Below are positions 1 through 64,000 of a stretch of DNA of 64,000 nucleotides, in pieces; positions within the stretch are counted from its first letter, which is position 1, and each line of letters opens with the position of its first letter. The notes under the pieces were generated by a model. The model worked only from the letters and a program-made list of their open reading frames with translations. It had not been told where the DNA came from and made no database searches. Source of the DNA: Agromyces sp. Leaf222 (GTDB taxonomy: Bacteria; Actinomycetota; Actinomycetes; Actinomycetales; Microbacteriaceae); contig NZ_LMKQ01000001.1 of the NCBI RefSeq assembly GCF_001421565.1, forward strand, positions 121,277 through 185,276, given 5' to 3'. A program made the position numbers and the translations under genes.

Positions 1-1
1 G

Positions 2-481
2 TCATTCGTCTGCACGGGCAACATCTGCCGGTCGCCGATGGCCGAGGCCGTGCTGCGCTCGCTCGCCGAACGCGAAGGGCTCTCCTCGCGCATCCAGATC
101 GAGTCCGCGGCGACCGGCGACTGGCACGTCGGCGAGCAGGCCGACCGCCGCACCGTCGCCGCCCTCGAGCGCGCGGGCTACGACGGCTCGAAGCACCGCG
201 CACGCCAGTTCGACGCGACCGATTACCCGAACCTCGACCTCGTGGTCGCGTTCGACCGCGGTCAGGCGCGGATCCTGCGCAACTGGGCGCACGACTCGGC
301 CGACCAGCAGAAGGTTCGGCTGCTACTCGAATTCGACGCCGAACTCGCCGCGCTGCAGGACGTGCCCGACCCCTACTACTCCGACGGGGCGGCCTTCGAT
401 CGAGTTCTTGGGATGATAGAGCAGGCGACCAAGGCGCTCTTCCGCCAACTCGCTCCCGCTCTCAGACAAGGAACACGATGA
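2..481 (+). CDS. Low-molecular-weight protein-tyrosine phosphatase (5' truncated by window edge)
   Basis: This would be a cytoplasmic phosphatase that removes phosphate from phosphotyrosine through a cysteine-phosphate intermediate. The open frame begins at base 2. Its first residues give the P-loop CTGNICRSP, which matches the family signature C-x5-R-S near the N terminus, so only a few residues are missing. Near the C terminus the frame carries DPYYSD, the usual position of the general-acid aspartate. The stop overlaps the purB start as ATGA, so the two genes are probably translationally coupled. The substrate is unknown; arginine phosphatases share the fold. Confidence 0.9.
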   Translation, partial: SFVCTGNICRSPMAEAVLRSLAEREGLSSRIQIESAATGDWHVGEQADRRTVAALERAGYDGSKHRARQFDATDYPNLDLVVAFDRGQARILRNWAHDSADQQKVRLLLEFDAELAALQDVPDPYYSDGAAFDRVLGMIEQATKALFRQLAPALRQGTR

Positions 482-1857
482 CCACGCTGCCTCCCCAGCC
501 GCTCAGCCCGCTCGACGGACGGTACCGCTCGGCCGTCGGCACCCTCGGCGAACACCTCTCCGAAGCCGGCCTCAACCGCGCCCGGGTGCACGTCGAGGTC
601 GAATGGCTCATCGCGCAGACCGACCGCGGATTCTTCGGCACCTCGCCGCTCTCCGCCGACCAGAAGGCGGCCCTCCGACGCGTCGTCACCGACTTCGGCC
701 AGCCCGACATCGACGAGCTCGCCTCGCTCGAGGCGACCACCCGTCACGACGTGAAGGCCGTCGAGTACTACGTGCGCCGCCGCCTCAGCGATCTCGGCCT
801 CGATCACCTCGCCGAGCTCACGCACTTCGCCTGCACCAGTGAAGACATCAACAACCTCTCGTACGCGGTCACCGTGCGCGACGCCGTGCAGCAGGTCTGG
901 CTGCCGAAGTACCGCGCCGTCATCGACACGATCGCCGAGCTCGCACGCGCCCACCGCGACGACGCGATGCTCTCGCGCACGCACGGCCAGCCCGCGACCC
1001 CGTCGACCATGGGCAAGGAGCTCGCGGTCTTCGTCTACCGGCTCGAGCGCATCGCGAAGCAGATCGAGGCGAGCGAGTACCTCGGCAAGTTCTCGGGCGC
1101 GACCGGCACCTTCTCGGCGCATGTCGTCGCGGCTCCGGATGTCTCGTGGCCCGACGTGTCGCGCGAGTTCGTCGAGTCGCTCGGGCTCGGCTGGAACCCG
1201 CTCACCACCCAGATCGAGTCGCACGACTGGCAGGCCGAGCTCTACGGCCGCATCTCGCACGCGAACCGGGTGCTGCACAACCTCGCGACCGACATCTGGA
1301 CCTACATCTCGCTCGGCATCTTCCGCCAGACGCCGGTCGCCGGCGCGACGGGCTCGTCGACCATGCCGCACAAGGTCAACCCGATCCGCTTCGAGAACGC
1401 CGAGGCGAACCTGGAGCTCTCGAGCGCCGTGCTCGACTCGCTCGCCGCGACGCTCGTGACCTCGCGTCTCCAGCGCGACCTCACCGACTCGTCGGCGCAG
1501 CGCAACATCGGCGTCGGCTTCGGGCACTCGATGCTCGCGCTCGACAACATCCAGCGCGGCCTCGGCGAGATCGACCTCGACCTCGCGGTGCTCGCCGCCG
1601 ACCTCGACGGCAACTGGGAGGTGCTCGGCGAGGCGATCCAGACGGTGATCCGCGCCGAGGTCGCCGCCGGCCGTTCGAACATCGCCGACCCCTACGCGCT
1701 CCTCAAGGAGCTCACGCGCGGCAAGCGCATCGGCCAGGCCGACCTCGTCGAGTTCGTCGACGGCCTCGAGATCGGCGACGACGCGAAGCAGCGCCTGCTC
1801 GCGCTCACGCCCGGCACGTACACGGGCATCGCGTCGGACCTCGTCGACCGGCTCTGA
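478..1857 (+). CDS. purB: Adenylosuccinate lyase
   Basis: PurB acts twice in purine synthesis, releasing fumarate from SAICAR and from adenylosuccinate. The 459-residue product starts with the PurB-type N terminus (PLSPLDGRYRSAVG) and carries the fumarase/lyase superfamily signature GSSTMPHKVNPIRFENAE around residues 295-312, including the flexible catalytic-serine loop. It also has the SHDW and TSRLQRDL stretches typical of the longer bacterial PurB type. It overlaps the phosphatase gene by 4 bp and is followed by a hairpin before a convergent gene. Confidence 0.97.
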   Translation: MTTLPPQPLSPLDGRYRSAVGTLGEHLSEAGLNRARVHVEVEWLIAQTDRGFFGTSPLSADQKAALRRVVTDFGQPDIDELASLEATTRHDVKAVEYYVRRRLSDLGLDHLAELTHFACTSEDINNLSYAVTVRDAVQQVWLPKYRAVIDTIAELARAHRDDAMLSRTHGQPATPSTMGKELAVFVYRLERIAKQIEASEYLGKFSGATGTFSAHVVAAPDVSWPDVSREFVESLGLGWNPLTTQIESHDWQAELYGRISHANRVLHNLATDIWTYISLGIFRQTPVAGATGSSTMPHKVNPIRFENAEANLELSSAVLDSLAATLVTSRLQRDLTDSSAQRNIGVGFGHSMLALDNIQRGLGEIDLDLAVLAADLDGNWEVLGEAIQTVIRAEVAAGRSNIADPYALLKELTRGKRIGQADLVEFVDGLEIGDDAKQRLLALTPGTYTGIASDLVDRL

Positions 1858-1864
1858 CGCCGCG

Positions 1865-1895
1865 GGGCGTGCGACCGGACGTCCGGCGCACGCCC
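1865..1895. terminator. Hairpin between convergent genes
   Basis: An 8-bp stem GGGCGTGC (1865-1872) pairs with GCACGCCC (1888-1895), and the loop itself can fold further through CGGACGTCCG. It sits just after the purB stop and ahead of the convergent small membrane gene. There is no T tract, so termination is inferred from position and stem strength. Confidence 0.5.
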
Positions 1896-1931
1896 GTCGC
1901 GCGACCGGCGAGGCCACCGCGAGGACGGCGG

Positions 1932-2255
1932 TCAGTGGCCCTTCGGGCCCTCGGGGGCGCCGGGCGCATCGCCCGCAGGACGGTCGCCCTCACGGCGGGC
2001 CCGCTCTGCTGCGTCGTCGTCGAGCTCGGCCGACTCGGCGGCATCCGGCTTGATGGTCATCGCGAGCAGCGCGAGCACCACGAGCACGATGATGAAGACG
2101 CCGCCCGTGCCGATGGCCGCGAGCACGATGTCGCGCGTGGCGACGAGCGCGATGACGCCGACGAAGACCGCGGCGATGGCTGCGCCGCCGACGTACTCGG
2201 CCGGGCGGAGCACCTCGCGACGGCTCGGCTGGTAGTCGCCAGAAGGCTTGCTCAC
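1932..2255 (-). CDS. Small two-helix membrane protein, unknown function
   Basis: The 107-residue product starts at a GTG overlapping the stop of the upstream DUF308-like gene (GTGA), which fixes the start and implies coupled translation. The N terminus is soluble. Two hydrophobic segments lie at about residues 22-39 and 44-67, followed by a hydrophilic C-terminal tail rich in Asp, Glu, Arg and Pro. I do not recognise a family. Its partner in the two-gene unit is also a membrane protein, so an envelope role is likely but unproven. Confidence 0.7.
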   Translation of the reverse strand: MSKPSGDYQPSRREVLRPAEYVGGAAIAAVFVGVIALVATRDIVLAAIGTGGVFIIVLVVLALLAMTIKPDAAESAELDDDAAERARREGDRPAGDAPGAPEGPKGH

Positions 2256-2836
2256 GGGAGTTGCTCCGATCCGGATGCCTGGGCGTCGGCCGATACGGCC
2301 CACTTCAACGAGAATCCGCCGATGAGCAGGTAGACGCCGAGGATCACGAGGTAGGCGCCGATGAGGCCGACGGCGGTGACCGTGTCGGGCGGCAGCAGCA
2401 GGAACACGATCGCGAGGATCGCGGTGAAGGCACCCGAGACGATCCAGTCGCGCGCGGCGGCGGTGCGTCCGCGACCGCGGAGACCGGCGTAGAGCTCGAC
2501 GAATCCGGTGACAGCCGCCCAGGCGCTCACGAGGAAGAGCAGGAACGGCAGGCCGCCCGGCACGGTGAGGGCGAGCAGGCCGGCGACCACGGTGACGACC
2601 GCGTTGATCGCGAAGAGCGAGCGGATGCCGCGATCCTCGATGAGCCGCAGCGACAGCGCCCCGACGACGAGGCCGGACACGACGGCCCAGGCGCCGAACG
2701 TCACCAGGCCGAACCCGGCCGAATGGTTCGGGGAGAACGTGATGACGGCGGCCGGCACGAGGGCCAGGAGTCCGCGGACGACCGGGGCGACCCAGTAGCG
2801 GGCGCGCTCCGGGGCAGCATCGCGGGCGGTGGCCAC
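2252..2836 (-). CDS. DUF308/HdeD-like multi-pass membrane protein
   Basis: The 194-residue product has about six hydrophobic helices in pairs joined by short charged turns, the pattern of HdeD/DUF308 proteins. HdeD is linked to acid resistance in enterobacteria, but the actinobacterial members have no proven role. It begins with GTG after a GAGGT ribosome site (AAAGAGGTCGCC before the start). It leads a two-gene unit with the small membrane protein that overlaps its stop. Family assignment rests on topology and general similarity rather than a unique motif. Confidence 0.7.
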   Translation of the reverse strand: MATARDAAPERARYWVAPVVRGLLALVPAAVITFSPNHSAGFGLVTFGAWAVVSGLVVGALSLRLIEDRGIRSLFAINAVVTVVAGLLALTVPGGLPFLLFLVSAWAAVTGFVELYAGLRGRGRTAAARDWIVSGAFTAILAIVFLLLPPDTVTAVGLIGAYLVILGVYLLIGGFSLKWAVSADAQASGSEQLP

Positions 2837-2926
2837 GGCGACCTCTTTCGCTTCGGAGGGGAGTACCGATCCATCCTACGTGCCGTGGCCGCGCGAACCT
2901 GAGAGCCCGCAGGCGCCGGGCCGCCG

Positions 2927-4351
2927 TCAGAGCGCCCGCAGGATGTCCTCCACGCGGTCCTTCGCGTCGCCGAAGAGCATCTGGGCGTTGTCCCGCGTGA
3001 AGAGCGGGTTCGCGACGCCGGCGTACCCTGCCGCCATCGACCGCTTGAACACGATGACGTCGGAGGCCTCCCAGACGCGGAGCACCGGCATGCCGGCGAT
3101 CGGGCTGCTGGGGTCCTCCGCCGCGGCCGGGTTCACCGTGTCGTTCGCGCCGATGACGAGCACGACCGAGGTGCCGGCGAAGTCGTCGTTGATCTCGTCC
3201 ATCTCCTCGACGATGTCGTAGGGCACCTTCGCCTCGGCGAGGAGCACGTTCATGTGCCCGGGAAGTCGGCCGGCGACCGGGTGGATGCCGAAGCGCACGT
3301 CGACGCCGCGTTCGCGGAGCTTCGCGGTGAGGTCGGCGACGGGGTGCTGCGCCTGCGCGACCGCCATGCCGTAGCCGGGGGTGATGATCACGCTGGTGGC
3401 GTCGCGCAGCAGCGCCGCGGCATCCGTCGCCGTGATCTCGTGGATCTCGCCCTGCTCCTCGGTCGATGAGGCGGTCGGCGCGGCGATGCCGAACCCGCCG
3501 GCGATCACCGAGATGAACGACCGGTTCATGGCCTTGCACATGATGTAGGAGAGATACGCACCGGAGGAGCCGACGAGCGCGCCGGTCACGATGAGCAGGT
3601 CGTTGTTCAGCAGGAAGCCGGCCGCGGCGGCCGCCCAGCCCGAGTAGCTGTTCAGCATCGAGATGACGACGGGCATGTCTCCGCCGCCGATCGACGCGAC
3701 GAGGTGCCAGCCGAGCGCCAGCGCGAGGGCGGTGACGACGACGAGCAGCCAGAGCTCGGGGGTGACCACGTACCAGACGGTGAGCGCGACGAACGCGACG
3801 AGCGCGCCGAGGTTGAGCGCGTTCTTGCCCGGCAGCATGAGCGGAGCGGACTTCATGCGAGCCGAGAGCTTGAGGAACGCGACGATGGATCCGGTGAACG
3901 TGACGGCGCCGATGAAGACGCCGATGAAGACCTCGGCGTGGTGGATGTCGAGCAGCGCCCCGCTCATGCCGGTCTCCTCGAGCGCGCCGTTCCAGCCGAC
4001 GAGCACGGCCGCGAGGCCGACGAAGCTGTGCAGCAGCGCGATGAGCTCCGGCATGCCGGTCATCTCGACGACGCGGGCCCGCCAGAGCCCGATCGCCCCG
4101 CCGACGACGACCGCCGCGACGAGCAGACCGAGGCCGACCATCGCCTGGGGGTCGCCCCAGGCGTCGGAGACGACGACGCCGACGGTGGCGACGAGCGCGA
4201 TGGTCATGCCGGCGATGCCGTAGCCGACACCGGACTTGGCGGTTTCATGCTTGCTGAGGCCGGCGAGGCTCATGATGAACAGCAGCGCGGCGACGATGTA
4301 GGCGGCTCCGGCGATCGACGCGGGAGTCAGCAGGGCGGTGGTCTCTGGCAC
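2927..4351 (-). CDS. pntB: NAD(P) transhydrogenase subunit beta
   Basis: PntB is the membrane subunit that binds NADP(H) and couples hydride transfer between NADH and NADP+ to proton entry. The 474-residue product has a long multi-helix N-terminal half (domain II). Its soluble domain III begins near residue 300 with the nucleotide-binding stretch [18 protein letters not shown] and carries [14 protein letters not shown] and [11 protein letters not shown] near the C terminus, all typical of PntB. It starts at GTG behind GAGGAG and lies 32 bp after pntA, in the same operon. Confidence 0.96.
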
Positions 4352-4383
4352 GTTGGGGGCTCCTCGGGTTCAGCGCGTCGCGG

Positions 4384-6009
4384 TCAGTTGCCGGGCCGGG
4401 CGGACGAGCCGCCCGGTCGGGATGCATCCGCTCGGGATGCGGCCGGACCGGCGGCGGCCGGGCCTCGCGAGAACATCGCGAGCATGCGTCGGGTCACGGC
4501 GAATCCACCGAAGATGTTGATGCTGGCCAGCAGCACGGCCACTGCCGCGAGCACCTGCACGACGGGCACGTCGCTCGTGATCTGGAGCATCGCGCCGACG
4601 ACGATGATGCCCGAGATGGCGTTCGTGACGCTCATGAGCGGCGTGTGCAGCGCATGCGCGACCTTGCCGATCACGTAGAAGCCGACGACGACCGAGAGGA
4701 CGAGCACCGTGAAGTGCTGGGGGAGTGGGGCCGGGGCGATCGCGTTGACCGCGAAGAGCGCGGCGATGCCGACCGCGACGAGCAACACCTTCTTGACCGG
4801 TGTCATCGGCGCCTTGGCGGGCTTCGGCTGCGCGGGCGATACGGCCGCCGACCCGGGAGCAGCGGATGTCGCCGGCGCCGCCGACACCTGCACGGGCGGC
4901 GGCGGCCAGGTCACCGCACCGGGCTGCGCGACGGTCACCGAGCGCTGCACGACGTCGTCGAGGTCGAGCACGAGCTCGCCGTCCTTGCCGGGCGTCAGCA
5001 GCTTCAGCAGGTTGACGACGTTGGTGCCGTAGAGCTGCGACGCCTGCGTCGGCAGGCGCGAGGCGAGATCCGTGTAGCCGAGGATCACGACCCCGTTCGG
5101 CGTGACGACGCGCTCGCCCGCGACGGAGCCCGCGACGTTGCCGCCCTGGCCCGCCGCCATGTCGACGATCACGCTGCCGGAACGCATGCTCGCGACATCC
5201 GCTGCCGTGATGAGCTTGGGGGCCGGGCGACCCGGGATCAGCGCGGTCGTGATGATGATGTCGACGTCGGCCGCCTGCTCGGAGTAGATCTCGGCCGCGC
5301 GGCGGTCGTAGTCCTCGCTCGTGGCCTTCGCGTAGCCGTCGGTCGACTGCATCTGCTCGGCGACCTCGACCTTCAGGTACTCGCCGCCGATGGACTTCAC
5401 CTGGTCGGCGACCTCGGGCCGCGGGTCGGTCGCGCGCACGATGGCTCCGAGGCTGGATGCCGCACCGATCGCCGCGAGTCCGGCGACGCCCGCGCCGGCG
5501 ACGAGCACCTTGGCCGGGGGCACCTTGCCGGCGGCCGTGACCTGGCCGGTGAAGAAGCGGCCGAACTCGTGCGCCGCCTCGACGACGGCCCGGTATCCGG
5601 CGATGTTCGCCATGGAGCTCAGCACGTCCATCGACTGGGCGCGCGAGATGCGCGGCACGGCGTCCATCGCGAGTGCGGTGACGCCGCGATCGGCGAGCGC
5701 CTGCAACAACTCGGGCCTGAAGGCCGGCGCCAGCAGGCCGATGACGATGGAGCCGGGGGAGAGGGCGGCGATGTCGGCCTCCGTCGGCGCGTTCACCATG
5801 AGCACGACCTCGGCGCCGAGCGACGCGGCCCGCGTCGAGATCTCCGCGCCCGCCTCGAGGTAGGCCTCGTCGGGGAACGACGACCGCGCTCCCGCCCCCG
5901 CCTCGACGGACACCACGTACCCGAGGGCGACGAGCTGCTTCACCGTGGCGGGCGTCGCCGCGACACGCGTCTCTGGGCTGTGCTCGGTCACGATCCCGAT
6001 GCGGGACAT
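4384..6009 (-). CDS. pntA: NAD(P) transhydrogenase subunit alpha
   Basis: PntA binds NAD(H) and forms the proton-translocating transhydrogenase with PntB. The 541-residue protein starts at ATG behind AAGGAG (MSRIGIVTE), the usual PntA N terminus. An alanine-dehydrogenase-like domain I covers about residues 1-370, with the dinucleotide stretch [17 protein letters not shown] near 170. A Pro/Ala-rich linker is followed by transmembrane helices near 430-520. It is therefore the fused PntAA-PntAB type, as in E. coli, not the split type found in some bacteria. An upstream in-frame ATG at 6120 lacks a ribosome site and was not used. Confidence 0.96.
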
Positions 6010-6242
6010 GCGGTGCTCCTTCACGTCGACGCGCCCGATCCTGCGGCGCTGCGGCTTGGACGGCCGTCGCCTCGGGTGCACGAACGTGCGGTGCGGCGAC
6101 GGTGCTGCGAGCACCACCATAGGCGCAGACCGGCCCCGCAGGCAGCACCTTCAGATGCGTTCCGCGGATGCCGGTGACGGCCGTTCGGGTGGTCGTGCTC
6201 GGGGTTCAGCGTAGGGGCCGTCGATGGCCGTCGTGGCGATGT

Positions 6243-6256
6243 TTCGTCACGACGAA
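6243..6256. promoter_or_regulatory. Candidate IclR-family operator
   Basis: TTCGT and ACGAA arms are separated by CACG. The same arms with a 5-bp spacer occur at 9467-9483 in front of the monooxygenase gene. Several characterised IclR-family regulators bind short TTCG/CGAA-type inverted repeats, so this is a candidate autoregulatory site for the IclR protein encoded 129 bp downstream. Binding is inferred. Confidence 0.4.
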
Positions 6257-6371
6257 CATGAAGGATTCACGATTCTTTCGCCCTGCAGAAATGCCGGGTG
6301 CTACGGGGCGGCGTGAGCCCGTTGCGTTGGGCCATGATCGAGCCTGCGTCCGATGATCGAGCACCGCGTTC

Positions 6372-6377
6372 TAGTAT
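6372..6377 (+). promoter_or_regulatory. -10 element of iclR, apparently leaderless
   Basis: TAGTAT ends 7 bp before the ATG at 6385, so transcription should begin at or next to the start codon. No ribosome-binding sequence lies before the ATG. The same arrangement recurs at several genes in this window. Confidence 0.55.
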
Positions 6378-6384
6378 CGGACGC

Positions 6385-7122
6385 ATGGCAGACACTCCGG
6401 CGCGCACACCGGCGGGCGCCCCGGCGACGCAGACCGGCTCGCAGACCCTGAGCCGCGGCATCCGCCTGCTCGAGATCCTCGCCGCCGCCGAGCGCAACCT
6501 GACGATCGACGAGCTCGCCGCCGAACTCGGGGTGCACCGCTCGGTCGCCTACCGGCTGCTGCGCACCCTCGAGGACCATGGGCTCGTCGCGCGTGACTCG
6601 GCCGGCCGCGTCACGCTCGGCACCGGACTCGCGGCGCTCGCCTCGGGTGTGGCACGCGATCTGCAGCAGGTCGCCCTGCCCGAGCTGACCGATGTCGCGA
6701 ACGAGCTCGGCATGACCTGCCTGCTCGCCGTGCAGGTCGACGCCGACGAGGCGGCGACCCTCGTGAGCGCGGCCCCGCGGCAGAGCATGGCCGTCGTCTC
6801 GTACCGCCCGGGCCACCGGCATCCGATCACCCGCGGCGGGCCGGGCAAGGCGATCCTCTCGAGCCTGCCCGAGCACGCGTGGCCGGATGCCGCGACCGAC
6901 GCCCTGCGCGACGAGATCGCTGTAACCAGACGAAGGGGTTACGCCGTCAGCCACGACGAGGTCGTGCCCTCGTTGCGGTCGGTCGCCGTTCCGCTCGCCC
7001 TTCCCGGGCAGCCGGCCGCGTCGATCGCCGTGATCCACGTGTCGTTCTCGCGCACCGAGGCCGAGATCGCCGAACGGCTCATGGCGGCGGCCGCGAGCGT
7101 GAGGCGCGCGTACGGCGCCTGA
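6385..7122 (+). CDS. IclR family transcriptional regulator
   Basis: The 245-residue product has an N-terminal winged helix-turn-helix (about 25-80: SRGIRLLEIL, LTIDELAAELGVHRSVAYRLLRTL), followed by the IclR effector domain (about 90-245). Its characteristic ITRGGPGKAILS stretch and the C-terminal SIAVIHVSF segment are visible. IclR proteins often control aromatic-acid catabolism genes. The adjacent aromatic hydroxylase gene and the shared TTCGT/ACGAA repeats suggest that is so here. The ATG at 6385 is chosen because a -10 element sits 7 bp upstream; the earlier in-frame ATG at 6298 would include the promoter. Confidence 0.9.
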   Translation: MADTPARTPAGAPATQTGSQTLSRGIRLLEILAAAERNLTIDELAAELGVHRSVAYRLLRTLEDHGLVARDSAGRVTLGTGLAALASGVARDLQQVALPELTDVANELGMTCLLAVQVDADEAATLVSAAPRQSMAVVSYRPGHRHPITRGGPGKAILSSLPEHAWPDAATDALRDEIAVTRRRGYAVSHDEVVPSLRSVAVPLALPGQPAASIAVIHVSFSRTEAEIAERLMAAAASVRRAYGA

Positions 7123-7167
7123 CCGCAGCTGGCCGGCTCCCGAGGCGAGCCGACTACTGTTTCAAGC

Positions 7168-7434
7168 ATGTCGAAGCCGAGTGACCTCGCCCGTCCGTCG
7201 AAGGCGCCGACCTACCTCACCGTGATCGGGCTGACGCTGACGGCAGTGGGGATCGTCATCGCGGCGGTCATGTTCATCGGTGCGCTGCCGGGCGGGCTGA
7301 CCGCTTCGGAGGCGGCCCTTCCGGTGACCGTGGCGCTGATCTGGATCCTGTTCGGCGGGTGCACGATCGTCGTCGGCTCCGCCCTCAGGCAGCGGGCGCG
7401 CAAGCAGGCGGAACGGGACACCCACCCCGAGTAG
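7168..7434 (+). CDS. Small two-helix membrane protein, unknown function
   Basis: The 88-residue product has two hydrophobic helices (about residues 16-38 and 50-71) and a short basic and polar C-terminal tail. The start follows TACTGT (7155-7160) by 7 bp with no ribosome site, so it looks leaderless. I recognise no family. It lies between the IclR gene and the convergent monooxygenase gene and may be independent of both. Confidence 0.65.
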   Translation: MSKPSDLARPSKAPTYLTVIGLTLTAVGIVIAAVMFIGALPGGLTASEAALPVTVALIWILFGGCTIVVGSALRQRARKQAERDTHPE

Positions 7435-7470
7435 CATCGCTCCGACGAGGAGGCGCCTTCGCCACCTCGC

Positions 7471-9426
7471 TCAGCGGGCCAGCAGCGCTCCACGGAAGAA
7501 GTCGGCGAGTTCGACCATGGCCGACAGGGGCAGCACCTGCGCGACGTAGTGGTCGGGTCGCACGACCACGACGACGCCGTCCCTCGAGAGCCCGCGCTCC
7601 TCGAAGATGTCGTGCGCCGGGTCTGCGGCGTAGACCTTCTCGTAGTCGGTGAGCCCGAACGGCCCGGTCGCCGGCAGGAACACGCGGGGCACATGTCCGA
7701 GCTCGACCTCGAGGTGCGGCTGCTGGTAGACGACCTTCACGTCGAACACGTCGTCGAAGGCCCCGCCGGCCGGCACGTGCGCAGCGAGGGGTGAATCGGA
7801 TGCCTCGGCGAGCCATCGCGCCCACGAGGCGAGCGCCGAGGCATCCGCTCGTGAAGGGGCCGCATCGGCGAACGCGTAGATGCGCCACCGGCCGTCGGCG
7901 CGGTGGTGGTGGCCGAGGTGCACGGGATTGCCGTCGCAGACGCGCTCGACGGGGGCCGACTTGAAGCGCTTGCCGACCGGGAAGCCCGTCGCGAGCGACT
8001 GGTGCTGCTGCGAGCCGACGATCATCGAGGGCTCGTACTGCGTCATGAACCCGGCCGGGAACTCGAACGTGCGCACGTAGAAGTCCTCGAGTTCGGCGGG
8101 GTCGCCGAGGTCCTCGGGCTTCGTCGCCATCAGCTTGGACCACTCCCGGTCGAAGGCGATGAGCTCCGCCGCGACGACGTGCCGCTCGGCGTGGTAGGTC
8201 TCGAGCAGCTTCGCATCGGCCCGCCCATCGAGCACGTGGCCGAGCTTCCAGCCGATGTTCCAGCCGTCCTGCATCGAGACGTTCATGCCCTGGCCGGCCT
8301 TGGCGCTGTGCGTGTGGCAGGCGTCTCCCGTGATGAACACGCGTGGCGTGCGGCTGCCCTGCTCGTGGAGCGGCACGTCGTCGAAGCGGTCGGTGACGCG
8401 GTGGCCGACCTCGTACACCGAGTGCCACGGCACGTTGCGCACGTCGAGCGTGTAGGGGTGCAGGATGTCGTTCGCCTTCGCGATGACCTGGTCGAGGGTC
8501 GTGCGGCGCACCGCTCCGTGGTCGTCTTCGGCGACCTCGCCGAGGTCGACGTACATGCGGAACAGCTGCCCGCCCTCGCGCGGGATGAGCAGGATGTTGC
8601 CCGCCTCCGACTGGATCGAGCACTTCGTGCGGATGTCGGGGAAGTCGGTGACGGCGAGCGTGTCCATGACGCCCCAGGCATGGAACGACTGCGCGCCGAC
8701 GTGCTGCGCCCCGATCGACTCGCGCACCTTGCTGCGTGCACCGTCGGCGCCGACGACGTACTTGGCGCGCACGGTGCGTCGCTCGCCCGTGTGCTCGCCG
8801 TCGAGTGCTGCGGCGTGCGAGGCGTCGCCCGCGCCGAGGCCGACGCCGGTGGCCCGCTCGAGCGTCACGGTCACCGGATACTCGGGCAAATCGCCACCGG
8901 CGCCGGGCTGCGCGACCGCGAGTCCGACGAACTCCCACCCGTAGTCGGGCACGATGCGACCGGGGGAGTTGCGGGCGTACTCGGCGAAGTAGTCGAGCAC
9001 GCGGGCCTGGTTCACGATCAGGTGCGGGAACTCGCTGATGCCGGTGGGGTCGTCGGGCGTGACGGCCGCGCGGTGGATGTTCGCGTGGTTCTCGGGATCG
9101 GGCTTCCAGAACGCCATCTCGGTGATGCGGTACGCCTCGGCGATGATGCGCTCCGCGAAGCCGAACGCCTGGAACGTCTCGACGCTGCGCGCCTGGATGC
9201 CGTCGGCCTGCCCGATCTCGAGCCTTCCGCCGCGCCGCTCCACGAGGCGGGTCGTGACGCCCGGGAACTGCGCGAGTTGCGCCGCCGCGACCATGCCGGC
9301 CGGGCCGGACCCCACGATGAGCACGTCGACCTCGTCGGGCAGCTCCCCGGGGCGGTCGAGGCCGACACCGGCCGCGGGCTCGACCCTCGGGTCACCCGAG
9401 ACATAGCCGTAGTGGTGGAACTGCAC
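7471..9426 (-). CDS. FAD-dependent aromatic hydroxylase, 3-hydroxybenzoate 4-monooxygenase-like
   Basis: This is predicted to be a class A flavin monooxygenase that hydroxylates a phenolic ring using NAD(P)H and oxygen. The 651-residue protein has the FAD-binding VGSGPAG motif at about residues 38-44, the VVGADGARSKVR motif mid-protein and the second FAD motif GDACHTHSAKAGQGMN. The C-terminal roughly 200 residues form the thioredoxin-like domain of phenol 2-monooxygenase relatives. From memory, the N terminus (MQFHHYGYVSGDP, then LEIGQADGI and EFPHLIVNQARV) resembles the 3-hydroxybenzoate 4-hydroxylase MobA of Comamonas. No ring-cleavage genes are nearby, so the exact substrate is uncertain. 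Confidence 0.85.
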   Translation of the reverse strand: MQFHHYGYVSGDPRVEPAAGVGLDRPGELPDEVDVLIVGSGPAGMVAAAQLAQFPGVTTRLVERRGGRLEIGQADGIQARSVETFQAFGFAERIIAEAYRITEMAFWKPDPENHANIHRAAVTPDDPTGISEFPHLIVNQARVLDYFAEYARNSPGRIVPDYGWEFVGLAVAQPGAGGDLPEYPVTVTLERATGVGLGAGDASHAAALDGEHTGERRTVRAKYVVGADGARSKVRESIGAQHVGAQSFHAWGVMDTLAVTDFPDIRTKCSIQSEAGNILLIPREGGQLFRMYVDLGEVAEDDHGAVRRTTLDQVIAKANDILHPYTLDVRNVPWHSVYEVGHRVTDRFDDVPLHEQGSRTPRVFITGDACHTHSAKAGQGMNVSMQDGWNIGWKLGHVLDGRADAKLLETYHAERHVVAAELIAFDREWSKLMATKPEDLGDPAELEDFYVRTFEFPAGFMTQYEPSMIVGSQQHQSLATGFPVGKRFKSAPVERVCDGNPVHLGHHHRADGRWRIYAFADAAPSRADASALASWARWLAEASDSPLAAHVPAGGAFDDVFDVKVVYQQPHLEVELGHVPRVFLPATGPFGLTDYEKVYAADPAHDIFEERGLSRDGVVVVVRPDHYVAQVLPLSAMVELADFFRGALLAR

Positions 9427-9466
9427 GGATCTTCCTCACTTCGTCGTGGGTCGGCTGTCGCAATGC

Positions 9467-9483
9467 TTCGTTCTATAAACGAA
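9467..9483. promoter_or_regulatory. Candidate operator in the monooxygenase promoter
   Basis: TTCGTT and AACGAA arms flank CTATA. On the minus strand the spacer gives a TATAG-containing -10-like sequence about 45 bp before the monooxygenase start, so a bound regulator would overlap the promoter. The arms match those of the repeat in front of iclR, suggesting control by that IclR protein. Confidence 0.45.
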
Positions 9484-9536
9484 CACGCTATTCCGATATC
9501 GCTCAGTCAGTGTAGGTCGCGCGCGCCACGACGACA

Positions 9537-9558
9537 AGCGGATGCCGCGGCATCCGCT
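9537..9558. terminator. Perfect 22-bp palindrome, likely transcription terminator
   Basis: The half-site AGCGGATGCCG is followed directly by its exact reverse complement. It lies 21 bp beyond the aldo/keto reductase stop on the minus strand. With no loop it may fold less well as RNA than a standard hairpin and could instead be a protein site. It contains both orientations of the CGGATGCCG word that recurs throughout the window. Confidence 0.45.
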
Positions 9559-9579
9559 CGTCTCGATCAGCTCGAGGAC

Positions 9580-10464
9580 TCAGGCCTCGGGGATCGGCAT
9601 GCCGAACCGCTCGAGCGTGATGGCCACCGGCTCGGGGCCCCGGCGCACGCCGGCGTCGAGCGCGTCGATGCGTGCCACCTCATCGGCACCGAGCTCGAAG
9701 TCGAACACGTCGAAGTTCTCGGCGATGCGGTGCGGCGTGACCGACTTCGGGATCGCCGAGCGCCCGTGCTGCACGTGCCAGCGCAGCATCACCTGCGCAG
9801 ACGACTTGCCGTGCGCCGCCGCGATCTGGGCGATCGTCGGGTCGTCGAGCGTGCTGCCGCCCTGCCCCTCGCGGTAGAAGGTGATGCCGCCGATGGGCGA
9901 CCACGCCTGATTCACGATGCCGTGCTCGTCGTCGAGCGCGAGCACCTCGCGCTGCTGGAAGAACGGGTGGATCTCGAGCTGGTTCACCGTCGGCACCACG
10001 CCGGCGACGTCGAGCAACCGGCGCAGGTGCTCGGGCATGAAGTTGCTGACGCCGATCGCGCGCACCCGCCCATCGGCGTAGAGCGCCTCGAGCCCCCGGT
10101 AGGCCTCGAGGGTGCGCTCGAACGCGGTCGGCAACGGCTGGTGCAGGATCAGCAGGTCGAGCTGGTCGACGCCGAGCTTCGCGGCCGACTTGTCGAACGC
10201 GTGCAGGGTCTCGTCGTAGCCGTAGTCGCTGATCCACACCTTGGTCTCGAGGAACAGCTCGTCGCGCGGCACGGCGGCTTCGGCGATCGCCTGCCCGACC
10301 TCGCGCTCGTTCAGGTACGCCGCCGCCGTGTCGATGTGCCGGTACCCGACGCGCAGCGCTTCGCGAACGGCCGCGGCGGTCTGGTCGGGTGCGGCCTGGT
10401 ACACGCCGAAGCCGAGGGTGGGCAGTTCGACGCCGTTGTTCAGCGTGAGCGTGGGAATCGTCAT
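9580..10464 (-). CDS. Aldo/keto reductase
   Basis: This is predicted to be an NADPH-dependent carbonyl reductase with a TIM barrel. The 294-residue product has the N-terminal MTIPTLTLNNGVELPTLGFGV and the catalytic tetrad in conserved contexts: Asp45 and Tyr50 (GYRHIDTAAAY), Lys75 (LETKVW) and His108 (LILHQP). It also has the IGVSNF motif. It resembles the 2,5-diketo-gluconate reductase group of the AKR5 type, but substrate cannot be told from sequence. It is divergent from an XRE regulator with about 140 bp between starts, so the regulator is a likely controller. Confidence 0.92.
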   Translation of the reverse strand: MTIPTLTLNNGVELPTLGFGVYQAAPDQTAAAVREALRVGYRHIDTAAAYLNEREVGQAIAEAAVPRDELFLETKVWISDYGYDETLHAFDKSAAKLGVDQLDLLILHQPLPTAFERTLEAYRGLEALYADGRVRAIGVSNFMPEHLRRLLDVAGVVPTVNQLEIHPFFQQREVLALDDEHGIVNQAWSPIGGITFYREGQGGSTLDDPTIAQIAAAHGKSSAQVMLRWHVQHGRSAIPKSVTPHRIAENFDVFDFELGADEVARIDALDAGVRRGPEPVAITLERFGMPIPEA

Positions 10465-10520
10465 GCTTCGACGCTACGCCCGGCCACCCACGACCGGGAG
10501 GCACTGCGGGTACCCGTCAT

Positions 10521-10533
10521 GTTGCGCCGCAAC
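10521..10533. promoter_or_regulatory. Inverted repeat in the divergent reductase/regulator promoter
   Basis: GTTGCG and CGCAAC surround one central base. It sits between the reductase start (10464) and the regulator start (10604), about 40 bp upstream of the predicted regulator transcript start. It is a plausible operator for the XRE protein acting on both genes. Confidence 0.4.
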
Positions 10534-10569
10534 GCCCACAGCCCCGCCGCACAGGACGATACTGTCCGC

Positions 10570-10614
10570 ATGCCGATCGACGAGCCGGAAGCGGGGCGCC
10601 CGCATGAGCAGTGA
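10570..10614 (+). CDS. 14-codon leader ORF overlapping the XRE regulator start
   Basis: An ATG at 10570 follows GATACT (10558-10563) by 6 bp, the geometry of leaderless genes in this window. It opens a 14-residue frame, MPIDEPEAGRPHEQ, whose TGA (10612-10614) lies just inside the regulator gene starting at 10604 in another frame. The transcript may therefore begin with this small frame, with the regulator made by coupled translation. It could also be chance. Confidence 0.35.
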   Translation: MPIDEPEAGRPHEQ

Positions 10615-11449
10615 CACCCCGCTCGGAGGTTACCTGCGGGCGCGACGGGTGCGGGTGCGACCGGAGGACGTCGGCATCCCGGTCGGCGCGGAGCAGCGAC
10701 GCGTCGACGGCCTGCGCCGTGAAGAGGTGGCCGTGCTCGCCGGCATCAGCACCGAGTACTACCTGCGGCTCGAGCAGGGGCGCGAATCGAACCCGTCGGC
10801 GCAGGTGCTCGACGCGCTGGCCCGCGCGCTGCGCCTCGACGCGGCCGCGCGCGCCTACCTGCACGAACTCGCACAGCGACCTTCCGCGGTGCCGGTGCAT
10901 GGCGGCGACCTGGTGCAACCGCACGTGCAGTGGCTCATCGACTCGTGGCCGTGCACCGCGGCGGTCATTCACAACCGCTACATCGACGTGCTCGCGAGCA
11001 ATGCGCTGGCTCGGGCACTGAGCCCGAACTACCGGGTCGGCGTCAACAACCTCAGGTCGCTGCTGACCGATCCCGCCGATCGGGCGCTGCACGAGGGATG
11101 GGACGGGCTGACCGCCAGATCGGTCGCGCTCTTCCGGTCGATGTTCGGCGTGCGTCCCGGCGACGCCCGGCTCGGCTCCCTCGTCGACGAGCTCACGTCG
11201 AGCAGCGCCCGCTTCCGCGAGCTGTGGGCGCGCAACGACGTCGTGCAGGTCACCGACGGCGTGCATTCGCTGCAGCATCCGGATGTCGGTGCGCTGACCC
11301 TGCACTTCATGCGCCTGCCCCTGGCCGGCACCGACGGGCACACCGTCTACCTGTACCAAGCCGAGCCGGGCTCACCGTCGGCCGAGGCGCTGGCGGCACT
11401 AGCGGCACTGGCCGCCCAAGGTGTGCAGCCGCAGGCCGCTCGGGGGTAG
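10604..11449 (+). CDS. XRE-family regulator with MmyB-like ligand domain
   Basis: The 281-residue product has an N-terminal helix-turn-helix (about residues 8-75: LGGYLRARR, RREEVAVLAGISTEYYLRLEQGR, LDALARALRL). A C-terminal MmyB-type sensor domain follows (about 100-270: LIDSWP, AAVIHNRYIDVLASNALARAL, HFMRLPL). Members of this large actinobacterial family usually control one adjacent oxidoreductase gene and can bind a fatty-acid-like ligand. The divergent aldo/keto reductase and the downstream SDR fit that pattern. No strong ribosome site precedes the ATG; a 14-codon frame overlaps the start. Confidence 0.9.
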   Translation: MSSDTPLGGYLRARRVRVRPEDVGIPVGAEQRRVDGLRREEVAVLAGISTEYYLRLEQGRESNPSAQVLDALARALRLDAAARAYLHELAQRPSAVPVHGGDLVQPHVQWLIDSWPCTAAVIHNRYIDVLASNALARALSPNYRVGVNNLRSLLTDPADRALHEGWDGLTARSVALFRSMFGVRPGDARLGSLVDELTSSSARFRELWARNDVVQVTDGVHSLQHPDVGALTLHFMRLPLAGTDGHTVYLYQAEPGSPSAEALAALAALAAQGVQPQAARG

Positions 11450-11482
11450 TCGCAGGGACAGGCGGGGCAGCACCGGCAGGAC

Positions 11483-11488
11483 TAGCGT
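11483..11488 (+). promoter_or_regulatory. -10 element of the SDR gene, apparently leaderless
   Basis: TAGCGT ends 7 bp before the ATG at 11496, with no ribosome site between. This puts the SDR under its own promoter although it follows the regulator gene by only about 46 bp. Confidence 0.5.
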
Positions 11489-11495
11489 CGCGCCC

Positions 11496-12290
11496 ATGGA
11501 TCTGGATCTGGTCGACAAGGTCGCCGTGGTCACCGGCGCGAGCAAGGGCATCGGCCTCGCGGTCACGCGGGCGCTCGTCGCCGAGGGAGCGCGCGTGATC
11601 GCCGGCGCCCGAACCATCACCGACGAACTCGTGGCCCTCTCCGACACCGGGCACGTCATGGCCGTGTCCGTCGATCTCTCGACGACGAGCGGGCCTGCCG
11701 AACTCGTGTCGCGCGCATCGCACTTCGGCGGCCTCGACATCCTCGTCAACAACGTCGGAGCCGTGACGCCGCGCACCGAGGGATTCCTCGCCGTGACCGA
11801 CGAGGACTGGCTCGCCACGTTCAACCTCACGCTCATGGCCGGCGTGCGCACGACGCGCGCGGCCATCCCGCTGCTCCTCGAACGGGGCGCCGGCAACGTC
11901 GTCACGATCGCGTCGGTCAACGCCTACCTTCCCGACCCGGGCGTCATCGACTACGCGGCGGTGAAGGCCGCGGTCTGGAACCTGTCGAAGTCGCTGTCGA
12001 AGGAGTACGGCCCGCGCGGGCTGCGCTTCAACACGATCAGCCCAGGACCGGTGTCGACTCCGCTCTGGCTCGGCGAGACCGGCGTCGCGGCGACGATCGC
12101 CGCAAGCATGGGCGTGTCGTTCGACGAGGCCCGCGAACGCATCATCGAAGCGGGCGGCGGGTTCTCGACCGGGCGCTTCACCGAACCCGAGGAGGTCGCC
12201 GACCTCGTGCTGCTCCTCGCCAGCCGGCGCGCGGGCAATGTCACCGGTGCCGACTTCCTCATCGACGGCGGGCTCACGAAGGAGCTCTAG
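11496..12290 (+). CDS. Short-chain dehydrogenase/reductase
   Basis: This is an NAD(P)-dependent oxidoreductase with a Rossmann fold. The 264-residue protein shows the classical SDR cofactor motif TGASKGIG at residues 13-20, NNVG at 85-88, catalytic Ser140, and the Tyr153-x3-Lys157 pair in DYAAVK. The C-terminal GADFLIDGG is also typical. It appears leaderless. Substrate is unknown. Its neighbours (hydrolase, tautomerase, reductase) suggest small-molecule or detoxification metabolism. Confidence 0.93.
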   Translation: MDLDLVDKVAVVTGASKGIGLAVTRALVAEGARVIAGARTITDELVALSDTGHVMAVSVDLSTTSGPAELVSRASHFGGLDILVNNVGAVTPRTEGFLAVTDEDWLATFNLTLMAGVRTTRAAIPLLLERGAGNVVTIASVNAYLPDPGVIDYAAVKAAVWNLSKSLSKEYGPRGLRFNTISPGPVSTPLWLGETGVAATIAASMGVSFDEARERIIEAGGGFSTGRFTEPEEVADLVLLLASRRAGNVTGADFLIDGGLTKEL

Positions 12291-12360
12291 CCGCCGCTCC
12301 CATCCACCACCCGCCACCACCGAACCACCAACGCCTCACCGAACACGAAGGAGTTTCACC

Positions 12361-13182
12361 ATGTCCAAGACCCCGGTGGTCTTCATCCACGGCCTCTGGA
12401 TCCACGCCTCGGCGTGGGCGCCCTGGCAGGAGCTGTTCGCCGCCAACGGCTACGAGCCCAGTGCCCCAGGCTGGCCCGGAGACGCCGACACGGTCGAGGC
12501 GACGCGTGCGAACGCGGAGCACCTCGACGACGTCGGCATCGAGCAGATCTGCCACCACTACGCCGACTTCATCGACACGCTGGGCGCCAAGCCGATCGTC
12601 ATCGGCCACTCGTTCGGCGGGCTCATCGCGCAGGAGCTGCTCGCGAACGACCTCGCCATCGCCGGCGTCGCGATCGACCCGGCGCCCATCAAGGGCGTGA
12701 AGACCCTGCCGTTCTCCCAGCTGCGCTCGGGCTTCCCCGTGCTGGGCAATCCCGCCAACAAGAAGCGGACGGTCTCGTTGAGCGCGAAGCAGTTCCGCTA
12801 CAGCTTCGGCAACGCGATCTCCGAGGAGGAGTCCGACGCGCTCCACGCCGCGTGGACCATTCCCGGCCCGGGCCGCCCGCTCTTCGAGGACGCCACGGCG
12901 AACTTCACGCGCAACTCGCCGGCGACCGTCGACACCCACACCGCGGTTCGCGGACCGTTGCTGCTCGTGTCGGGCACCGAGGACCACACCGTGCCGAAGG
13001 CCGTGACGAAGGAGGTGCTCGGCCTCTACGCCGACAACCCCTCGTCGCTCACCGAGTACCGCGAGTTCGAGGGGCGCGGTCACTCCCTGACGATCGACAG
13101 CGGATGGCGGGATGTCGCCGACGCGACACTCGAGTGGCTCGCCACCCAGCGGCTCGACGCCGAGCAGCCGAGCACCGCATAG
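12361..13182 (+). CDS. Alpha/beta-fold hydrolase
   Basis: The 273-residue product begins with the family strand-loop VVFIHGLW, where HG forms the oxyanion hole. The nucleophile elbow is GHSFGG (Ser84), and a late SGTEDHTVP plus GRGHSLTID supply the expected Asp and His. No signal peptide is seen. A strong ribosome site (GAAGGAG) precedes the ATG. The family includes esterases, haloperoxidase-like proteins and lactonases, so the substrate is left open. It lies 70 bp after the SDR gene and may be co-transcribed. Confidence 0.9.
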   Translation: MSKTPVVFIHGLWIHASAWAPWQELFAANGYEPSAPGWPGDADTVEATRANAEHLDDVGIEQICHHYADFIDTLGAKPIVIGHSFGGLIAQELLANDLAIAGVAIDPAPIKGVKTLPFSQLRSGFPVLGNPANKKRTVSLSAKQFRYSFGNAISEEESDALHAAWTIPGPGRPLFEDATANFTRNSPATVDTHTAVRGPLLLVSGTEDHTVPKAVTKEVLGLYADNPSSLTEYREFEGRGHSLTIDSGWRDVADATLEWLATQRLDAEQPSTA

Positions 13183-13253
13183 GCTCCGCGGGCATGTCGG
13201 CGGTGTCCTAGTCTGGCGCGCGAGGTTGTTCGTCAGAAGAGGGAGACGCCGAC

Positions 13254-13649
13254 ATGCCCGCTGCGCTCATCGAGGTGCGCCGACCGTACTCCGAGGCCGA
13301 AGAGGTCGCGATCATCGACGCGGTGCACGGCGCCCTCGTCGCGGCGTTCCGCGTTCCGCCCGAAGACCGGAACATTCGGCTCGTCGTGCACGAGCCGCAT
13401 CGGTTCGCGATCTCGCCCGAGACGCCGCAGCCCGAGTTCCGCACCATCGTCACGATCGACTGCTTCGCCGGCCGGTCCGACGCGGCCAAGCGAGCCCTGT
13501 ACGCCGAGATCGTCGAGCGGCTCGAGCACGTCGGCATCCCGCGGGGCCATGTCTCGACGATCATCCACGACATCCCGCGACAGAGCTGGGGGCTCTCGAG
13601 CGGAGAGGCCGCCGGCGACGTCGACCTGGGGTTCGAGGTCGAGGTCTGA
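13254..13649 (+). CDS. Tautomerase-family protein (4-oxalocrotonate tautomerase superfamily)
   Basis: The 131-residue protein begins Met-Pro, so after Met removal it has the N-terminal proline that acts as the catalytic base in this superfamily. Its length is that of a fused double beta-alpha-beta unit, about twice a classical 4-OT monomer (VRRPYSEAEEVAIIDAVHGAL, then TIDCFAGRSDAAKRALYAEI). Related proteins act on oxo-enol acids in aromatic breakdown, matching the aromatic hydroxylase 5 kb away, though a link is only inferred. A GGGAG ribosome site precedes the start. Confidence 0.85.
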   Translation: MPAALIEVRRPYSEAEEVAIIDAVHGALVAAFRVPPEDRNIRLVVHEPHRFAISPETPQPEFRTIVTIDCFAGRSDAAKRALYAEIVERLEHVGIPRGHVSTIIHDIPRQSWGLSSGEAAGDVDLGFEVEV

Positions 13650-13669
13650 GCGGATGCCGCGGGGCGCCC

Positions 13670-15160
13670 TCAGCGAGTGCGCGAGCGTGCGCGATTCGGC
13701 CGCGCCGCGGCATCCGGAACCGTGATGACCGGCACCCACTGGGTGACGACCGCGTCGACGACCATCGACCCGTCGGTCGGCCCGATGATCGCGATCGCCG
13801 TCGTCTCGGTCGGCACGGCGGGCTGCACGGGCATGCGCCCGAGGCGCCGGTGCTCGCGCACATAGGCGGGAACGAGCAGCACGACCGCACCGAGCCAGGC
13901 GAGCGGGTTGCTCCAGACGACGCCGACGAACCCGACGACGCCCGCCAGCACGACCGCGGCCGCGACGCGCATCACGAGCTCGACGACGCCGGTCACCGTC
14001 GGGATCAGCGTGTGGCCGAGCCCCTGCAGGGCGCCGCGCAGCACGAACAGCACACCGAGCAGCGTGTAGCTCAGGCCGTTGATGACGAGCATGAGCGTCG
14101 CCAGCTCGACGACGTCGTCCGACCCGTCGCCGACGAAGAGGCGCACGAGCGCCGTGCCGAAGACCACGAGGGTCACGCCGAGCACCACCGCGAGGATCAC
14201 CGACATCCACGTCGCCTCGACGACGCCGCGCCTGATGCGGTCGGGGCGGCCGCCGCCTGAGTTCTGCGCGGCGTACATCGACACCGCGAGGCCCAGCGAC
14301 TGCAGCAGCGCGACCGCGAGCCCGTCGACGCGGGAGGCGGTCGTGTACGCGGCGACGGCGTTCGCACCGAGGGCGTTGAGTGCGACCTGCACCGCGAGCG
14401 TGCCGATCGCGATGATCGACGCCTGGAAGCCCATCGGCAGGCCGAGTCGAAGGTGGGCCGCGACATCCGCCCATGAGATGCGCCAGTCGTCGCGGCGCAG
14501 GTGCAGCACCGGCACCCGTCGACGCACGTACTCGAGACACATCAGCACCGAGACCGCCTGCGCGACGACCGTCGCGAGCGCCGCGCCGCCGACCCCCCAG
14601 TCGAGCGGACCGACCATGAGCACCACGAGCCCGACGTTCAGCGCGCACGCGATGCTCAGGAAGACGAGCGGCGTGCGCGAGTCGCCGATCGAGCGGATGA
14701 TCGCCGAGAGGTAGTTGAAGGCCATCATCGTCGAGGCCCCGAGGAAGCTGACCTGGGTGTAGACGGTCGCCTCGGCGAGCAGCTCGGGCGGGGTCTGCAT
14801 GAGCACGAGTGCCGGCTCGGCGATGAGCGGGGCGACGACGGTGAGCACCAGGCTCAGGATGCCGGTGAGCAGCGTTCCCGTCGCCACCGAGCGCCGAACG
14901 GCTGCATGGTCGGTCGCCCCGAACGCCTGCGCGGTCGGGATCGCGAACCCGCTCGTGACACCCCACGCGAACCCGAGCAGCAGGAACAGCAGGCTGCCCG
15001 TCGCGCCGACCGCGGCGAGTGAGTCGACCCCGAGGTGACGGCCGACCACGATCGCGTCGGCGAACTGGTAGAGCTGCTGCACCACGTTGCCGATGAGCAA
15101 CGGGATCGAGAAGAGCAGGATGACGCGCCAGGGGCGTCCGGTGGTCAGGGCGGTGGACAT
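13670..15160 (-). CDS. MATE family efflux transporter
   Basis: The 496-residue integral membrane protein is predicted to export drugs or metabolites by Na+ or H+ antiport. It has about 12 hydrophobic helices in two similar halves. Typical MATE stretches include PLLIGNVVQQLYQFADAIVVGR near the N terminus and GSLLFLLLGFAWGVTSG, while SLGLAVSMYAAQNSG marks the second half. It stands alone, with a perfect palindrome 68 bp before its start that is likely a repressor site. No regulator gene is adjacent, so the controller would be encoded elsewhere. Confidence 0.93.
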   Translation of the reverse strand: MSTALTTGRPWRVILLFSIPLLIGNVVQQLYQFADAIVVGRHLGVDSLAAVGATGSLLFLLLGFAWGVTSGFAIPTAQAFGATDHAAVRRSVATGTLLTGILSLVLTVVAPLIAEPALVLMQTPPELLAEATVYTQVSFLGASTMMAFNYLSAIIRSIGDSRTPLVFLSIACALNVGLVVLMVGPLDWGVGGAALATVVAQAVSVLMCLEYVRRRVPVLHLRRDDWRISWADVAAHLRLGLPMGFQASIIAIGTLAVQVALNALGANAVAAYTTASRVDGLAVALLQSLGLAVSMYAAQNSGGGRPDRIRRGVVEATWMSVILAVVLGVTLVVFGTALVRLFVGDGSDDVVELATLMLVINGLSYTLLGVLFVLRGALQGLGHTLIPTVTGVVELVMRVAAAVVLAGVVGFVGVVWSNPLAWLGAVVLLVPAYVREHRRLGRMPVQPAVPTETTAIAIIGPTDGSMVVDAVVTQWVPVITVPDAAARPNRARSRTR

Positions 15161-15227
15161 CGGTGAGGCTTTCGCGGACGTGTGCGGTCAGGATTCGGCG
15201 GTCCGCTCGGGCACCGCGGCGACCAGT

Positions 15228-15247
15228 GTATCGAATCGATTCGATAC
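15228..15247. promoter_or_regulatory. Perfect 20-bp palindrome upstream of the MATE gene, likely repressor operator
   Basis: GTATCGAATCGATTCGATAC equals its own reverse complement over all 20 bases. Its end is 68 bp from the MATE start codon. Dyads of this size and symmetry are typical of TetR- or MarR-like repressor sites at efflux genes. The -10/-35 elements are not clear enough to place. Confidence 0.6.
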
Positions 15248-15347
15248 GCGCACCGGGTGCCGCACCCGATGCTGCGCCCGGCGTTGCACACGCGCGCCGT
15301 GACACACCCCCCTGCGGCGGCCGCGCGGGCGCTCCCTCCGAGGGCCG

Positions 15348-16727
15348 CTAGCCCTGCACCATGTCGGCGAAGCGCGAGAAGTGGCCGTGGAACGCGACCG
15401 TGATGGTGCGGGTGGGACCGTTACGGTGCTTGGCGACGATCAGGTCGGCCTCGCCGGCGCGGGGGCTGTCGCGCTCGTATGCGGACTCGCGGTGCAGCAG
15501 GATCACCATGTCGGCGTCCTGCTCGATCGAGCCCGACTCGCGCAGGTCGCTGAGGGCGGGCATCTTGTCGGCGCGCTGCTCGGGGCCACGGTTCAGCTGC
15601 GAGAGGGCGATGACCGGCACCTGGAGCTCCTTCGCGAGCAGCTTCAACGCACGCGAGAACTCCGAGACCTCCTGCTGGCGGCTCTCGACGCGCTTGCCGC
15701 TCGTCATGAGCTGCAGGTAGTCGATGACCACCATCTTGAGTCCGACGCGCTGCTTGAGGCGTCGGCACTTGGCGCGGATCTCGACCAGCGTCATGTTCGG
15801 GGAGTCGTCGATGTAGAGCGGCGAGTCGTTGATGCGGCCGCGGGTCGACGCGATGGTGGTCCAGTCGCGCGTGTCGACGGTGCCCTTTCGCATGTTCTGG
15901 AGGGGAACGGATGCCTCGGCCGAGAGCAGGCGCATCGCGATCTCGCTCTTGCCCATCTCGAGGCTGAAGAACACGGCGGGCAGACCGTTGGTGATGGCCG
16001 CGGAGCGGGCGAAGTCGAGCGCGAGGGTCGACTTTCCCATGGCGGGACGGGCGGCGACGATGATCATCTGGCCGGGGTGGAACCCGTTGGTGAGGTCGTC
16101 GAGGTCGGCGAACCCGGTGGGCACGCCCGTGAACTTGCCGTCGGTGTGCTTGGCCGCCTCGATCTCGTCGATGGCCACCGTGACGGCCTCGGAGAGCGGC
16201 ACGTAGTCTTCGGTCTCGACCGAGCCGGTGACGGAGTAGATCTCGGCCTGGGCGTTGTTGACGAGGTCGACGACCTCGCCCTCTCCGGCGTAGCCCATCT
16301 GCACGATGCGGGTGCCGGCCTCGACGAGGCGGCGGAGCAGCGCGCGCTCGGCGACGATCGACGAGTAGAAGCCGGCGTTCGCGGCCGTCGGCACGATGCT
16401 CGTGAGCGTGTGCAGGTACTCGATGCCGCCGGCGCGCTGGAGGTCGCCGGTCTTCGTGAGTTCGTCGGTGACGGCGATGACGTCGGTCGGCTCGCCGTGC
16501 GAGTAGAGGGTGAGGATCGCGTTGAAGACGACCTCGTGCTTCGGCACGTAGAAGTCGACGCCTCGCACGGTCTCGATGACGTCGGCGACGGCGTCCTTCG
16601 AGAGCATCATGCCGCCGAGGGCGCTCTGCTCTGCGAGGAGGTCGTGCGGCGGCACGCGTTCGCCGCGGCGGGCGCCACCGTCGTCGGCCGGTTCGGCGAG
16701 CCCGATGTGCGCGATCGACAACTCCAT
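15348..16727 (-). CDS. dnaB: Replicative DNA helicase
   Basis: DnaB is the hexameric helicase that unwinds the fork and is loaded at oriC. The 459-residue protein has the N-terminal helical domain (HDLLAEQSALGGMMLSKDAV near residue 28) and the RecA-like core, with Walker A at about 226-233 (ARPAMGKST), Walker B VIDYLQLM, and SQLNRG. No intein is present. The ATG at 16727 is chosen because GGAGGT precedes it. The upstream region holds several DnaA-box-like sequences. The likely loader, DciA, is encoded at 42.6 kb. Confidence 0.97.
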   Translation of the reverse strand: MELSIAHIGLAEPADDGGARRGERVPPHDLLAEQSALGGMMLSKDAVADVIETVRGVDFYVPKHEVVFNAILTLYSHGEPTDVIAVTDELTKTGDLQRAGGIEYLHTLTSIVPTAANAGFYSSIVAERALLRRLVEAGTRIVQMGYAGEGEVVDLVNNAQAEIYSVTGSVETEDYVPLSEAVTVAIDEIEAAKHTDGKFTGVPTGFADLDDLTNGFHPGQMIIVAARPAMGKSTLALDFARSAAITNGLPAVFFSLEMGKSEIAMRLLSAEASVPLQNMRKGTVDTRDWTTIASTRGRINDSPLYIDDSPNMTLVEIRAKCRRLKQRVGLKMVVIDYLQLMTSGKRVESRQQEVSEFSRALKLLAKELQVPVIALSQLNRGPEQRADKMPALSDLRESGSIEQDADMVILLHRESAYERDSPRAGEADLIVAKHRNGPTRTITVAFHGHFSRFADMVQG

Positions 16728-16860
16728 GACCTCCGGTTCCAGCCCTCGGGCCGCGTGCGTGTGCGCCCATGACCGAGTCTCGGCCGAACCACTGACATGG
16801 GGGCTTCGGCACGCTGAGAACGGGTTGATCGATGGGCGCTGCTTCACGATATGGAAGCGA

Positions 16861-17025
16861 TCTCCACAGCACAACCCAGCCTGTGGATAACTCTGGGGAG
16901 AATCTGGGCGAAACGCCGTGGAACATGTGCAATCAGCCTGTGGATATCTGTGGAAATCCCGTGAATTACATGGGTTGAATTCTGATCTGATCAGGCTTTT
17001 GCAGTTTCCACACCTGTGTGGAAAA
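16861..17025. promoter_or_regulatory. Cluster of DnaA-box-like 9-mers upstream of dnaB
   Basis: A perfect TGTGGATAA (16882-16890) is accompanied by TGTGGATAT (16939-16947), TGTGGAAAT (16949-16957), GTTTCCACA (17004-17012, opposite strand) and TGTGGAAAA (17017-17025). The last two face each other as a near-perfect dyad. All lie in the roughly 490-bp non-coding stretch between dnaB and the rplI terminator. The sites could let DnaA regulate dnaB or titrate DnaA. Confidence 0.6.
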
Positions 17026-17216
17026 AGTTCTTGAGAACTCCACGGTGTGCGATACCCCACCTGTGTACAACAGTCTCAGCCAACACTGATGAATCCTTGC
17101 TTTCGCGCCCGTTTCGATGCTAGCGGGCGACGCGCAGGGCATGCCCTTCTACAGCCCTCCACGGCCCCGTCAGCGACCTCGGATGCGCTTGGGCGGTGAC
17201 CCACTGCGACATGCTA

Positions 17217-17250
17217 AACGGCGGCCCGGGCCGAAGCCCGAACCGCCGTT
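17217..17250. terminator. Intrinsic terminator after rplI
   Basis: AACGGCGG (17217-17224) pairs with CCGCCGTT (17243-17250), with a further CCGGGC/GCCCG inner stem around a CGAA loop. It lies 18 bp beyond the rplI stop; the flanking T residues are few. Confidence 0.75.
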
Positions 17251-17267
17251 CGTCATGCCTGCGCGAA

Positions 17268-17720
17268 TTACTTCGCGGCAACCACCTGGAGGGTGATCGT
17301 GGCCGAGAGCTCGTCGTGCAGACGCACGATGGCCTCGTGGTCGCCGACCGACTTGATCGGCGAGGGGATCGTGACCTTGCGCTTGTCGACCGAGCCGAGA
17401 CCGGCGGCCTCGACCGCAGCCGCGACGTCGGAGGTCTTGACGGAGCCGAAGAGGCGTCCGCCGACGCCGGCCTTGACGGCCAGCTTGACCTTGCCCGACT
17501 CGAGCGAGGCCTTGAGGGCCTGCGCGTCTTCGAGCGAGTGCAGGGCGCGAGCCGCGCGAGCGGCCTTGATCTGGTCGACCTGCTTCTCGCCACCGCGGGT
17601 CCACGGAGTCGCGAAGCCCTGGGGGACGAGGTAGTTACGTGCGTAGCCGTTCTTGACCTCGACCACGTCGCCGGCGGCACCGAGGCCGGTGACCTCGTGC
17701 GTGAGAATAACCTTTGCCAT
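17268..17720 (-). CDS. rplI: 50S ribosomal protein L9
   Basis: L9 binds 23S rRNA with its N-terminal domain and reaches out from the L1-stalk side through a long helix. The 150-residue product starts [35 protein letters not shown], the conserved L9 N-terminal domain. The connecting helix and C-terminal domain follow ([25 protein letters not shown]). It ends the rpsF-ssb-rpsR-rplI operon and is followed by a strong hairpin. Confidence 0.98.
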
Positions 17721-17731
17721 TGTCGTGCTCC

Positions 17732-17992
17732 TTAGCGGCCCGAGCCCGAGTAGGGCAGAAGCGCCATCTCACGTGCGTTCTTCACGGCACGGGCGATGAG
17801 GCGCTGCTCCTGCACGGAGACACCGGTGATGCGGCGGGCGCGGATCTTTCCACGCTCGGAGATGAACTTGCGAAGGGTCGCAACGTCCTTGTAATCGATG
17901 ATGCCGACCTTGATCGACTTCGCCGGGGCGGCGTTCTTCGCGCCCTTCCCGCGGCTCGGCTTGCGGCGATCGCCGCTGCTCTTTCCAGCCAT
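17732..17992 (-). CDS. rpsR: 30S ribosomal protein S18
   Basis: The 86-residue product has the conserved S18 core: [26 protein letters not shown], followed by [20 protein letters not shown]18 pairs with S6, which is encoded two genes upstream, on the small-subunit platform. The basic N terminus ([16 protein letters not shown]) is longer than in E. coli S18, as often seen in Actinobacteria. No zinc-binding cysteines are present. It lies 11 bp before rplI. Confidence 0.97.
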
Positions 17993-18069
17993 TGGATTTC
18001 CTGTCTATTGAAGATGGTGTGCGAATCGGATGCAGCGGCGGGCCGCATCTGATTCACCGGCCGTGAGGC

Positions 18070-18600
18070 CTAGAAGGGCGTCTCGTCGCCGTAGTTCGTT
18101 CCGGGCGTGTTCCACACGTCGCCGCCGCCGCCGCCCGACTGGGCTGCGGGGGCACTGGGTGCCCATGCGTCGTCGGACTGGTTGCCGCCGCCCCCGTAGG
18201 AGCCGCCGCCACCGCCGCCGACCGCACCGCGGTTGGAGGGTGCACGCGTGATGGAAGCCGTCGCGTACCGGAGCGAGGGACCGATCTCGTCGATCTCCAG
18301 CTCGATGGAGGTGCGCTTCTCGCCTTCCTTCGTCTCGTAGGAACGCTGCTTGAGACGTCCGGTAGCGATGACCCGGGAACCCTTGGTGAGCGATCCCGCG
18401 ACGTGCTCGGCGAATTCACGCCAGCAGCTCGCACGCAGGAACAGCGCTTCGCCGTCCTTCCACTCGTTGGCCTGACGATCGAACGTCCGGGGAGTGGAAG
18501 CGATGGTGAAGTTGGCAACCGCCAGTCCGCCCTGCGTGTAACGCAGTTCGGGATCTGCCGTGAGGTTGCCCACCACAGTGATGATGGTCTCGCCTGCCAT
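18070..18600 (-). CDS. ssb: Single-stranded DNA-binding protein
   Basis: SSB coats single-stranded DNA in replication, repair and recombination and recruits partners through its acidic tail. The 176-residue product has an OB fold at about residues 1-110 ([22 protein letters not shown], then [35 protein letters not shown]). A Gly/Ser-rich flexible linker follows, and the chain ends GDETPF, the interaction tip. It sits between rpsF and rpsR as in most bacteria. Confidence 0.97.
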
Positions 18601-18605
18601 GGGGA

Positions 18606-18977
18606 CTAGGCGTCCTTCTTGGCCGAAGCGGCAGCCTTCTTGGCGGCCTTCTCTTCCTGAGCCTTCGCGTGAGCGGCGACCTGTGCGATCGCCTCTTCGG
18701 CGCGGAGCACCTTCGTGCGCATGACGGCCTCGCTGAGGTTCAGCTGGCGGTCGAGCTCGTCGGTGGTCTTGGACTCGGCGGTGAAGTCGACGACGGCGTA
18801 GATGCCCTCGTTCTTCTTGTTGATCTCGTAGGCCAGGCGACGACGTCCCCAGATGTCGACCTTGTCGACACTGCCGCCATCGTTTCGGATGACGTTGAGG
18901 AACTTGTCAAGGCTGGGAGCAACGGTGCGCTCATCGATCTCGGGATCGAGGATAACCATCAGCTCGTACTGGTGCAT
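18606..18977 (-). CDS. rpsF: 30S ribosomal protein S6
   Basis: The 123-residue product begins [26 protein letters not shown], the S6 N terminus, with [22 protein letters not shown] further on. The C-terminal tail is rich in Ala and Lys ([16 protein letters not shown]), as in other Actinobacteria. A full AAGGAGGTG ribosome site precedes the ATG, and this is the first gene of the rpsF-ssb-rpsR-rplI operon. The 165 bp upstream carry its promoter. Confidence 0.97.
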
Positions 18978-19142
18978 GACTAACCCACCTCCTTCGGACT
19001 CAAACGGCTACAGGATCTCTGCAGCAGGAGGGTTGTGCATACGCCACCCGAGGAGGCCTCACATTCGAGGCGCACGGGCAACCTTGACAGCATAGCGGAT
19101 GCCGCGTTCCGGCGCCATTCCGCGCGGAACCGCTCAGCGGGC

Positions 19143-20573
19143 TCAGGCCTCGCGGGCGGCCCACCAGGCGCGCAGGCGCTGCTCCGCGGCATCCGCACCG
19201 ATGGGGCCCTCGTCGAGGCGCACCTCGAGCAGGTGGCGGTAGGCCTCGCCCACGATCGGCCCCGGCGGAATGGAGAGGAGGCGCATGATGTCGGCGCCGT
19301 CGAGCTCGGGGCGCACGGCCGCCAGCTCCTCTTCTTCGGCGAGCACGGCGATGCGCTCCTCGAGGTCGTCGTACGCGAATCCGAGGCGATCGGCCTTGCG
19401 CCGATTGCGGGTCGTCACGTCGGCCCTGGTCAGGATGTGCAGTCGCTCGAGCTGGTCGCCGGCGTCGCGCACGTAGCGTCGAACCGCGGAGTCGGTCCAC
19501 GCGGCATCCGCGTAGCCGAAGAAGCGCAGGTGCAGCTCGATGAGGCGCGAGACCGCCGCGATCGTGTCGTTGTCGAAGCGCAGGGCGCGCAGGCGCTTGC
19601 GCGCGAGCTTCGCGCCGACGACGTCGTGGTGGTGGAACGACACCACCCCGCCCGACTCGAGGCGGCGCGTGCCGGGCTTGCCGATGTCGTGCAGCAGCGC
19701 CGTGAGGCGCACCACGAGGTCGGGGGAGTCGAGGTTGCCGCGCGAGAGCTCGTAGTCGATGGCCTGGTCGAGCACGGTGAGCGAGTGCTCGTAGACGTCC
19801 TTGTGGTGATGGTGCTCGTCGACCTCGAGCCGCAGGGCCGGCACCTCGGGCAGCACCCGCTCGGCGAGGCCCGACTCGACCAGCAGACGGATGCCGCCGC
19901 GGGGCGACGAGGTCAGCAGCAGCTTCGAGAGCTCGTCGCGCACGCGTTCGGCCGAGATGCGGTCGATCTCGGGGGCGAGCGCCGACATCGCCGCGAGCGT
20001 TCCCGCTTCGACCTCGAAGCCGAGCTGGGCCGAGAAGCGGGCGGCCCGCAGCATGCGCAGGGGGTCGTCGCCGAACGAGCGCTCGGGGGCCGCCGGCGTG
20101 CGGAGCGTCTTCGCGAGCAGGTCCTCGACGCCGCCGGTCGGATCGACGAGCTCGAGCTTCGGCAGGCGCAGCGCCAGCGCATTGACCGTGAAGTCGCGCC
20201 GGCCGAGGTCGCCGTCGAGGCTCGAGCCGAAGACCACCTCGGGCTTGCGCGAGTCGCCGTCGTACGAATCGGCGCGGTAGGTCGTGATCTCGACCGTCTC
20301 GCCCGCGACCTTGGCACCGATGGTGCCGAACGCCCGGCCGATGTCCCAGTGCGCCTCGGCGATGGGCTTCACGATCGCGAGGATCTCGTCTGGCGTGGCA
20401 TCCGTCGTGAAGTCGAGGTCGTTCACGGACCGGCCGAGGAACGCGTCGCGGACCGGACCGCCGACGAGGGCGAGCTCGTGCCCCGCTCGCTCGAACGCCG
20501 TGGCGAGCTTCGAAACCGTCGGCGAAGCCGCCAGCTCGCCCAGCCGGTCGAGGGCCGCCGCGACACTCTGCAT
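19143..20573 (-). CDS. cca: CCA tRNA nucleotidyltransferase with HD domain
   Basis: The enzyme adds or repairs the 3' CCA of tRNAs. The 476-residue protein has the class II nucleotidyltransferase head (LVGGPVRDAFLGR, NDLDFTTDA) and the RRDFTVNAL and DDPLRMLRAARF motifs. A C-terminal HD domain is visible (LLHDIGKPGTRR, VSFHHHDVVGAK), the hydrolase type common in Actinobacteria. Both tRNA genes in this window lack an encoded CCA and would depend on it. The ATG at 20573 lies 7 bp after TAACAT, so it looks leaderless; ATGs at 20582 and 20684 are alternatives. Confidence 0.95.
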   Translation of the reverse strand: MQSVAAALDRLGELAASPTVSKLATAFERAGHELALVGGPVRDAFLGRSVNDLDFTTDATPDEILAIVKPIAEAHWDIGRAFGTIGAKVAGETVEITTYRADSYDGDSRKPEVVFGSSLDGDLGRRDFTVNALALRLPKLELVDPTGGVEDLLAKTLRTPAAPERSFGDDPLRMLRAARFSAQLGFEVEAGTLAAMSALAPEIDRISAERVRDELSKLLLTSSPRGGIRLLVESGLAERVLPEVPALRLEVDEHHHHKDVYEHSLTVLDQAIDYELSRGNLDSPDLVVRLTALLHDIGKPGTRRLESGGVVSFHHHDVVGAKLARKRLRALRFDNDTIAAVSRLIELHLRFFGYADAAWTDSAVRRYVRDAGDQLERLHILTRADVTTRNRRKADRLGFAYDDLEERIAVLAEEEELAAVRPELDGADIMRLLSIPPGPIVGEAYRHLLEVRLDEGPIGADAAEQRLRAWWAAREA

Positions 20574-20580
20574 GCCTCCC

Positions 20581-20586
20581 ATGTTA
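20581..20586 (-). promoter_or_regulatory. -10 element of cca, apparently leaderless
   Basis: On the minus strand TAACAT is followed by seven bases and then ATG, so the message would begin at the start codon. The intervening GGGAGG is too close to the ATG to act as a normal ribosome site. Confidence 0.5.
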
Positions 20587-20709
20587 AGCGGGGCGGATGT
20601 CGCCGGCCGTCGCCCGCCGACGGCCGCACGCCCGAACCGCGTCGCCCGCGGCATCCGCCGGTCATCGCGAAGCTGTGCAAACACGCACAGGCGCGCCGAA
20701 TGCAGGTCG

Positions 20710-20715
20710 TAGAAT
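20710..20715 (+). promoter_or_regulatory. -10 element of the DUF6049 gene, apparently leaderless
   Basis: TAGAAT ends 7 bp before the ATG at 20723. With the cca element at 20581-20586 it forms a divergent pair about 130 bp apart, each close to its start codon. Confidence 0.6.
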
Positions 20716-20722
20716 CGCCACC

Positions 20723-23233
20723 ATGGCCGACTCGAATGCTGCGCGTCGTCGCGCCCGCAGGCGAGTCGGATCCACCGGCGCCACGGGTGTGCGCCGCACC
20801 CTCGTCTTCACCGGCGCCGCCCTCGCGGTGGCGGCGCTCGCGCTCGTTCCGCTGTCGGCGGCCACCGGCGGGTCCGACACCGTCGGCGACATCCAAGACG
20901 TGCTGTTCGGCACCGAGAATGCGACCGACCCGACCGCGGGCGACGTCGACGGCGACGACCCGGGCTCGAGCAGCACGGCGATGCTCAATGGCGCAACGCC
21001 AGAGGGCGGCGCCGAGGGCGTGCTGCTGAGCATCGCGCCGACGCTCGCGCCGACCTTCACGCCCGGCGCCGCGAACAGCCCCGTCACCATCACGGTCGAG
21101 CTCGTCAACCGCAGCGGCTCGTTCGTCGAAGCCGGCTCGGTGCGCCTCGTGCGCTCCGCCGGCACGATCGACGACGATGCGGAGCTCGATGCATGGCTCG
21201 CCGAGCTCGACGCCGGAGCAGCCTTCGGCACGAGCAGCGTGGTCATCGGCGAAGAGGGCTCCCGCACGCTCGCGGCCGGCGGCGTGACCCAGGTCGCGTT
21301 CACGGTTCCCGCCGCGGCCTTCGCCGACCTCGCCGCCTCGCCCGTCATCGGGCTCGGCGCAGAGCTGCAGATCGGCGACACCGTCACGTCCACCGGCACG
21401 TCGGCGTTCGCGAACTCCGCGGTCGCGTCGACGGGGGCACCCCTCGCGCTGCTCGCGCCGATCACGGTGCCCGCGTCGTCGTCCGGCCTGATCGGCAGCG
21501 AAGACCTCGAGAACTGGACCTCCGAATCCGGCCTGCTGACCCGGCAGCTCGATGCACTCGACGGCCGGCAGGTCGCGATCGGCATCGACCCGCGCGTCAT
21601 CGCGTCCATCCGCGTGCTCGGCACCTCGGCGCCGCAGACGGCGATCGACTGGCTCGATCGGCTCGCGGCGATGCCGAACGAGACCTTCCCGCTCGGCTAC
21701 GCCGACGCCGATCTCGCACTTCAGGCGCAGGTCGGCCTCGCGGCACCGCTGCAGCCGATCTCGTTCGCCGACGCACTCGATCCCGACGACTTCGTCGCCG
21801 ACCCCGCAGACGAGCAGGGCGAGAGCGAGGTCGACCCCTCGCCAGAAGCGACCGACGGCCCCGACGCAGGTGACGCCGAGGCCACGCCCACGCCGACGCC
21901 GACGCCCACCGAGCCGCCGTCGCCCGTGCCGAGCCTCGAAGAGCTGCTCGACTGGCCGTACACGCGCACCGACATCGCCTGGCCCGGCGACACGACCGTC
22001 GGCCCCGGCAACCTCGCCTTCTTCAGCTCTGCCGGACTCACGACGACCGTGCTCGACGCGGCCAATGTCAGCCCGCTCGACGGCTCGCGCGCCTCGGCAC
22101 TCGTCGACGGCGGCACGGCGATCGTCTCCGACGAAGACCTCACCGAGGCGGTCCGCACCGCCGGCGTGGCCTCGACCGACCTCGAGTGGCGCGACGCCAC
22201 CGGTGAGGTGCTCGCGCGTGCCGCACTCGACGCGTCGACGAGCGGCTCGAGTGCACCCCTGCTCGCGACCTTCGGACGCGACTACGGCATGATCTCCGAC
22301 CGGGTGAGCGACCTCCTCGACGAGCTCGCGAACTCGTCCTTCGTCTCACTCACCGGCCTCGCCCAGACGATCGGCTCGCCGCCCGTCGCCCGAGCCCTCG
22401 TCGATTCGACCGAAGACGAGGCCCGCCGCACGCTCGCCGAGAGCATGATCACCGCCGAGGCCGACGTCGACGCGTTCGCCTCGGTGCTCGACGAGCCGAC
22501 CGACCTCACCGGCCCGGTGCGCCGCGAGCTGCTCGCGCTCTTCGACGTCGGCTGGCTGGCCACCCCCGCCGAGTGGAGCAGCTCAGCGAATGACTGGCTC
22601 ACCGTGCAGCGCGAGCGGGTCGACGCGATCTCCGTCGTTCCCAGCAGCACGGTGCTGATCGTCGCGAGCGAGACCGGCATCCCCGTCACGGTGCAGAACG
22701 GCCTGCCGTACACGGTCACCGTCGAGGTCGACGTCGCCCCGTCCAACGGCCGCCTCGTCGTCGACGAGCCCGTGCAGGTCACCGTCGAGCCCGAGTCCCG
22801 CAGCACCGTCAGCGTGCCCGTGGCCGCCGGCCTCGGCAACGGCGAGGTCCAGCTGGCCGTCTCGCTCCGGTCGCTCACGGGCGTCTCCGTCGGCTCGACG
22901 GTCATGATCACGGCCGACGTGCGCGCCGACTGGGAGGGCCTCGGCGCCGCGATCCTCGGCGGCATCGTCATCATCGTGTTCGGCATCGGCATCTGGCGCA
23001 ACATCCGCCGCCGGCGCAGGGCACGAGCAGCGGATGCCGCGGCGGCGAGCGGCGGCGGCGAGGCCGGCGCCGGCGTGGTCGACGACCCGGTCGGCGGCGG
23101 CGACGTTGCCGTCGAAGGGCAGACGGATTCCGCGGAGTCCACCCCACCAGTGCCTGCCGAGCCCGCCGAGCCTGCCGAGCCTGCCGAGCCGAACGATTCC
23201 ACGAGTGAGACGAGCGAACGACACGATGACTGA
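20723..23233 (+). CDS. DUF6049 family membrane-anchored protein
   Basis: The 836-residue protein is predicted to sit mostly outside the membrane. A basic N terminus and a hydrophobic helix (about residues 23-45) act as signal or anchor. A large extracytoplasmic part contains a Pro/Thr linker (TPTPTPTPTEPPSPVPS near 390-410). A C-terminal helix (AAILGGIVIIVFGIGIW) is followed by Arg-rich and acidic tail residues. From memory, DUF6049 proteins commonly precede murJ in Actinobacteria; the 8-bp overlap with murJ here supports a linked role in lipid II export or wall growth. The biochemical function is unknown. Confidence 0.85.
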   Translation: MADSNAARRRARRRVGSTGATGVRRTLVFTGAALAVAALALVPLSAATGGSDTVGDIQDVLFGTENATDPTAGDVDGDDPGSSSTAMLNGATPEGGAEGVLLSIAPTLAPTFTPGAANSPVTITVELVNRSGSFVEAGSVRLVRSAGTIDDDAELDAWLAELDAGAAFGTSSVVIGEEGSRTLAAGGVTQVAFTVPAAAFADLAASPVIGLGAELQIGDTVTSTGTSAFANSAVASTGAPLALLAPITVPASSSGLIGSEDLENWTSESGLLTRQLDALDGRQVAIGIDPRVIASIRVLGTSAPQTAIDWLDRLAAMPNETFPLGYADADLALQAQVGLAAPLQPISFADALDPDDFVADPADEQGESEVDPSPEATDGPDAGDAEATPTPTPTPTEPPSPVPSLEELLDWPYTRTDIAWPGDTTVGPGNLAFFSSAGLTTTVLDAANVSPLDGSRASALVDGGTAIVSDEDLTEAVRTAGVASTDLEWRDATGEVLARAALDASTSGSSAPLLATFGRDYGMISDRVSDLLDELANSSFVSLTGLAQTIGSPPVARALVDSTEDEARRTLAESMITAEADVDAFASVLDEPTDLTGPVRRELLALFDVGWLATPAEWSSSANDWLTVQRERVDAISVVPSSTVLIVASETGIPVTVQNGLPYTVTVEVDVAPSNGRLVVDEPVQVTVEPESRSTVSVPVAAGLGNGEVQLAVSLRSLTGVSVGSTVMITADVRADWEGLGAAILGGIVIIVFGIGIWRNIRRRRRARAADAAAASGGGEAGAGVVDDPVGGGDVAVEGQTDSAESTPPVPAEPAEPAEPAEPNDSTSETSERHDD

Positions 23234-24842
23234 CGATCGCATCGGGCGTGCGAGCCTGTTCCTCGCTTCAGGAACGCTCGTCTCGCGCGTGCTCGGCTTC
23301 GTGAAGGCCATCGTGCTCGCGGGCACGATCGGTGTCGTCGGATCGATCAGCGCCGACGCGTTCGCGGTCGCGAACGGCCTGCCGAACACGGTCTACGTGA
23401 TCGTCGCCGGCGGCGTGCTCAGCGCGGTGCTCGTGCCGCAGATCGTCCGCTCCTCGGCCCATGCCGATGGTGGCAGCGGCTACATCAACAAACTCCTCAC
23501 GCTCGCGATGGTGATCCTGCTCGGCGCGACGGTCGTCGCCACGGCGGCCGCACCCCTGCTCACGGCGCTCTACGCCGGATCGAACGAGGAGATCCTGCCG
23601 CTGGCCATCGCGTTCGCCTGGTGGTGCATGCCCCAGATCTTCTTCTACGGCATGTACACGCTGCTCGGCGAGGTGCTGAACGCGCGCAGGAGCTTCGGCC
23701 CCTTCACCTGGGTTCCGGTGCTGAACAACATCGTCGCGATCGTCGGCCTCGTGGTGTTCGGCTTCGTGTTCGGCTTCGACCCCGACGGACTCCGAGACGT
23801 CGGCGACTGGACCGGCGGAATGGTCGCCCTGCTCGCAGGATCTGCGACGCTCGGCATCGCCGCGCAGGCGCTCATCCTCTTCTGGTTCTGGCGTCGGGTC
23901 GGGCTGCGCTTCAAGCCCGACTTCGCGTGGCGCGGCGTGGGCCTTCGAACCGCAGGCCGACTCGCCGGATGGACCTTCGGCATGCTGCTCCTCACGACGC
24001 TCGCCGGCATCGTGCAGACCCGCGTGCTCATCGTCGCAACCGGCCAAGGCGCCTCGGTCGCGGCGTTCGACACCGCCTGGCTCGTGTTCATGCTGCCGCA
24101 CTCCGTCATCACGGTCTCGATCGCGACGGCGTACTTCACGCGCATGAGCGAGCACGCCCACCTCGAAGACCTCGACGAGGTGCGCAACGACTTCTCGAGC
24201 GCCGTGCGCGGCGTGCTCGTGATCCTCGTACTCGCGTCGGCCGGGCTGATGGTCGTCGCGTACCCGTTCGGCGCCGTGTTCCAGACCGGGTTCGTCGCGG
24301 CATCCGCCATCGGAAACATCCTCATCGCCCTGACGATCGGCCTCCTGGCCTTCAGCCTGCTGTTCGTCGTGCAACGCACGTTCTACGCGCTGAACGACAC
24401 GCGCACGCCGTTCTTCTTCACGCTCTTCCAGGTGGTCGTCTTCTCGATCGCGGCCTTCGCCTGCCTGCTGCTGCCCGAGGAATGGATCGGCGTCGGCGTC
24501 GCCCTCGCGACCACCCTCGCCGTTCTCGCGCAGTTCGTGCTCGCCACGCTGCTCCTCCGCCGCCGCCTCTCGACGCTCGACGGTCGTCGCATCGGCGTCG
24601 CGGTCGGCCGATCGCTGCTTGCCCTCGTGGTTCCGGTCGTCGCCGGACTCGCGCTGCTCGTCGCCCTCGGTGGAACCACCGATGGCGGTTACGCGGTCTC
24701 CAGCAGGGTCGGTGCCATCGTCTCCATGATCATCATCGGCGTCGTCATGTCGGGCCTCTACTTCGGCGGCCTCTGGCTGCTGCGTTCGCCCGAGTTCCGA
24801 GGGTTCGCCGAGCCGGTCCTCGCGCGCCTGCGCCGGCGCTGA
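23226..24842 (+). CDS. murJ: Lipid II flippase MurJ (MviN family)
   Basis: MurJ moves lipid II across the membrane for peptidoglycan synthesis. The 538-residue protein has about 14 transmembrane helices. MurJ-type stretches include ASLFLASGTLVSRVLGFVKAIVL at the start, ADAFAVANGLPNTVYVIVAGGVLSAVLVPQ and FVVQRTFYALNDTRTPFFFT. It lacks the C-terminal pseudokinase found in mycobacterial MviN, so FhaA-linked control must differ. The ATG at 23226 overlaps the end of the DUF6049 gene, so translation is coupled. Confidence 0.95.
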   Translation: MTDDRIGRASLFLASGTLVSRVLGFVKAIVLAGTIGVVGSISADAFAVANGLPNTVYVIVAGGVLSAVLVPQIVRSSAHADGGSGYINKLLTLAMVILLGATVVATAAAPLLTALYAGSNEEILPLAIAFAWWCMPQIFFYGMYTLLGEVLNARRSFGPFTWVPVLNNIVAIVGLVVFGFVFGFDPDGLRDVGDWTGGMVALLAGSATLGIAAQALILFWFWRRVGLRFKPDFAWRGVGLRTAGRLAGWTFGMLLLTTLAGIVQTRVLIVATGQGASVAAFDTAWLVFMLPHSVITVSIATAYFTRMSEHAHLEDLDEVRNDFSSAVRGVLVILVLASAGLMVVAYPFGAVFQTGFVAASAIGNILIALTIGLLAFSLLFVVQRTFYALNDTRTPFFFTLFQVVVFSIAAFACLLLPEEWIGVGVALATTLAVLAQFVLATLLLRRRLSTLDGRRIGVAVGRSLLALVVPVVAGLALLVALGGTTDGGYAVSSRVGAIVSMIIIGVVMSGLYFGGLWLLRSPEFRGFAEPVLARLRRR

Positions 24843-24951
24843 GCCGCCGCAGGCCGCGCGCGCAGGGCAGAGGCGCGGCGCTCGAACTCGGGTCGCCCGC
24901 GGCATCCGTCACATACCGGGAAGCGCCGAGGGCTGCGGAATACGCGACGCC

Positions 24952-24957
24952 TAGACT
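24952..24957 (+). promoter_or_regulatory. Likely -10 element for trxB-trxA
   Basis: TAGACT lies about 78 bp before the TTG start of trxB, leaving a short untranslated leader of about 70 bases. The leader contains out-of-frame ATGs at 24967 and 25000. No clear -35 is visible. Confidence 0.45.
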
Positions 24958-25034
24958 GTGTTGATCATGTCGTTGCCTCCGATCGGTCCAACGATTCGGA
25001 TGCCACGAACCATCGACAGACGACAGGAGCCGCC

Positions 25035-26009
25035 TTGCGCGACATCATCATCATCGGCTCGGGTCCCGCGGGCTTCACCGCGGCGATCTATGCCGCCCGC
25101 GCAGAGCTGAAGCCGCTGCTCATCGCCAGCTCCGTCGAGATCGGCGGCGAGCTGATGAACACGACCGAGGTCGAGAACTTCCCGGGCTTCCCCGAGGGCA
25201 TCATGGGCCCCGATCTCATGGGCAAGCTGCAGGCGCAGGCCGAGCGATTCGGCACCGAGGTCGTCTACGACGACGTCGTCTCGCTCGACATCGACGGCCC
25301 CGTCAAGCGCGTCACGCTGGGCAACGGCGAGACCCACGAGGCTGCTGCGCTCATCTACGCGACCGGCTCCGCCTATCGCAAGCTCGGCCTGCCCGAAGAA
25401 GAGGTCCTGTCGGGCCACGGCCTCTCGTGGTGCGCCACCTGCGACGGCTTCTTCTTCCGCCAGAAGACCATCGCGGTCGTCGGCGGTGGCGATTCCGCCA
25501 TGGAGGAGGCCACCTTCCTCACGCGCTTCGCCGACAAGGTCTACGTGATCCACCGCCGCGACAGCCTCAAGGCGTCGAAGATCATGCAGCAGCGCGCCGT
25601 CGACAACGAGAAGATCGAGTTCGTGTGGAACTCCGAGGTCGCCGCCATCCAGGGCACGACTGCGGTGACCGGCGTCACCCTGCGCGACACGGTCACGGGC
25701 GAGGAGCGCCTGCTCGAGCTCGACGGCCTGTTCGTCGCGATCGGCAACGACCCCCGCACCCACCTCGTGCACGGCAAGCTCGACCTGACCGCAGAGGGCA
25801 CCATCTGGGTCGACGGCCGCACGTCGAAGACCTCGCTGCCCGGCGTCTTCGCGGCCGGCGACGTCATCGACCCCCACTACCGCCAGGCCGTCACGGCTGC
25901 CGGTTCGGGCACGGTCGCCGCACTCGACGCCGAGCACTTCCTGGCGGCACTCGGCAACGAGCGCGCCGCCGAGGCGCTGCTCGAGAACGAATTCGTCTCG
26001 GTCGACTGA
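25035..26009 (+). CDS. trxB: Thioredoxin-disulfide reductase
   Basis: TrxB passes electrons from NADPH through FAD to thioredoxin. The 324-residue product has the FAD motif GSGPAG at residues 8-13, the redox pair Cys133-Ala-Thr-Cys136, the NADPH motif GGGDSAMEEA, and the C-terminal FAD motif GVFAAGDV. The start is TTG at 25035 behind AGGAG; no in-frame ATG or GTG fits better, and the first residues (RDIIIIGSGPAG) match the family N terminus. trxA follows after 38 bp. Confidence 0.97.
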   Translation: MRDIIIIGSGPAGFTAAIYAARAELKPLLIASSVEIGGELMNTTEVENFPGFPEGIMGPDLMGKLQAQAERFGTEVVYDDVVSLDIDGPVKRVTLGNGETHEAAALIYATGSAYRKLGLPEEEVLSGHGLSWCATCDGFFFRQKTIAVVGGGDSAMEEATFLTRFADKVYVIHRRDSLKASKIMQQRAVDNEKIEFVWNSEVAAIQGTTAVTGVTLRDTVTGEERLLELDGLFVAIGNDPRTHLVHGKLDLTAEGTIWVDGRTSKTSLPGVFAAGDVIDPHYRQAVTAAGSGTVAALDAEHFLAALGNERAAEALLENEFVSVD

Positions 26010-26047
26010 CCGACGACGCCCACCCGCTTCAACCTGAGGAGAAACCC

Positions 26048-26371
26048 ATGACCGCACGTGCCGTGACCGAGGCCACCTTCGAGCAGGAGGTCCTGAACAA
26101 CGAGAAGGCCGTCCTGGTCGACTTCTGGGCCGAGTGGTGCGGCCCGTGTCGCGCGGTCAGCCCGATCCTCGACCAGATCGCGACCGAGCACGCCGACAAG
26201 CTCGACATCGTCAAGCTCAACGTCGACGAGAACCCGCAGCTCGCGATGAAGTACCAGATCACCGCGATCCCCGCATTCAAGGTCTTCCAGAAGGGCGAGG
26301 TCGTCAAGACCGTCATCGGCGCGAAGCCGAAGCCCGCCCTCGAGGCCGACCTCGCCGCCTACATCGCGTAG
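26048..26371 (+). CDS. trxA: Thioredoxin
   Basis: The 107-residue thioredoxin reduces protein disulfides and is recharged by the adjacent TrxB. The active site WCGPC places the cysteines at 31 and 34, and the conserved cis-proline is in AIPAFKVF. A GAGGAG ribosome site precedes the ATG. It forms an operon with trxB and is followed by a strong hairpin. Confidence 0.98.
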   Translation: MTARAVTEATFEQEVLNNEKAVLVDFWAEWCGPCRAVSPILDQIATEHADKLDIVKLNVDENPQLAMKYQITAIPAFKVFQKGEVVKTVIGAKPKPALEADLAAYIA

Positions 26372-26394
26372 CCGGCCGCCTCGTAACGCCTCGA

Positions 26395-26422
26395 GACCCG
26401 CCCGGCACACGCCGGGCGGGTC
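26395..26422 (+). terminator. Intrinsic terminator after trxA
   Basis: GACCCGCCCGGC pairs perfectly with GCCGGGCGGGTC around an ACAC loop and is followed by TTCT. It ends the trxB-trxA unit. Confidence 0.85.
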
Positions 26423-26528
26423 TTCTGCATCTCCGGGCCGCCCGCCTTCACCGGGCGACCCGGTGCGAATCACCCCACCATGCGGCAATTAGCATGGAAC
26501 AACCTCGAACAGAACGGAAGCATCCCTC

Positions 26529-27851
26529 GTGACCTCTGACGGCGTCCCCCAGCGGACCGGCAACAACCTCGACCCGTGGTACGCGAACTACGCCGAGCGA
26601 GCCGCCGGCCTGGCCGCCTCCGAGGTCCGAGCACTGTTCGCCGTCGCCTCGCGCCCCGAGGTCGTCTCGCTGGCCGGTGGCATGCCGTACGTGTCTGCGC
26701 TGCCGCAGGACCTGATCATCTCGTCGATGGATCGGGTCATGCGCACTGACGGACCGACTGCGTTGCAATACGGCTCTGGTCAGGGAATTCCGGCACTGCG
26801 TGAGCACATTCTCGACGTCATGGCACTCGAGGGCATCAAGGGTTCGGTCGACAACGTGGTGACCTCGACCGGGTCGCAGCAGGCCCTCGACCTCGTGGCG
26901 AAGCTGTTCATCGATCCGGGCGACGTGATCCTCGCCGAATCGCCCAGCTACGTCGGCGCGCTCGGCGTCTTCCGTTCATACCAGGCGAACGTCGTGCACG
27001 TCGCGATGGACGAGAACGGCCTGATCCCCGAGGCGCTCCGTCAGACCATCGCGCACTTGCGAGGCCAGGGCCGTCGCATCAAATTCCTCTACACGATCCC
27101 GAACTTCCACAACCCGGCGGGCGTCACGCTCTCGGCAGAGCGGCGCCCCGAGATCCTCGAGATCTGCCGTTCGAACGAGATCCTCGTGCTCGAGGACAAC
27201 CCCTACGGTCTCCTGCATTTCGATGAGCCCGCGCCGAACGCACTCCGCTCGCTCGACCCCGAAGGCGTCATCTACCTCGGCTCGTTCTCGAAGACGCTCG
27301 CGCCCGGATTCCGCGTCGGCTGGGCGCTCGCGCCCCACGCCATCCGCGAGAAGCTCATCCTGGCGGCCGAGTCGGCAATTCTCTCACCCAGCTCGTTCAG
27401 CCAGCTCGTCGTCTCCGAGTACCTGTCGTCGACCGACTGGCGTGCGCAGATCGACACCTTCCGCGGCGTCTATCGTGAACGGAAGGACGCCATGATCGAA
27501 GCGCTGGGGGAGTACCTCCCGCAGCTCAGCTGGACCAACCCCAATGGTGGCTTCTACGTCTGGGTCACCATGCCCGATGTACTGGATTCGAAGCAGATGC
27601 TGCCGCGTGCAGTGAAAGAGCTCGTTGCCTACACGCCCGGCACGGCGTTCTTCGCAGACGGTCGCGGCCGGCACGCGATGCGTCTGTCGTTCTGCTATCC
27701 GACGCCCGAGGCGATCCGGGTCGGCATCCGCCGACTCGCGACCGTCGTCAATGGCGAACTCGACCTGCTCGACACGTTCGCCGGCACCGGCACGCTTCAG
27801 CTCCCGGCGAAGGCCGGCATCGAGCTCGCACCCCCGTCCGACCTCAAGTAG
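26529..27851 (+). CDS. PLP-dependent aminotransferase (2-aminoadipate/MocR-type fold I)
   Basis: The 440-residue protein is a fold-type I PLP enzyme. It shows TSTGSQQALDLVAKLF, YTIPNFHNPAGVTLS (cofactor-contacting Asn-Pro), LEDNPYG and the Schiff-base lysine context YLGSFSKTLAPGFRVGW. No DNA-binding domain is fused, so it is an enzyme related to LysN/ARO8-type transaminases rather than a MocR regulator. The start is GTG with a weak GGAAG site. The next gene, Ddl-like, begins as this one ends, so the pair is an operon. Substrate is not determinable. Confidence 0.88.
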   Translation: MTSDGVPQRTGNNLDPWYANYAERAAGLAASEVRALFAVASRPEVVSLAGGMPYVSALPQDLIISSMDRVMRTDGPTALQYGSGQGIPALREHILDVMALEGIKGSVDNVVTSTGSQQALDLVAKLFIDPGDVILAESPSYVGALGVFRSYQANVVHVAMDENGLIPEALRQTIAHLRGQGRRIKFLYTIPNFHNPAGVTLSAERRPEILEICRSNEILVLEDNPYGLLHFDEPAPNALRSLDPEGVIYLGSFSKTLAPGFRVGWALAPHAIREKLILAAESAILSPSSFSQLVVSEYLSSTDWRAQIDTFRGVYRERKDAMIEALGEYLPQLSWTNPNGGFYVWVTMPDVLDSKQMLPRAVKELVAYTPGTAFFADGRGRHAMRLSFCYPTPEAIRVGIRRLATVVNGELDLLDTFAGTGTLQLPAKAGIELAPPSDLK

Positions 27852-27868
27852 TGGAGAAACCCCAGATC

Positions 27869-28843
27869 ATGAGCGATTCCAGCGGTCTGCACGTCGTCGT
27901 TCTCGCGGGTGGCATCTCCCACGAGCGTGACGTCTCGCTTCGTTCCGGACGCCGCGTCGCCGACGCCCTCGCGGCAGCCGGCCATCGAGTGGTGCTCCGC
28001 GATCCCGATGCCGGACTCCTGCCATTCCTGTCGAACGAGCGTCCCGACGTCGTGTTCCCCGCATTGCACGGCTCGAGCGGTGAAGACGGTTCACTGCTCG
28101 GCCTTCTCGACGCCATCGGAATTCCGACGGTCGGCTCCAGCGCCGCAGCGGCGCGCCGCGCGTGGTCGAAGCCCGTCGCGAGTTCACTCATCGCCGCATC
28201 AGGTGCCGCCGTGCCCGGATCGATCGTGCTCTCGCACGAGTCGTTCCGCGAACTCGGCGCTTCGGGCGTGCTGCGGGTCGTGCGTGAGGCGCTCGCGGGT
28301 GAACTCGTCGTGAAGCCCGCCATGGGCGGATCCGCGCAGGGCGTCAGCATCGTCACCGACCCGAACGATCTGCCGCGCGCCATGGTCGATGCCTTCACGT
28401 ACGCCGACATCGTCGTGGTCGAGCGCCGCGTCATCGGCACCGAGATCGCGGTCGGCATCGTCGACACCGGCGACGGCCCTGTCGCGCTGACTCCCGTCGA
28501 GATCGACCCGACGGCCGGCATCTACAGCTTCCAGGCTCGCTACAACGCCGGGGAGACGACGTTCTACGCCCCCTCGCGTCTCGACTCGTCCGCGATCGAG
28601 ACGGTCGCCGCGGCCGCGATCCATGCGCACCTGACGCTCGGCCTTCGTGATCTCTCGCGGATCGACTTCATCGTGGATGCCGCCGGCGTGCCGTGGTTCC
28701 TCGAGGCGAACGTGCTGCCCGGTCTGACCGAGACCTCTTTGGTTCCCCTCGCGATCGAGGCGTTCGGAACGGATGCCTCGACGGTGTACTCCGGACTCGT
28801 GCACGCCGCCGTCGCGCGGGCGGAACGTACCGCCCGCAGCTGA
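27869..28843 (+). CDS. D-alanine--D-alanine ligase family protein (ATP-grasp)
   Basis: The 324-residue product has the Ddl N-terminal motif VVVLAGGISHERDVSLRSG, FPALHGSSGEDGSLLGLLDAIGIP, the ATP-grasp lysine region VVKPAMGGSAQGVSIV, and the C-terminal RIDFIVDAAGVPWFLEANVLPGLTETS. It could make D-Ala-D-Ala. Actinobacteria often have a separate main ddl, so it may be a paralogue with another dipeptide product. The start is taken at ATG 27869 (GGAG 12 bases upstream). A GTG at 27851 that overlaps the aminotransferase stop is an alternative adding six residues. Confidence 0.88.
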   Translation: MSDSSGLHVVVLAGGISHERDVSLRSGRRVADALAAAGHRVVLRDPDAGLLPFLSNERPDVVFPALHGSSGEDGSLLGLLDAIGIPTVGSSAAAARRAWSKPVASSLIAASGAAVPGSIVLSHESFRELGASGVLRVVREALAGELVVKPAMGGSAQGVSIVTDPNDLPRAMVDAFTYADIVVVERRVIGTEIAVGIVDTGDGPVALTPVEIDPTAGIYSFQARYNAGETTFYAPSRLDSSAIETVAAAAIHAHLTLGLRDLSRIDFIVDAAGVPWFLEANVLPGLTETSLVPLAIEAFGTDASTVYSGLVHAAVARAERTARS

Positions 28844-28877
28844 CCGTCCAATCGGTCCGCCGCACCCGGCGATGACG

Positions 28878-28911
28878 AATGGCCCTCGATCCGCGTGGAT
28901 CGAGGGCCATT
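28878..28911. terminator. Bidirectional terminator between Ddl-like gene and parB
   Basis: A perfect 15-bp stem AATGGCCCTCGATCC / GGATCGAGGGCCATT with a GCGT loop lies between the convergent genes. T residues follow on the plus strand (TTTCT) and As precede it, so it can serve both. Confidence 0.9.
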
Positions 28912-28959
28912 TCTCGTCGATTTCAGTTCGTCAGGAACGATTCTGAGCGCGAACCCGAA

Positions 28960-29955
28960 TCACACTCCATCGAGATCCTCGCCCAAGTCCGTCAGGATGC
29001 GGCGAAGGTCTTGAACCGTCGCGAAATCTATGCTGATCTGGCCTTTTCGTGCACCCAAAGCGATCTTCACGCGGGTGTTCAATCGATCACCCAGTCGGGT
29101 CGCGAGATCGTCCAGGAAATCCTGTCGCTTCCCGGCCGCGGGCTTCGCGCGCGAGGGCGCGGGCGCCGTGGAGGTCGCTGCGGCCTCGGCGGCTCGGACC
29201 GAGAGTTCCTCGTTGACGATCTTGTCCGCGAATCGCTGCATGGATGCGGCGTCGCCGGCGGTCGCGAGGATCGCCCGCGCATGGCCGGCGCTCAGCACGC
29301 CGGCAGCCACCCGAAGCTGTACCGGCTCCGGCAGCTTCAGGAGTCGGAGCGTGTTCGAGATCTGCGGGCGCGAACGACCGATGCGGTTCGCAAGTTCCTC
29401 CTGCGTGATTCCGAAGTCGGCGAGCAGCTGCTGGTACGCCGAGGCCTCTTCGAGTGGATTGAGCTGCGAGCGGTGGAGGTTCTCGAGCAGCGCGTCCCGG
29501 AGCATGTCCTCGTTCGCGGTGTCCTTCACGACCGCGGGGATCGAGTCCAGGCCGGCGGCCTTCGTCGCACGAAGACGACGCTCACCCATGACGAGCTCGT
29601 ACTTGCCGGGCTGATCGGGGTGCGGTCGCACGACGATGGGCTGGAGCACTCCGAACTCACGGACCGAGTGCACGAGCTCAGCGAGGTCGTCGGGGTCGAA
29701 GACGCTTCGTGGCTGCGCGGCGTTGGGCACGATGTCTTCAGGATTCAACCGCGCGAGGCGCGCGCCCGGAACGTTCAGGAGCCCTGCATCGTCGGCCGCC
29801 TGCTCGACGACTGCGACCGTGGTGGCCGTTGTCGCCGGTGTCGCCTCGACGCCCGGGAAGAAGACATCCACCGGGCGAACCGCGCCGTCGGTGGAATCGC
29901 TCGACGGGATGAGGGCGCCGATGCCTCGCCCGAGGCCGGTGCGCTTGGTGGCCAT
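28960..29955 (-). CDS. parB: Chromosome-partitioning protein ParB
   Basis: ParB binds parS sites, spreads as a CTP-dependent clamp and loads SMC, moving with ParA during segregation. The 331-residue protein has the ParB N-terminal domain (NPEDIVPNAAQPRSVFDPDDLAELVHSVREFGVLQPIVVR), the CTP-binding GERRLRATKAAG and ENLHRSQLNPLEEA, and the helix-turn-helix ITQEELANRIGRSRPQISNTLRLL. A basic linker and a C-terminal dimer domain follow. Its ATG shares one base with the parA stop (TGATG), so translation is coupled. Six parS sites lie within 6 kb upstream. Confidence 0.98.
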   Translation of the reverse strand: MATKRTGLGRGIGALIPSSDSTDGAVRPVDVFFPGVEATPATTATTVAVVEQAADDAGLLNVPGARLARLNPEDIVPNAAQPRSVFDPDDLAELVHSVREFGVLQPIVVRPHPDQPGKYELVMGERRLRATKAAGLDSIPAVVKDTANEDMLRDALLENLHRSQLNPLEEASAYQQLLADFGITQEELANRIGRSRPQISNTLRLLKLPEPVQLRVAAGVLSAGHARAILATAGDAASMQRFADKIVNEELSVRAAEAAATSTAPAPSRAKPAAGKRQDFLDDLATRLGDRLNTRVKIALGARKGQISIDFATVQDLRRILTDLGEDLDGV

Positions 29956-31862
29956 CAGATTCCTTCCTTCTGTGCCGCCGCCGCAATCGCAGCGCGCTGC
30001 GCGATCTCCGCCGCAGCCTCACGATACGAGAGCGAGCCAGAGGAGGAGTAGTCGTAGCTGATCACGCTCTGGCCGTAACTCGGTGCCTCAGACACGCGGA
30101 CCGAGCGGGGGATGATCGTCTCGAGGGTCTCCGCAGGGAAGTGGTCGCGCACCTCTTGAGCCACCTGCTGTGCGAGGTTGGTGCGCGAGTCGTACATCGT
30201 AAGCAGGATCGTCGAGAGACGCAGCTCGGGGTTGAGGTGCTTCTCGATGAGTTCGATGTTGCTGAGCAGCTGAGAGAGACCCTCGAGCGCGTAGTACTCG
30301 CACTGGATCGGAATCAGCACTTCGCGCGCGGCGACGAAGGCATTGATCGTCAACAGGCCGAGCGACGGCGGGCAGTCGATGAACACGTAGTCGTACGGGC
30401 GCTCCATCGAAGCCAGGTGCTTGTCGATCGCCCGGCGAAGTCGCTGCTCACGAGCGACCAGCGAGACGAGCTCGATCTCCGCGCCCGCGAGGTGGATGGT
30501 GGCAGGCACGCAGTCGAGCCGTTCGTGCTCCGTCGAAGGGCGCACGACCTGCGCCAACTCGAGGTCGGCGACGAGCACTTCATAGACACTTTGCTGATCG
30601 GAACGGTGGTCGACGCCGAGCGCGGTCGAGGCGTTCCCCTGCGGGTCGAGGTCGACCACGAGCACTTGCGCGCCGGATCGAGCGAGCGCGGCGGCCAGGT
30701 TCACGGCCGATGTCGTCTTCCCGACTCCGCCCTTCTGGTTCGAGATAGTGAAGACGCGCGTGGTTGCCGGAAGCGGAAGCACCGCGGTCTCGAGTGCGAT
30801 GCGTCGACGAGTCTCGTCGGCAATCTGGTCAGCCAGGGGGGTTCCTCCGTATTCAGCGGACGTTTCACGTGAAACATCCGGAGCAATCATCTTCTCAGGC
30901 AGCACCTGAGCGGGAGCAGCGACCGGGGGCGTGGCCGCGGTCGGCTGCGCGTCGGTCGAGTCGGCGTGGTCGCTCGGGTCGCGATCGACTTCGAGCGAGG
31001 GTGGCGACGGGAAGGCGTTCGTTTCACGTGAAACGTCTCGATCGACCGGCACGACCAGATCCGTGGAAGCGTCGCGGCTAGGTGATTCCGTTGGGGTCTC
31101 GGACGCTTCAGCCACGCTCTTCGTGTCTTCATCCGGCTGTGGCAGTGCATCTGGGCCACTCGACTCGATGTCGCGGCCAGAAATGCTCAGCGCCTGATCG
31201 TTCTCCACAGCGCTGGCCTCTGCTGTGTCGAGGTGGGGGATCGGCTGGCTGGTGTCGTCGACGTCCGCGCGCTGATCCTTAGCGTCGGGTGCGTCGGGTG
31301 CCGCGATGGCCGCCGCGCGTGCCGAGTGCAGCGAGCTGACCGTATCAGCGGCCGCATCACCGACGATCTCGCGGATGACGTCCTCGAGCAGGCGATCGGG
31401 TTCACTCTGCGTATGGACGTGGGGGGTGGCATCCGCGGGCACGTCGGTGTCCGCAAAAGCTGCCGCCGTCGCAGCGTCCCAGTCGTACGATGCACCTCGG
31501 GATGCAACAGCTGGAGGTACTGGGGGAGTGGATGAAGCCGTGAGCGAGGGCGACGACGTGGTCGCTTCGCCCGCACCGACAGCGGGGGCCGACAACGGCG
31601 CGCGCTGGAACAGCTCTTGTCCACCACGTTCTGGTGAGGCGTACGCGACAGGAGCTGTCGATTCGACGGGCGCCGGGGGGGCAGTCGGAGTTGGCGGCTC
31701 GGGAACCGCCGGCCGCAAGCCCACAGGCTGTGGCGGCGAATCAGATGGGTGCTGCACTGGGGGATCGGTCTTCGCTCGGATCGCGGACGGGTCGATTTCG
31801 GGGATTGGTTCGGGCTGAGGCCGACGCCGATGAAACCATCCGCGTCCTCCGCCCTGCGCCAT
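29955..31862 (-). CDS. parA: ParA-family partition ATPase with long disordered N-terminal extension
   Basis: ParA drives origin segregation with ParB. Residues about 368-635 form an ordinary ParA/Soj domain: deviant Walker A NQKGGVGKTT near 375-384, VVDLDPQGNAS, IDCPPSLGLLT and CEYYALEG. The first roughly 360 residues are low in complexity, rich in Pro, Ala, Thr, Ser and Asp, and have no recognisable domain; usual ParA proteins are about 260-320 residues in all. The ATG at 31862 has a real ribosome site (GGAG, 8-base spacing). Two perfect parS sites inside the extension are read as DVSRET, near residues 276-281 and 329-334. A shorter product from an internal start (MIAPDVSRET, near residue 326) is possible. 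Confidence 0.93.
   Translation of the reverse strand: MAQGGGRGWFHRRRPQPEPIPEIDPSAIRAKTDPPVQHPSDSPPQPVGLRPAVPEPPTPTAPPAPVESTAPVAYASPERGGQELFQRAPLSAPAVGAGEATTSSPSLTASSTPPVPPAVASRGASYDWDAATAAAFADTDVPADATPHVHTQSEPDRLLEDVIREIVGDAAADTVSSLHSARAAAIAAPDAPDAKDQRADVDDTSQPIPHLDTAEASAVENDQALSISGRDIESSGPDALPQPDEDTKSVAEASETPTESPSRDASTDLVVPVDRDVSRETNAFPSPPSLEVDRDPSDHADSTDAQPTAATPPVAAPAQVLPEKMIAPDVSRETSAEYGGTPLADQIADETRRRIALETAVLPLPATTRVFTISNQKGGVGKTTSAVNLAAALARSGAQVLVVDLDPQGNASTALGVDHRSDQQSVYEVLVADLELAQVVRPSTEHERLDCVPATIHLAGAEIELVSLVAREQRLRRAIDKHLASMERPYDYVFIDCPPSLGLLTINAFVAAREVLIPIQCEYYALEGLSQLLSNIELIEKHLNPELRLSTILLTMYDSRTNLAQQVAQEVRDHFPAETLETIIPRSVRVSEAPSYGQSVISYDYSSSGSLSYREAAAEIAQRAAIAAAAQKEGI
30862..30875. 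other. parS site 1 (inside parA)
   Basis: The perfect 14-bp dyad GTTTCACGTGAAAC is the core of the bacterial parS consensus, the loading site for ParB. It lies within the coding part of the ParA extension and is translated as VSRET. Confidence 0.95.
31021..31034. other. parS site 2 (inside parA)
   Basis: Perfect 14-bp parS core, also inside the ParA extension and read in the same frame as site 1 (VSRET). It is 159 bp from site 1, a multiple of three. Confidence 0.95.
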
Positions 31863-32052
31863 GCCGAATTCTCCAAACCTGATCCGTCATTCCCCACGAT
31901 CGGGTGCCCACCATGTGCGGTGCGACGTCGCCGCCGCGCCAGACAGTCAAGCTTACTGGCGGCACTGACGTAGACCGACGGATCACACGGTATTGCCATG
32001 TGAACTCCACTTCATGTTCGTGCAGGAAGGACATATCGCCGGCCGAGCGGAT

Positions 32053-32066
32053 GTTTCACGTGAAAC
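32053..32066. other. parS site 3 (upstream of parA)
   Basis: Perfect 14-bp parS core, 190 bp upstream of the parA start codon and thus within or near its promoter, in the gene-free stretch. ParB bound here could also influence parAB expression. Confidence 0.95.
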
Positions 32067-32252
32067 TCTTCGACGGAATGCGTGGTGCGCCTGCTGACCT
32101 ATCGGCACCCGCTGGGCCAGCCTGGAGTTGAACGAGTCGACGCGGATGCCCCACCACAGGACTGGACGACGTGCCCGATGCAGGCGAGGCTTGGCGACAT
32201 TTCCCAGACCGCCCGCACCGACGCTCACCTCTCGCTGGAAGTAGTGTTCCCA

Positions 32253-32294
32253 CCTCATGGAATCTGCCCGCCTCATGGAATCTGCCCGCCTCAT
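32253..32294. repeat. 18-bp direct repeat, two copies plus a partial
   Basis: CCTCATGGAATCTGCCCG occurs at 32253-32270 and 32271-32288 and begins a third time at 32289 (CCTCATG). Confidence 0.8.
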
Positions 32295-33212
32295 GACATC
32301 GACCGGCCGCGGGCGTGCTATTCGACCTAAAATCTCGCCGATGTACTGACCCGAACCGTCCATGGCGAGAGATGGTCTCCGACCGTTGCGCGTGTTGCCC
32401 GCAGGGGACCAGGGTGGGTGGGACCACCCGCCACCATGACGACAGCCCGGCGTCATCGCCCGAAGTCCGTCACGCCGAAGAAGAATCATGCCTATCCGGG
32501 GCGAAACCCCGCCACGGCGAGCCCCACGCCTGGCGCTTCGCGCCCTCGCGTTCCAACCCATTCGCTGCCAGTACCCTCACGTATCGAACCCCAGGTGCCG
32601 AGGACTCGATGCCCACGTTCATCCGGCAGCCCGCCGCGCTCGAGGTTCGACCAGACACCCTTGCTCGCCGCGAGACGATCCCCAGCCGATCCAACCGGTG
32701 AATTGCCGGCCCATTCATTTGGTCATTCCGACCGCCTCCCCAACCACGGGTCGACGCCCCGTTTCAGTCATGAGGGCGCGCCTGATCCTGGCACCTGAAT
32801 CACGCGCCTGGCCCTTGGCGTGCATCGCGCCGGCCTGCGCACACACCACGCGCACCCAAGCGTCCGCCCGACGTGCAAGTGGCCAAGCATCATCCGACGC
32901 GCACAGTCCCGATGATCTGCACGTACGAGTTCAGCATTAGCCCGACAGATCCGAGCAGCCTGAAGTCGACCATCGAGGCGCGCCGCTGCCTGGCCAGAAC
33001 AACAACTGACAGGCAGGTCCGTCTGGGCGTACGCCCACCAGCAGGGGCCACCACTCAAGTCCCCAGCTTTGAGGCAAGACGGGTGGAACGCATGGACTGC
33101 GAGTACGTGTGGCCAACCCACCACTCGCTGGCCCACCGAGACTGCCCAAATTGATGCGGCCTGGAGGACGACTGATCTGGCTGATCTCGCCAACGCGCGG
33201 GATAGCTCACCC

Positions 33213-33226
33213 GTTTCACGTGAAAC
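33213..33226. other. parS site 4 (gene-free stretch)
   Basis: Perfect 14-bp parS core in the middle of the non-coding stretch between parA and rsmG. Confidence 0.95.
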
Positions 33227-33788
33227 ATTGCATTGACGACAGGTCCCGTGCGCCACGCGCGAAGACTCGTGGGGTTGTGCTCCAACGGGCTCCCAGAGAG
33301 CCGCCTCCAGGATCTGCGTGACACCACGCGGCGGCGTCGGGTCGTAGAGATACATCTCTTATTACACGCCCTGAACCACGGTGACAGGGCTCCCTGCGTC
33401 GTGAAAGAGGCCTCGAAAGCCACGCCATCGAGAAAAGAGGTCCGCAGAGCGCTCGAAGGAGAACAGCCGTGGGCCCTTCAAAGGCGCAGAGATGATTCGG
33501 GTGTCGATGTGCCTGCGACCTTTGCCCATCTTTATATCGGGCTGGGGAGGGGGTTCAGGAAAGGACAAGGGCCGCAACGCATCCGGCGGAGATTGCGGTC
33601 GCGAGCGGGTGCCAAGGCGAAAGCAACCGCGCTCGGTGAAGATCGCCCGAGCAACGCTGCGGGCGCAGCGGGCACGCCGTGTATAGCTCGCGACCTCGAG
33701 GAGAGCCTCACGGCGCCTCGCGACCCCGCGGAGGCTGCCGAGTGCTCGTTGGGCAGGATGGCAGTCTCTGCGTCGGCGGTCACTGACC

Positions 33789-33802
33789 GTTCCACGTGAA
33801 AC
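33789..33802. other. parS site 5, one mismatch (gene-free stretch)
   Basis: GTTCCACGTGAAAC differs from the perfect core by one base (T to C at the fourth position), which breaks the dyad. It may be a weaker ParB site or one decaying. Confidence 0.75.
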
Positions 33803-34250
33803 ATCAGTCGATGCGCATTGCCCATGCCGTTGGTTGATGGACGCGCTCCATGCACGCCTGCGGCACGGGCCACACATTGAGAAGAAGACGTGTCGGTTGC
33901 ATCCCTGTCGCGGTAGCGCGGACGGCGCAGACGGCGCAGACGCAATCGTGAGCTGAGCATCCGCACCTGGTGATGCGCCGCGAGCCGAGGGTGCCTGTGA
34001 CCGACGGTGGGTGGCACCCCGCGGACCGATACTCGAGCGGTGAGGAACCAGAGTGCGGACTCCATCGGCACGACGAGGAGCGCCTTGTGCAGCTCGGAGG
34101 GAGCACCGCACTACTGCCGGCCCGCCGAGATCGAGCCGCGATCAGATTCTTTCAGCGGCTCGACCACTCGGGGCTCCAGCCGCCATGACCGACGGGTGGA
34201 GGGGTGCTGACTTGCATGCCATTCGCTCGGGAGGACTCCGATGAAAGCCG

Positions 34251-34294
34251 AGGAACGCCGAGGAACGCTGAGGAACGCTGAGGAACGCTGAGGA
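34251..34294. repeat. 10-bp direct repeat, four copies plus a partial
   Basis: AGGAACGCYG repeats at 34251, 34261, 34271 and 34281, followed by a diverged AGGAAAAGCA at 34291. It is too short and spacer-free to be CRISPR. Confidence 0.85.
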
Positions 34295-34370
34295 AAAGCA
34301 TCTTCGGTGGAACGGGGATGAGTGGAACTGACGACCGGAGCGCGGGGTGGTTTGCGCGCACCGAGCGGGT

Positions 34371-34410
34371 CTCACAGGCTCACAGGCTCACAGGCTCACA
34401 GGCTCACAGG
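34371..34410. repeat. 8-bp direct repeat, five perfect copies
   Basis: CTCACAGG is repeated five times without interruption. The copy number of such arrays is likely to vary between strains. Confidence 0.9.
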
Positions 34411-34557
34411 CGAAGTTGACCACCCAGCACCAACGTGAACAGACGGGTGCCACGAGATCCAGCAGATCCGGATCGACGAACCGCACAGAGAGTCGAGCAA
34501 GACCGCAGCGCACCCGTGCAAGAGCGCGCGGCCGGGGGAGACCCGGCCGTCCGCGAG

Positions 34558-35223
34558 TCAGACCCCGGCGATCTTCGCGCGGAACACCCGGGTGAGCTCG
34601 GTGCCGAGTTCCTCGCCGAGCACCACGACCTCGGGGTCCACCACCCGGTACTTGCGGAACACCTTGTCGGCGGCACCGACCTCGCCGTCGACCCCCGCGC
34701 CCTTCAGCAGGACGAACTCGCCGCCGGGCTTGAGGAGGGGAGCGGTCACGGGGATCAACGTGCGCAGGGCGCTCACGGCACGAGCGGTCACCTGGTCGAA
34801 CTGCCGTTTGAAACCGGAGTCCTCGGCGCGAGCGCGTTCGACCACGACGTTCGAGAGTTCCAGTTCGTCGACCTGACGCGAGAGCCAGTCGACACGGCGC
34901 TCCATGGGCTCGATCAGGGTGAACGAGACATCCGGTCGAATGATCGCGAGCACCAGACCGGGCAGGCCGGCGCCAGACCCGACATCGGCAACACGGCCCG
35001 GGCGCAGCAGTGGCGCAATGAGGGCTGAGTTCACGATGTGTCGCGTCCAGAGCCGGGGGAGTTCGAGGGGGCCGATGAGCCCCAACTCCTCACCGTGCTC
35101 GGCGAGGGAGTTTGTGAAGCGTCGACCGAGCTCGAGGTGCTCGCCGAAGACGGCTGCCGCAGCGGCCGGCTCGGATTCGAGCTCGGGGCTCACCGCATCA
35201 GGACTCGAGTGCTCTGCGCTCAT
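34558..35223 (-). CDS. rsmG: 16S rRNA (guanine-N7)-methyltransferase RsmG
   Basis: RsmG (GidB) methylates G527 of 16S rRNA with S-adenosylmethionine; its loss gives low-level streptomycin resistance. The 221-residue product has LIGPLELPRLWTRHIVNSALI, the SAM-binding DVGSGAGLPGLVLAI, and VVERARAEDS and VTARAVSALRTLI. The start at 35223 (MSAEHSS) immediately follows a parS site, so no ribosome site precedes it and expression probably depends on translation of jag. An upstream ATG at 35313 would overlap jag heavily and is less likely. Confidence 0.94.
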   Translation of the reverse strand: MSAEHSSPDAVSPELESEPAAAAAVFGEHLELGRRFTNSLAEHGEELGLIGPLELPRLWTRHIVNSALIAPLLRPGRVADVGSGAGLPGLVLAIIRPDVSFTLIEPMERRVDWLSRQVDELELSNVVVERARAEDSGFKRQFDQVTARAVSALRTLIPVTAPLLKPGGEFVLLKGAGVDGEVGAADKVFRKYRVVDPEVVVLGEELGTELTRVFRAKIAGV

Positions 35224-35224
35224 C

Positions 35225-35238
35225 GTTTCACGTGAAAC
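35225..35238. other. parS site 6 (jag-rsmG junction)
   Basis: Perfect parS core. With one flanking base on each side it fills the whole 16-bp gap between the jag stop codon and the rsmG start codon. Confidence 0.95.
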
Positions 35239-35239
35239 G

Positions 35240-35737
35240 TCAGGCGGAGCGGGTGATGACGGTGTGACGGTCGGCACCCTCGCCACGCGACGCGGAGTGA
35301 AGTCCGCGCTCACTCACGAGGTCGTGCACGAGCTTGCGCTCGTAGGACGACATCGGGGGGAGTGCTGCCTCGGCCGAACCGGCCTCGATGCGCTCGGCGG
35401 CGCGCTCCACCAGGCGAGCGAGCTCGTCGCGGCGTGCATCGCGCGAACCGCCGATGTCGAGAATGAGCCGCGAGAACACGCCGGTCTTCGTCTGCACCGC
35501 GAGGCGCGTGAGCTCCTGCAGGGCGGTGACCGTCTCGGGCTTCGAGAGCAGGTTGAGGTTCGCACCGTCGCCGGCGTTCACCGAGATGTAGGCGCGGCCG
35601 TTGCGGGCATCGATGTCGATGTCGCCGTCGAGGTCGCAGATGTCGAGCAGTTCCTCGATGTAGTCGGCGGCGATGTCGCCCTCTTCTTCGAGCTGCGACA
35701 CGGTGCGCTCGTCATTCAGGTTCTGAACGTCGGTCAT
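35240..35737 (-). CDS. jag: KH/R3H domain RNA-binding protein Jag (KhpB)
   Basis: The 165-residue product has an acidic N terminus, a KH-like domain (EEEGDIAADYIEELLDICDLDGDIDI, then LTRLAVQTKTGVFSRLILDIGG) and a C-terminal R3H domain (MSSYERKLVHDLVSERGLHSASRGEGADRH). KhpB/Jag proteins bind RNA and in firmicutes influence cell-wall growth. It lies 2 bp after yidC, as in many bacteria. It lacks the separate N-terminal Jag domain of the Bacillus protein. Confidence 0.92.
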   Translation of the reverse strand: MTDVQNLNDERTVSQLEEEGDIAADYIEELLDICDLDGDIDIDARNGRAYISVNAGDGANLNLLSKPETVTALQELTRLAVQTKTGVFSRLILDIGGSRDARRDELARLVERAAERIEAGSAEAALPPMSSYERKLVHDLVSERGLHSASRGEGADRHTVITRSA

Positions 35738-35739
35738 GG

Positions 35740-36693
35740 TTACTTTCCACCCTGCTTCTTCGAGCGGTTCTTGCCCACCGGCTGCTGGCGCTGCGTCGTC
35801 TTCTTCTCTTCCACGACGATCGTCGTGGCGTCCTGCTCCTCGATCACGAGCTTGCCCTTCTTGGCGAGGCGAGCTTCGCGAGCCTTGGCAGCTTCGCTGC
35901 CCGGGGTCGGCATGTTGCGGATCACGAGGAACTGCTGGCCCATGGTCCAGAAGTTCGACACGAGCCAGTAGAACATGACGCCGATGGGGAAGGCGACACC
36001 AGAGAAGGCGAAGACGAGGGGGAGCAGGTAGAGCATGATGCGCTGCTGGCGGAACATCGGGCTCGCCTTGGTCTCGGGCGACATGTTCTTCGAGACGATC
36101 TGCAGCTGCGTGATGAACTGCGACGCGGTCATGAGCACGATCATCGTGGCCGCGATGACCATGACCTGCCAGGGGTACTCGCCGTTCATCGCACCGATGA
36201 ACGTGCCCTTGAGGGGTGCGCCGAGGAACTCGGAGTTGGCGAACGAGTTCGCGAGCTCCTGCGTGAAGACACCGACACCGGCCTTGTCATGCTGAGCGTC
36301 GTTGAGCACTGAGAACAGGCCGAAGAAGATCGGCATCTGCAGCAGCAGGGGGAGGCACGACGAGAGCGGGTTGGTGCCCGTCTTCTTGTAGAGCTCCATG
36401 GTCTCGCGCGACATCGCCTCGCGCGAGAACTGGTCCTTCTTGCCCTTGTACTTCTCCTGGATCTTCTTCAGCTGCGGCGCGACCTCGAGCATGCGGCGCT
36501 GGCTCTTGATCTGGCGGACGAAGATCGGGATGAGTGCGGCGCGGACCACGATGACGAGTCCGACGATCGAGAGGATCCAGGTGAGACCCGCATCGGGGTT
36601 GAGGCCCACGAACGTCCACAGCGAGTGGAACGCGACGAGAATCAGCTCGATGACCCATTTGATGGGCCAGAGAACCAGGCTGATGATATCCAT
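35740..36693 (-). CDS. yidC: Membrane protein insertase YidC
   Basis: YidC inserts and folds membrane proteins with or without SecYEG. The 317-residue protein is the short Gram-positive type without the large periplasmic domain. The first helix is followed by IVVRAALIPIFVRQIKSQRRM, with the conserved arginine in the membrane groove, then PQLKKIQEKYKGKKDQFSREAM and LLLQMPIFFGLFSVL. The tail is basic (KKTTQRQQPVGKNRSKKQGGK) and may contact ribosomes. It lies between yidD and jag. Confidence 0.97.
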   Translation of the reverse strand: MDIISLVLWPIKWVIELILVAFHSLWTFVGLNPDAGLTWILSIVGLVIVVRAALIPIFVRQIKSQRRMLEVAPQLKKIQEKYKGKKDQFSREAMSRETMELYKKTGTNPLSSCLPLLLQMPIFFGLFSVLNDAQHDKAGVGVFTQELANSFANSEFLGAPLKGTFIGAMNGEYPWQVMVIAATMIVLMTASQFITQLQIVSKNMSPETKASPMFRQQRIMLYLLPLVFAFSGVAFPIGVMFYWLVSNFWTMGQQFLVIRNMPTPGSEAAKAREARLAKKGKLVIEEQDATTIVVEEKKTTQRQQPVGKNRSKKQGGK

Positions 36694-36702
36694 TGCGGCG
36701 GG

Positions 36703-37167
36703 TCAGTCCTTTCGGGACAGTGCGGGGGAGTTCGTGAGCACCGGCTCGGCATCGAGCGGGCGAAGCATGGGGGAGGCCGCGACGCCGGAAGCGTGGTCGG
36801 CCTGCAGGTGAGCCTGCTCGTGGGCGAGGCGTGAGGCCGCGGCAACCGCTTCGGCCTTGGGGAACATGCCCGCCGGCACGACCCAACCGAAGGTCGTCGT
36901 GCGGTAGCGATCGTGACGCGGCGGTCGCACGTCGTCGATGCCACCCGCGGTCCAGGGGTTGCATCGGAGGATGCGCCACGCCGTCAGGGCGCTGCCGATC
37001 AGGAGACCGCGCTGCTGCACGGAGCCGAGGCCGTATGCCGAGCACGACGGGTAGTAGCGGCACACGTCTCCGTAGAGCGGAGAGATGGCGGCGCGATACC
37101 CGCGAAGGAGGAGGACTCCGAGGTTGCGTGGAACGAGTCCCACGAAGAGCGCGAGATCACGCATCAT
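36703..37167 (-). CDS. yidD: Membrane protein insertion efficiency factor YidD
   Basis: The 154-residue product has the compact YidD core near the N terminus: LLLRGYRAAISPLYGDVCRYYPSCSAYGLGSVQQRGLLIGSALTAWRILRCNPWTAGGIDDV. The three conserved cysteines are present. A C-terminal extension of about 70 residues goes beyond the usual 70-100 residue length. Start is ATG 37167 or 37164, inside the end of rnpA. It belongs to the rpmH-rnpA-yidD-yidC unit. Confidence 0.93.
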   Translation of the reverse strand: MMRDLALFVGLVPRNLGVLLLRGYRAAISPLYGDVCRYYPSCSAYGLGSVQQRGLLIGSALTAWRILRCNPWTAGGIDDVRPPRHDRYRTTTFGWVVPAGMFPKAEAVAAASRLAHEQAHLQADHASGVAASPMLRPLDAEPVLTNSPALSRKD

Positions 37168-37570
37168 GCACCGTCTTCGACGATGGGGTGCTCGAAGAAC
37201 CCGGCGCCGCATGGGCGTCGGGTTCGAGACCGGAGATGACGTGTCGCCGCACGAGTGCCTGGATCACTTCGGAACGAAGCTCGGGCCACGAGGCATCCGC
37301 TGCACCGGGAAGGGCTCGAACGACCACGTCGACGTCGCGCGCGCCGGCGAGCAGCGCCTCGCGACTCACCGCCTTCAGTCGACGGCGGATGCGATTGCGT
37401 CGCACTGCAGAGCCGACCTTCTTCGAGACGATGAAGCCGAATCGCGCGTCGCTGACGGCGTCGCGCGGGCGAACGTAGCTCACCGTGTGCGGTGTCGCCA
37501 CCTTCGCACCACGGCGCACGACGACTCGATAGTCGTCGGCGCTCGTGATGCGATTGGCCTTGGCGAGCAC
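37157..37570 (-). CDS. rnpA: Ribonuclease P protein component
   Basis: RnpA assists the RNase P RNA in cutting tRNA 5' leaders. The 137-residue product begins VLAKANRITSADDYRVVVRRGAK and carries the RNR signature RFGFIVSKKVGSAVRRNRIRRRLKAV. The GTG at 37570 is chosen; it lies 7 bp after the rpmH stop. The C terminus overlaps the start of yidD. Confidence 0.95.
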   Translation of the reverse strand: MLAKANRITSADDYRVVVRRGAKVATPHTVSYVRPRDAVSDARFGFIVSKKVGSAVRRNRIRRRLKAVSREALLAGARDVDVVVRALPGAADASWPELRSEVIQALVRRHVISGLEPDAHAAPGSSSTPSSKTVHDA

Positions 37571-37577
37571 CGAACGA

Positions 37578-37715
37578 CTACGCGGAGAGTTCGGTGCGAC
37601 CCTTGGAGCGTCGTGCCGACAGGATGGCACGGCCCGCGCGGGTGCGCATGCGAAGGCGGAAGCCGTGCTTCTTGGCGCGACGACGGTTGTTCGGCTGGAA
37701 CGTACGCTTGCTCAT
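37578..37715 (-). CDS. rpmH: 50S ribosomal protein L34
   Basis: The 45-residue basic protein [20 protein letters not shown]... ends with [20 protein letters not shown] and is a textbook L34. It is the first gene of the leftward unit leading away from oriC, with its promoter in the rpmH-dnaA gap. Confidence 0.98.
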
Positions 37716-38152
37716 TCTTCTTCTCCGACTTTCGGATCTCCGCGTCTCACAAGACGGTTCGGCGGTGCCGATCCAGGAGGTGACGGGAAAACTGGGTGCC
37801 CAATGGGCTGGGGTCAACTGATTAAAACTACGGCCTCGAGGTCCCGGGGTCAAACCAGGCGCAGTTCGAGTCGGCGTAGTGCAAACGAAAGAGTATCTCT
37901 CGTTCCTTCGGAATCCCTGTGGAAAGACACGCCGAGAATCATGAATCCCTCGATCGGCATTTGTCCACAGGCCTGACTTTCGCTACCGTTTGAGACCAGT
38001 TATCCCCAGCCTATGGCGCGGAATCACGGGCTTCGCCCAGAATCTCCCCACAGCCAGTGGATAACACTGTGAATACTTCGCCTCGCGCCGCTCACTCCGT
38101 CGTTCGGGGGGACGACGAGCGGATGTCGAGTGCACCGAGAATGCGGGGAAAG
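37716..38152. other. oriC, left part (rpmH-dnaA intergenic)
   Basis: This non-coding stretch contains DnaA-box-like sites: TGTGGAAAG (37919-37927), TTGTCCACA (37961-37969, the actinobacterial consensus), TTATCCCCA (38000-38008), AGTGGATAA (38056-38064) and TGTGAATAC (38068-38076). They lie just upstream of dnaA, so they may serve both origin function and dnaA autoregulation. Confidence 0.8.
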
Positions 38153-39601
38153 ATGACCGAACAGCCCATCACCGATACATGGGCGTCGGTCCTCGATCGA
38201 CTCTCCGAAGACGTGGCGATCACGCCGATGCTCCAGGGATTCCTCAGCCTGGTCGAGCCGAAGGGCATCGCGGCGGGCACCTTCTACCTCGAGGTGCCGA
38301 ACGACTTCACGGCCACGATGCTGAACCAGCGCATGCGAGTCTCGCTGCTCTCGGCGATGAGCGTGATCGAGGCGCCGACTCCGGTCACGTCGTTCTACGT
38401 GGTCGTCAACCCCGAGCTCGAGGAGGCCCGCTCGCCCGAGCCCGAGCCGATGTCCCCGATGGGGCAGGGATCCCCGATGGGGCTCTCCGCGATGGAGGAT
38501 CGGGTCGACCTGCCGGCCTCGCCGCAGTCGGTGTTCGAGAACACGAGTCCCGATCGCCCTGGCGACACGAGGCTGAACCCGAAGTACGCGTTCGAGAGCT
38601 TCGTCATCGGCCAGTCCAACCGGTTCGCGCATGCGGCCGCGGTCGCGGTGGCCGAGGCGCCGGCGAAGGCCTACAACCCGCTGTTCATCTACGGCGACTC
38701 CGGTCTCGGCAAGACCCACCTCCTGCACGCCATCGGCCACTACGCGATGAGCCTGTATCCCGGCATCCGCGTTCGATACGTGAGTTCCGAGGAGTTCACG
38801 AACGACTTCATCAACTCGATCGCCAACAACCGCGGGTCGCTGTTCCAGCAGCGGTATCGCAACATCGACATCCTGCTCATCGACGACATCCAGTTCTTGC
38901 AGGGCAAGGCGGAGACGCAGGAGGCGTTCTTCCACACCTTCAACACCCTGCACGATCACAACAAGCAGGTCGTGATCACGAGCGATGTGCCGCCGAAGCA
39001 CCTCACCGGCTTCGAGGACCGCATGCGCAGCCGCTTCGAGTGGGGCCTCATCACCGACGTGCAGGCGCCCGACCTCGAGACCCGCATCGCGATCCTCCGC
39101 AAGAAGGCGCAGTCCGAGCGGCTGCAGGTTCCCGACGAGATCCTCGAGTACATGGCGTCGAAGGTGTCGAGCAACATCCGCGAGCTCGAGGGCACCCTGA
39201 TTCGCGTGACCGCGTTCGCGAGCCTCAACCGCACGCCGGTCGACATGCCCCTGGTGCAGACGGTGCTGAAGGACCTGATCACGGATGACGCCGACAACGT
39301 CGTGGCTCCGGTCGACATCATCACGGCCACCGCCGACTACTTCAAGCTCACCGTCGACGACCTCTACGGGTCGAGCCGCTCGCAGGCCGTCGCGACGGCA
39401 CGCCAGATCGCGATGTACCTGTGTCGCGAGCTCACGAGCCTGTCGTTGCCGAAGATCGGGCAGCTCTTCGGCAACCGCGACCACACCACGGTCATGTACG
39501 CGAACAAGAAGATCTCCGAGCTCATGAAGGAGCGCCGGTCGATCTACAACCAGGTGACCGAGCTGACCGCGCGCATCAAGCAGGTCAGCCGCTACCGCTG
39601 A
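38153..39601 (+). CDS. dnaA: Chromosomal replication initiator DnaA
   Basis: DnaA-ATP binds boxes at oriC, melts DNA and directs helicase loading. The 482-residue protein has domain I (about 1-85), a Pro/Met-rich linker (about 86-135), and the AAA+ core with Walker A GDSGLGKTH at 181-189 and Walker B ILLIDDIQFL. The C-terminal box-binding domain carries the signature RDHTTVMYANKKI. The ATG at 38153 (MTEQPITDTW) is preferred. ATG 38123 and a GTG at 38057 that falls inside a DnaA box are in-frame alternatives. Confidence 0.97.
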   Translation: MTEQPITDTWASVLDRLSEDVAITPMLQGFLSLVEPKGIAAGTFYLEVPNDFTATMLNQRMRVSLLSAMSVIEAPTPVTSFYVVVNPELEEARSPEPEPMSPMGQGSPMGLSAMEDRVDLPASPQSVFENTSPDRPGDTRLNPKYAFESFVIGQSNRFAHAAAVAVAEAPAKAYNPLFIYGDSGLGKTHLLHAIGHYAMSLYPGIRVRYVSSEEFTNDFINSIANNRGSLFQQRYRNIDILLIDDIQFLQGKAETQEAFFHTFNTLHDHNKQVVITSDVPPKHLTGFEDRMRSRFEWGLITDVQAPDLETRIAILRKKAQSERLQVPDEILEYMASKVSSNIRELEGTLIRVTAFASLNRTPVDMPLVQTVLKDLITDDADNVVAPVDIITATADYFKLTVDDLYGSSRSQAVATARQIAMYLCRELTSLSLPKIGQLFGNRDHTTVMYANKKISELMKERRSIYNQVTELTARIKQVSRYR

Positions 39602-40060
39602 TCGGATGTCGCATCACGGCGCCTCGACCACGCCGGCGGTGCTCGGCGACGCCGGACACGCCCGAAATGCGTGCGGACGCGACATCCGCAACCGAATCCC
39701 ACACCTGTGGACAGCTTGTGGATTGTTAACGAGCAACCGCCTGAACACTGTGCACCTTTCGCACAGGCCTGTGGAGAACTGCAGACGGCGTGCAGATATG
39801 ACCGGTCCCGGATCGCGACGAATCCACACACCGTGCACAGATGCGATGGCCTCCGATCGGCACGGTTCCGGGCATCTCCGAACACCATCCACAGTTTCCA
39901 CAACGGTTAACACCGTTAAGAGAACTGGTTAATCCCAGAGGGCTCCACAACATGTGCGGTCGGCCGTCGGTTCTCGCTCGCCCCGATCGATTCCCTCGGC
40001 GACGGCGAGCACCCTGCGGATAGCATGGGAGCCACCAAGCACCTCCACGACAGGAGAACC
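39602..40060. other. oriC, right part (dnaA-dnaN intergenic)
   Basis: The stretch is rich in DnaA-box-like sites: TGTGGACAG (39706-39714), TGTGGATTG (39717-39725), TGTGGAGAA (39770-39778), GAATCCACA (39820-39828), CCATCCACA (39885-39893) and GTTTCCACA (39894-39902). A relatively A+T-rich run with GTTAA repeats (39904-39935) could be the unwinding element. The dnaN promoter with TAGCAT (40021-40026) is at its right end. Confidence 0.88.
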
Positions 40061-41221
40061 GTGAAGTTCCAGGTCAATCGCGACGTCTTCAGCGAAGCCG
40101 TGTCGTTCGCCGTCAAACTGCTGCCGCAGCGCACCACGCTTCCGATCCTGTCCGGCGTGCTCATCCATGCGAACGAAGACGGTCTCGTGCTCTCCTCGTT
40201 CGACTACGAGGTCTCGTCGCAGACCGAGATCCAGGCCGACGTCGAGGAGACCGGCACGGTGCTCGTCTCCGGCCGACTGCTCGCCGAGATCGCCGGCCGT
40301 CTTCCGAACGCGCCCGTCCGCATCGCGACCGAGGAGTCGCGCATCTCGGTGAGCTGCGGTTCCGCGAGCTTCACCCTGTTGTCGATGCCGGTCGAGGAGT
40401 ACCCGTCGATCCCCGAGATCGGCGAACAGTCGGGTGTCGTGCCGGCTGAGGAGTTCGCGGCCGCTGTCGCGCAGGTCGCCGTCGCCGCGTCGCGCGACGA
40501 CGTGACCCCCGTCATCACCGGCGTGCAGCTCGAGGTGCGCGAGAACAGCCTGGGCCTGGTCGCGACCGATCGCTACCGAGTCGCCGTGCGCGAGATCAAC
40601 TGGGACGGCGGCGCCGTCGGCGGAACCGCGGCTGCCGACGAGACCGTCACCGCGCTCGTGCCCGCCCGCACCCTGCAGGAGGTCGGCAAGACCTTCGGCC
40701 ACTCGGGCACGATCTCGGTCTCGATCACGAGCCGCGACGACCGCGAGCTCATCGCGTTCAGCGCCGACAAGAAGACCGTCACGAGCCTGCTGATCAAGGG
40801 CAACTTCCCGCCGGTTCGCCGACTGTTCCCCGAGACGGTCGACAACTACGCGGTGATGAACACGGCAGACCTCATCGAGGCCACGCGCCGAGTCGCACTC
40901 GTGCTCGAGCGCGAGGCCGCGCTCCGCTTCACGTTCACCTCCGACGGCCTCACGCTCGAGGCGATCGGCAGCGAGCAGGCCCAGGCCCAAGAGAGCATCG
41001 ACGCGATCGTGACCGGCGCCGACACGATCGTCTCGCTGAAGCCGCAGTTCCTGCTCGACGGCCTGGGCGCCGTGAACTCCGAGTTCGTGCGCATCTCGTT
41101 CACGAAGACCGAGAACCCGAACAAGCCGGGCCCGGTGCTGATCACGAGCCAGACCTCGCGCGAACAGGCCGGCGCCGACACGTACCGCTACCTGCTGCAG
41201 CCGAACCTGCTGCTGCGCTGA
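40061..41221 (+). CDS. dnaN: DNA polymerase III sliding clamp (beta)
   Basis: The beta clamp encircles DNA and tethers polymerase and repair proteins. The 386-residue protein shows the clamp N terminus (VKFQVNRDVFSEAVSFAVKLLPQRTTLPILSGVLI), ATDRYRVAVREI and the C-terminal YRYLLQPNLLLR, close to the usual PMPL/MPVR-type end. The start is GTG at 40061 behind AGGAG; an ATG at 40025 is in frame but lacks support. Confidence 0.97.
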   Translation: MKFQVNRDVFSEAVSFAVKLLPQRTTLPILSGVLIHANEDGLVLSSFDYEVSSQTEIQADVEETGTVLVSGRLLAEIAGRLPNAPVRIATEESRISVSCGSASFTLLSMPVEEYPSIPEIGEQSGVVPAEEFAAAVAQVAVAASRDDVTPVITGVQLEVRENSLGLVATDRYRVAVREINWDGGAVGGTAAADETVTALVPARTLQEVGKTFGHSGTISVSITSRDDRELIAFSADKKTVTSLLIKGNFPPVRRLFPETVDNYAVMNTADLIEATRRVALVLEREAALRFTFTSDGLTLEAIGSEQAQAQESIDAIVTGADTIVSLKPQFLLDGLGAVNSEFVRISFTKTENPNKPGPVLITSQTSREQAGADTYRYLLQPNLLLR

Positions 41222-41363
41222 GGTCGCGAGACGCGGCATCCGTTCGACGGCGGGGTTCGAGGGCCGGCTCCGGCTTCGCTGCACCGCCGGTCGTCGCTCG
41301 CGCATCGAATCGTGTCGGCGGGCGCGAGTAGCGTGGACCGGGTTCGAATCGAAGGGAGCTGAC

Positions 41364-42587
41364 GTGCACGTCGTCCGGCTCTCATTGACCGACTACCGCA
41401 ACTACGCGCGCGCCGAACTCGAGCTGGGCCCCGGCACCACGGTCTTCGTGGGCCGCAACGGCCAGGGCAAGACGAACCTCGTCGAGGCGATCGGCTACCT
41501 CGCGACGCTCGGATCGCACCGCGTCTCGAACGACCAGGCGCTCATCAGGGCCGGCGCCGATGCCGCGATCGTGCGAGCACTGCTCGCGCATGCCGAACGC
41601 GAACTGCTGCTCGAACTCCAGTTGAACCGCAAGGGCGCGAACCGGGCGCAGCTGAACCGCTCGCCGGTGAAGACCCGCGAGCTGCCGCGATACGCGCACA
41701 GTGTGCTGTTCGCACCCGAAGACCTGGCGATCGTGCGAGGCGAGCCCTCGGTGCGTCGCCGGCTGCTCGACGAACTGCTCGTGCAGCGCACCCCACGGCT
41801 CGCGGGCGTCATGGCCGACTACGACCGCGTGCTCCGCCAGCGCAACACGCTGCTGAAGAGTGCCAGGGCTCGCGGGCTCGCGGCCGACAAGCTCACGACC
41901 CTCGACATCTGGGACGAACGTCTCGTGCACTTCGGCTCCGAGCTCATCGACCGTCGTTCGGCGCTCGTCGACGAGCTCGCCGCTCCGCTCGCCGAGGCGT
42001 ACGCCTCGATCGTCGACGACGATCACCGGCCCGAGCTGCGGTCGATGCTCTCGATCGACGGCGCAGATCCCGATGCCGACGGCTCGGATTCCGGCACCCC
42101 CGAGCCCGACCCCGCCGAGTCGTCGGTTCCGGATGCCTCGGGCTCGCCGACCTCCACGACCGCGCTGCGATTCGCCGAAGCGCTCCGCGTGCTCCGTTCG
42201 AAAGAGCTCGAGCGCGGGGTCACGCTCGTCGGGCCGCACCGAGACGACGTGCTGCTCATGCTCAACGGGCTGCCGGCCAAGGGCTACGCCAGCCACGGCG
42301 AGTCGTGGTCGTTCGCACTCGCGTTGCGACTGGCATCCGCTCGCCTGCTTCGCCGTGATTCCGCGACCGGCGACCCGGTGCTCGTGCTCGACGACGTCTT
42401 CGCCGAGCTCGATCGCACACGCCGAGAGCGCCTGGCCGCGGCGATCGGCGACTACGAGCAGGTGCTCGTCACGGCGGCCGTGCTCGAAGACGTGCCCGAA
42501 CACCTGGTGGCGCGCGTGATCCGCATCGACCGGGGCACCGTGGTCGACGACGCGCAGGCCGATTCCGGGGGAGCGGCCGATGGCTGA
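41364..42587 (+). CDS. recF: DNA replication and repair protein RecF
   Basis: RecF is an SMC-like ATPase that helps load RecA at gaps. The 407-residue protein has Walker A GRNGQGKTN (30-38), the LAPEDL-like FAPEDLAIVRG, the ABC signature region ASHGESWSFALALRLAS and Walker B PVLVLDDVFAELD. An unusual stretch at about residues 232-267 is rich in Asp, Pro and Ser and looks like a disordered insertion. GTG start with GGGAG upstream. It overlaps the DUF721 gene by 8 bp. Confidence 0.96.
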   Translation: MHVVRLSLTDYRNYARAELELGPGTTVFVGRNGQGKTNLVEAIGYLATLGSHRVSNDQALIRAGADAAIVRALLAHAERELLLELQLNRKGANRAQLNRSPVKTRELPRYAHSVLFAPEDLAIVRGEPSVRRRLLDELLVQRTPRLAGVMADYDRVLRQRNTLLKSARARGLAADKLTTLDIWDERLVHFGSELIDRRSALVDELAAPLAEAYASIVDDDHRPELRSMLSIDGADPDADGSDSGTPEPDPAESSVPDASGSPTSTTALRFAEALRVLRSKELERGVTLVGPHRDDVLLMLNGLPAKGYASHGESWSFALALRLASARLLRRDSATGDPVLVLDDVFAELDRTRRERLAAAIGDYEQVLVTAAVLEDVPEHLVARVIRIDRGTVVDDAQADSGGAADG

Positions 42588-43077
42588 GCAGCCCGCCGAG
42601 TCCGAGTCGCTGCGCGTCTACCAACACTTCCGCGAGGTGTTCGGAGGGCAGCCGCGCTCCGGTTCCTCGCGTGCCCGCCGCAAGGTGCGCGAACGCTCAG
42701 GCAGCGAACCCTTCACGCCCGGCCGCGACCCGCGGCCGCTCGGTGATGCGATCGACGGGCTGACGTCGCAACTCGGCTGGAGCGCGCCGCTGTCGCAGCA
42801 TGAACTGCTCGCATCGTGGTCGTCCCTGGTCGGTGAGGAGATCGCGGCGCACTCCGATGCGATCGGCATCGAGCACGGCGTGCTGCAGGTGCGGTGCGAG
42901 TCGACGGCGTGGGCGACCCAGCTCAGACTGCTCCGAGCCGATCTCGTCACGCGCATCCTCGACCGCTACCCGGAGGCCGGAGTCGAGAGCATCCGCTTTC
43001 AAGGGCCGGACGCCCCCACCTGGAAAAGGGGCCCCAGATCGATTCCAGGGCGTGGTCCACGCGATACCTACGGCTGA
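42580..43077 (+). CDS. DUF721 (DciA-type) protein
   Basis: DUF721 proteins are DciA-like helicase operators that help load DnaB in bacteria lacking DnaC. The 165-residue product has a basic N-terminal region, then the DUF721 core: PLSQHELLASWSSLVGEEIAAHSDAIGIEHGVLQVRCESTAWATQLRLLRADLVTRIL. The C terminus is basic. Its place between recF and gyrB, with overlap to recF, is the usual actinobacterial one. The partner helicase dnaB is in this window. Confidence 0.9.
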   Translation: MAEQPAESESLRVYQHFREVFGGQPRSGSSRARRKVRERSGSEPFTPGRDPRPLGDAIDGLTSQLGWSAPLSQHELLASWSSLVGEEIAAHSDAIGIEHGVLQVRCESTAWATQLRLLRADLVTRILDRYPEAGVESIRFQGPDAPTWKRGPRSIPGRGPRDTYG

Positions 43078-43116
43078 GACGGCAAATTCGGTCGACGGAG
43101 GTGCGAGATCGTCTGA

Positions 43117-47836
<4,720 letters not shown>

Positions 47837-47842
47837 CCGTCT

Positions 47843-48247
47843 ATGAGTAGCGTTGCCGAGAAGCTCGCACGCAAATCGAACCGCCGACCGGCGGCCAAGC
47901 AGGTTCGCCTGCGTCTGGTCTACATCGACTTCTGGTCGGCCGTGAAGCTGTCGTTCCTGATCGCGGTCGCGCTCGCGGTCGTGAGCATCGTGGTCACGTT
48001 CCTCGTGCACACCGTGCTCAGCTCGACGGGCATCTTCGAGAACCTGAACTCCCTCGTGCAGGATGTCGCGGGTGCCGGCACCGACCTCACGGCCGTGCTC
48101 TCGCTCGGAAACGTGATGGGATTCGCCATCGTCGCGGCGCTGCTGAACCTGGTCGTGACCACCGCACTCGGTGCGATCCTGGCCGTTCTGTACAACCTGA
48201 GCGTCAAGATCACGGGCGGCATCCTCGTCGGATTCACCAACAACTGA
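47843..48247 (+). CDS. DUF3566 family membrane protein
   Basis: The 134-residue product has a basic N terminus, then two transmembrane helices (about 32-57 and 92-120) separated by an outside loop, matching DUF3566. Members sit directly downstream of gyrA in many Actinobacteria; function is not established. GAGAGGAG upstream provides a good ribosome site. It is 6 bp from gyrA and probably in the same transcript. Confidence 0.9.
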   Translation: MSSVAEKLARKSNRRPAAKQVRLRLVYIDFWSAVKLSFLIAVALAVVSIVVTFLVHTVLSSTGIFENLNSLVQDVAGAGTDLTAVLSLGNVMGFAIVAALLNLVVTTALGAILAVLYNLSVKITGGILVGFTNN

Positions 48248-48312
48248 TGGCCTTTTCGGCTCGATTCGGATTCTCGGCGACCTTCAGGTAGTCTTTTCCA
48301 CGGCCGAAATTC

Positions 48313-48386
48313 GGGGATATAGCTCAGGCGGTTAGAGCGCTTCGCTGATAACGAAGAGGTCCGAGGTTCAAGTCCTCGTATCCCCA
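48313..48386 (+). tRNA. tRNA-Ile (GAU)
   Basis: The 74-nt cloverleaf has acceptor GGGGATA/TATCCCC with discriminator A. The anticodon stem-loop is CTTCG-CTGATAA-CGAAG with anticodon GAT, and the T-arm has GGTTCAAGTCC. The 3' CCA is not encoded. Confidence 0.98.
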
Positions 48387-48427
48387 CTCCATAACTCCAT
48401 ACATCGGATGCCACTGGCATCCGAATC

Positions 48428-48500
48428 GGGGCCTTAGCTCAGTTGGTAGAGCGCCTGCTTTGCAAGCAGGATGTCAGGAGTTCGAATCTCCTAGGCTCCA
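48428..48500 (+). tRNA. tRNA-Ala (UGC)
   Basis: The 73-nt cloverleaf has acceptor GGGGCCT/AGGCTCC, which includes the G3-T pair needed for alanine identity. The anticodon stem-loop CCTGC-TTTGCAA-GCAGG has anticodon TGC. CCA is not encoded. It follows tRNA-Ile by 41 bp, the common pair after gyrA. Confidence 0.98.
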
Positions 48501-48592
48501 CAGTTTCTCGCCGCGCGACGATCTCTTCTCGCCGGCACCTCGTCGTTATGCCGCATCGGCTGTGCTCCGCGCGCAACGGTTACAGTATGCGG

Positions 48593-49036
48593 ATGGACAT
48601 TCGCATCGCCGCGTACGCCGTCATCATCCGCGACGACGAGATCCTGCTCGCCCACTGGAACGAGCATGGTCGATCCGGCTGGACCCTGCCCGGTGGAGGC
48701 ATCGAGGGCGAGGAGCACCCCGCCGTGGCCGTAGTGCGCGAGGTCCGTGAGGAGACCGGTCACGATGCGGCCGTCGAGCGACTGCTCGGCATCGACACGA
48801 TGATCGTGCCGGCCGCCAAGCGCATCAGCGGTTCGGCGCCCCTGTACGCCATGCGCGTCGTCTATCGCGCCCACGTCACGGGTGGCACGTTGCGCAACGA
48901 GGTGGGCGGGTCGAGCGATGAGGCGAGGTGGTTCCCACTCGACTCGCTGTCGTCGTTGAAGAAGGTCGGTCTCGTCGACGTCGCACTGCGGTTGAACGCC
49001 GAGGAGCCGGCCGACGGGGTGCCCTCGCCGGCCTGA
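48593..49036 (+). CDS. NUDIX hydrolase
   Basis: The 147-residue protein has a full Nudix box at about residues 35-57 (GGGIEGEEHPAVAVVREVREETG), with the metal-binding glutamates. Nudix enzymes cleave nucleoside diphosphates linked to another group; the substrate here cannot be predicted. The ATG at 48593 is 6 bp after TACAGT (48581-48586) and so looks leaderless. An ATG at 48587 overlaps the promoter, and the long in-frame extension upstream runs through the tRNA-Ala gene and is rejected. Confidence 0.9.
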   Translation: MDIRIAAYAVIIRDDEILLAHWNEHGRSGWTLPGGGIEGEEHPAVAVVREVREETGHDAAVERLLGIDTMIVPAAKRISGSAPLYAMRVVYRAHVTGGTLRNEVGGSSDEARWFPLDSLSSLKKVGLVDVALRLNAEEPADGVPSPA

Positions 49037-49245
49037 CTCCGATCGGCCTCCGAGCGGCGCCTTCACGGACGCCGTCGGCACGACGCCGACAGCCGAGCGT
49101 CGCACGACGCTCCGCTCTCGGCGAGGTGCCGACGGACCGTGCGCGGCCTCAGGGCGGATGTGTACGCGGCCGTGCACGGACCGGATCGAGTCGCGGTGAC
49201 CCGGATCCGATCCGTGACGGGGCTTGCCGCCGCCTGCCGAGCTCA

Positions 49246-49497
49246 TCAGACGACCGGGTTTCCGAGCGTGGCGAGCTTGCGCTGCAGCTCGGCCGTGGCG
49301 TTCTGCATCTCGAGTTCGGTGTGTCGGCGGAGCAGCACGGTCTCGGGGGAGTTGAGCGCCTCGCGACGTCGACTCCATCGGAGGAGCGCCAGGCCGAGTC
49401 GCCGCGCCGCTCGTTCCTGCAGGCCGAGGGCCCGCGGTTGGTACATGGTCGCTCGTCCCGGAACGGGGCGGGTGGCCGTGAGTGAGGTGGTGTTCAC
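49246..49497 (-). CDS. Small basic protein, unknown function
   Basis: The 83-residue product starts at GTG behind AAGGA with 6-base spacing. It is basic and Arg-rich in the middle (LQERAARRLGLALLRWSRRREA), with a C-terminal helix of coiled-coil character (ETVLLRRHTELEMQNATAELQRKLATLG). There is no membrane segment or known motif. The 209 bp downstream of it, up to the convergent NUDIX gene, hold nothing I can recognise. Nucleic-acid or membrane-surface binding is possible but speculative. Confidence 0.6.
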   Translation of the reverse strand: MNTTSLTATRPVPGRATMYQPRALGLQERAARRLGLALLRWSRRREALNSPETVLLRRHTELEMQNATAELQRKLATLGNPVV

Positions 49498-49786
49498 GAT
49501 GATTCCTTCGTTGGAGGTGAAGATCCGCGCGACGGACGCCGGCGGGGGGAGAGGTTCACTGTCGCGCCTGAGGCGCGAGGGACGGCGGCACGGCAGCGGC
49601 GCTCGTCGCACGTGCGAGGCGCAGCTGAAGGCAGCGAGGCGATCCGGCGCGATGGCGCGGATCGTGCGAGATCAGTCGAGAGGGATCGAGGCTCCGGATG
49701 CGACGTGGTCGCGGGTGGAGACGAGCCTCACGCCCGATCGGGCGGAGCGACGATCACGCACACTGGTGCGCGATGCCGAGGACGAT

Positions 49787-49849
49787 TCAGCCGGCCGCGG
49801 AAACGAGGAGGAATCCGATGTGCCGATCAGTGATGATGTGCTTGTTCAT
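49787..49849 (-). CDS. Possible 20-residue small protein
   Basis: On the minus strand a near-ideal ribosome site (GAGAGGAG, 9-base spacing) precedes an ATG that opens a frame of 20 residues, MNKHIITDRHIGFLLVSAAG, then TGA. Upstream lies a promoter-like pair, TTGCGC and TATGTT, about 18 bp apart, straddling an inverted repeat. The signals are better than expected by chance for so short a frame, but there is no independent support. It could instead be the leader of the 83-residue gene 290 bp downstream. Confidence 0.4.
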   Translation of the reverse strand: MNKHIITDRHIGFLLVSAAG

Positions 49850-49894
49850 GGGACTCAACTCCTCTCTTGGTTCGGGGCGCGTTCGCCGGTTCAC

Positions 49895-49912
49895 GAACAT
49901 ACCGGCATATTC
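49895..49912. promoter_or_regulatory. Imperfect 18-bp palindrome in a leftward promoter
   Basis: GAACATACCGGCATATTC matches its reverse complement at 14 of 18 positions; the differences are all purine-purine or pyrimidine-pyrimidine. It lies between the -35-like and -10-like elements ahead of the 20-codon frame, an arrangement suited to repression. Confidence 0.4.
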
Positions 49913-50056
49913 ACAGGGAGCGCAAGCGCGAATCGCGAATTCGATCGAACTTCAGTGCTGGCCCTGACCGTTCAGGGCCGGCGCAGCAGCGCAGCAGCGC
50001 GTCGCGACGTGGCGAGGAGGCGGCCGATCACTCGTCGCGATCGCCAGTAGGCGCGC

Positions 50057-50084
50057 GAAAGGTCCCGCCGTCTGGCGGGACCTT
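50057..50084. terminator. Intrinsic terminator hairpin
   Basis: AAAGGTCCCGCC pairs perfectly with GGCGGGACCTTT around a GTCT loop, 19 bp beyond the stop of the leftward membrane-protein gene. Confidence 0.85.
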
Positions 50085-50103
50085 TCAACGACGCAGGGTG
50101 CGG

Positions 50104-50628
50104 CTAGAGAGCCGGCGAAGACGGGCTGGCGGTCGCCGGCTCGTCGTCGGCGACCCAGAGCTCGTCGTCGGCACGGAACGTCTGCCAGACGGCGTAGGCG
50201 ATGCCCGCCGCGACGGCGATGCCCGCGCCGATGGCGAGGTAGGAGCCGAAGCCGGGGCCGCGATTCTTGGACACGACGGTTGCAGCCGTCGGCGAGACGC
50301 GCTTGACCGCACGGCGCACGCGGGCGTCGTTGGCGATGTCGCCGATCGACAGCACCGAACCGAGCGCGGAGCCGAGGGTGCGCTCCACGCCATCGCCGGC
50401 AGTTGCGGCGAGATCGCGCGCCTGGCCGATGCGGGGCCGGACGTAGCTCTCGTAGCCGGTGCGTACGCGCGGAACGACCTCCTCATGCGTGAGCGCGCTC
50501 AACTGGCGGCTCACCTCACGTGCAACGGCGTTTGCGCGATCCAGTACCTGCTGCTGGTCTCCCCACAGATCTTCGGCACTACTGCGCAGCCGCTTGAGTT
50601 CCTTCTGGCGCTTGCGTGACAGGCTCAT
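50104..50628 (-). CDS. Membrane-anchored protein of unknown function
   Basis: The 174-residue product begins MSLSRKRQKELKRLRSSAEDLWGDQQQVLDRANAVAREVSRQL, a charged helical region. A helical middle follows, then one transmembrane helix near residues 133-152 (YLAIGAGIAVAAGIAYAVWQ) and an acidic tail. The ATG at 50628 is chosen because GGAGGG stands before it. I do not recognise the family. It is a single gene divergent from the cyclophilin gene, with a terminator after it. Confidence 0.75.
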   Translation of the reverse strand: MSLSRKRQKELKRLRSSAEDLWGDQQQVLDRANAVAREVSRQLSALTHEEVVPRVRTGYESYVRPRIGQARDLAATAGDGVERTLGSALGSVLSIGDIANDARVRRAVKRVSPTAATVVSKNRGPGFGSYLAIGAGIAVAAGIAYAVWQTFRADDELWVADDEPATASPSSPAL

Positions 50629-50747
50629 CTGACCCTCCATCGATGTGCAGCGAATCACTCCATCTTGCCACCGAAACGGCTGGAAGCGAGGTGGGAGTCG
50701 CAAACGCCCGTTCCCCTTGACGAATCAGTGCGTGACAGAATATGGGA

Positions 50748-51287
50748 ATGCCGATTCACACTGCAGTCGCGACGCTCAACACCAGCCTCGGACCGATCAA
50801 GGTCGACCTCTACGGACACCACGCACCGAAGACGGTGAAGAACTTCGTCGGCCTCGCGACCGGCGAGATCGAGTGGACCCACCCCTCCACCGGCCAGAAG
50901 TCCAACGACCCGCTCTACGACGGCGTCGTCTTCCACCGCATCATCCCCGGCTTCATGATCCAGGGCGGCGACCCGCTCGGCCAGGGCATCGGCGGACCGG
51001 GCTACCAGTTCGACGACGAGATCAACCCCGAGCTGGACTTCACCGAGCCCTACGTGCTCGCCATGGCCAATGCCGGCATCCAGGGCGGCCGCGGCACCAA
51101 CGGTTCGCAGTTCTTCATCACCGTCGGCCCGACCACGTGGCTGCAGGGCAAGCACAGCATCTTCGGCAAGGTGACGGATGCCGCGAGCCAGGCGATCGTC
51201 GACAAGCTCGCCTCCGTGCCGACCGACGGCCGTGACCGCCCGCTCGACGACGTCGTCATCGAGAGCGTCACCGTCGAGCAGGTCTGA
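50748..51287 (+). CDS. Peptidyl-prolyl cis-trans isomerase, cyclophilin type
   Basis: The enzyme speeds proline isomerisation in protein folding. The 179-residue product has no signal peptide, so it is cytoplasmic. Cyclophilin motifs are clear: VKNFVGLATG, YDGVVFHRIIPGFMIQGGDP, GSQFFIT and WLQGKHSIFGKV. The ATG at 50748 (MPIHTAVATL) fits relatives best, while ATG 50742 adds two residues. It is followed after 7 bp by the rhomboid gene, likely the same transcript. Confidence 0.95.
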   Translation: MPIHTAVATLNTSLGPIKVDLYGHHAPKTVKNFVGLATGEIEWTHPSTGQKSNDPLYDGVVFHRIIPGFMIQGGDPLGQGIGGPGYQFDDEINPELDFTEPYVLAMANAGIQGGRGTNGSQFFITVGPTTWLQGKHSIFGKVTDAASQAIVDKLASVPTDGRDRPLDDVVIESVTVEQV

Positions 51288-51294
51288 CGATCAG

Positions 51295-52152
51295 GTGACG
51301 GATGCCGGCGCTGATCGCGCGAACTTCTGCTACCGGCATCCCGACCGTCAGAGTTTCGTACTCTGCCAGCGCTGCGGGCGCACGGTGTGCGGTGAATGCC
51401 AGACACCTGCGCCCGTCGGCGTGATCTGCCCCGAGTGCATGCGCGAACAGCGCGCCTCGGCCCCGCGCACGAAGCCGGCGGTCGTCACGCGGTTCCGGGC
51501 TGCCGCAGAACGCGGTGCCCCCGTCGTCACGTATTCCCTCATCGGCATCTCGGTGGTGGTGTACGTGTTGCAGTGGTTGACCGGATCGTTCATGGCCAAC
51601 TACTTCGCCTTCACGCCGCAGGCGATGTCGCTCGAGACCTACGAGCCATGGCGCGCGCTGACCAGCGTGTTCCTGCACGCCTCGATCCTGCACCTGCTGT
51701 TGAACATGTACACGCTGTGGCTGTTCGGACAACTGCTCGAGCCCATGCTCGGTCGCGTACGGTTCCTCGCGCTGTACCTGATCAGCGGCCTCGCAGGCTC
51801 CGTCGGTGTCGTGCTGCTCGCGGCGCCGCTCGGTTGGGTGCTGGGCGCCTCCGGCGCGATCTTCGGCCTGATGGGTGCGTTCGTCGTGATCCAGCGACGC
51901 CTCGGCGGCAACATGACCCAGCTCTACATCCTGCTGGCGATCAACCTCGGCATCGGGTTCCTCCCGGGCGCGAACATCTCATGGCAGGCGCACCTCGGCG
52001 GGCTCGTCGGCGGCGCGCTGGTGGGGCTGATCTACCTCGAGACGAGAAACCGTGCACGCCGCGGAATGCAGATCGCACTCCTCATCGCGTTCACCGTCGT
52101 ACTCCTCGTCGTCGGCACGGTCGTCGCCGAGGCGAAGCTCGCCTCGCTCTGA
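51295..52152 (+). CDS. Rhomboid family intramembrane serine protease with N-terminal zinc finger
   Basis: Rhomboids cut membrane proteins within the bilayer. The 285-residue protein has about six to seven helices, with the catalytic Ser186 in GASGAIFG and His233 in AHLGG, plus the HLLLNMYTLW and GRVRFLALYLISG stretches. The first 50 residues hold Cys/His ligands of a B-box-like zinc finger (Cys12, His15, Cys24, Cys27, Cys32, Cys35, Cys45, Cys48). GTG start 7 bp after the cyclophilin stop. Substrate unknown. Confidence 0.93.
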   Translation: MTDAGADRANFCYRHPDRQSFVLCQRCGRTVCGECQTPAPVGVICPECMREQRASAPRTKPAVVTRFRAAAERGAPVVTYSLIGISVVVYVLQWLTGSFMANYFAFTPQAMSLETYEPWRALTSVFLHASILHLLLNMYTLWLFGQLLEPMLGRVRFLALYLISGLAGSVGVVLLAAPLGWVLGASGAIFGLMGAFVVIQRRLGGNMTQLYILLAINLGIGFLPGANISWQAHLGGLVGGALVGLIYLETRNRARRGMQIALLIAFTVVLLVVGTVVAEAKLASL

Positions 52153-52174
52153 TTATCCACAGCTCCATCCACAA
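52153..52174. promoter_or_regulatory. Pair of DnaA-box-like sites
   Basis: A perfect TTATCCACA (52153-52161) is followed by CATCCACAA (52166-52174), in the gap between the convergent rhomboid and crgA genes, about 14 kb from dnaA. Confidence 0.55.
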
Positions 52175-52186
52175 CTGGGGAGAGAG

Positions 52187-52200
52187 TTACACGCGTGTAA
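52187..52200. promoter_or_regulatory. Perfect 14-bp palindrome
   Basis: TTACACGCGTGTAA is its own reverse complement and lies 13 bp after the second DnaA-box-like site. No start codon is adjacent, since flanking genes converge here, so an operator role is not obvious. Confidence 0.4.
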
Positions 52201-52242
52201 TTGTCGCGCGTTCGAGGAGCTGAGACGGGTTCAGGGTGCACA

Positions 52243-52271
52243 AAACGGGCGGATGTCGCATCCGCCCGTTT
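52243..52271. terminator. Bidirectional terminator between rhomboid and crgA genes
   Basis: AAACGGGCGGATG pairs perfectly with CATCCGCCCGTTT around a TCG loop. It lies between the two convergent stops, with A and T flanks on both sides. Confidence 0.85.
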
Positions 52272-52292
52272 CAGTGGTTCAGAGGAGCAGGT

Positions 52293-52532
52293 TCAGCGCC
52301 AGCGCGTCGTCATGAGGAAGCCGACGAACGCGATGCCGAACCCGATGAGGATGTTCCACGAGCCGAGGTCGGCGATGGGCAGCTTGCCCTGACTCACATA
52401 GAAGACGATGATCCACGCGAGCCCGAGCAGCATGAAGCCGAACATGACGGGCTTGAACCAGACCGGGTTCGGGGCTTCTTCGCCGCTCGTCTGCTCCGCG
52501 CGTGCGGGCTTGGAGGATTTCGTACGTGCCAT
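52293..52532 (-). CDS. crgA: Cell division protein CrgA
   Basis: CrgA is a small actinobacterial divisome protein that interacts with FtsZ and wall-synthesis proteins. The 79-residue product has a basic N terminus and two transmembrane helices: VWFKPVMFGFMLLGLAWIIVFYVS and SWNILIGFGIAFVGFLMTTRWR. The second contains the typical W-N-x3-GFGI-x4-L ending. It sits near the pknA-pknB cluster, its usual place. Confidence 0.95.
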   Translation of the reverse strand: MARTKSSKPARAEQTSGEEAPNPVWFKPVMFGFMLLGLAWIIVFYVSQGKLPIADLGSWNILIGFGIAFVGFLMTTRWR

Positions 52533-52590
52533 GCGGGCGATTCTATCCGAGAGCGGGCACGACTCACAGCCGGGGGTCCTCGAGGCCGAA

Positions 52591-52596
52591 TAGAAT
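52591..52596 (+). promoter_or_regulatory. -10 element of the sortase gene, apparently leaderless
   Basis: TAGAAT ends 7 bp before the ATG at 52604, identical in spacing to the element before the DUF6049 gene. No ribosome site is present. Confidence 0.6.
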
Positions 52597-52603
52597 CGTC
52601 CTC

Positions 52604-53428
52604 ATGTCCGAGTCGCTGCCCGAGGGTCGCCGTCGCGACCGCGAGCGACGCGGCGCGGAAGCAGGCGCGGCCAAGCCGCGTCACCGGGTCAGCGTCGTCG
52701 GCGTCTTCGGTGAGCTGCTGCTCACGGCCGGTGTGCTCATCCTGCTGTTCCTCGGATGGCAACTCTGGTGGAACGACGCGATCATGGCGGGTCAGCAGTC
52801 GGCTGCGGCATCCGCGCAGAGCGCAGACTGGAACGAGCAGGCGCGCGCCGAGCGCGGTGACGAGCCGGTGCCGACGCCAGAGGACTACGGCGATCCCGTC
52901 GTCGGACCGGCCGAGTATCCGCACGGCGAGGCCTTCGCGGTCATGTACGTGCCCCGCTTCGATGCGCCGGGCACCCACGACTCGGTGCGCCAGATCGCCG
53001 AGGGCTACAGCACCGACGTGCTGAACAGCTTCGAGACGGGCGTCGGGCACTACCCGGGCACGCAGATGCCCGGCCAGGTCGGCAACTTCGCGATCGCGTC
53101 GCACCGCAGCGCCTACGGCGGCGGCATGCACGAGATCGAGCAGTTCCAGCTCGGCGACCCCATCTACATCCAGACGAAAGACGGCTGGTACACCTACCGC
53201 TTCCGCGACTTCGAGTACGTGACACCCGACACGGTCGATGTGCTCGCCGCAGTGCCGCACCAGCCGACGGTGCAGCCGACCGACCGCATCATCACGCTGA
53301 CCACGTGCAACCCGCTGTACTCGACGGCCGAGCGCCTCGTGGCCTACGGCGTGCTCGACTCGTGGCAGCCCGCCTCCGCCGGACCACCGGCGGAGATCGC
53401 CGACATCGTCGCAACCTGGGGGTCGTGA
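52604..53428 (+). CDS. Class E sortase
   Basis: Sortases attach surface proteins to peptidoglycan or build pili. The 274-residue product has a basic N terminus and a membrane anchor at about residues 30-55. Its sortase domain carries His167 (IASHRS), Cys235 (TLTTCNPLYST) and Arg244 (ERLVAYG). Class E enzymes favour LAxTG-type signals. No substrate with such a signal is seen in this window. The stop overlaps the next small gene as GTGA. Confidence 0.93.
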   Translation: MSESLPEGRRRDRERRGAEAGAAKPRHRVSVVGVFGELLLTAGVLILLFLGWQLWWNDAIMAGQQSAAASAQSADWNEQARAERGDEPVPTPEDYGDPVVGPAEYPHGEAFAVMYVPRFDAPGTHDSVRQIAEGYSTDVLNSFETGVGHYPGTQMPGQVGNFAIASHRSAYGGGMHEIEQFQLGDPIYIQTKDGWYTYRFRDFEYVTPDTVDVLAAVPHQPTVQPTDRIITLTTCNPLYSTAERLVAYGVLDSWQPASAGPPAEIADIVATWGS

Positions 53429-53589
53429 GCTTGTACGGAGCGTTGTGGCGGGTTCTTCCCGGTCCGATCTGGCTGCGCATCATCCTGCTGCTGCTGCTCA
53501 TCGCGGCGGCGGTCTACGCCCTCTTCACGTGGGTGTTCCCCTGGGTCGACGGCATCGTCAACCCGATCGACGTCACGGTGGACCAATGA
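53425..53589 (+). CDS. 54-residue single-helix membrane peptide, unknown function
   Basis: A GTG overlapping the sortase stop begins a frame of 54 residues (VSLYGALWRVLPGPIWLRI, then a Leu-rich helix LLLLLIAAAVYALFTWVFPW, then DGIVNPIDVTVDQ). It ends in an ATGA overlap with the amidotransferase gene. This double overlap argues strongly for a real coupled gene. It has one membrane helix and an acidic outer or inner tail. Similar small proteins occur beside actinobacterial sortases, but I know no function. Confidence 0.8.
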   Translation: MSLYGALWRVLPGPIWLRIILLLLLIAAAVYALFTWVFPWVDGIVNPIDVTVDQ

Positions 53590-54227
53590 CCCGAATCCTC
53601 GTCATCGACAACTACGACAGCTTCGTCTACACCCTGAACGGCTACCTGCAGGAGCTCGGGGCCGAGACGGAGGTGTTCCGCAACGACGCCTTCCCCGAGT
53701 CGGAGGTCGCCGAACGCATCGCCGAGTACGACGCGGTGCTCCTGTCGCCCGGCCCGGGCAAGCCCTCCGACGCCGGCGTCTCGATCCCGGTGGTGCGCGC
53801 CGCACTGGCGTCGAACACGCCGCTGCTCGGCGTGTGCCTCGGCCACCAGGCGATCGCCGAGGCCTTCGGCGGGGTCGTGACGAATGCCGAGGAGCTCATG
53901 CACGGCAAGACGTCGAGCATCTCGCACGACGAGAGCGACTTCTACGACGGCGTTCCGCAGCCGTTCACGGCGACGAGATACCACTCGCTCGCCGTGGTCG
54001 ACGGCACGATGCCGCCCGAGCTCGAGGTGACGAGTCGCACCCAGGGCGGCGTGATCATGGGCCTGCGCCATGTCGACGCACCGATCTACGGCGTGCAGTT
54101 CCACCCCGAGTCGGTGCTCACCGAGGGCGGGTACCTCATGCTGGGCAACTGGCTCGCCGTCGCCGGCCTCGCCGAGGCACCAGAGCGGGCCGCCGGCCTC
54201 AATCCGCTGCTGCGCGCCGCGGACTGA
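53586..54227 (+). CDS. Anthranilate/aminodeoxychorismate synthase glutaminase component
   Basis: This is a class I glutamine amidotransferase that passes ammonia to a chorismate-using partner, for tryptophan or folate synthesis. The 213-residue product has VIDNYDSFVYTLNGYL, LLSPGPGKPSDAG, the nucleophile Cys84 in GVCLGHQAIAEAFGG, and the His-Glu pair in VQFHPESVLTEGG. TrpG and PabA cannot be separated by sequence, and no trpE or pabB is nearby. It overlaps the upstream peptide gene by 4 bp. Confidence 0.93.
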   Translation: MTRILVIDNYDSFVYTLNGYLQELGAETEVFRNDAFPESEVAERIAEYDAVLLSPGPGKPSDAGVSIPVVRAALASNTPLLGVCLGHQAIAEAFGGVVTNAEELMHGKTSSISHDESDFYDGVPQPFTATRYHSLAVVDGTMPPELEVTSRTQGGVIMGLRHVDAPIYGVQFHPESVLTEGGYLMLGNWLAVAGLAEAPERAAGLNPLLRAAD

Positions 54228-54284
54228 CTCTGGCCGGTCGCTGACTGACCCTGGCCAGTCGCCGACTGACCCTGGCCAGTCGCT
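54222..54284. repeat. Three 21-bp tandem repeats spanning two convergent stop codons
   Basis: Units begin at 54222, 54243 and 54264; the last two differ at one base and the first at two or three. Each contains GACTG...CAGTC arms able to form a small hairpin. The array includes the stop codon of the amidotransferase gene and touches the stop codon of pknB, so it may act as a shared terminator. Confidence 0.75.
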
Positions 54285-55977
54285 ACCCGGCGCAGTAGGT
54301 GAGCTCGACCGAGGAGTGCTGCGGCACATCTCCGGGCGAGAGCGACTGCTGGGTCACCGGCGACCCGGGCTGCGACGCGCACCCGGGGTCGGGCTTGGGC
54401 ACCGGTGTCAGCTGGAGGTTCTCGGCGGAGAGCAGCGAGGAAGCCGCGTCGAGCGTCTGCTCGGTGAGGTCGGGAAGCGTGACCATGCCGTTCGAGATGA
54501 GGAAGTTGACGGTGGACCCGACCTCGACCGCGGTGCCGGCCTCGGGGTCGCTGCCGAGCACGACGTCAGCGGCCACGGTCGGAGAGGTCTGGCGTGTCTC
54601 GGTGCCGGCCACGAGTCCTGCGTCGGTCACGCTCTTCTTCGCCTGCTCGAGCGCGGAGTTCTTCACGTCGGGAACCTTCACCGACTCGCGACCCGCTGAC
54701 ACGTAGATGGTGATCGGCGTGCTCGCATCGACGATCTCGCCGGCCGGCGGATCGGTGCGGATCACGTTGCCGGCCGTGATCTCGGCATTGTTCTCGTCGA
54801 TGCGCGAGGCGGGCAGGCCCAGCTCCTGGAGTTGGTCGACGGCGTCTTCGTAGGTCGTGTCCACGAATGCGGGCACCTCGCGCGCGTTCGACGGAACCTC
54901 GACGGTCGGCTGCAGGTTGAAGGCCCAGTACATGACGGCGATCACGATGACGATGACCCCGATGATGCCCGACCAGATCCAGATCGCCGGTGGGCGCCGC
55001 TGGGTGCGCGTCATCGTCTCGTCTTCGGTGAGCTGTCGCAGCGCCAGCTCGGACGTCGAGAGCGAGCCCGTTGGGGCTCCGAAGAGCATGTTCGACTCGT
55101 CGGGACGCTGGTGCACCGGCACACGCCCGGATGCCGCGGTGTCGATGTCGGCGCGGAACTCGGCGGCCGTCTGATAGCGGCCGTCTCGCGTCTTCACGAG
55201 CGCGTGCATGACGACCGCGTCGAGCGCCGGAGAGACCTTGGGGTTGATGACGCTCGGCTTCACCGGGCGTTCGCTCACGTGCTGGTAGGCGACGGCGACC
55301 GGGGTGTCACCACGGAAGGGAGGCCGACCGGTGAGCATCTCGAAGAGCACGACGCCCGTCGAGTAGAGGTCGGTGCGCGCGTCGACGGTCTCGCCCTTGG
55401 CCTGCTCGGGCGAGAAGTACGAGGCCGTGCCGAGGATCGCGGTGGTCTGCGCCACCGTGGTCGAGGAGTCGGACACGGCTCGGGCGATGCCGAAGTCCAT
55501 GACCTTCACCTGGCCGGTGGTCGTGATCATGATGTTGCCGGGCTTTATGTCGCGGTGCACGACGCCGGCGCGGTGGGAGTACTCCAGTGCGGTGAGCACG
55601 CCGTCGATGACGCGCACGGCCGCCGCCGGCTCGAGAGGACCGTCGTGGATGATGTCCTTGAGCAGCCGGCCCTCGACGAACTCCATGACGATGAACGGCA
55701 GCTGCACCTCGTGGCCGGAGGCGTCGGCGACGGTCTCCTCGCCGGCGTCGAAGACGCGCACGATCGTCGGATGCGCCATGCGCGCGGCGGACTGCGCCTC
55801 TTGGCGGAACCGCATGCGGAACGCGGGGTCGGTCGCGAGCTGCGGCTTCAGCAGCTTGATCGCGACCTGGCGGCCGAGCCGGGTGTCCTGGCCGACGTGG
55901 ACGTCGGACATGCCGCCGCGACCGATGAGCTGACCCACCCGGTAGCGCCCGGCGAGTACCTGTCCTTCGTCAGTCAC
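54283..55977 (-). CDS. pknB: Serine/threonine protein kinase with PASTA domains
   Basis: PknB senses peptidoglycan fragments and controls growth and division. The 564-residue protein has a kinase domain (about 11-275) with the glycine loop IGRGGMSDV, Lys41, the HRDIKPGN loop (141-148) and DFG (161-163). A transmembrane helix lies at about 331-353, then three PASTA repeats run to the end. Mycobacterial PknB has four. The start is GTG. It is the last gene of the fhaA-fhaB-pstP-rodA-pbpA-pknA-pknB operon. Confidence 0.96.
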   Translation of the reverse strand: MTDEGQVLAGRYRVGQLIGRGGMSDVHVGQDTRLGRQVAIKLLKPQLATDPAFRMRFRQEAQSAARMAHPTIVRVFDAGEETVADASGHEVQLPFIVMEFVEGRLLKDIIHDGPLEPAAAVRVIDGVLTALEYSHRAGVVHRDIKPGNIMITTTGQVKVMDFGIARAVSDSSTTVAQTTAILGTASYFSPEQAKGETVDARTDLYSTGVVLFEMLTGRPPFRGDTPVAVAYQHVSERPVKPSVINPKVSPALDAVVMHALVKTRDGRYQTAAEFRADIDTAASGRVPVHQRPDESNMLFGAPTGSLSTSELALRQLTEDETMTRTQRRPPAIWIWSGIIGVIVIVIAVMYWAFNLQPTVEVPSNAREVPAFVDTTYEDAVDQLQELGLPASRIDENNAEITAGNVIRTDPPAGEIVDASTPITIYVSAGRESVKVPDVKNSALEQAKKSVTDAGLVAGTETRQTSPTVAADVVLGSDPEAGTAVEVGSTVNFLISNGMVTLPDLTEQTLDAASSLLSAENLQLTPVPKPDPGCASQPGSPVTQQSLSPGDVPQHSSVELTYCAG

Positions 55978-56060
55978 GTGCGCCCGGTTCCTCTCTCATT
56001 CGCGTCGCGTTCGGTGTGCCGATGCCTGCCGCGCTCGAATCGAGCACGGCAGGACGGGCA

Positions 56061-57794
56061 TCAGTTGTCGGTCTCGTCGTCGCCGCCGGCTCCGGCATCG
56101 GGAGTCGGAGCAGGGCTCGCGGTCACGGTGACGGGCGCCGACGGTGAAGCGGCCGAGCTCAGCGCACCGCAGAAGTACAGGTAGCTGATGTTGATGGTCG
56201 CACCGTCGGCGGCGTCGGCGTTCACGGTGATCGTGACGTTCGTGGCGTCGGCGCCGAGCGGGGGCGCGGCCGCCGCGGGGCCGTCGACGTTGACCTGGTA
56301 ACCCGACCGGGTCTGGCCGGCAGGGCACTGCGCGGCGGGCCAGGAGACCTGGATGGATCCGCCGGGCGTGGCGGTCGAGGGCGACACTGAAGGGGCTGCT
56401 CCAGGCGCCGCGGGCGTCTCGGGAGCCGCGTAGTACGTGACCGTCACCTCGGAACCGATCGGAACAGGCCCGGTCGGGTTGACCTCGTAGACGATGCCGG
56501 TGCCAGACGGGTCGGCGGCGGGGTTGCCCTCGACGCCGTTCGCGGACATGCCGAGCTCCTGCAGCTTGGCGCGTGCGTCGTCGATCGAGAGGCCGACGAA
56601 GTCGTCTGCGTTGATCTGCGCAGTGGTGGGTGCCTCGGACGTGGGCGGCGGCGCCGACGACGCAGGCGCGCTCCGCGTCGGAGGCTTGCTCGACTCCGTG
56701 GCGGGTGCGTTGCTGCCGCCGCCGTTGACCGCGAGGGCGATGATCGTGCCGATCAGCACGATCGCGAGCACCGCGATGAGCACGATGAGTGGCCAGGTCC
56801 AGGGGCTGCGCTTCTTCTCTTCGACCTCTTCTTCGGCCGACTCTTCACCGGGGGCGCCGGTGGGGAGCACGGTCGTCGCCGCGGTCGCGCCCTGCTGGGG
56901 CATGAGCATCGTCGCCGCGGTCGCGCCGCCTGCGAGACCGAGCACCGCGGGAACCGCCACGGCGGCGCCCTGCACGTCGCCACGTCGCAGCGCGGATGCC
57001 GCGCGTGCCAGGTGGGCAGCCGTCTGGGGGCGCTCGGCCGGGTTCTTCGCGATGCACGTGTAGACGAGGTTGCGCACGGGCTCGGAGACGGTGACCGGGA
57101 GGTCGGGCGGCGTCTCGTTGATCTGCGCCATGGCGATCGCGACCTGCGACTCGCCCGTGAACGGGCGACGGCCGGCGAGCGCCTCGTAGGCGACGATGCC
57201 GAGCGAGTAGATGTCGGTCGTCGGCGAGGCCGGGTGCCCGGAGGCCTGCTCGGGCGAGAGGTACTGCACCGTGCCCATGACCTGGCCGGTCGCCGTGAGC
57301 GGCACCTGGTCGGCGATGCGCGCGATGCCGAAGTCGGTGATCTTGACACGGCCGTCGGGCGTGATGAGCAGGTTGCCGGGCTTGATGTCGCGGTGCACGA
57401 GGCCGGCCGCGTGGGCGGCCTGGAGCGCGTTGGCCGTCTGCGCGACGATGTCGAGCACCTTGTCGGTCGAGAGCACGTGCTCCCGCTCGAGGATCGTCGA
57501 GAGCGCCTCGCCGGGCACGAGCTCCATGACGAGGTAGGCGCTGCCCTCTTCTTCGCCGTAGTCGAAGACGTTGGCGATGCCCTCGTGGTTCACGAGCGCG
57601 GCGTGACGTGCCTCGGCGCGGAAGCGCTCGAGGAAGCCCGGGTCGCCGAGGTACTCGTCTTTCAGGATCTTGATCGCGACCTGTCGGCCGATGACGAGGT
57701 CGGTGGCCTGCCACACCTCGCCCATCCCGCCGATCGCGATGCGGGATTGCAGTTCGTAGCGCCCCCCGAAGGTGAGCCCTGCGCTCGGTCTCAT
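56061..57794 (-). CDS. pknA: Serine/threonine protein kinase, PknA-like, with extra ectodomain
   Basis: The 577-residue protein has a kinase domain (about 10-270) with IGGMGEV, Lys42, HRDIKPGN (134-141) and DFG (154-156). A linker and one transmembrane helix (about 333-356) follow. Outside is a Pro/Ser/Thr-rich spacer, one PASTA-like unit (about 395-460, DDFVGLSIDDARAKLQELGMSANGV) and a further roughly 110 residues with two cysteines and a beta-sandwich look. Mycobacterial PknA lacks such an ectodomain. The ATG overlaps the pbpA stop (ATGA). Confidence 0.93.
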   Translation of the reverse strand: MRPSAGLTFGGRYELQSRIAIGGMGEVWQATDLVIGRQVAIKILKDEYLGDPGFLERFRAEARHAALVNHEGIANVFDYGEEEGSAYLVMELVPGEALSTILEREHVLSTDKVLDIVAQTANALQAAHAAGLVHRDIKPGNLLITPDGRVKITDFGIARIADQVPLTATGQVMGTVQYLSPEQASGHPASPTTDIYSLGIVAYEALAGRRPFTGESQVAIAMAQINETPPDLPVTVSEPVRNLVYTCIAKNPAERPQTAAHLARAASALRRGDVQGAAVAVPAVLGLAGGATAATMLMPQQGATAATTVLPTGAPGEESAEEEVEEKKRSPWTWPLIVLIAVLAIVLIGTIIALAVNGGGSNAPATESSKPPTRSAPASSAPPPTSEAPTTAQINADDFVGLSIDDARAKLQELGMSANGVEGNPAADPSGTGIVYEVNPTGPVPIGSEVTVTYYAAPETPAAPGAAPSVSPSTATPGGSIQVSWPAAQCPAGQTRSGYQVNVDGPAAAAPPLGADATNVTITVNADAADGATINISYLYFCGALSSAASPSAPVTVTASPAPTPDAGAGGDDETDN

Positions 57795-59248
57795 TTGTTC
57801 AGCACCGCCTCTAGTACCTGCTTTGCGATGGGTGCGGCGATGAGATTGCCGTACCCCTCCTGACCAAGACCCCCGCCATCCTCCACGAGTACCGTGATCG
57901 CATACTGAGGGTTGTCTGCGGGGGCAAAACCGGTGAACCACAAGGTGTAAGGGTCATCCTCGCCGTTCTCCGCTGTACCCGTCTTACCGGCCACGCTGAC
58001 GCCGTCTATTCTTGCATTACTCGCGGCACCGGATTCGACGCCGTTGGTCATCATCTCGGTCATCGTCCTGGCCGTGTCCTCGCTGATCGCGCGACCGAAT
58101 TCCGAGCCCTCGAACTCCTGCAGCGGCGTGAAGTCGGGCGCGGTGATCTGGTCGACCAGGTTCGGGTTCATGACGATGCCGCCGTTGGCGATCGCGGCCG
58201 AGACGACGGCCATCTGCAGCGGCGTTGCTCGCACCGTGTACTGACCGAACGCGCTGAGCGCGGTCTGCGGCTCGTCGAGTCCGCGGGGGTACACGCTCGG
58301 CTCGGTCGCGGTGGGGATCTCGAACTCGTGGTTGAAGCCGAACTTCTCGGCCTGCTCGCGGATCGCGTCGTCGCCGAGTTCCATGCCCAACTCGGCGAAC
58401 GGGATGTTGCACGAGAAACGCAGTGCGTCGGCGAGGGTGACGGTGCTTCCGCCGCTTCCGCAGGTGCCGCCGCCGGAGTTGATCACGACGGAGTCGGTGC
58501 CGGGCAGGGTGAGCTCGCCGGGGTTCGGGAACGTGCTCTCGGGCGTGTACCGGCCGGACTCGAGTGCGGCCGCGGTGACGACGAGCTTGAACACCGATCC
58601 GGGAGGGTTCATGTCGCCGCCGGTCGCACGGTTGATGAGGGGATCGCTCGGGTCGGCGAGCAGCCCCTGGTAGGTCTCCTCGACGACATCGGTGTCGTGC
58701 GACACCAGGGTGTTCGGGTCGAAAGTCGGCTTGGTGACCATGGCGAGGATGCGTCCGGTGGCGGGTTCGGTGACGACGACCGCGCCCTGGTAGTCGCCGA
58801 GGGCGTCCCAGGCGGCCTGCTGGGCGACCGGGTCGATCGAGACATCCACCGATGCGCCCATCGGATCCTGACCGGAGATCAGCCGGTTGATCTTGTCGAA
58901 GAACTGGCTCGAGTCCTGCCCGCTGAGGTACTCGTTGACCGAGCTCTCGAGCCCGGTCGCCTCGCCGTTCACCGGGATGTACCCGGTGACGCCGGCGTAG
59001 AGCGGGCCGTTCGGGTACACGCGCAGGAACTTGTAGTCGTCGTCGGAGGGCTGCGAGAAGGCGACGGGCGTTCCGTCGACGAGGATCGGCCCGCGCTCGA
59101 CCGAGAAGCTCGCGTACAGGGTGCGCGCGTTGCGCGGGTCGGCGGCGAGGTCGCTGGCCGTGAAGTACTGGATGACCGTGGTCGAGACGAACAGGGCCAC
59201 GAACATCAGCAGGGCGAAGATGCTGACGCGCTTGAGTTCGCGGTTCAT
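57791..59248 (-). CDS. pbpA: Penicillin-binding protein 2 / transpeptidase PbpA
   Basis: A class B penicillin-binding protein that cross-links peptidoglycan together with the adjacent RodA. The 485-residue product has an N-terminal membrane anchor (about 8-30), a dimerisation region, and the transpeptidase motifs Ser218-Val-Phe-Lys221, Ser279-Cys-Asn281 and Lys422-Thr-Gly424. It overlaps rodA and pknA by 4 bp each. Confidence 0.96.
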   Translation of the reverse strand: MNRELKRVSIFALLMFVALFVSTTVIQYFTASDLAADPRNARTLYASFSVERGPILVDGTPVAFSQPSDDDYKFLRVYPNGPLYAGVTGYIPVNGEATGLESSVNEYLSGQDSSQFFDKINRLISGQDPMGASVDVSIDPVAQQAAWDALGDYQGAVVVTEPATGRILAMVTKPTFDPNTLVSHDTDVVEETYQGLLADPSDPLINRATGGDMNPPGSVFKLVVTAAALESGRYTPESTFPNPGELTLPGTDSVVINSGGGTCGSGGSTVTLADALRFSCNIPFAELGMELGDDAIREQAEKFGFNHEFEIPTATEPSVYPRGLDEPQTALSAFGQYTVRATPLQMAVVSAAIANGGIVMNPNLVDQITAPDFTPLQEFEGSEFGRAISEDTARTMTEMMTNGVESGAASNARIDGVSVAGKTGTAENGEDDPYTLWFTGFAPADNPQYAITVLVEDGGGLGQEGYGNLIAAPIAKQVLEAVLNK

Positions 59249-60681
59249 CCGTCGATCACCAGCCTCGGATGGTTGCGGACCGTGTCGGAGAGCCGCAACA
59301 GCAGCGCGATGATGATCCAGTTGGCCACGAGCGAGGATCCGCCCGCGGCGAGGAACGGCGTCGTCAGGCCGGTCAGCGGGATGACGCGGGTCACGCCGCC
59401 GACGACGATGAACACCTGCAGGGCGATGACGAACGCGAGTCCGACGCCGAGCAGCTTGCCGAAGTCGTCTTGACCGGCGAAGCCGATGCGGAACCCGCGG
59501 GCGACGAGCAGCACGTAGAGCGCGAGAATCGCGAAGATGCCGGCGAGGCCGAGCTCCTCTCCGAGGCTGGCGATGATGTAGTCGCTCTGGGGCACCGGGG
59601 TGAGCTCGGGGCTGCCTCGCCCCCAACCCGTGCCGATGAGGCCGCCGTTGGCCAGGCCGAACAGGCCCTGAACGAGCTGGTAGCTGCCACCGAGGTCGGC
59701 GTCGTACCTCGCCTCGCTGAATGGGTCGAGCCAGTTCTGGAAGCGGTTGTTGACGTAGTCGAGCGTCTGGCTCGCGATGAGGGCGCCCGCGAGGAACAGC
59801 GAGAGTCCGAGCACGACCCACGAGAGGCGGCTGGTCGCGACGTAGAGCATCACGAGGAACAGGCCGAAGTACAGCAGTGCGGTACCGAGGTCGCGCTGGA
59901 ACACGATGACGCTCATCGAGAGCGCCCACACGATGAGCAGCGGGCCGAGGTCGCGGGCGCGCGGGAACCGCATGCCGAGGAACTTCTTGCCGACCATCGA
60001 GAGCGAGTCGCGGTTGCGCACGAGGTAGCCGGCGAAGAAGACGGCCAGGGCGATCTTCGCGATCTCGCCCGGCTGGAAGGTGGCGATGTCGCCGATGCCG
60101 ATCCAGACCCGCGCGCCGCCGCGGGCCTGGCCGAGACCGGGCACGAGCGGCAGCATGAGCAGGATGATCGCCACGAACCCGGCGACGTAGGTGTAGCGGA
60201 AGAGCACCCGGTGGTTGCGGATGATGAGGATCGTCGCGATGCCGCAGATGATCGCGATCGCGCTCCACACGATCTGGCGCACGGCCGCGCTCTGCCATCC
60301 GCTGTCGCCGTAGGCGATGTCGATGCGGTAGATCATCGCGATGCCGAGGCCGTTCAGCACCGTCGCGATGGGCAGCAGGAACGGGTCGGCGTCGCGCGCG
60401 ACGAAGCGCATGGCGATGTGCAGTCCGAAGACGAGCACCGAGAGTCCGGCACCGAGCAGCACGAGCTGCGTGTCGATGCGGCCGAGGGCGCCGAGCTGCA
60501 CCAGCACGATCGAGCCCGCGTTGATGAGGCAGGCCACGAGGAGCAGCCACAGTTCGAGGTTGCGCAGTCGCTGCGGCATCCGGATGCGTCGGATGCCGGC
60601 GGGCGGCGTCGCTGCAGGTGGCTGGGCCGAGGAGACCTGCCCGCCGGAGACCTGGCCGCCGAAGGCGTCGGCGTCACTCAA
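59245..60681 (-). CDS. rodA: Peptidoglycan glycosyltransferase RodA (SEDS family)
   Basis: SEDS proteins polymerise lipid II into glycan chains. The 478-residue protein has a cytoplasmic Ala/Gly/Pro-rich N terminus, about 12 helices, the ARVWIGIGDIATFQPGEIAKIALAVF stretch, FQRDLGTALLYFGLF with the catalytic-type acidic residue, and GVTRVIPLTGLTTPFLAAGGSS. Operon position next to pbpA favours the name rodA over ftsW. It overlaps pstP by 8 bp. Confidence 0.95.
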   Translation of the reverse strand: MSDADAFGGQVSGGQVSSAQPPAATPPAGIRRIRMPQRLRNLELWLLLVACLINAGSIVLVQLGALGRIDTQLVLLGAGLSVLVFGLHIAMRFVARDADPFLLPIATVLNGLGIAMIYRIDIAYGDSGWQSAAVRQIVWSAIAIICGIATILIIRNHRVLFRYTYVAGFVAIILLMLPLVPGLGQARGGARVWIGIGDIATFQPGEIAKIALAVFFAGYLVRNRDSLSMVGKKFLGMRFPRARDLGPLLIVWALSMSVIVFQRDLGTALLYFGLFLVMLYVATSRLSWVVLGLSLFLAGALIASQTLDYVNNRFQNWLDPFSEARYDADLGGSYQLVQGLFGLANGGLIGTGWGRGSPELTPVPQSDYIIASLGEELGLAGIFAILALYVLLVARGFRIGFAGQDDFGKLLGVGLAFVIALQVFIVVGGVTRVIPLTGLTTPFLAAGGSSLVANWIIIALLLRLSDTVRNHPRLVIDG

Positions 60682-61906
60682 GGGACTCCTCCAATCGCGA
60701 CACGATCTTCGTCGCGTCGGTGAGCGAGCCCGCGTTGATGGTCTTCTCGACGCGCTGCTGGTCGTAGGGGCGGAGTTCGGAGACGTCGATGGTGGTCTCG
60801 CGGTAGAGCTCGTTCATCGAGATCGGGCCGATGTCCTGCTGGATGCCCTGGAAGATGGCGACCCGGCCGTTGGACTCGCCCACGTAGTACCGGGTCTGGG
60901 TCCACTGGTAGCCGAGGATCACGACGGCCACGATGGCCGCGATGAGCGTGAAGATCCAGAACCCCCACACCCATCGGCGTCGGCGCCTGCGACGGGCGTC
61001 CTCTTCGAGGATCTCGTCGAAGAAGTCCTCGGAGTCGGGCTCGAAGTGCGTCTCCTGCACCGGGTGCGGACGGAACGGCGTGAGGCGGATGGCACGAGGG
61101 CGTGCCGGCTCGGAGGCCGCGCCGAACGCCAGCGGCGCCGCGGCCGATCCGACGACGAGCGGAGGAGTCGCGGGCGCCGGCGGGTCGCCGATGTCGACGA
61201 TCACGACGGTGACGTTGTCTGGAGCCCCGCCGTCGAGCGAGGCCTTGACCAGGCGGTCGGCCACCTGCTTGGCGCCCGCATCGGCCGAGAGTTGCTCGTG
61301 CAGCTCGTCGAACGACACGACGCCCGAGAGGCCGTCGGAGCAGATCAGCCAGCGATCGCCCGGCCTCGTGTCGAGCACCATCGAGTCGATCTCGGGGGAC
61401 GCCTCGACGTCGCCGAGCACCCGCATGAGCACCGAGCGCCGCGGGTGCACCATGGCCTCCTCGGCGGTGATGCGGCCGGCGTCGACGAGGCGCTGCACGA
61501 ACGTGTGGTCGATCGAGATCTGGCTGAGCTCGCCGGAGCGCAGGAGGTAGATGCGCGAGTCGCCGATGTGCGCGATGACCACGCGGTCTTCGTGCAGCAG
61601 CATCGCACTCGCGGTCGTGCCCATGCCGGTGAGCTCGGAGTGCTCGGCCACGGTCTCGGCGAGGCGCCGGTTGGCCGAGATCAGGGCGCCCTCGAGGGCG
61701 GCCGCCGCCTCTGGTGCGGAGTGGTAGTCGGCGTCGGCGTCGGCGACGCGCTGCGTGACGATCGCGCTCGCGACGTCACCTCCGGCGTGGCCGCCCATGC
61801 CGTCGGCCACGAGGAACAGCCGTCGGCCCGCATAGCCGGAGTCCTGGTTGTTCGCACGGATGCGTCCGACATGCGAGACCGCGGCGCTCGCCTTGATCGA
61901 GACCAT
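60674..61906 (-). CDS. pstP: PP2C-type protein phosphatase PstP
   Basis: PstP reverses phosphorylation by PknA and PknB. The 410-residue protein has the PP2C metal motifs: RANNQDSG, VADGMGGHAGGDVAS, AHIGDSRIYLLR, LICSDGLSGVV and APDNVTVVIVD. A linker is followed by one transmembrane helix (VWGFWIFTLIAAIVAVVILGYQW) and a small outer domain. It lies between fhaB (3-bp gap) and rodA (overlap). Confidence 0.96.
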   Translation of the reverse strand: MVSIKASAAVSHVGRIRANNQDSGYAGRRLFLVADGMGGHAGGDVASAIVTQRVADADADYHSAPEAAAALEGALISANRRLAETVAEHSELTGMGTTASAMLLHEDRVVIAHIGDSRIYLLRSGELSQISIDHTFVQRLVDAGRITAEEAMVHPRRSVLMRVLGDVEASPEIDSMVLDTRPGDRWLICSDGLSGVVSFDELHEQLSADAGAKQVADRLVKASLDGGAPDNVTVVIVDIGDPPAPATPPLVVGSAAAPLAFGAASEPARPRAIRLTPFRPHPVQETHFEPDSEDFFDEILEEDARRRRRRRWVWGFWIFTLIAAIVAVVILGYQWTQTRYYVGESNGRVAIFQGIQQDIGPISMNELYRETTIDVSELRPYDQQRVEKTINAGSLTDATKIVSRLEESLE

Positions 61907-61909
61907 GGG

Positions 61910-62443
61910 CTACCGCCGCAGCTCGAACGTCGTCGCTCCGACCTTGATGGTCGCTCCGAGGGGGATCTGCACGGGCACGGTCACGCGGGCGCCGTCGAGG
62001 AACGTGCCGTTGGTGGAGTCGAGGTCTTGGAGCATCCACTTGCCGTTCCAGAGCATCATGCGCGCGTGGTGGGTGGACGTGTAGTCGTCGCGGATGATGA
62101 TCGCCGAGTCGCTCGACCGGCCGATGGTGATCTCGTCGCGCCCGAGGGGGAACTCGGTGCCGGCCTTCTGGCCGCTCGTGATCACGAGCTTGAGGGCGCC
62201 GTCGCCGGCTGCCGGTGCCGGCTGTCGGGAGACGGGTGAGGTCGGGGCGGCCTGAGCAGCACCGGCGGCTGCGGGGAAGGCGGCTGCGGGGGATGCCGCG
62301 GCGGCTGCACCGCCCTCGGGCTGGAGCTTGCGCACCCGCTGCCCGAACAGGTCGCTGCGCAGCGCGTAGACGATCGCGAAGATGAACGCCCACAGCAGCA
62401 GTAGGAACCCGAGCTGCAGAACGAGCAGGGTCAGTTCGCTCAT
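61910..62443 (-). CDS. fhaB: FHA-domain protein FhaB (FipA)
   Basis: FhaB reads phosphothreonine and links kinase signalling to division in mycobacteria. The 177-residue protein has an N-terminal membrane helix (MSELTLLVLQLGFLLLLWAFIFAIVYAL), an Ala/Pro-rich linker, and an FHA domain at about 90-177 with ITIGRSSDSAI, HHARM and DSTNGTFLDG. Its ATG overlaps the fhaA stop (ATGA). Confidence 0.95.
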   Translation of the reverse strand: MSELTLLVLQLGFLLLLWAFIFAIVYALRSDLFGQRVRKLQPEGGAAAAASPAAAFPAAAGAAQAAPTSPVSRQPAPAAGDGALKLVITSGQKAGTEFPLGRDEITIGRSSDSAIIIRDDYTSTHHARMMLWNGKWMLQDLDSTNGTFLDGARVTVPVQIPLGATIKVGATTFELRR

Positions 62444-63177
62444 TCGGCCGGCCCCCAGAACCCGCCGACATCGTGACGTTCGGTCGCCGGGTCGGCGTGG
62501 GGCGCGGGGGTTGCGGCTTGGGCGAGCACTCGGAACACGATACGCGAGCGGCCGATGGTGATCACGGAGTCGGGTTCGAGGATCGCCTCGGTGACACGGG
62601 CGCCGTTCAGCTGGGTGCCGTTCGTCGAGCCGAGGTCGCGAACGCGGGCGCGCGAGCCGTCCCATTGCACCTCGGCATGACGCCGCGAGGCGCCCGAGTC
62701 GTCGATCGTGACGTCGGCCTCGCTGCCACGGCCGATGACGGTGCGGCCCTTGATGATCGGATGCCGCGTGCCGCCGATGTCGAGCACGGGGGTCCAGGCG
62801 ACCTGGCCCTTCACGTTGCGCGAGTCGACCTGCACCATGCCCTCGGCGAGGCCCTCGTCGGATCGGAGCGAGATCGTGATGGCGCCGGCGAACTGGAAGT
62901 GCTGGCTCGCGGCGTGCTTCTGGACGAGGTCGACGAGCTCGTCGGTGAGGGCCGGGCCGAGCGCGGACATGCGCTCGTGATCGGCCGGCGACATGCGCAC
63001 GACGAACTGGTTCGGCACGAGCACGCGATCGCGCGAGACGACCGCCGCCTTCGTGTCGAGCTCGCGCTTCAGGGCAGCGGTGATCTCGACGGGCTGCAGC
63101 CCCGAGCGAAAGGTCTTCGCGAAGGCGCCGTTGACGGCGCGTTCGAGACCTTTCTCGAAGTTGTCCAGTAGGCCCAC
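62440..63177 (-). CDS. fhaA: FHA-domain protein FhaA (DUF3662-FHA)
   Basis: FhaA binds phosphorylated partners of the PknA/PknB system, including MurJ in mycobacteria. The 245-residue protein has the N-terminal DUF3662 domain (MGLLDNFEKGLERAVNGAFAKTFRSGLQPVEI) and a C-terminal FHA domain with TVIGRGSEADVTI, SRRHAEV and GSTNGTQLNG. The linker is short compared with the mycobacterial protein. It is the first gene of the operon; the 65 bp upstream separate it from the GH65 gene. Confidence 0.94.
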   Translation of the reverse strand: MGLLDNFEKGLERAVNGAFAKTFRSGLQPVEITAALKRELDTKAAVVSRDRVLVPNQFVVRMSPADHERMSALGPALTDELVDLVQKHAASQHFQFAGAITISLRSDEGLAEGMVQVDSRNVKGQVAWTPVLDIGGTRHPIIKGRTVIGRGSEADVTIDDSGASRRHAEVQWDGSRARVRDLGSTNGTQLNGARVTEAILEPDSVITIGRSRIVFRVLAQAATPAPHADPATERHDVGGFWGPAE

Positions 63178-63242
63178 AGGTCTCCCGATCCGGTTCCGTG
63201 ATTGTGTGACATGCTAGCCCGCTCCACTGGGAACGGGATTCC

Positions 63243-64000
63243 TCAATCCACCGGAATCGCCGTTTCGTCCGCGTCGAGGTCGAGCGAGAGCGTCGGGATC
63301 GATGCGGTCAGCAGCGTGCCGTCGGAGCGCCGCGAACCCGCGACGTCCTTCATGCGCGGTGCGCCCGTGAGGCGTGGGCCGTGGCCGTCGAGCGGCACCG
63401 AGACATCCGCACCGGATGTGACGAGCACCCTCTCGCCCCGCACCGACACCTCGGCGAAGTCGCCCTCCTCGACGTGGAACGAGATCGAGTCGGCTTCGAG
63501 CGCGACACGCAGTCGCGTGCCCCGCAGGGCGATGCGGAAGGTCAGCCGCTCCCACCCGTCGGGCAGGCGCGGATCGAACGTGAACCGGCCCCCGTGGTCG
63601 CGGAACCCGCCGAAGCCCATGACGAGCGCGCCCCACACGCCGCCGGTCGACGCGACGTGCACGCCGTCGGCCGCGTTGTGGTGCAGGTCGGCGAGGTCGA
63701 CGTAGAGGGCGGAGCGGAAGTAGCGCAGCGCGAGGTCGTGGTAGCCGACCTCGGCCGCGATGATCGACTGCACGACCGCCGAGAGCGTCGAGTCGCCCGT
63801 GGTCAGCGGGTCGTAGTACTCGAAGTCGGCGAGCTTCTGCTCGGCCGAGAACCGGTCGCCCTGCAGGTAGAGGGCGAGCACGACGTCGGCCTGCTTCAGC
63901 ACCTGGAAGCGGTAGATCACGAGCGGGTGGTAGTGCAGCAGGAGCGGGCGGCTGCTCTCGGGCGTGTTCTCGAGGTCCCACAGCTCCTTCTCGAGGAACG
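63243..64000 (-). CDS. Glycoside hydrolase family 65 protein, C-terminal part (runs off window)
   Basis: About 250 C-terminal residues are present; the frame is open to the window end. The sequence LLLHYHPLVIYRFQVLKQADVVLALYL, then FEYYDPLTTGDSTLSAVVQSIIAAEVG and LHHNAADGVHVASTGGVWGALVMGFGG, is typical of GH65 (maltose, trehalose or kojibiose phosphorylases and related hydrolases). A small beta-sandwich domain follows. The catalytic glutamate is upstream of the window, so phosphorylase versus hydrolase and the sugar cannot be decided. Confidence 0.9.
   Translation of the reverse strand, partial: FLEKELWDLENTPESSRPLLLHYHPLVIYRFQVLKQADVVLALYLQGDRFSAEQKLADFEYYDPLTTGDSTLSAVVQSIIAAEVGYHDLALRYFRSALYVDLADLHHNAADGVHVASTGGVWGALVMGFGGFRDHGGRFTFDPRLPDGWERLTFRIALRGTRLRVALEADSISFHVEEGDFAEVSVRGERVLVTSGADVSVPLDGHGPRLTGAPRMKDVAGSRRSDGTLLTASIPTLSLDLDADETAIPVD

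Follow-up and report, generated by a model that had tools for sequence, protein, structure and literature searches.

The rsmG-parA interval of Agromyces: a single ParABS centromere probably drawn out into a gene-free spacer

In the otherwise tightly packed origin region of Agromyces sp. Leaf222, 2.7 kb without a convincing gene separate rsmG from parA. What is this DNA, and does its presence matter to the chromosome? We addressed this question in a window of 64,000 nucleotides (contig NZ_LMKQ01000001.1, positions 121,277 to 185,276 of the forward strand; all coordinates below are those of the window) and in the corresponding interval of related genomes. An initial annotation, made from the letters alone, had seen in this stretch either a centromere-like segment or the remains of an inserted element, and had proposed a comparison of the interval across relatives.

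Content of the interval in Agromyces sp. Leaf222

The spacer (31863..34557, assigned to no strand) was examined by ORF, codon-score, Pfam, PHROGs and homology searches. It lies between rsmG (34558..35313, minus strand) and parA (29955..31862, minus strand), which is followed by parB (28960..29955, minus strand). The same strand carries yidC and jag; these genes, rsmG and parB were named from sequence and gene order, while the 635-aa parA product contains an AAA/ParA ATPase domain according to Pfam, preceded by a low-complexity N-terminal extension of 370 aa. No spacer ORF of at least 60 aa scored as coding: the best reached -26.8 bits, compared to +77.6 to +558.4 for the 13 training genes, although the genuine low-complexity 5' extension of parA is also negative by this score, so that a disordered protein could escape it. 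From 30783 to 34557 (3775 bp, the parA extension included), no ORF of the window scores as coding; this is its longest such run, and the runner-up measures 985 bp. The gap in packed surroundings that had been described initially is therefore real. None of the nine spacer ORFs matched Pfam at its cut-off (one reached an E value of 0.027), one of the nine gave a weak match to a PHROGs HNH family (E 0.003) in which no single stretch passed alone, and the longest ORF, the only one queried in this way, gave no relative at E ≤ 0.001 among a very large number of proteins. Searches of the spacer against Rfam and for tRNAs returned no family and no tRNA.

The lower G+C content noticed earlier was confirmed (64.5% versus 68.2% in the whole window, with 4% of equal-length windows lower), as were three short tandem repeats with scores of at least 80, an 18-bp unit in 2.6 copies (32249..32295), a 10-bp unit in 5.8 copies (34238..34295) and an 8-bp unit in 5.1 copies (34371..34411); to these we can add a weaker array of 9 bp in 3.0 copies (33916..33942, score 47). 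GC skew is negative in the parA-proximal half (32000-33250) and positive in the rsmG-proximal half (33250-34500), and the flanks differ from both.

All three parS sites of the initial annotation were recovered in the spacer. Two have the exact core (32053..32066, ∼200 bp upstream of the parA start, and 33213..33226), and the third carries one mismatch (33789..33802; GTTCCACGTGAAAC). Three further sites flank them. Two are located within the parA coding region, at 31021..31034, where the site is in frame and encodes VSRET, and at 30862..30875, with an equivalent site in 57/57 Agromyces genomes; the third lies within the 5' end of rsmG (35225..35238), again in frame and encoding VSRET, with an equivalent in 50/57. 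These six sites differ by 0-2 mismatches from the 16-bp parS palindrome TGTTTCACGTGAAACA. Scanning the window with up to three mismatches gave seven matches compared to 0.03 expected from shuffles, the seventh being a three-mismatch match at 58405. Genome-wide (4.43 Mb, 4 contigs), a scan for parS cores with at most one mismatch returned these six and no others; they extend from 30862 to 35238 and thus fit within 4.4 kb, and their density in the spacer is 1.1 per kb. The sites adjoin parA and parB and are close to the origin, as judged from the dnaA and dnaN ORFs starting at 38057 and 40025 (names from sequence).

At the parA end of the spacer, a block on the minus strand (31863..31984) is 80-98% identical in five near relatives and is the probable parAB promoter plus 5' leader. 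It contains a -10-like element, TAAGCT (31950..31955, minus strand), 87 nt upstream of the parA ATG. The pattern GGTTAGGCT/TAAGCT, which was chosen post hoc, is found upstream of the parA start in 40/45 gaps, two of them doubtful, and an unbiased k-mer test recovered the core of the element in 16/45 gaps versus 0.1 expected. A sigma-70 consensus scan and a search for T-run terminators found nothing above shuffles in the gap. Just past the rsmG stop, a G+C-rich hairpin without a T run (34529..34549, minus strand; z -3.6 for a 63-nt stretch) is a possible rsmG terminator. In the genus-wide terminator test, 13/45 gaps beat all six controls versus 6.4 expected, a weak excess. The promoter-like element on the parA side and this weakly supported terminator candidate are the sequence signs that may point to a silent platform.

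The N-terminal ParA extension (30753-31862, minus strand) is of low complexity throughout Agromyces, with a median of 378 aa in 57 genomes; in other Microbacteriaceae, including Microbacterium, Agreia, Agrococcus and Pseudoclavibacter, the part preceding the domain is mostly only 38-73 aa long, counted to the first in-frame start. Across the genus it retains in-frame parS, and in 55/57 genomes it begins with a conserved peptide like MAQGGGRGWFHRRR. Judged by its sequence, the extension resembles a tether that carries an anchor peptide.

Conservation and turnover across the genus

We measured the interval in 57 of 60 Agromyces genomes, leaving out G012, in which rsmG is located at a contig end, as well as G103 and G104, which gave no rsmG match. 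The spacer ranges from 334 to 5920 bp (median 2617), an 18-fold variation, and is at least 1 kb long in 54/57 genomes. All 57 carry at least one parS in the spacer and 55 at least two, amounting to 217 sites in 148 kb or 1.5 per kb. A short, parS-free interval, which the initial annotation had considered for close relatives, was thus not found in any of the genomes measured. Exact parS were also counted genome-wide in sets of 38 and 23 genomes and compared with the rsmG-parA interval. In 50/56 other Agromyces genomes (33/35 and 17/21), all of them are confined to the stretch bounded by the rsmG 5' end and the parA 5' region, as are 294/306 of the exact sites overall. Six genomes have additional ones outside: in five (L115, L133, L184, L186, L188), one or two exact sites are found beyond parA at ∼2-3 kb, close to parB, and of the 13 in the sixth (G105, also L189), seven belong to the interval and six to other parts of the assembly.

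Spacer length correlates with parS number (Spearman 0.59, 57 genomes), and it still does after correction for kinship (independent contrasts, r 0.48; none of 500 tip shuffles was as high). Within the spacer, parS sites are skewed towards parA (quintile counts 31, 27, 33, 42 and 84). In 54/57 genomes versus 36.3 expected, the final site is at most 600 bp away from the parA start, and in 36/57 it is 140-240 bp upstream. The Agromyces layout looks like an old flanking pair of parS with a parS-bearing spacer in between. Close pairing of parS (30-65 bp) was tried and rejected: 15 pairs compared to 9.6 expected, with a simulation maximum of 18, are within chance.

The sequence of the spacer is hardly conserved. 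Matches of the Leaf222 spacer to near relatives are confined to the last 51-126 bp before parA and to short stretches no longer than 64 bp, most of which coincide with parS, and a genus-wide DNA search returned only pieces of 27-51 bp in 3/59 other genomes. Once parS was masked, no part of the spacer (0.0%) aligned in 12 of the 15 species pairs, two pairs aligned over 1.1-1.3% and the closest over 49.8%; in pairs more closely related still, the figure is 45-87%, with inserted genes contributing. The controls, a few short intergenic regions nearby, aligned over 18-76% (parB-ddl, 14 pairs), 64-100% (trxB-murJ, 8 pairs) and 60-100% (dnaA-dnaN, 15 pairs); because of the genes within them, the yidC-dnaA and recF-gyrB stretches are unfair as controls. 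Four-fold divergence in the pair L041/L043 is 0.26, measured over 2409 sites (0.17-0.39 by gene). In a simulation, a divergence of 0.25 left near-full alignment and one of 0.5 with indels hardly any. Since a sequence diverged about as much as the four-fold sites would still align, the spacer changes faster than silent codon sites, a result that stops short of a rate above that of neutral DNA. The search for a further spacer motif by k-mer enrichment recovered nothing but pieces of parS and of the promoter region next to parA. The order of parS agrees between species wherever alignment blocks exist, but several of these blocks are barely longer than parS itself and are no proof of site-by-site descent.

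We also observed that four-fold divergence reaches up to 0.58 in parB, rsmG and ddl versus 0.10-0.31 in dnaA, dnaN and gyrB in most of six pairs. This higher divergence beside the spacer could be an effect of codon bias or of local mutation.

Some Agromyces spacers have gained genes. An ORF scoring above 15 bits is present in 13/45 distinct Agromyces gaps. Representatives encode a Mutator-family transposase, an IS481-like transposase, a glyoxalase-fold protein, an S66 peptidase, a tyrosine phosphatase, a YecM protein and a weak cupin match below its cut-off. The initial annotation had taken conserved, expressed genes in the interval of relatives as an argument against its reading; some relatives do have genes here, but they are clade-specific and not conserved. 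None of the 54 parS sites in 13 gene-bearing gaps lies within an inserted gene, compared to 12.6 expected; the quoted P of 4e-7 is too small in view of shared descent and of coding constraint, because of which some avoidance is expected anyway. This count excludes L115, L121 and L137, which have short ORFs above 15 bits, and includes the low-scoring homologs in L112, L127 and L135. Tandem arrays with a score of at least 80 number 34 in 119 kb of spacer versus 4 in 541 kb of flanks, or 0.286 versus 0.007 per kb, and are thus ∼40 times denser in the spacer.

A centromere, and the role of its spacer

Taken together, parS sites are clustered at one place, a parS-bearing spacer is kept genus-wide, and similarity is lost except at parS and the parA-proximal block. 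The interval contains every parS-like site of the Leaf222 genome, and the arrangement recurs in 57/57 Agromyces genomes, so that the centromere-like segment proposed initially has gained substance. We regard the rsmG-parA interval as the only ParABS centromere of this chromosome, extended into a spacer without genes in which parS and probably length are under selection, and give this reading a probability of roughly 0.6. Its parts differ in strength. That the interval is the centromere is almost certain. Whether the spacer DNA has a selected role appears to us evenly balanced, and we propose only tentatively that in Agromyces the length of gene-free DNA is itself selected while the DNA between the parS sites outpaces silent codon sites. 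Selection would then act on parS and probably on gene-free length, not on sequence, the importance of the spacer DNA itself being what we infer.

In such a centromere, CTP-bound ParB clamps would be loaded at the six parS sites of the cluster, from where they would slide into the spacer and build a partition complex, which in turn would be moved by ParA and would load SMC. These steps are modelled on known ParABS systems, in which ParB is described to load at parS, slide, bridge, be moved by ParA and load SMC (excerpts of PMC7083940 and PMC7022226). Selection would keep gene-free DNA around parS, for example because clashes with transcription would be fewer, and the parS ∼200 bp upstream of parA would help to regulate parAB. 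In Caulobacter, SMC is disturbed by head-on transcription near parS (PMC5583512, in excerpt), and a tight grouping of parS is considered to make collisions of SMC rarer (PMC8357415, likewise); a gene-free, parS-bearing stretch would fit both findings. The need for a silent zone is weakened, however, because RNA polymerase transcription and ParB condensation coexist in vitro without mutual disturbance, according to the part of PMC10681803 consulted. Moreover, the 18-fold length variation and the three species below 1 kb indicate that an exact length is not needed. It also counts against this reading that genes have entered the spacer in some species, that gaps of at most 345 bp suffice in a sister group, and that six genomes have exact parS beyond the interval.

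Other explanations for the spacer have to be weighed against this centromere with selected length. It could be a neutral spacer, in which only parS and the parAB promoter are selected and the DNA between them is unconstrained filler of functionless length, growing by repeats and insertions and shrinking by deletion. We consider this rather doubtful; in its favour are the range of lengths, the dense tandem arrays, the insertion of genes and IS-type transposases, and the lack of any sequence constraint found beyond parS and the promoter region. Furthermore, if the true neutral divergence were at least 0.5 with indels, the loss of alignment would, according to the simulation, need no acceleration. 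Bacterial genomes tend to shed unused DNA, yet 54/57 species keep at least 1 kb. It also counts against neutral filler that length tracks parS number after kinship correction and that the long or short state changed only once in 77 Microbacteriaceae rows (see below).

Far less credible are explanations by hidden or foreign sequences. An unrecognised gene or structured RNA is very improbable: the codon score does overlook coding DNA of low complexity, the parA extension being an example, and chance leaves many ORFs open at this G+C, but in near relatives only parS and the parA-proximal block are conserved, Rfam gave no match, and the longest ORF, the one searched in this way, is without a homolog. 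Hardly any weight is left for the remains of a mobile element inserted between rsmG and parA, the other explanation of the initial annotation. Protein, phage, plasmid and genus-wide DNA searches found no element-like ORF or DNA match in the Leaf222 spacer, only a 43-bp plasmid match and the weak PHROGs match, and the absence of integrase, transposase or phage gene traces largely refutes such an origin. Close relatives offer no empty site, as 57/57 Agromyces genomes have a parS-bearing spacer, and these long spacers share no sequence. Repeats and low G+C would generally fit foreign DNA, and transposases do occur in the spacers of two relatives (L053, L128).

Known systems and related genera

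In the open-licence literature, we found neither a published gene-free parS spacer nor parS described in Microbacteriaceae. Corynebacterium glutamicum has, like Agromyces, an actinobacterial ParABS centromere near oriC with clustered parS. In the sections of PMC7083940 on this system, ten parS form one cluster, nine of the ten intergenic, and SMC loading depends on ParB; these sites occupy ordinary intergenic gaps along 35 kb, at a distance of 73 kb from oriC. Leaf222 instead has six sites within 4.4 kb, three of which share a single spacer without genes. Myxococcus xanthus shares with Agromyces a kilobase-scale parS cluster close to parA, for which excerpts of PMC3899335 give 22 putative sites within 3 kb, located ∼4 kb upstream of parA. 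Its ∼7 sites per kb compare with 1.1 in Leaf222 and 1.5 in the genus, and with three sites in 2.7 kb the Leaf222 spacer is no dense array of this type (about 22 sites in 3 kb). Mycobacteria have the same gidB(rsmG)-parA-parB order, with putative parS upstream of or at the gidB 5' end and inside parA, which are the flanking positions of Agromyces; as far as the available text of PMC2346475 describes the locus, gidB overlaps parA, and neither a spacer nor additional parS separate the two. The near-adjacency of rsmG and parA that had been assumed for most Actinobacteria is thus only partly correct: mycobacteria and the Curtobacterium group show it, whereas several further Microbacteriaceae genera do not.

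For the comparison with these genera we used 80 named loci, which are the best RsmG matches and hence biased to kin; four named loci without parA on the retrieved DNA were omitted. Microbacterium, Agreia, Agrococcus and Pseudoclavibacter have parS-bearing spacers of 0.7-7.1 kb in the same interval, with 2-13 parS-like sites, and 24 of 26 long spacers outside Agromyces lack an ORF above 15 bits (exceptions L092 and L096). Curtobacterium, Salinibacterium, Frigoribacterium and others have at most 345 bp with 0-1 parS. On a tree of ParA, ParB and RsmG, the long or short state requires one change in the 77 Microbacteriaceae rows and five in all 98, on a quick tree with several weak deep branches. 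If length is indeed selected in Agromyces, this would probably hold for much of the Microbacteriaceae.

This natural series of ∼57 species, in which parS number, parS spacing and spacer length vary and the machinery is constant, together with a related group lacking the spacer, makes it testable whether parS alone suffices or unobstructed DNA for ParB sliding and SMC loading is also needed. It also provides a bacterial centromere whose sites persist while the surrounding DNA is quickly replaced; a turnover under selection for length, if true, would echo the fast-evolving centromeres of eukaryotes.

Exact parS numbered 5-9 genome-wide in six Microbacterium genomes. Five Curtobacterium genomes (L056, L074, L080, L085, L100) contain only 0-1 exact 14-bp cores each, and their site near parA mostly has one mismatch or was not found; judging from these sites, the parS consensus may be shifted in Curtobacterium. 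The most extreme spacers observed are those of two Pseudoclavibacter loci (L066 and L079), which measure 7.1 and 6.3 kb, carry 13 and 12 parS-like sites, respectively, and contain no ORF scoring above 0 bits.
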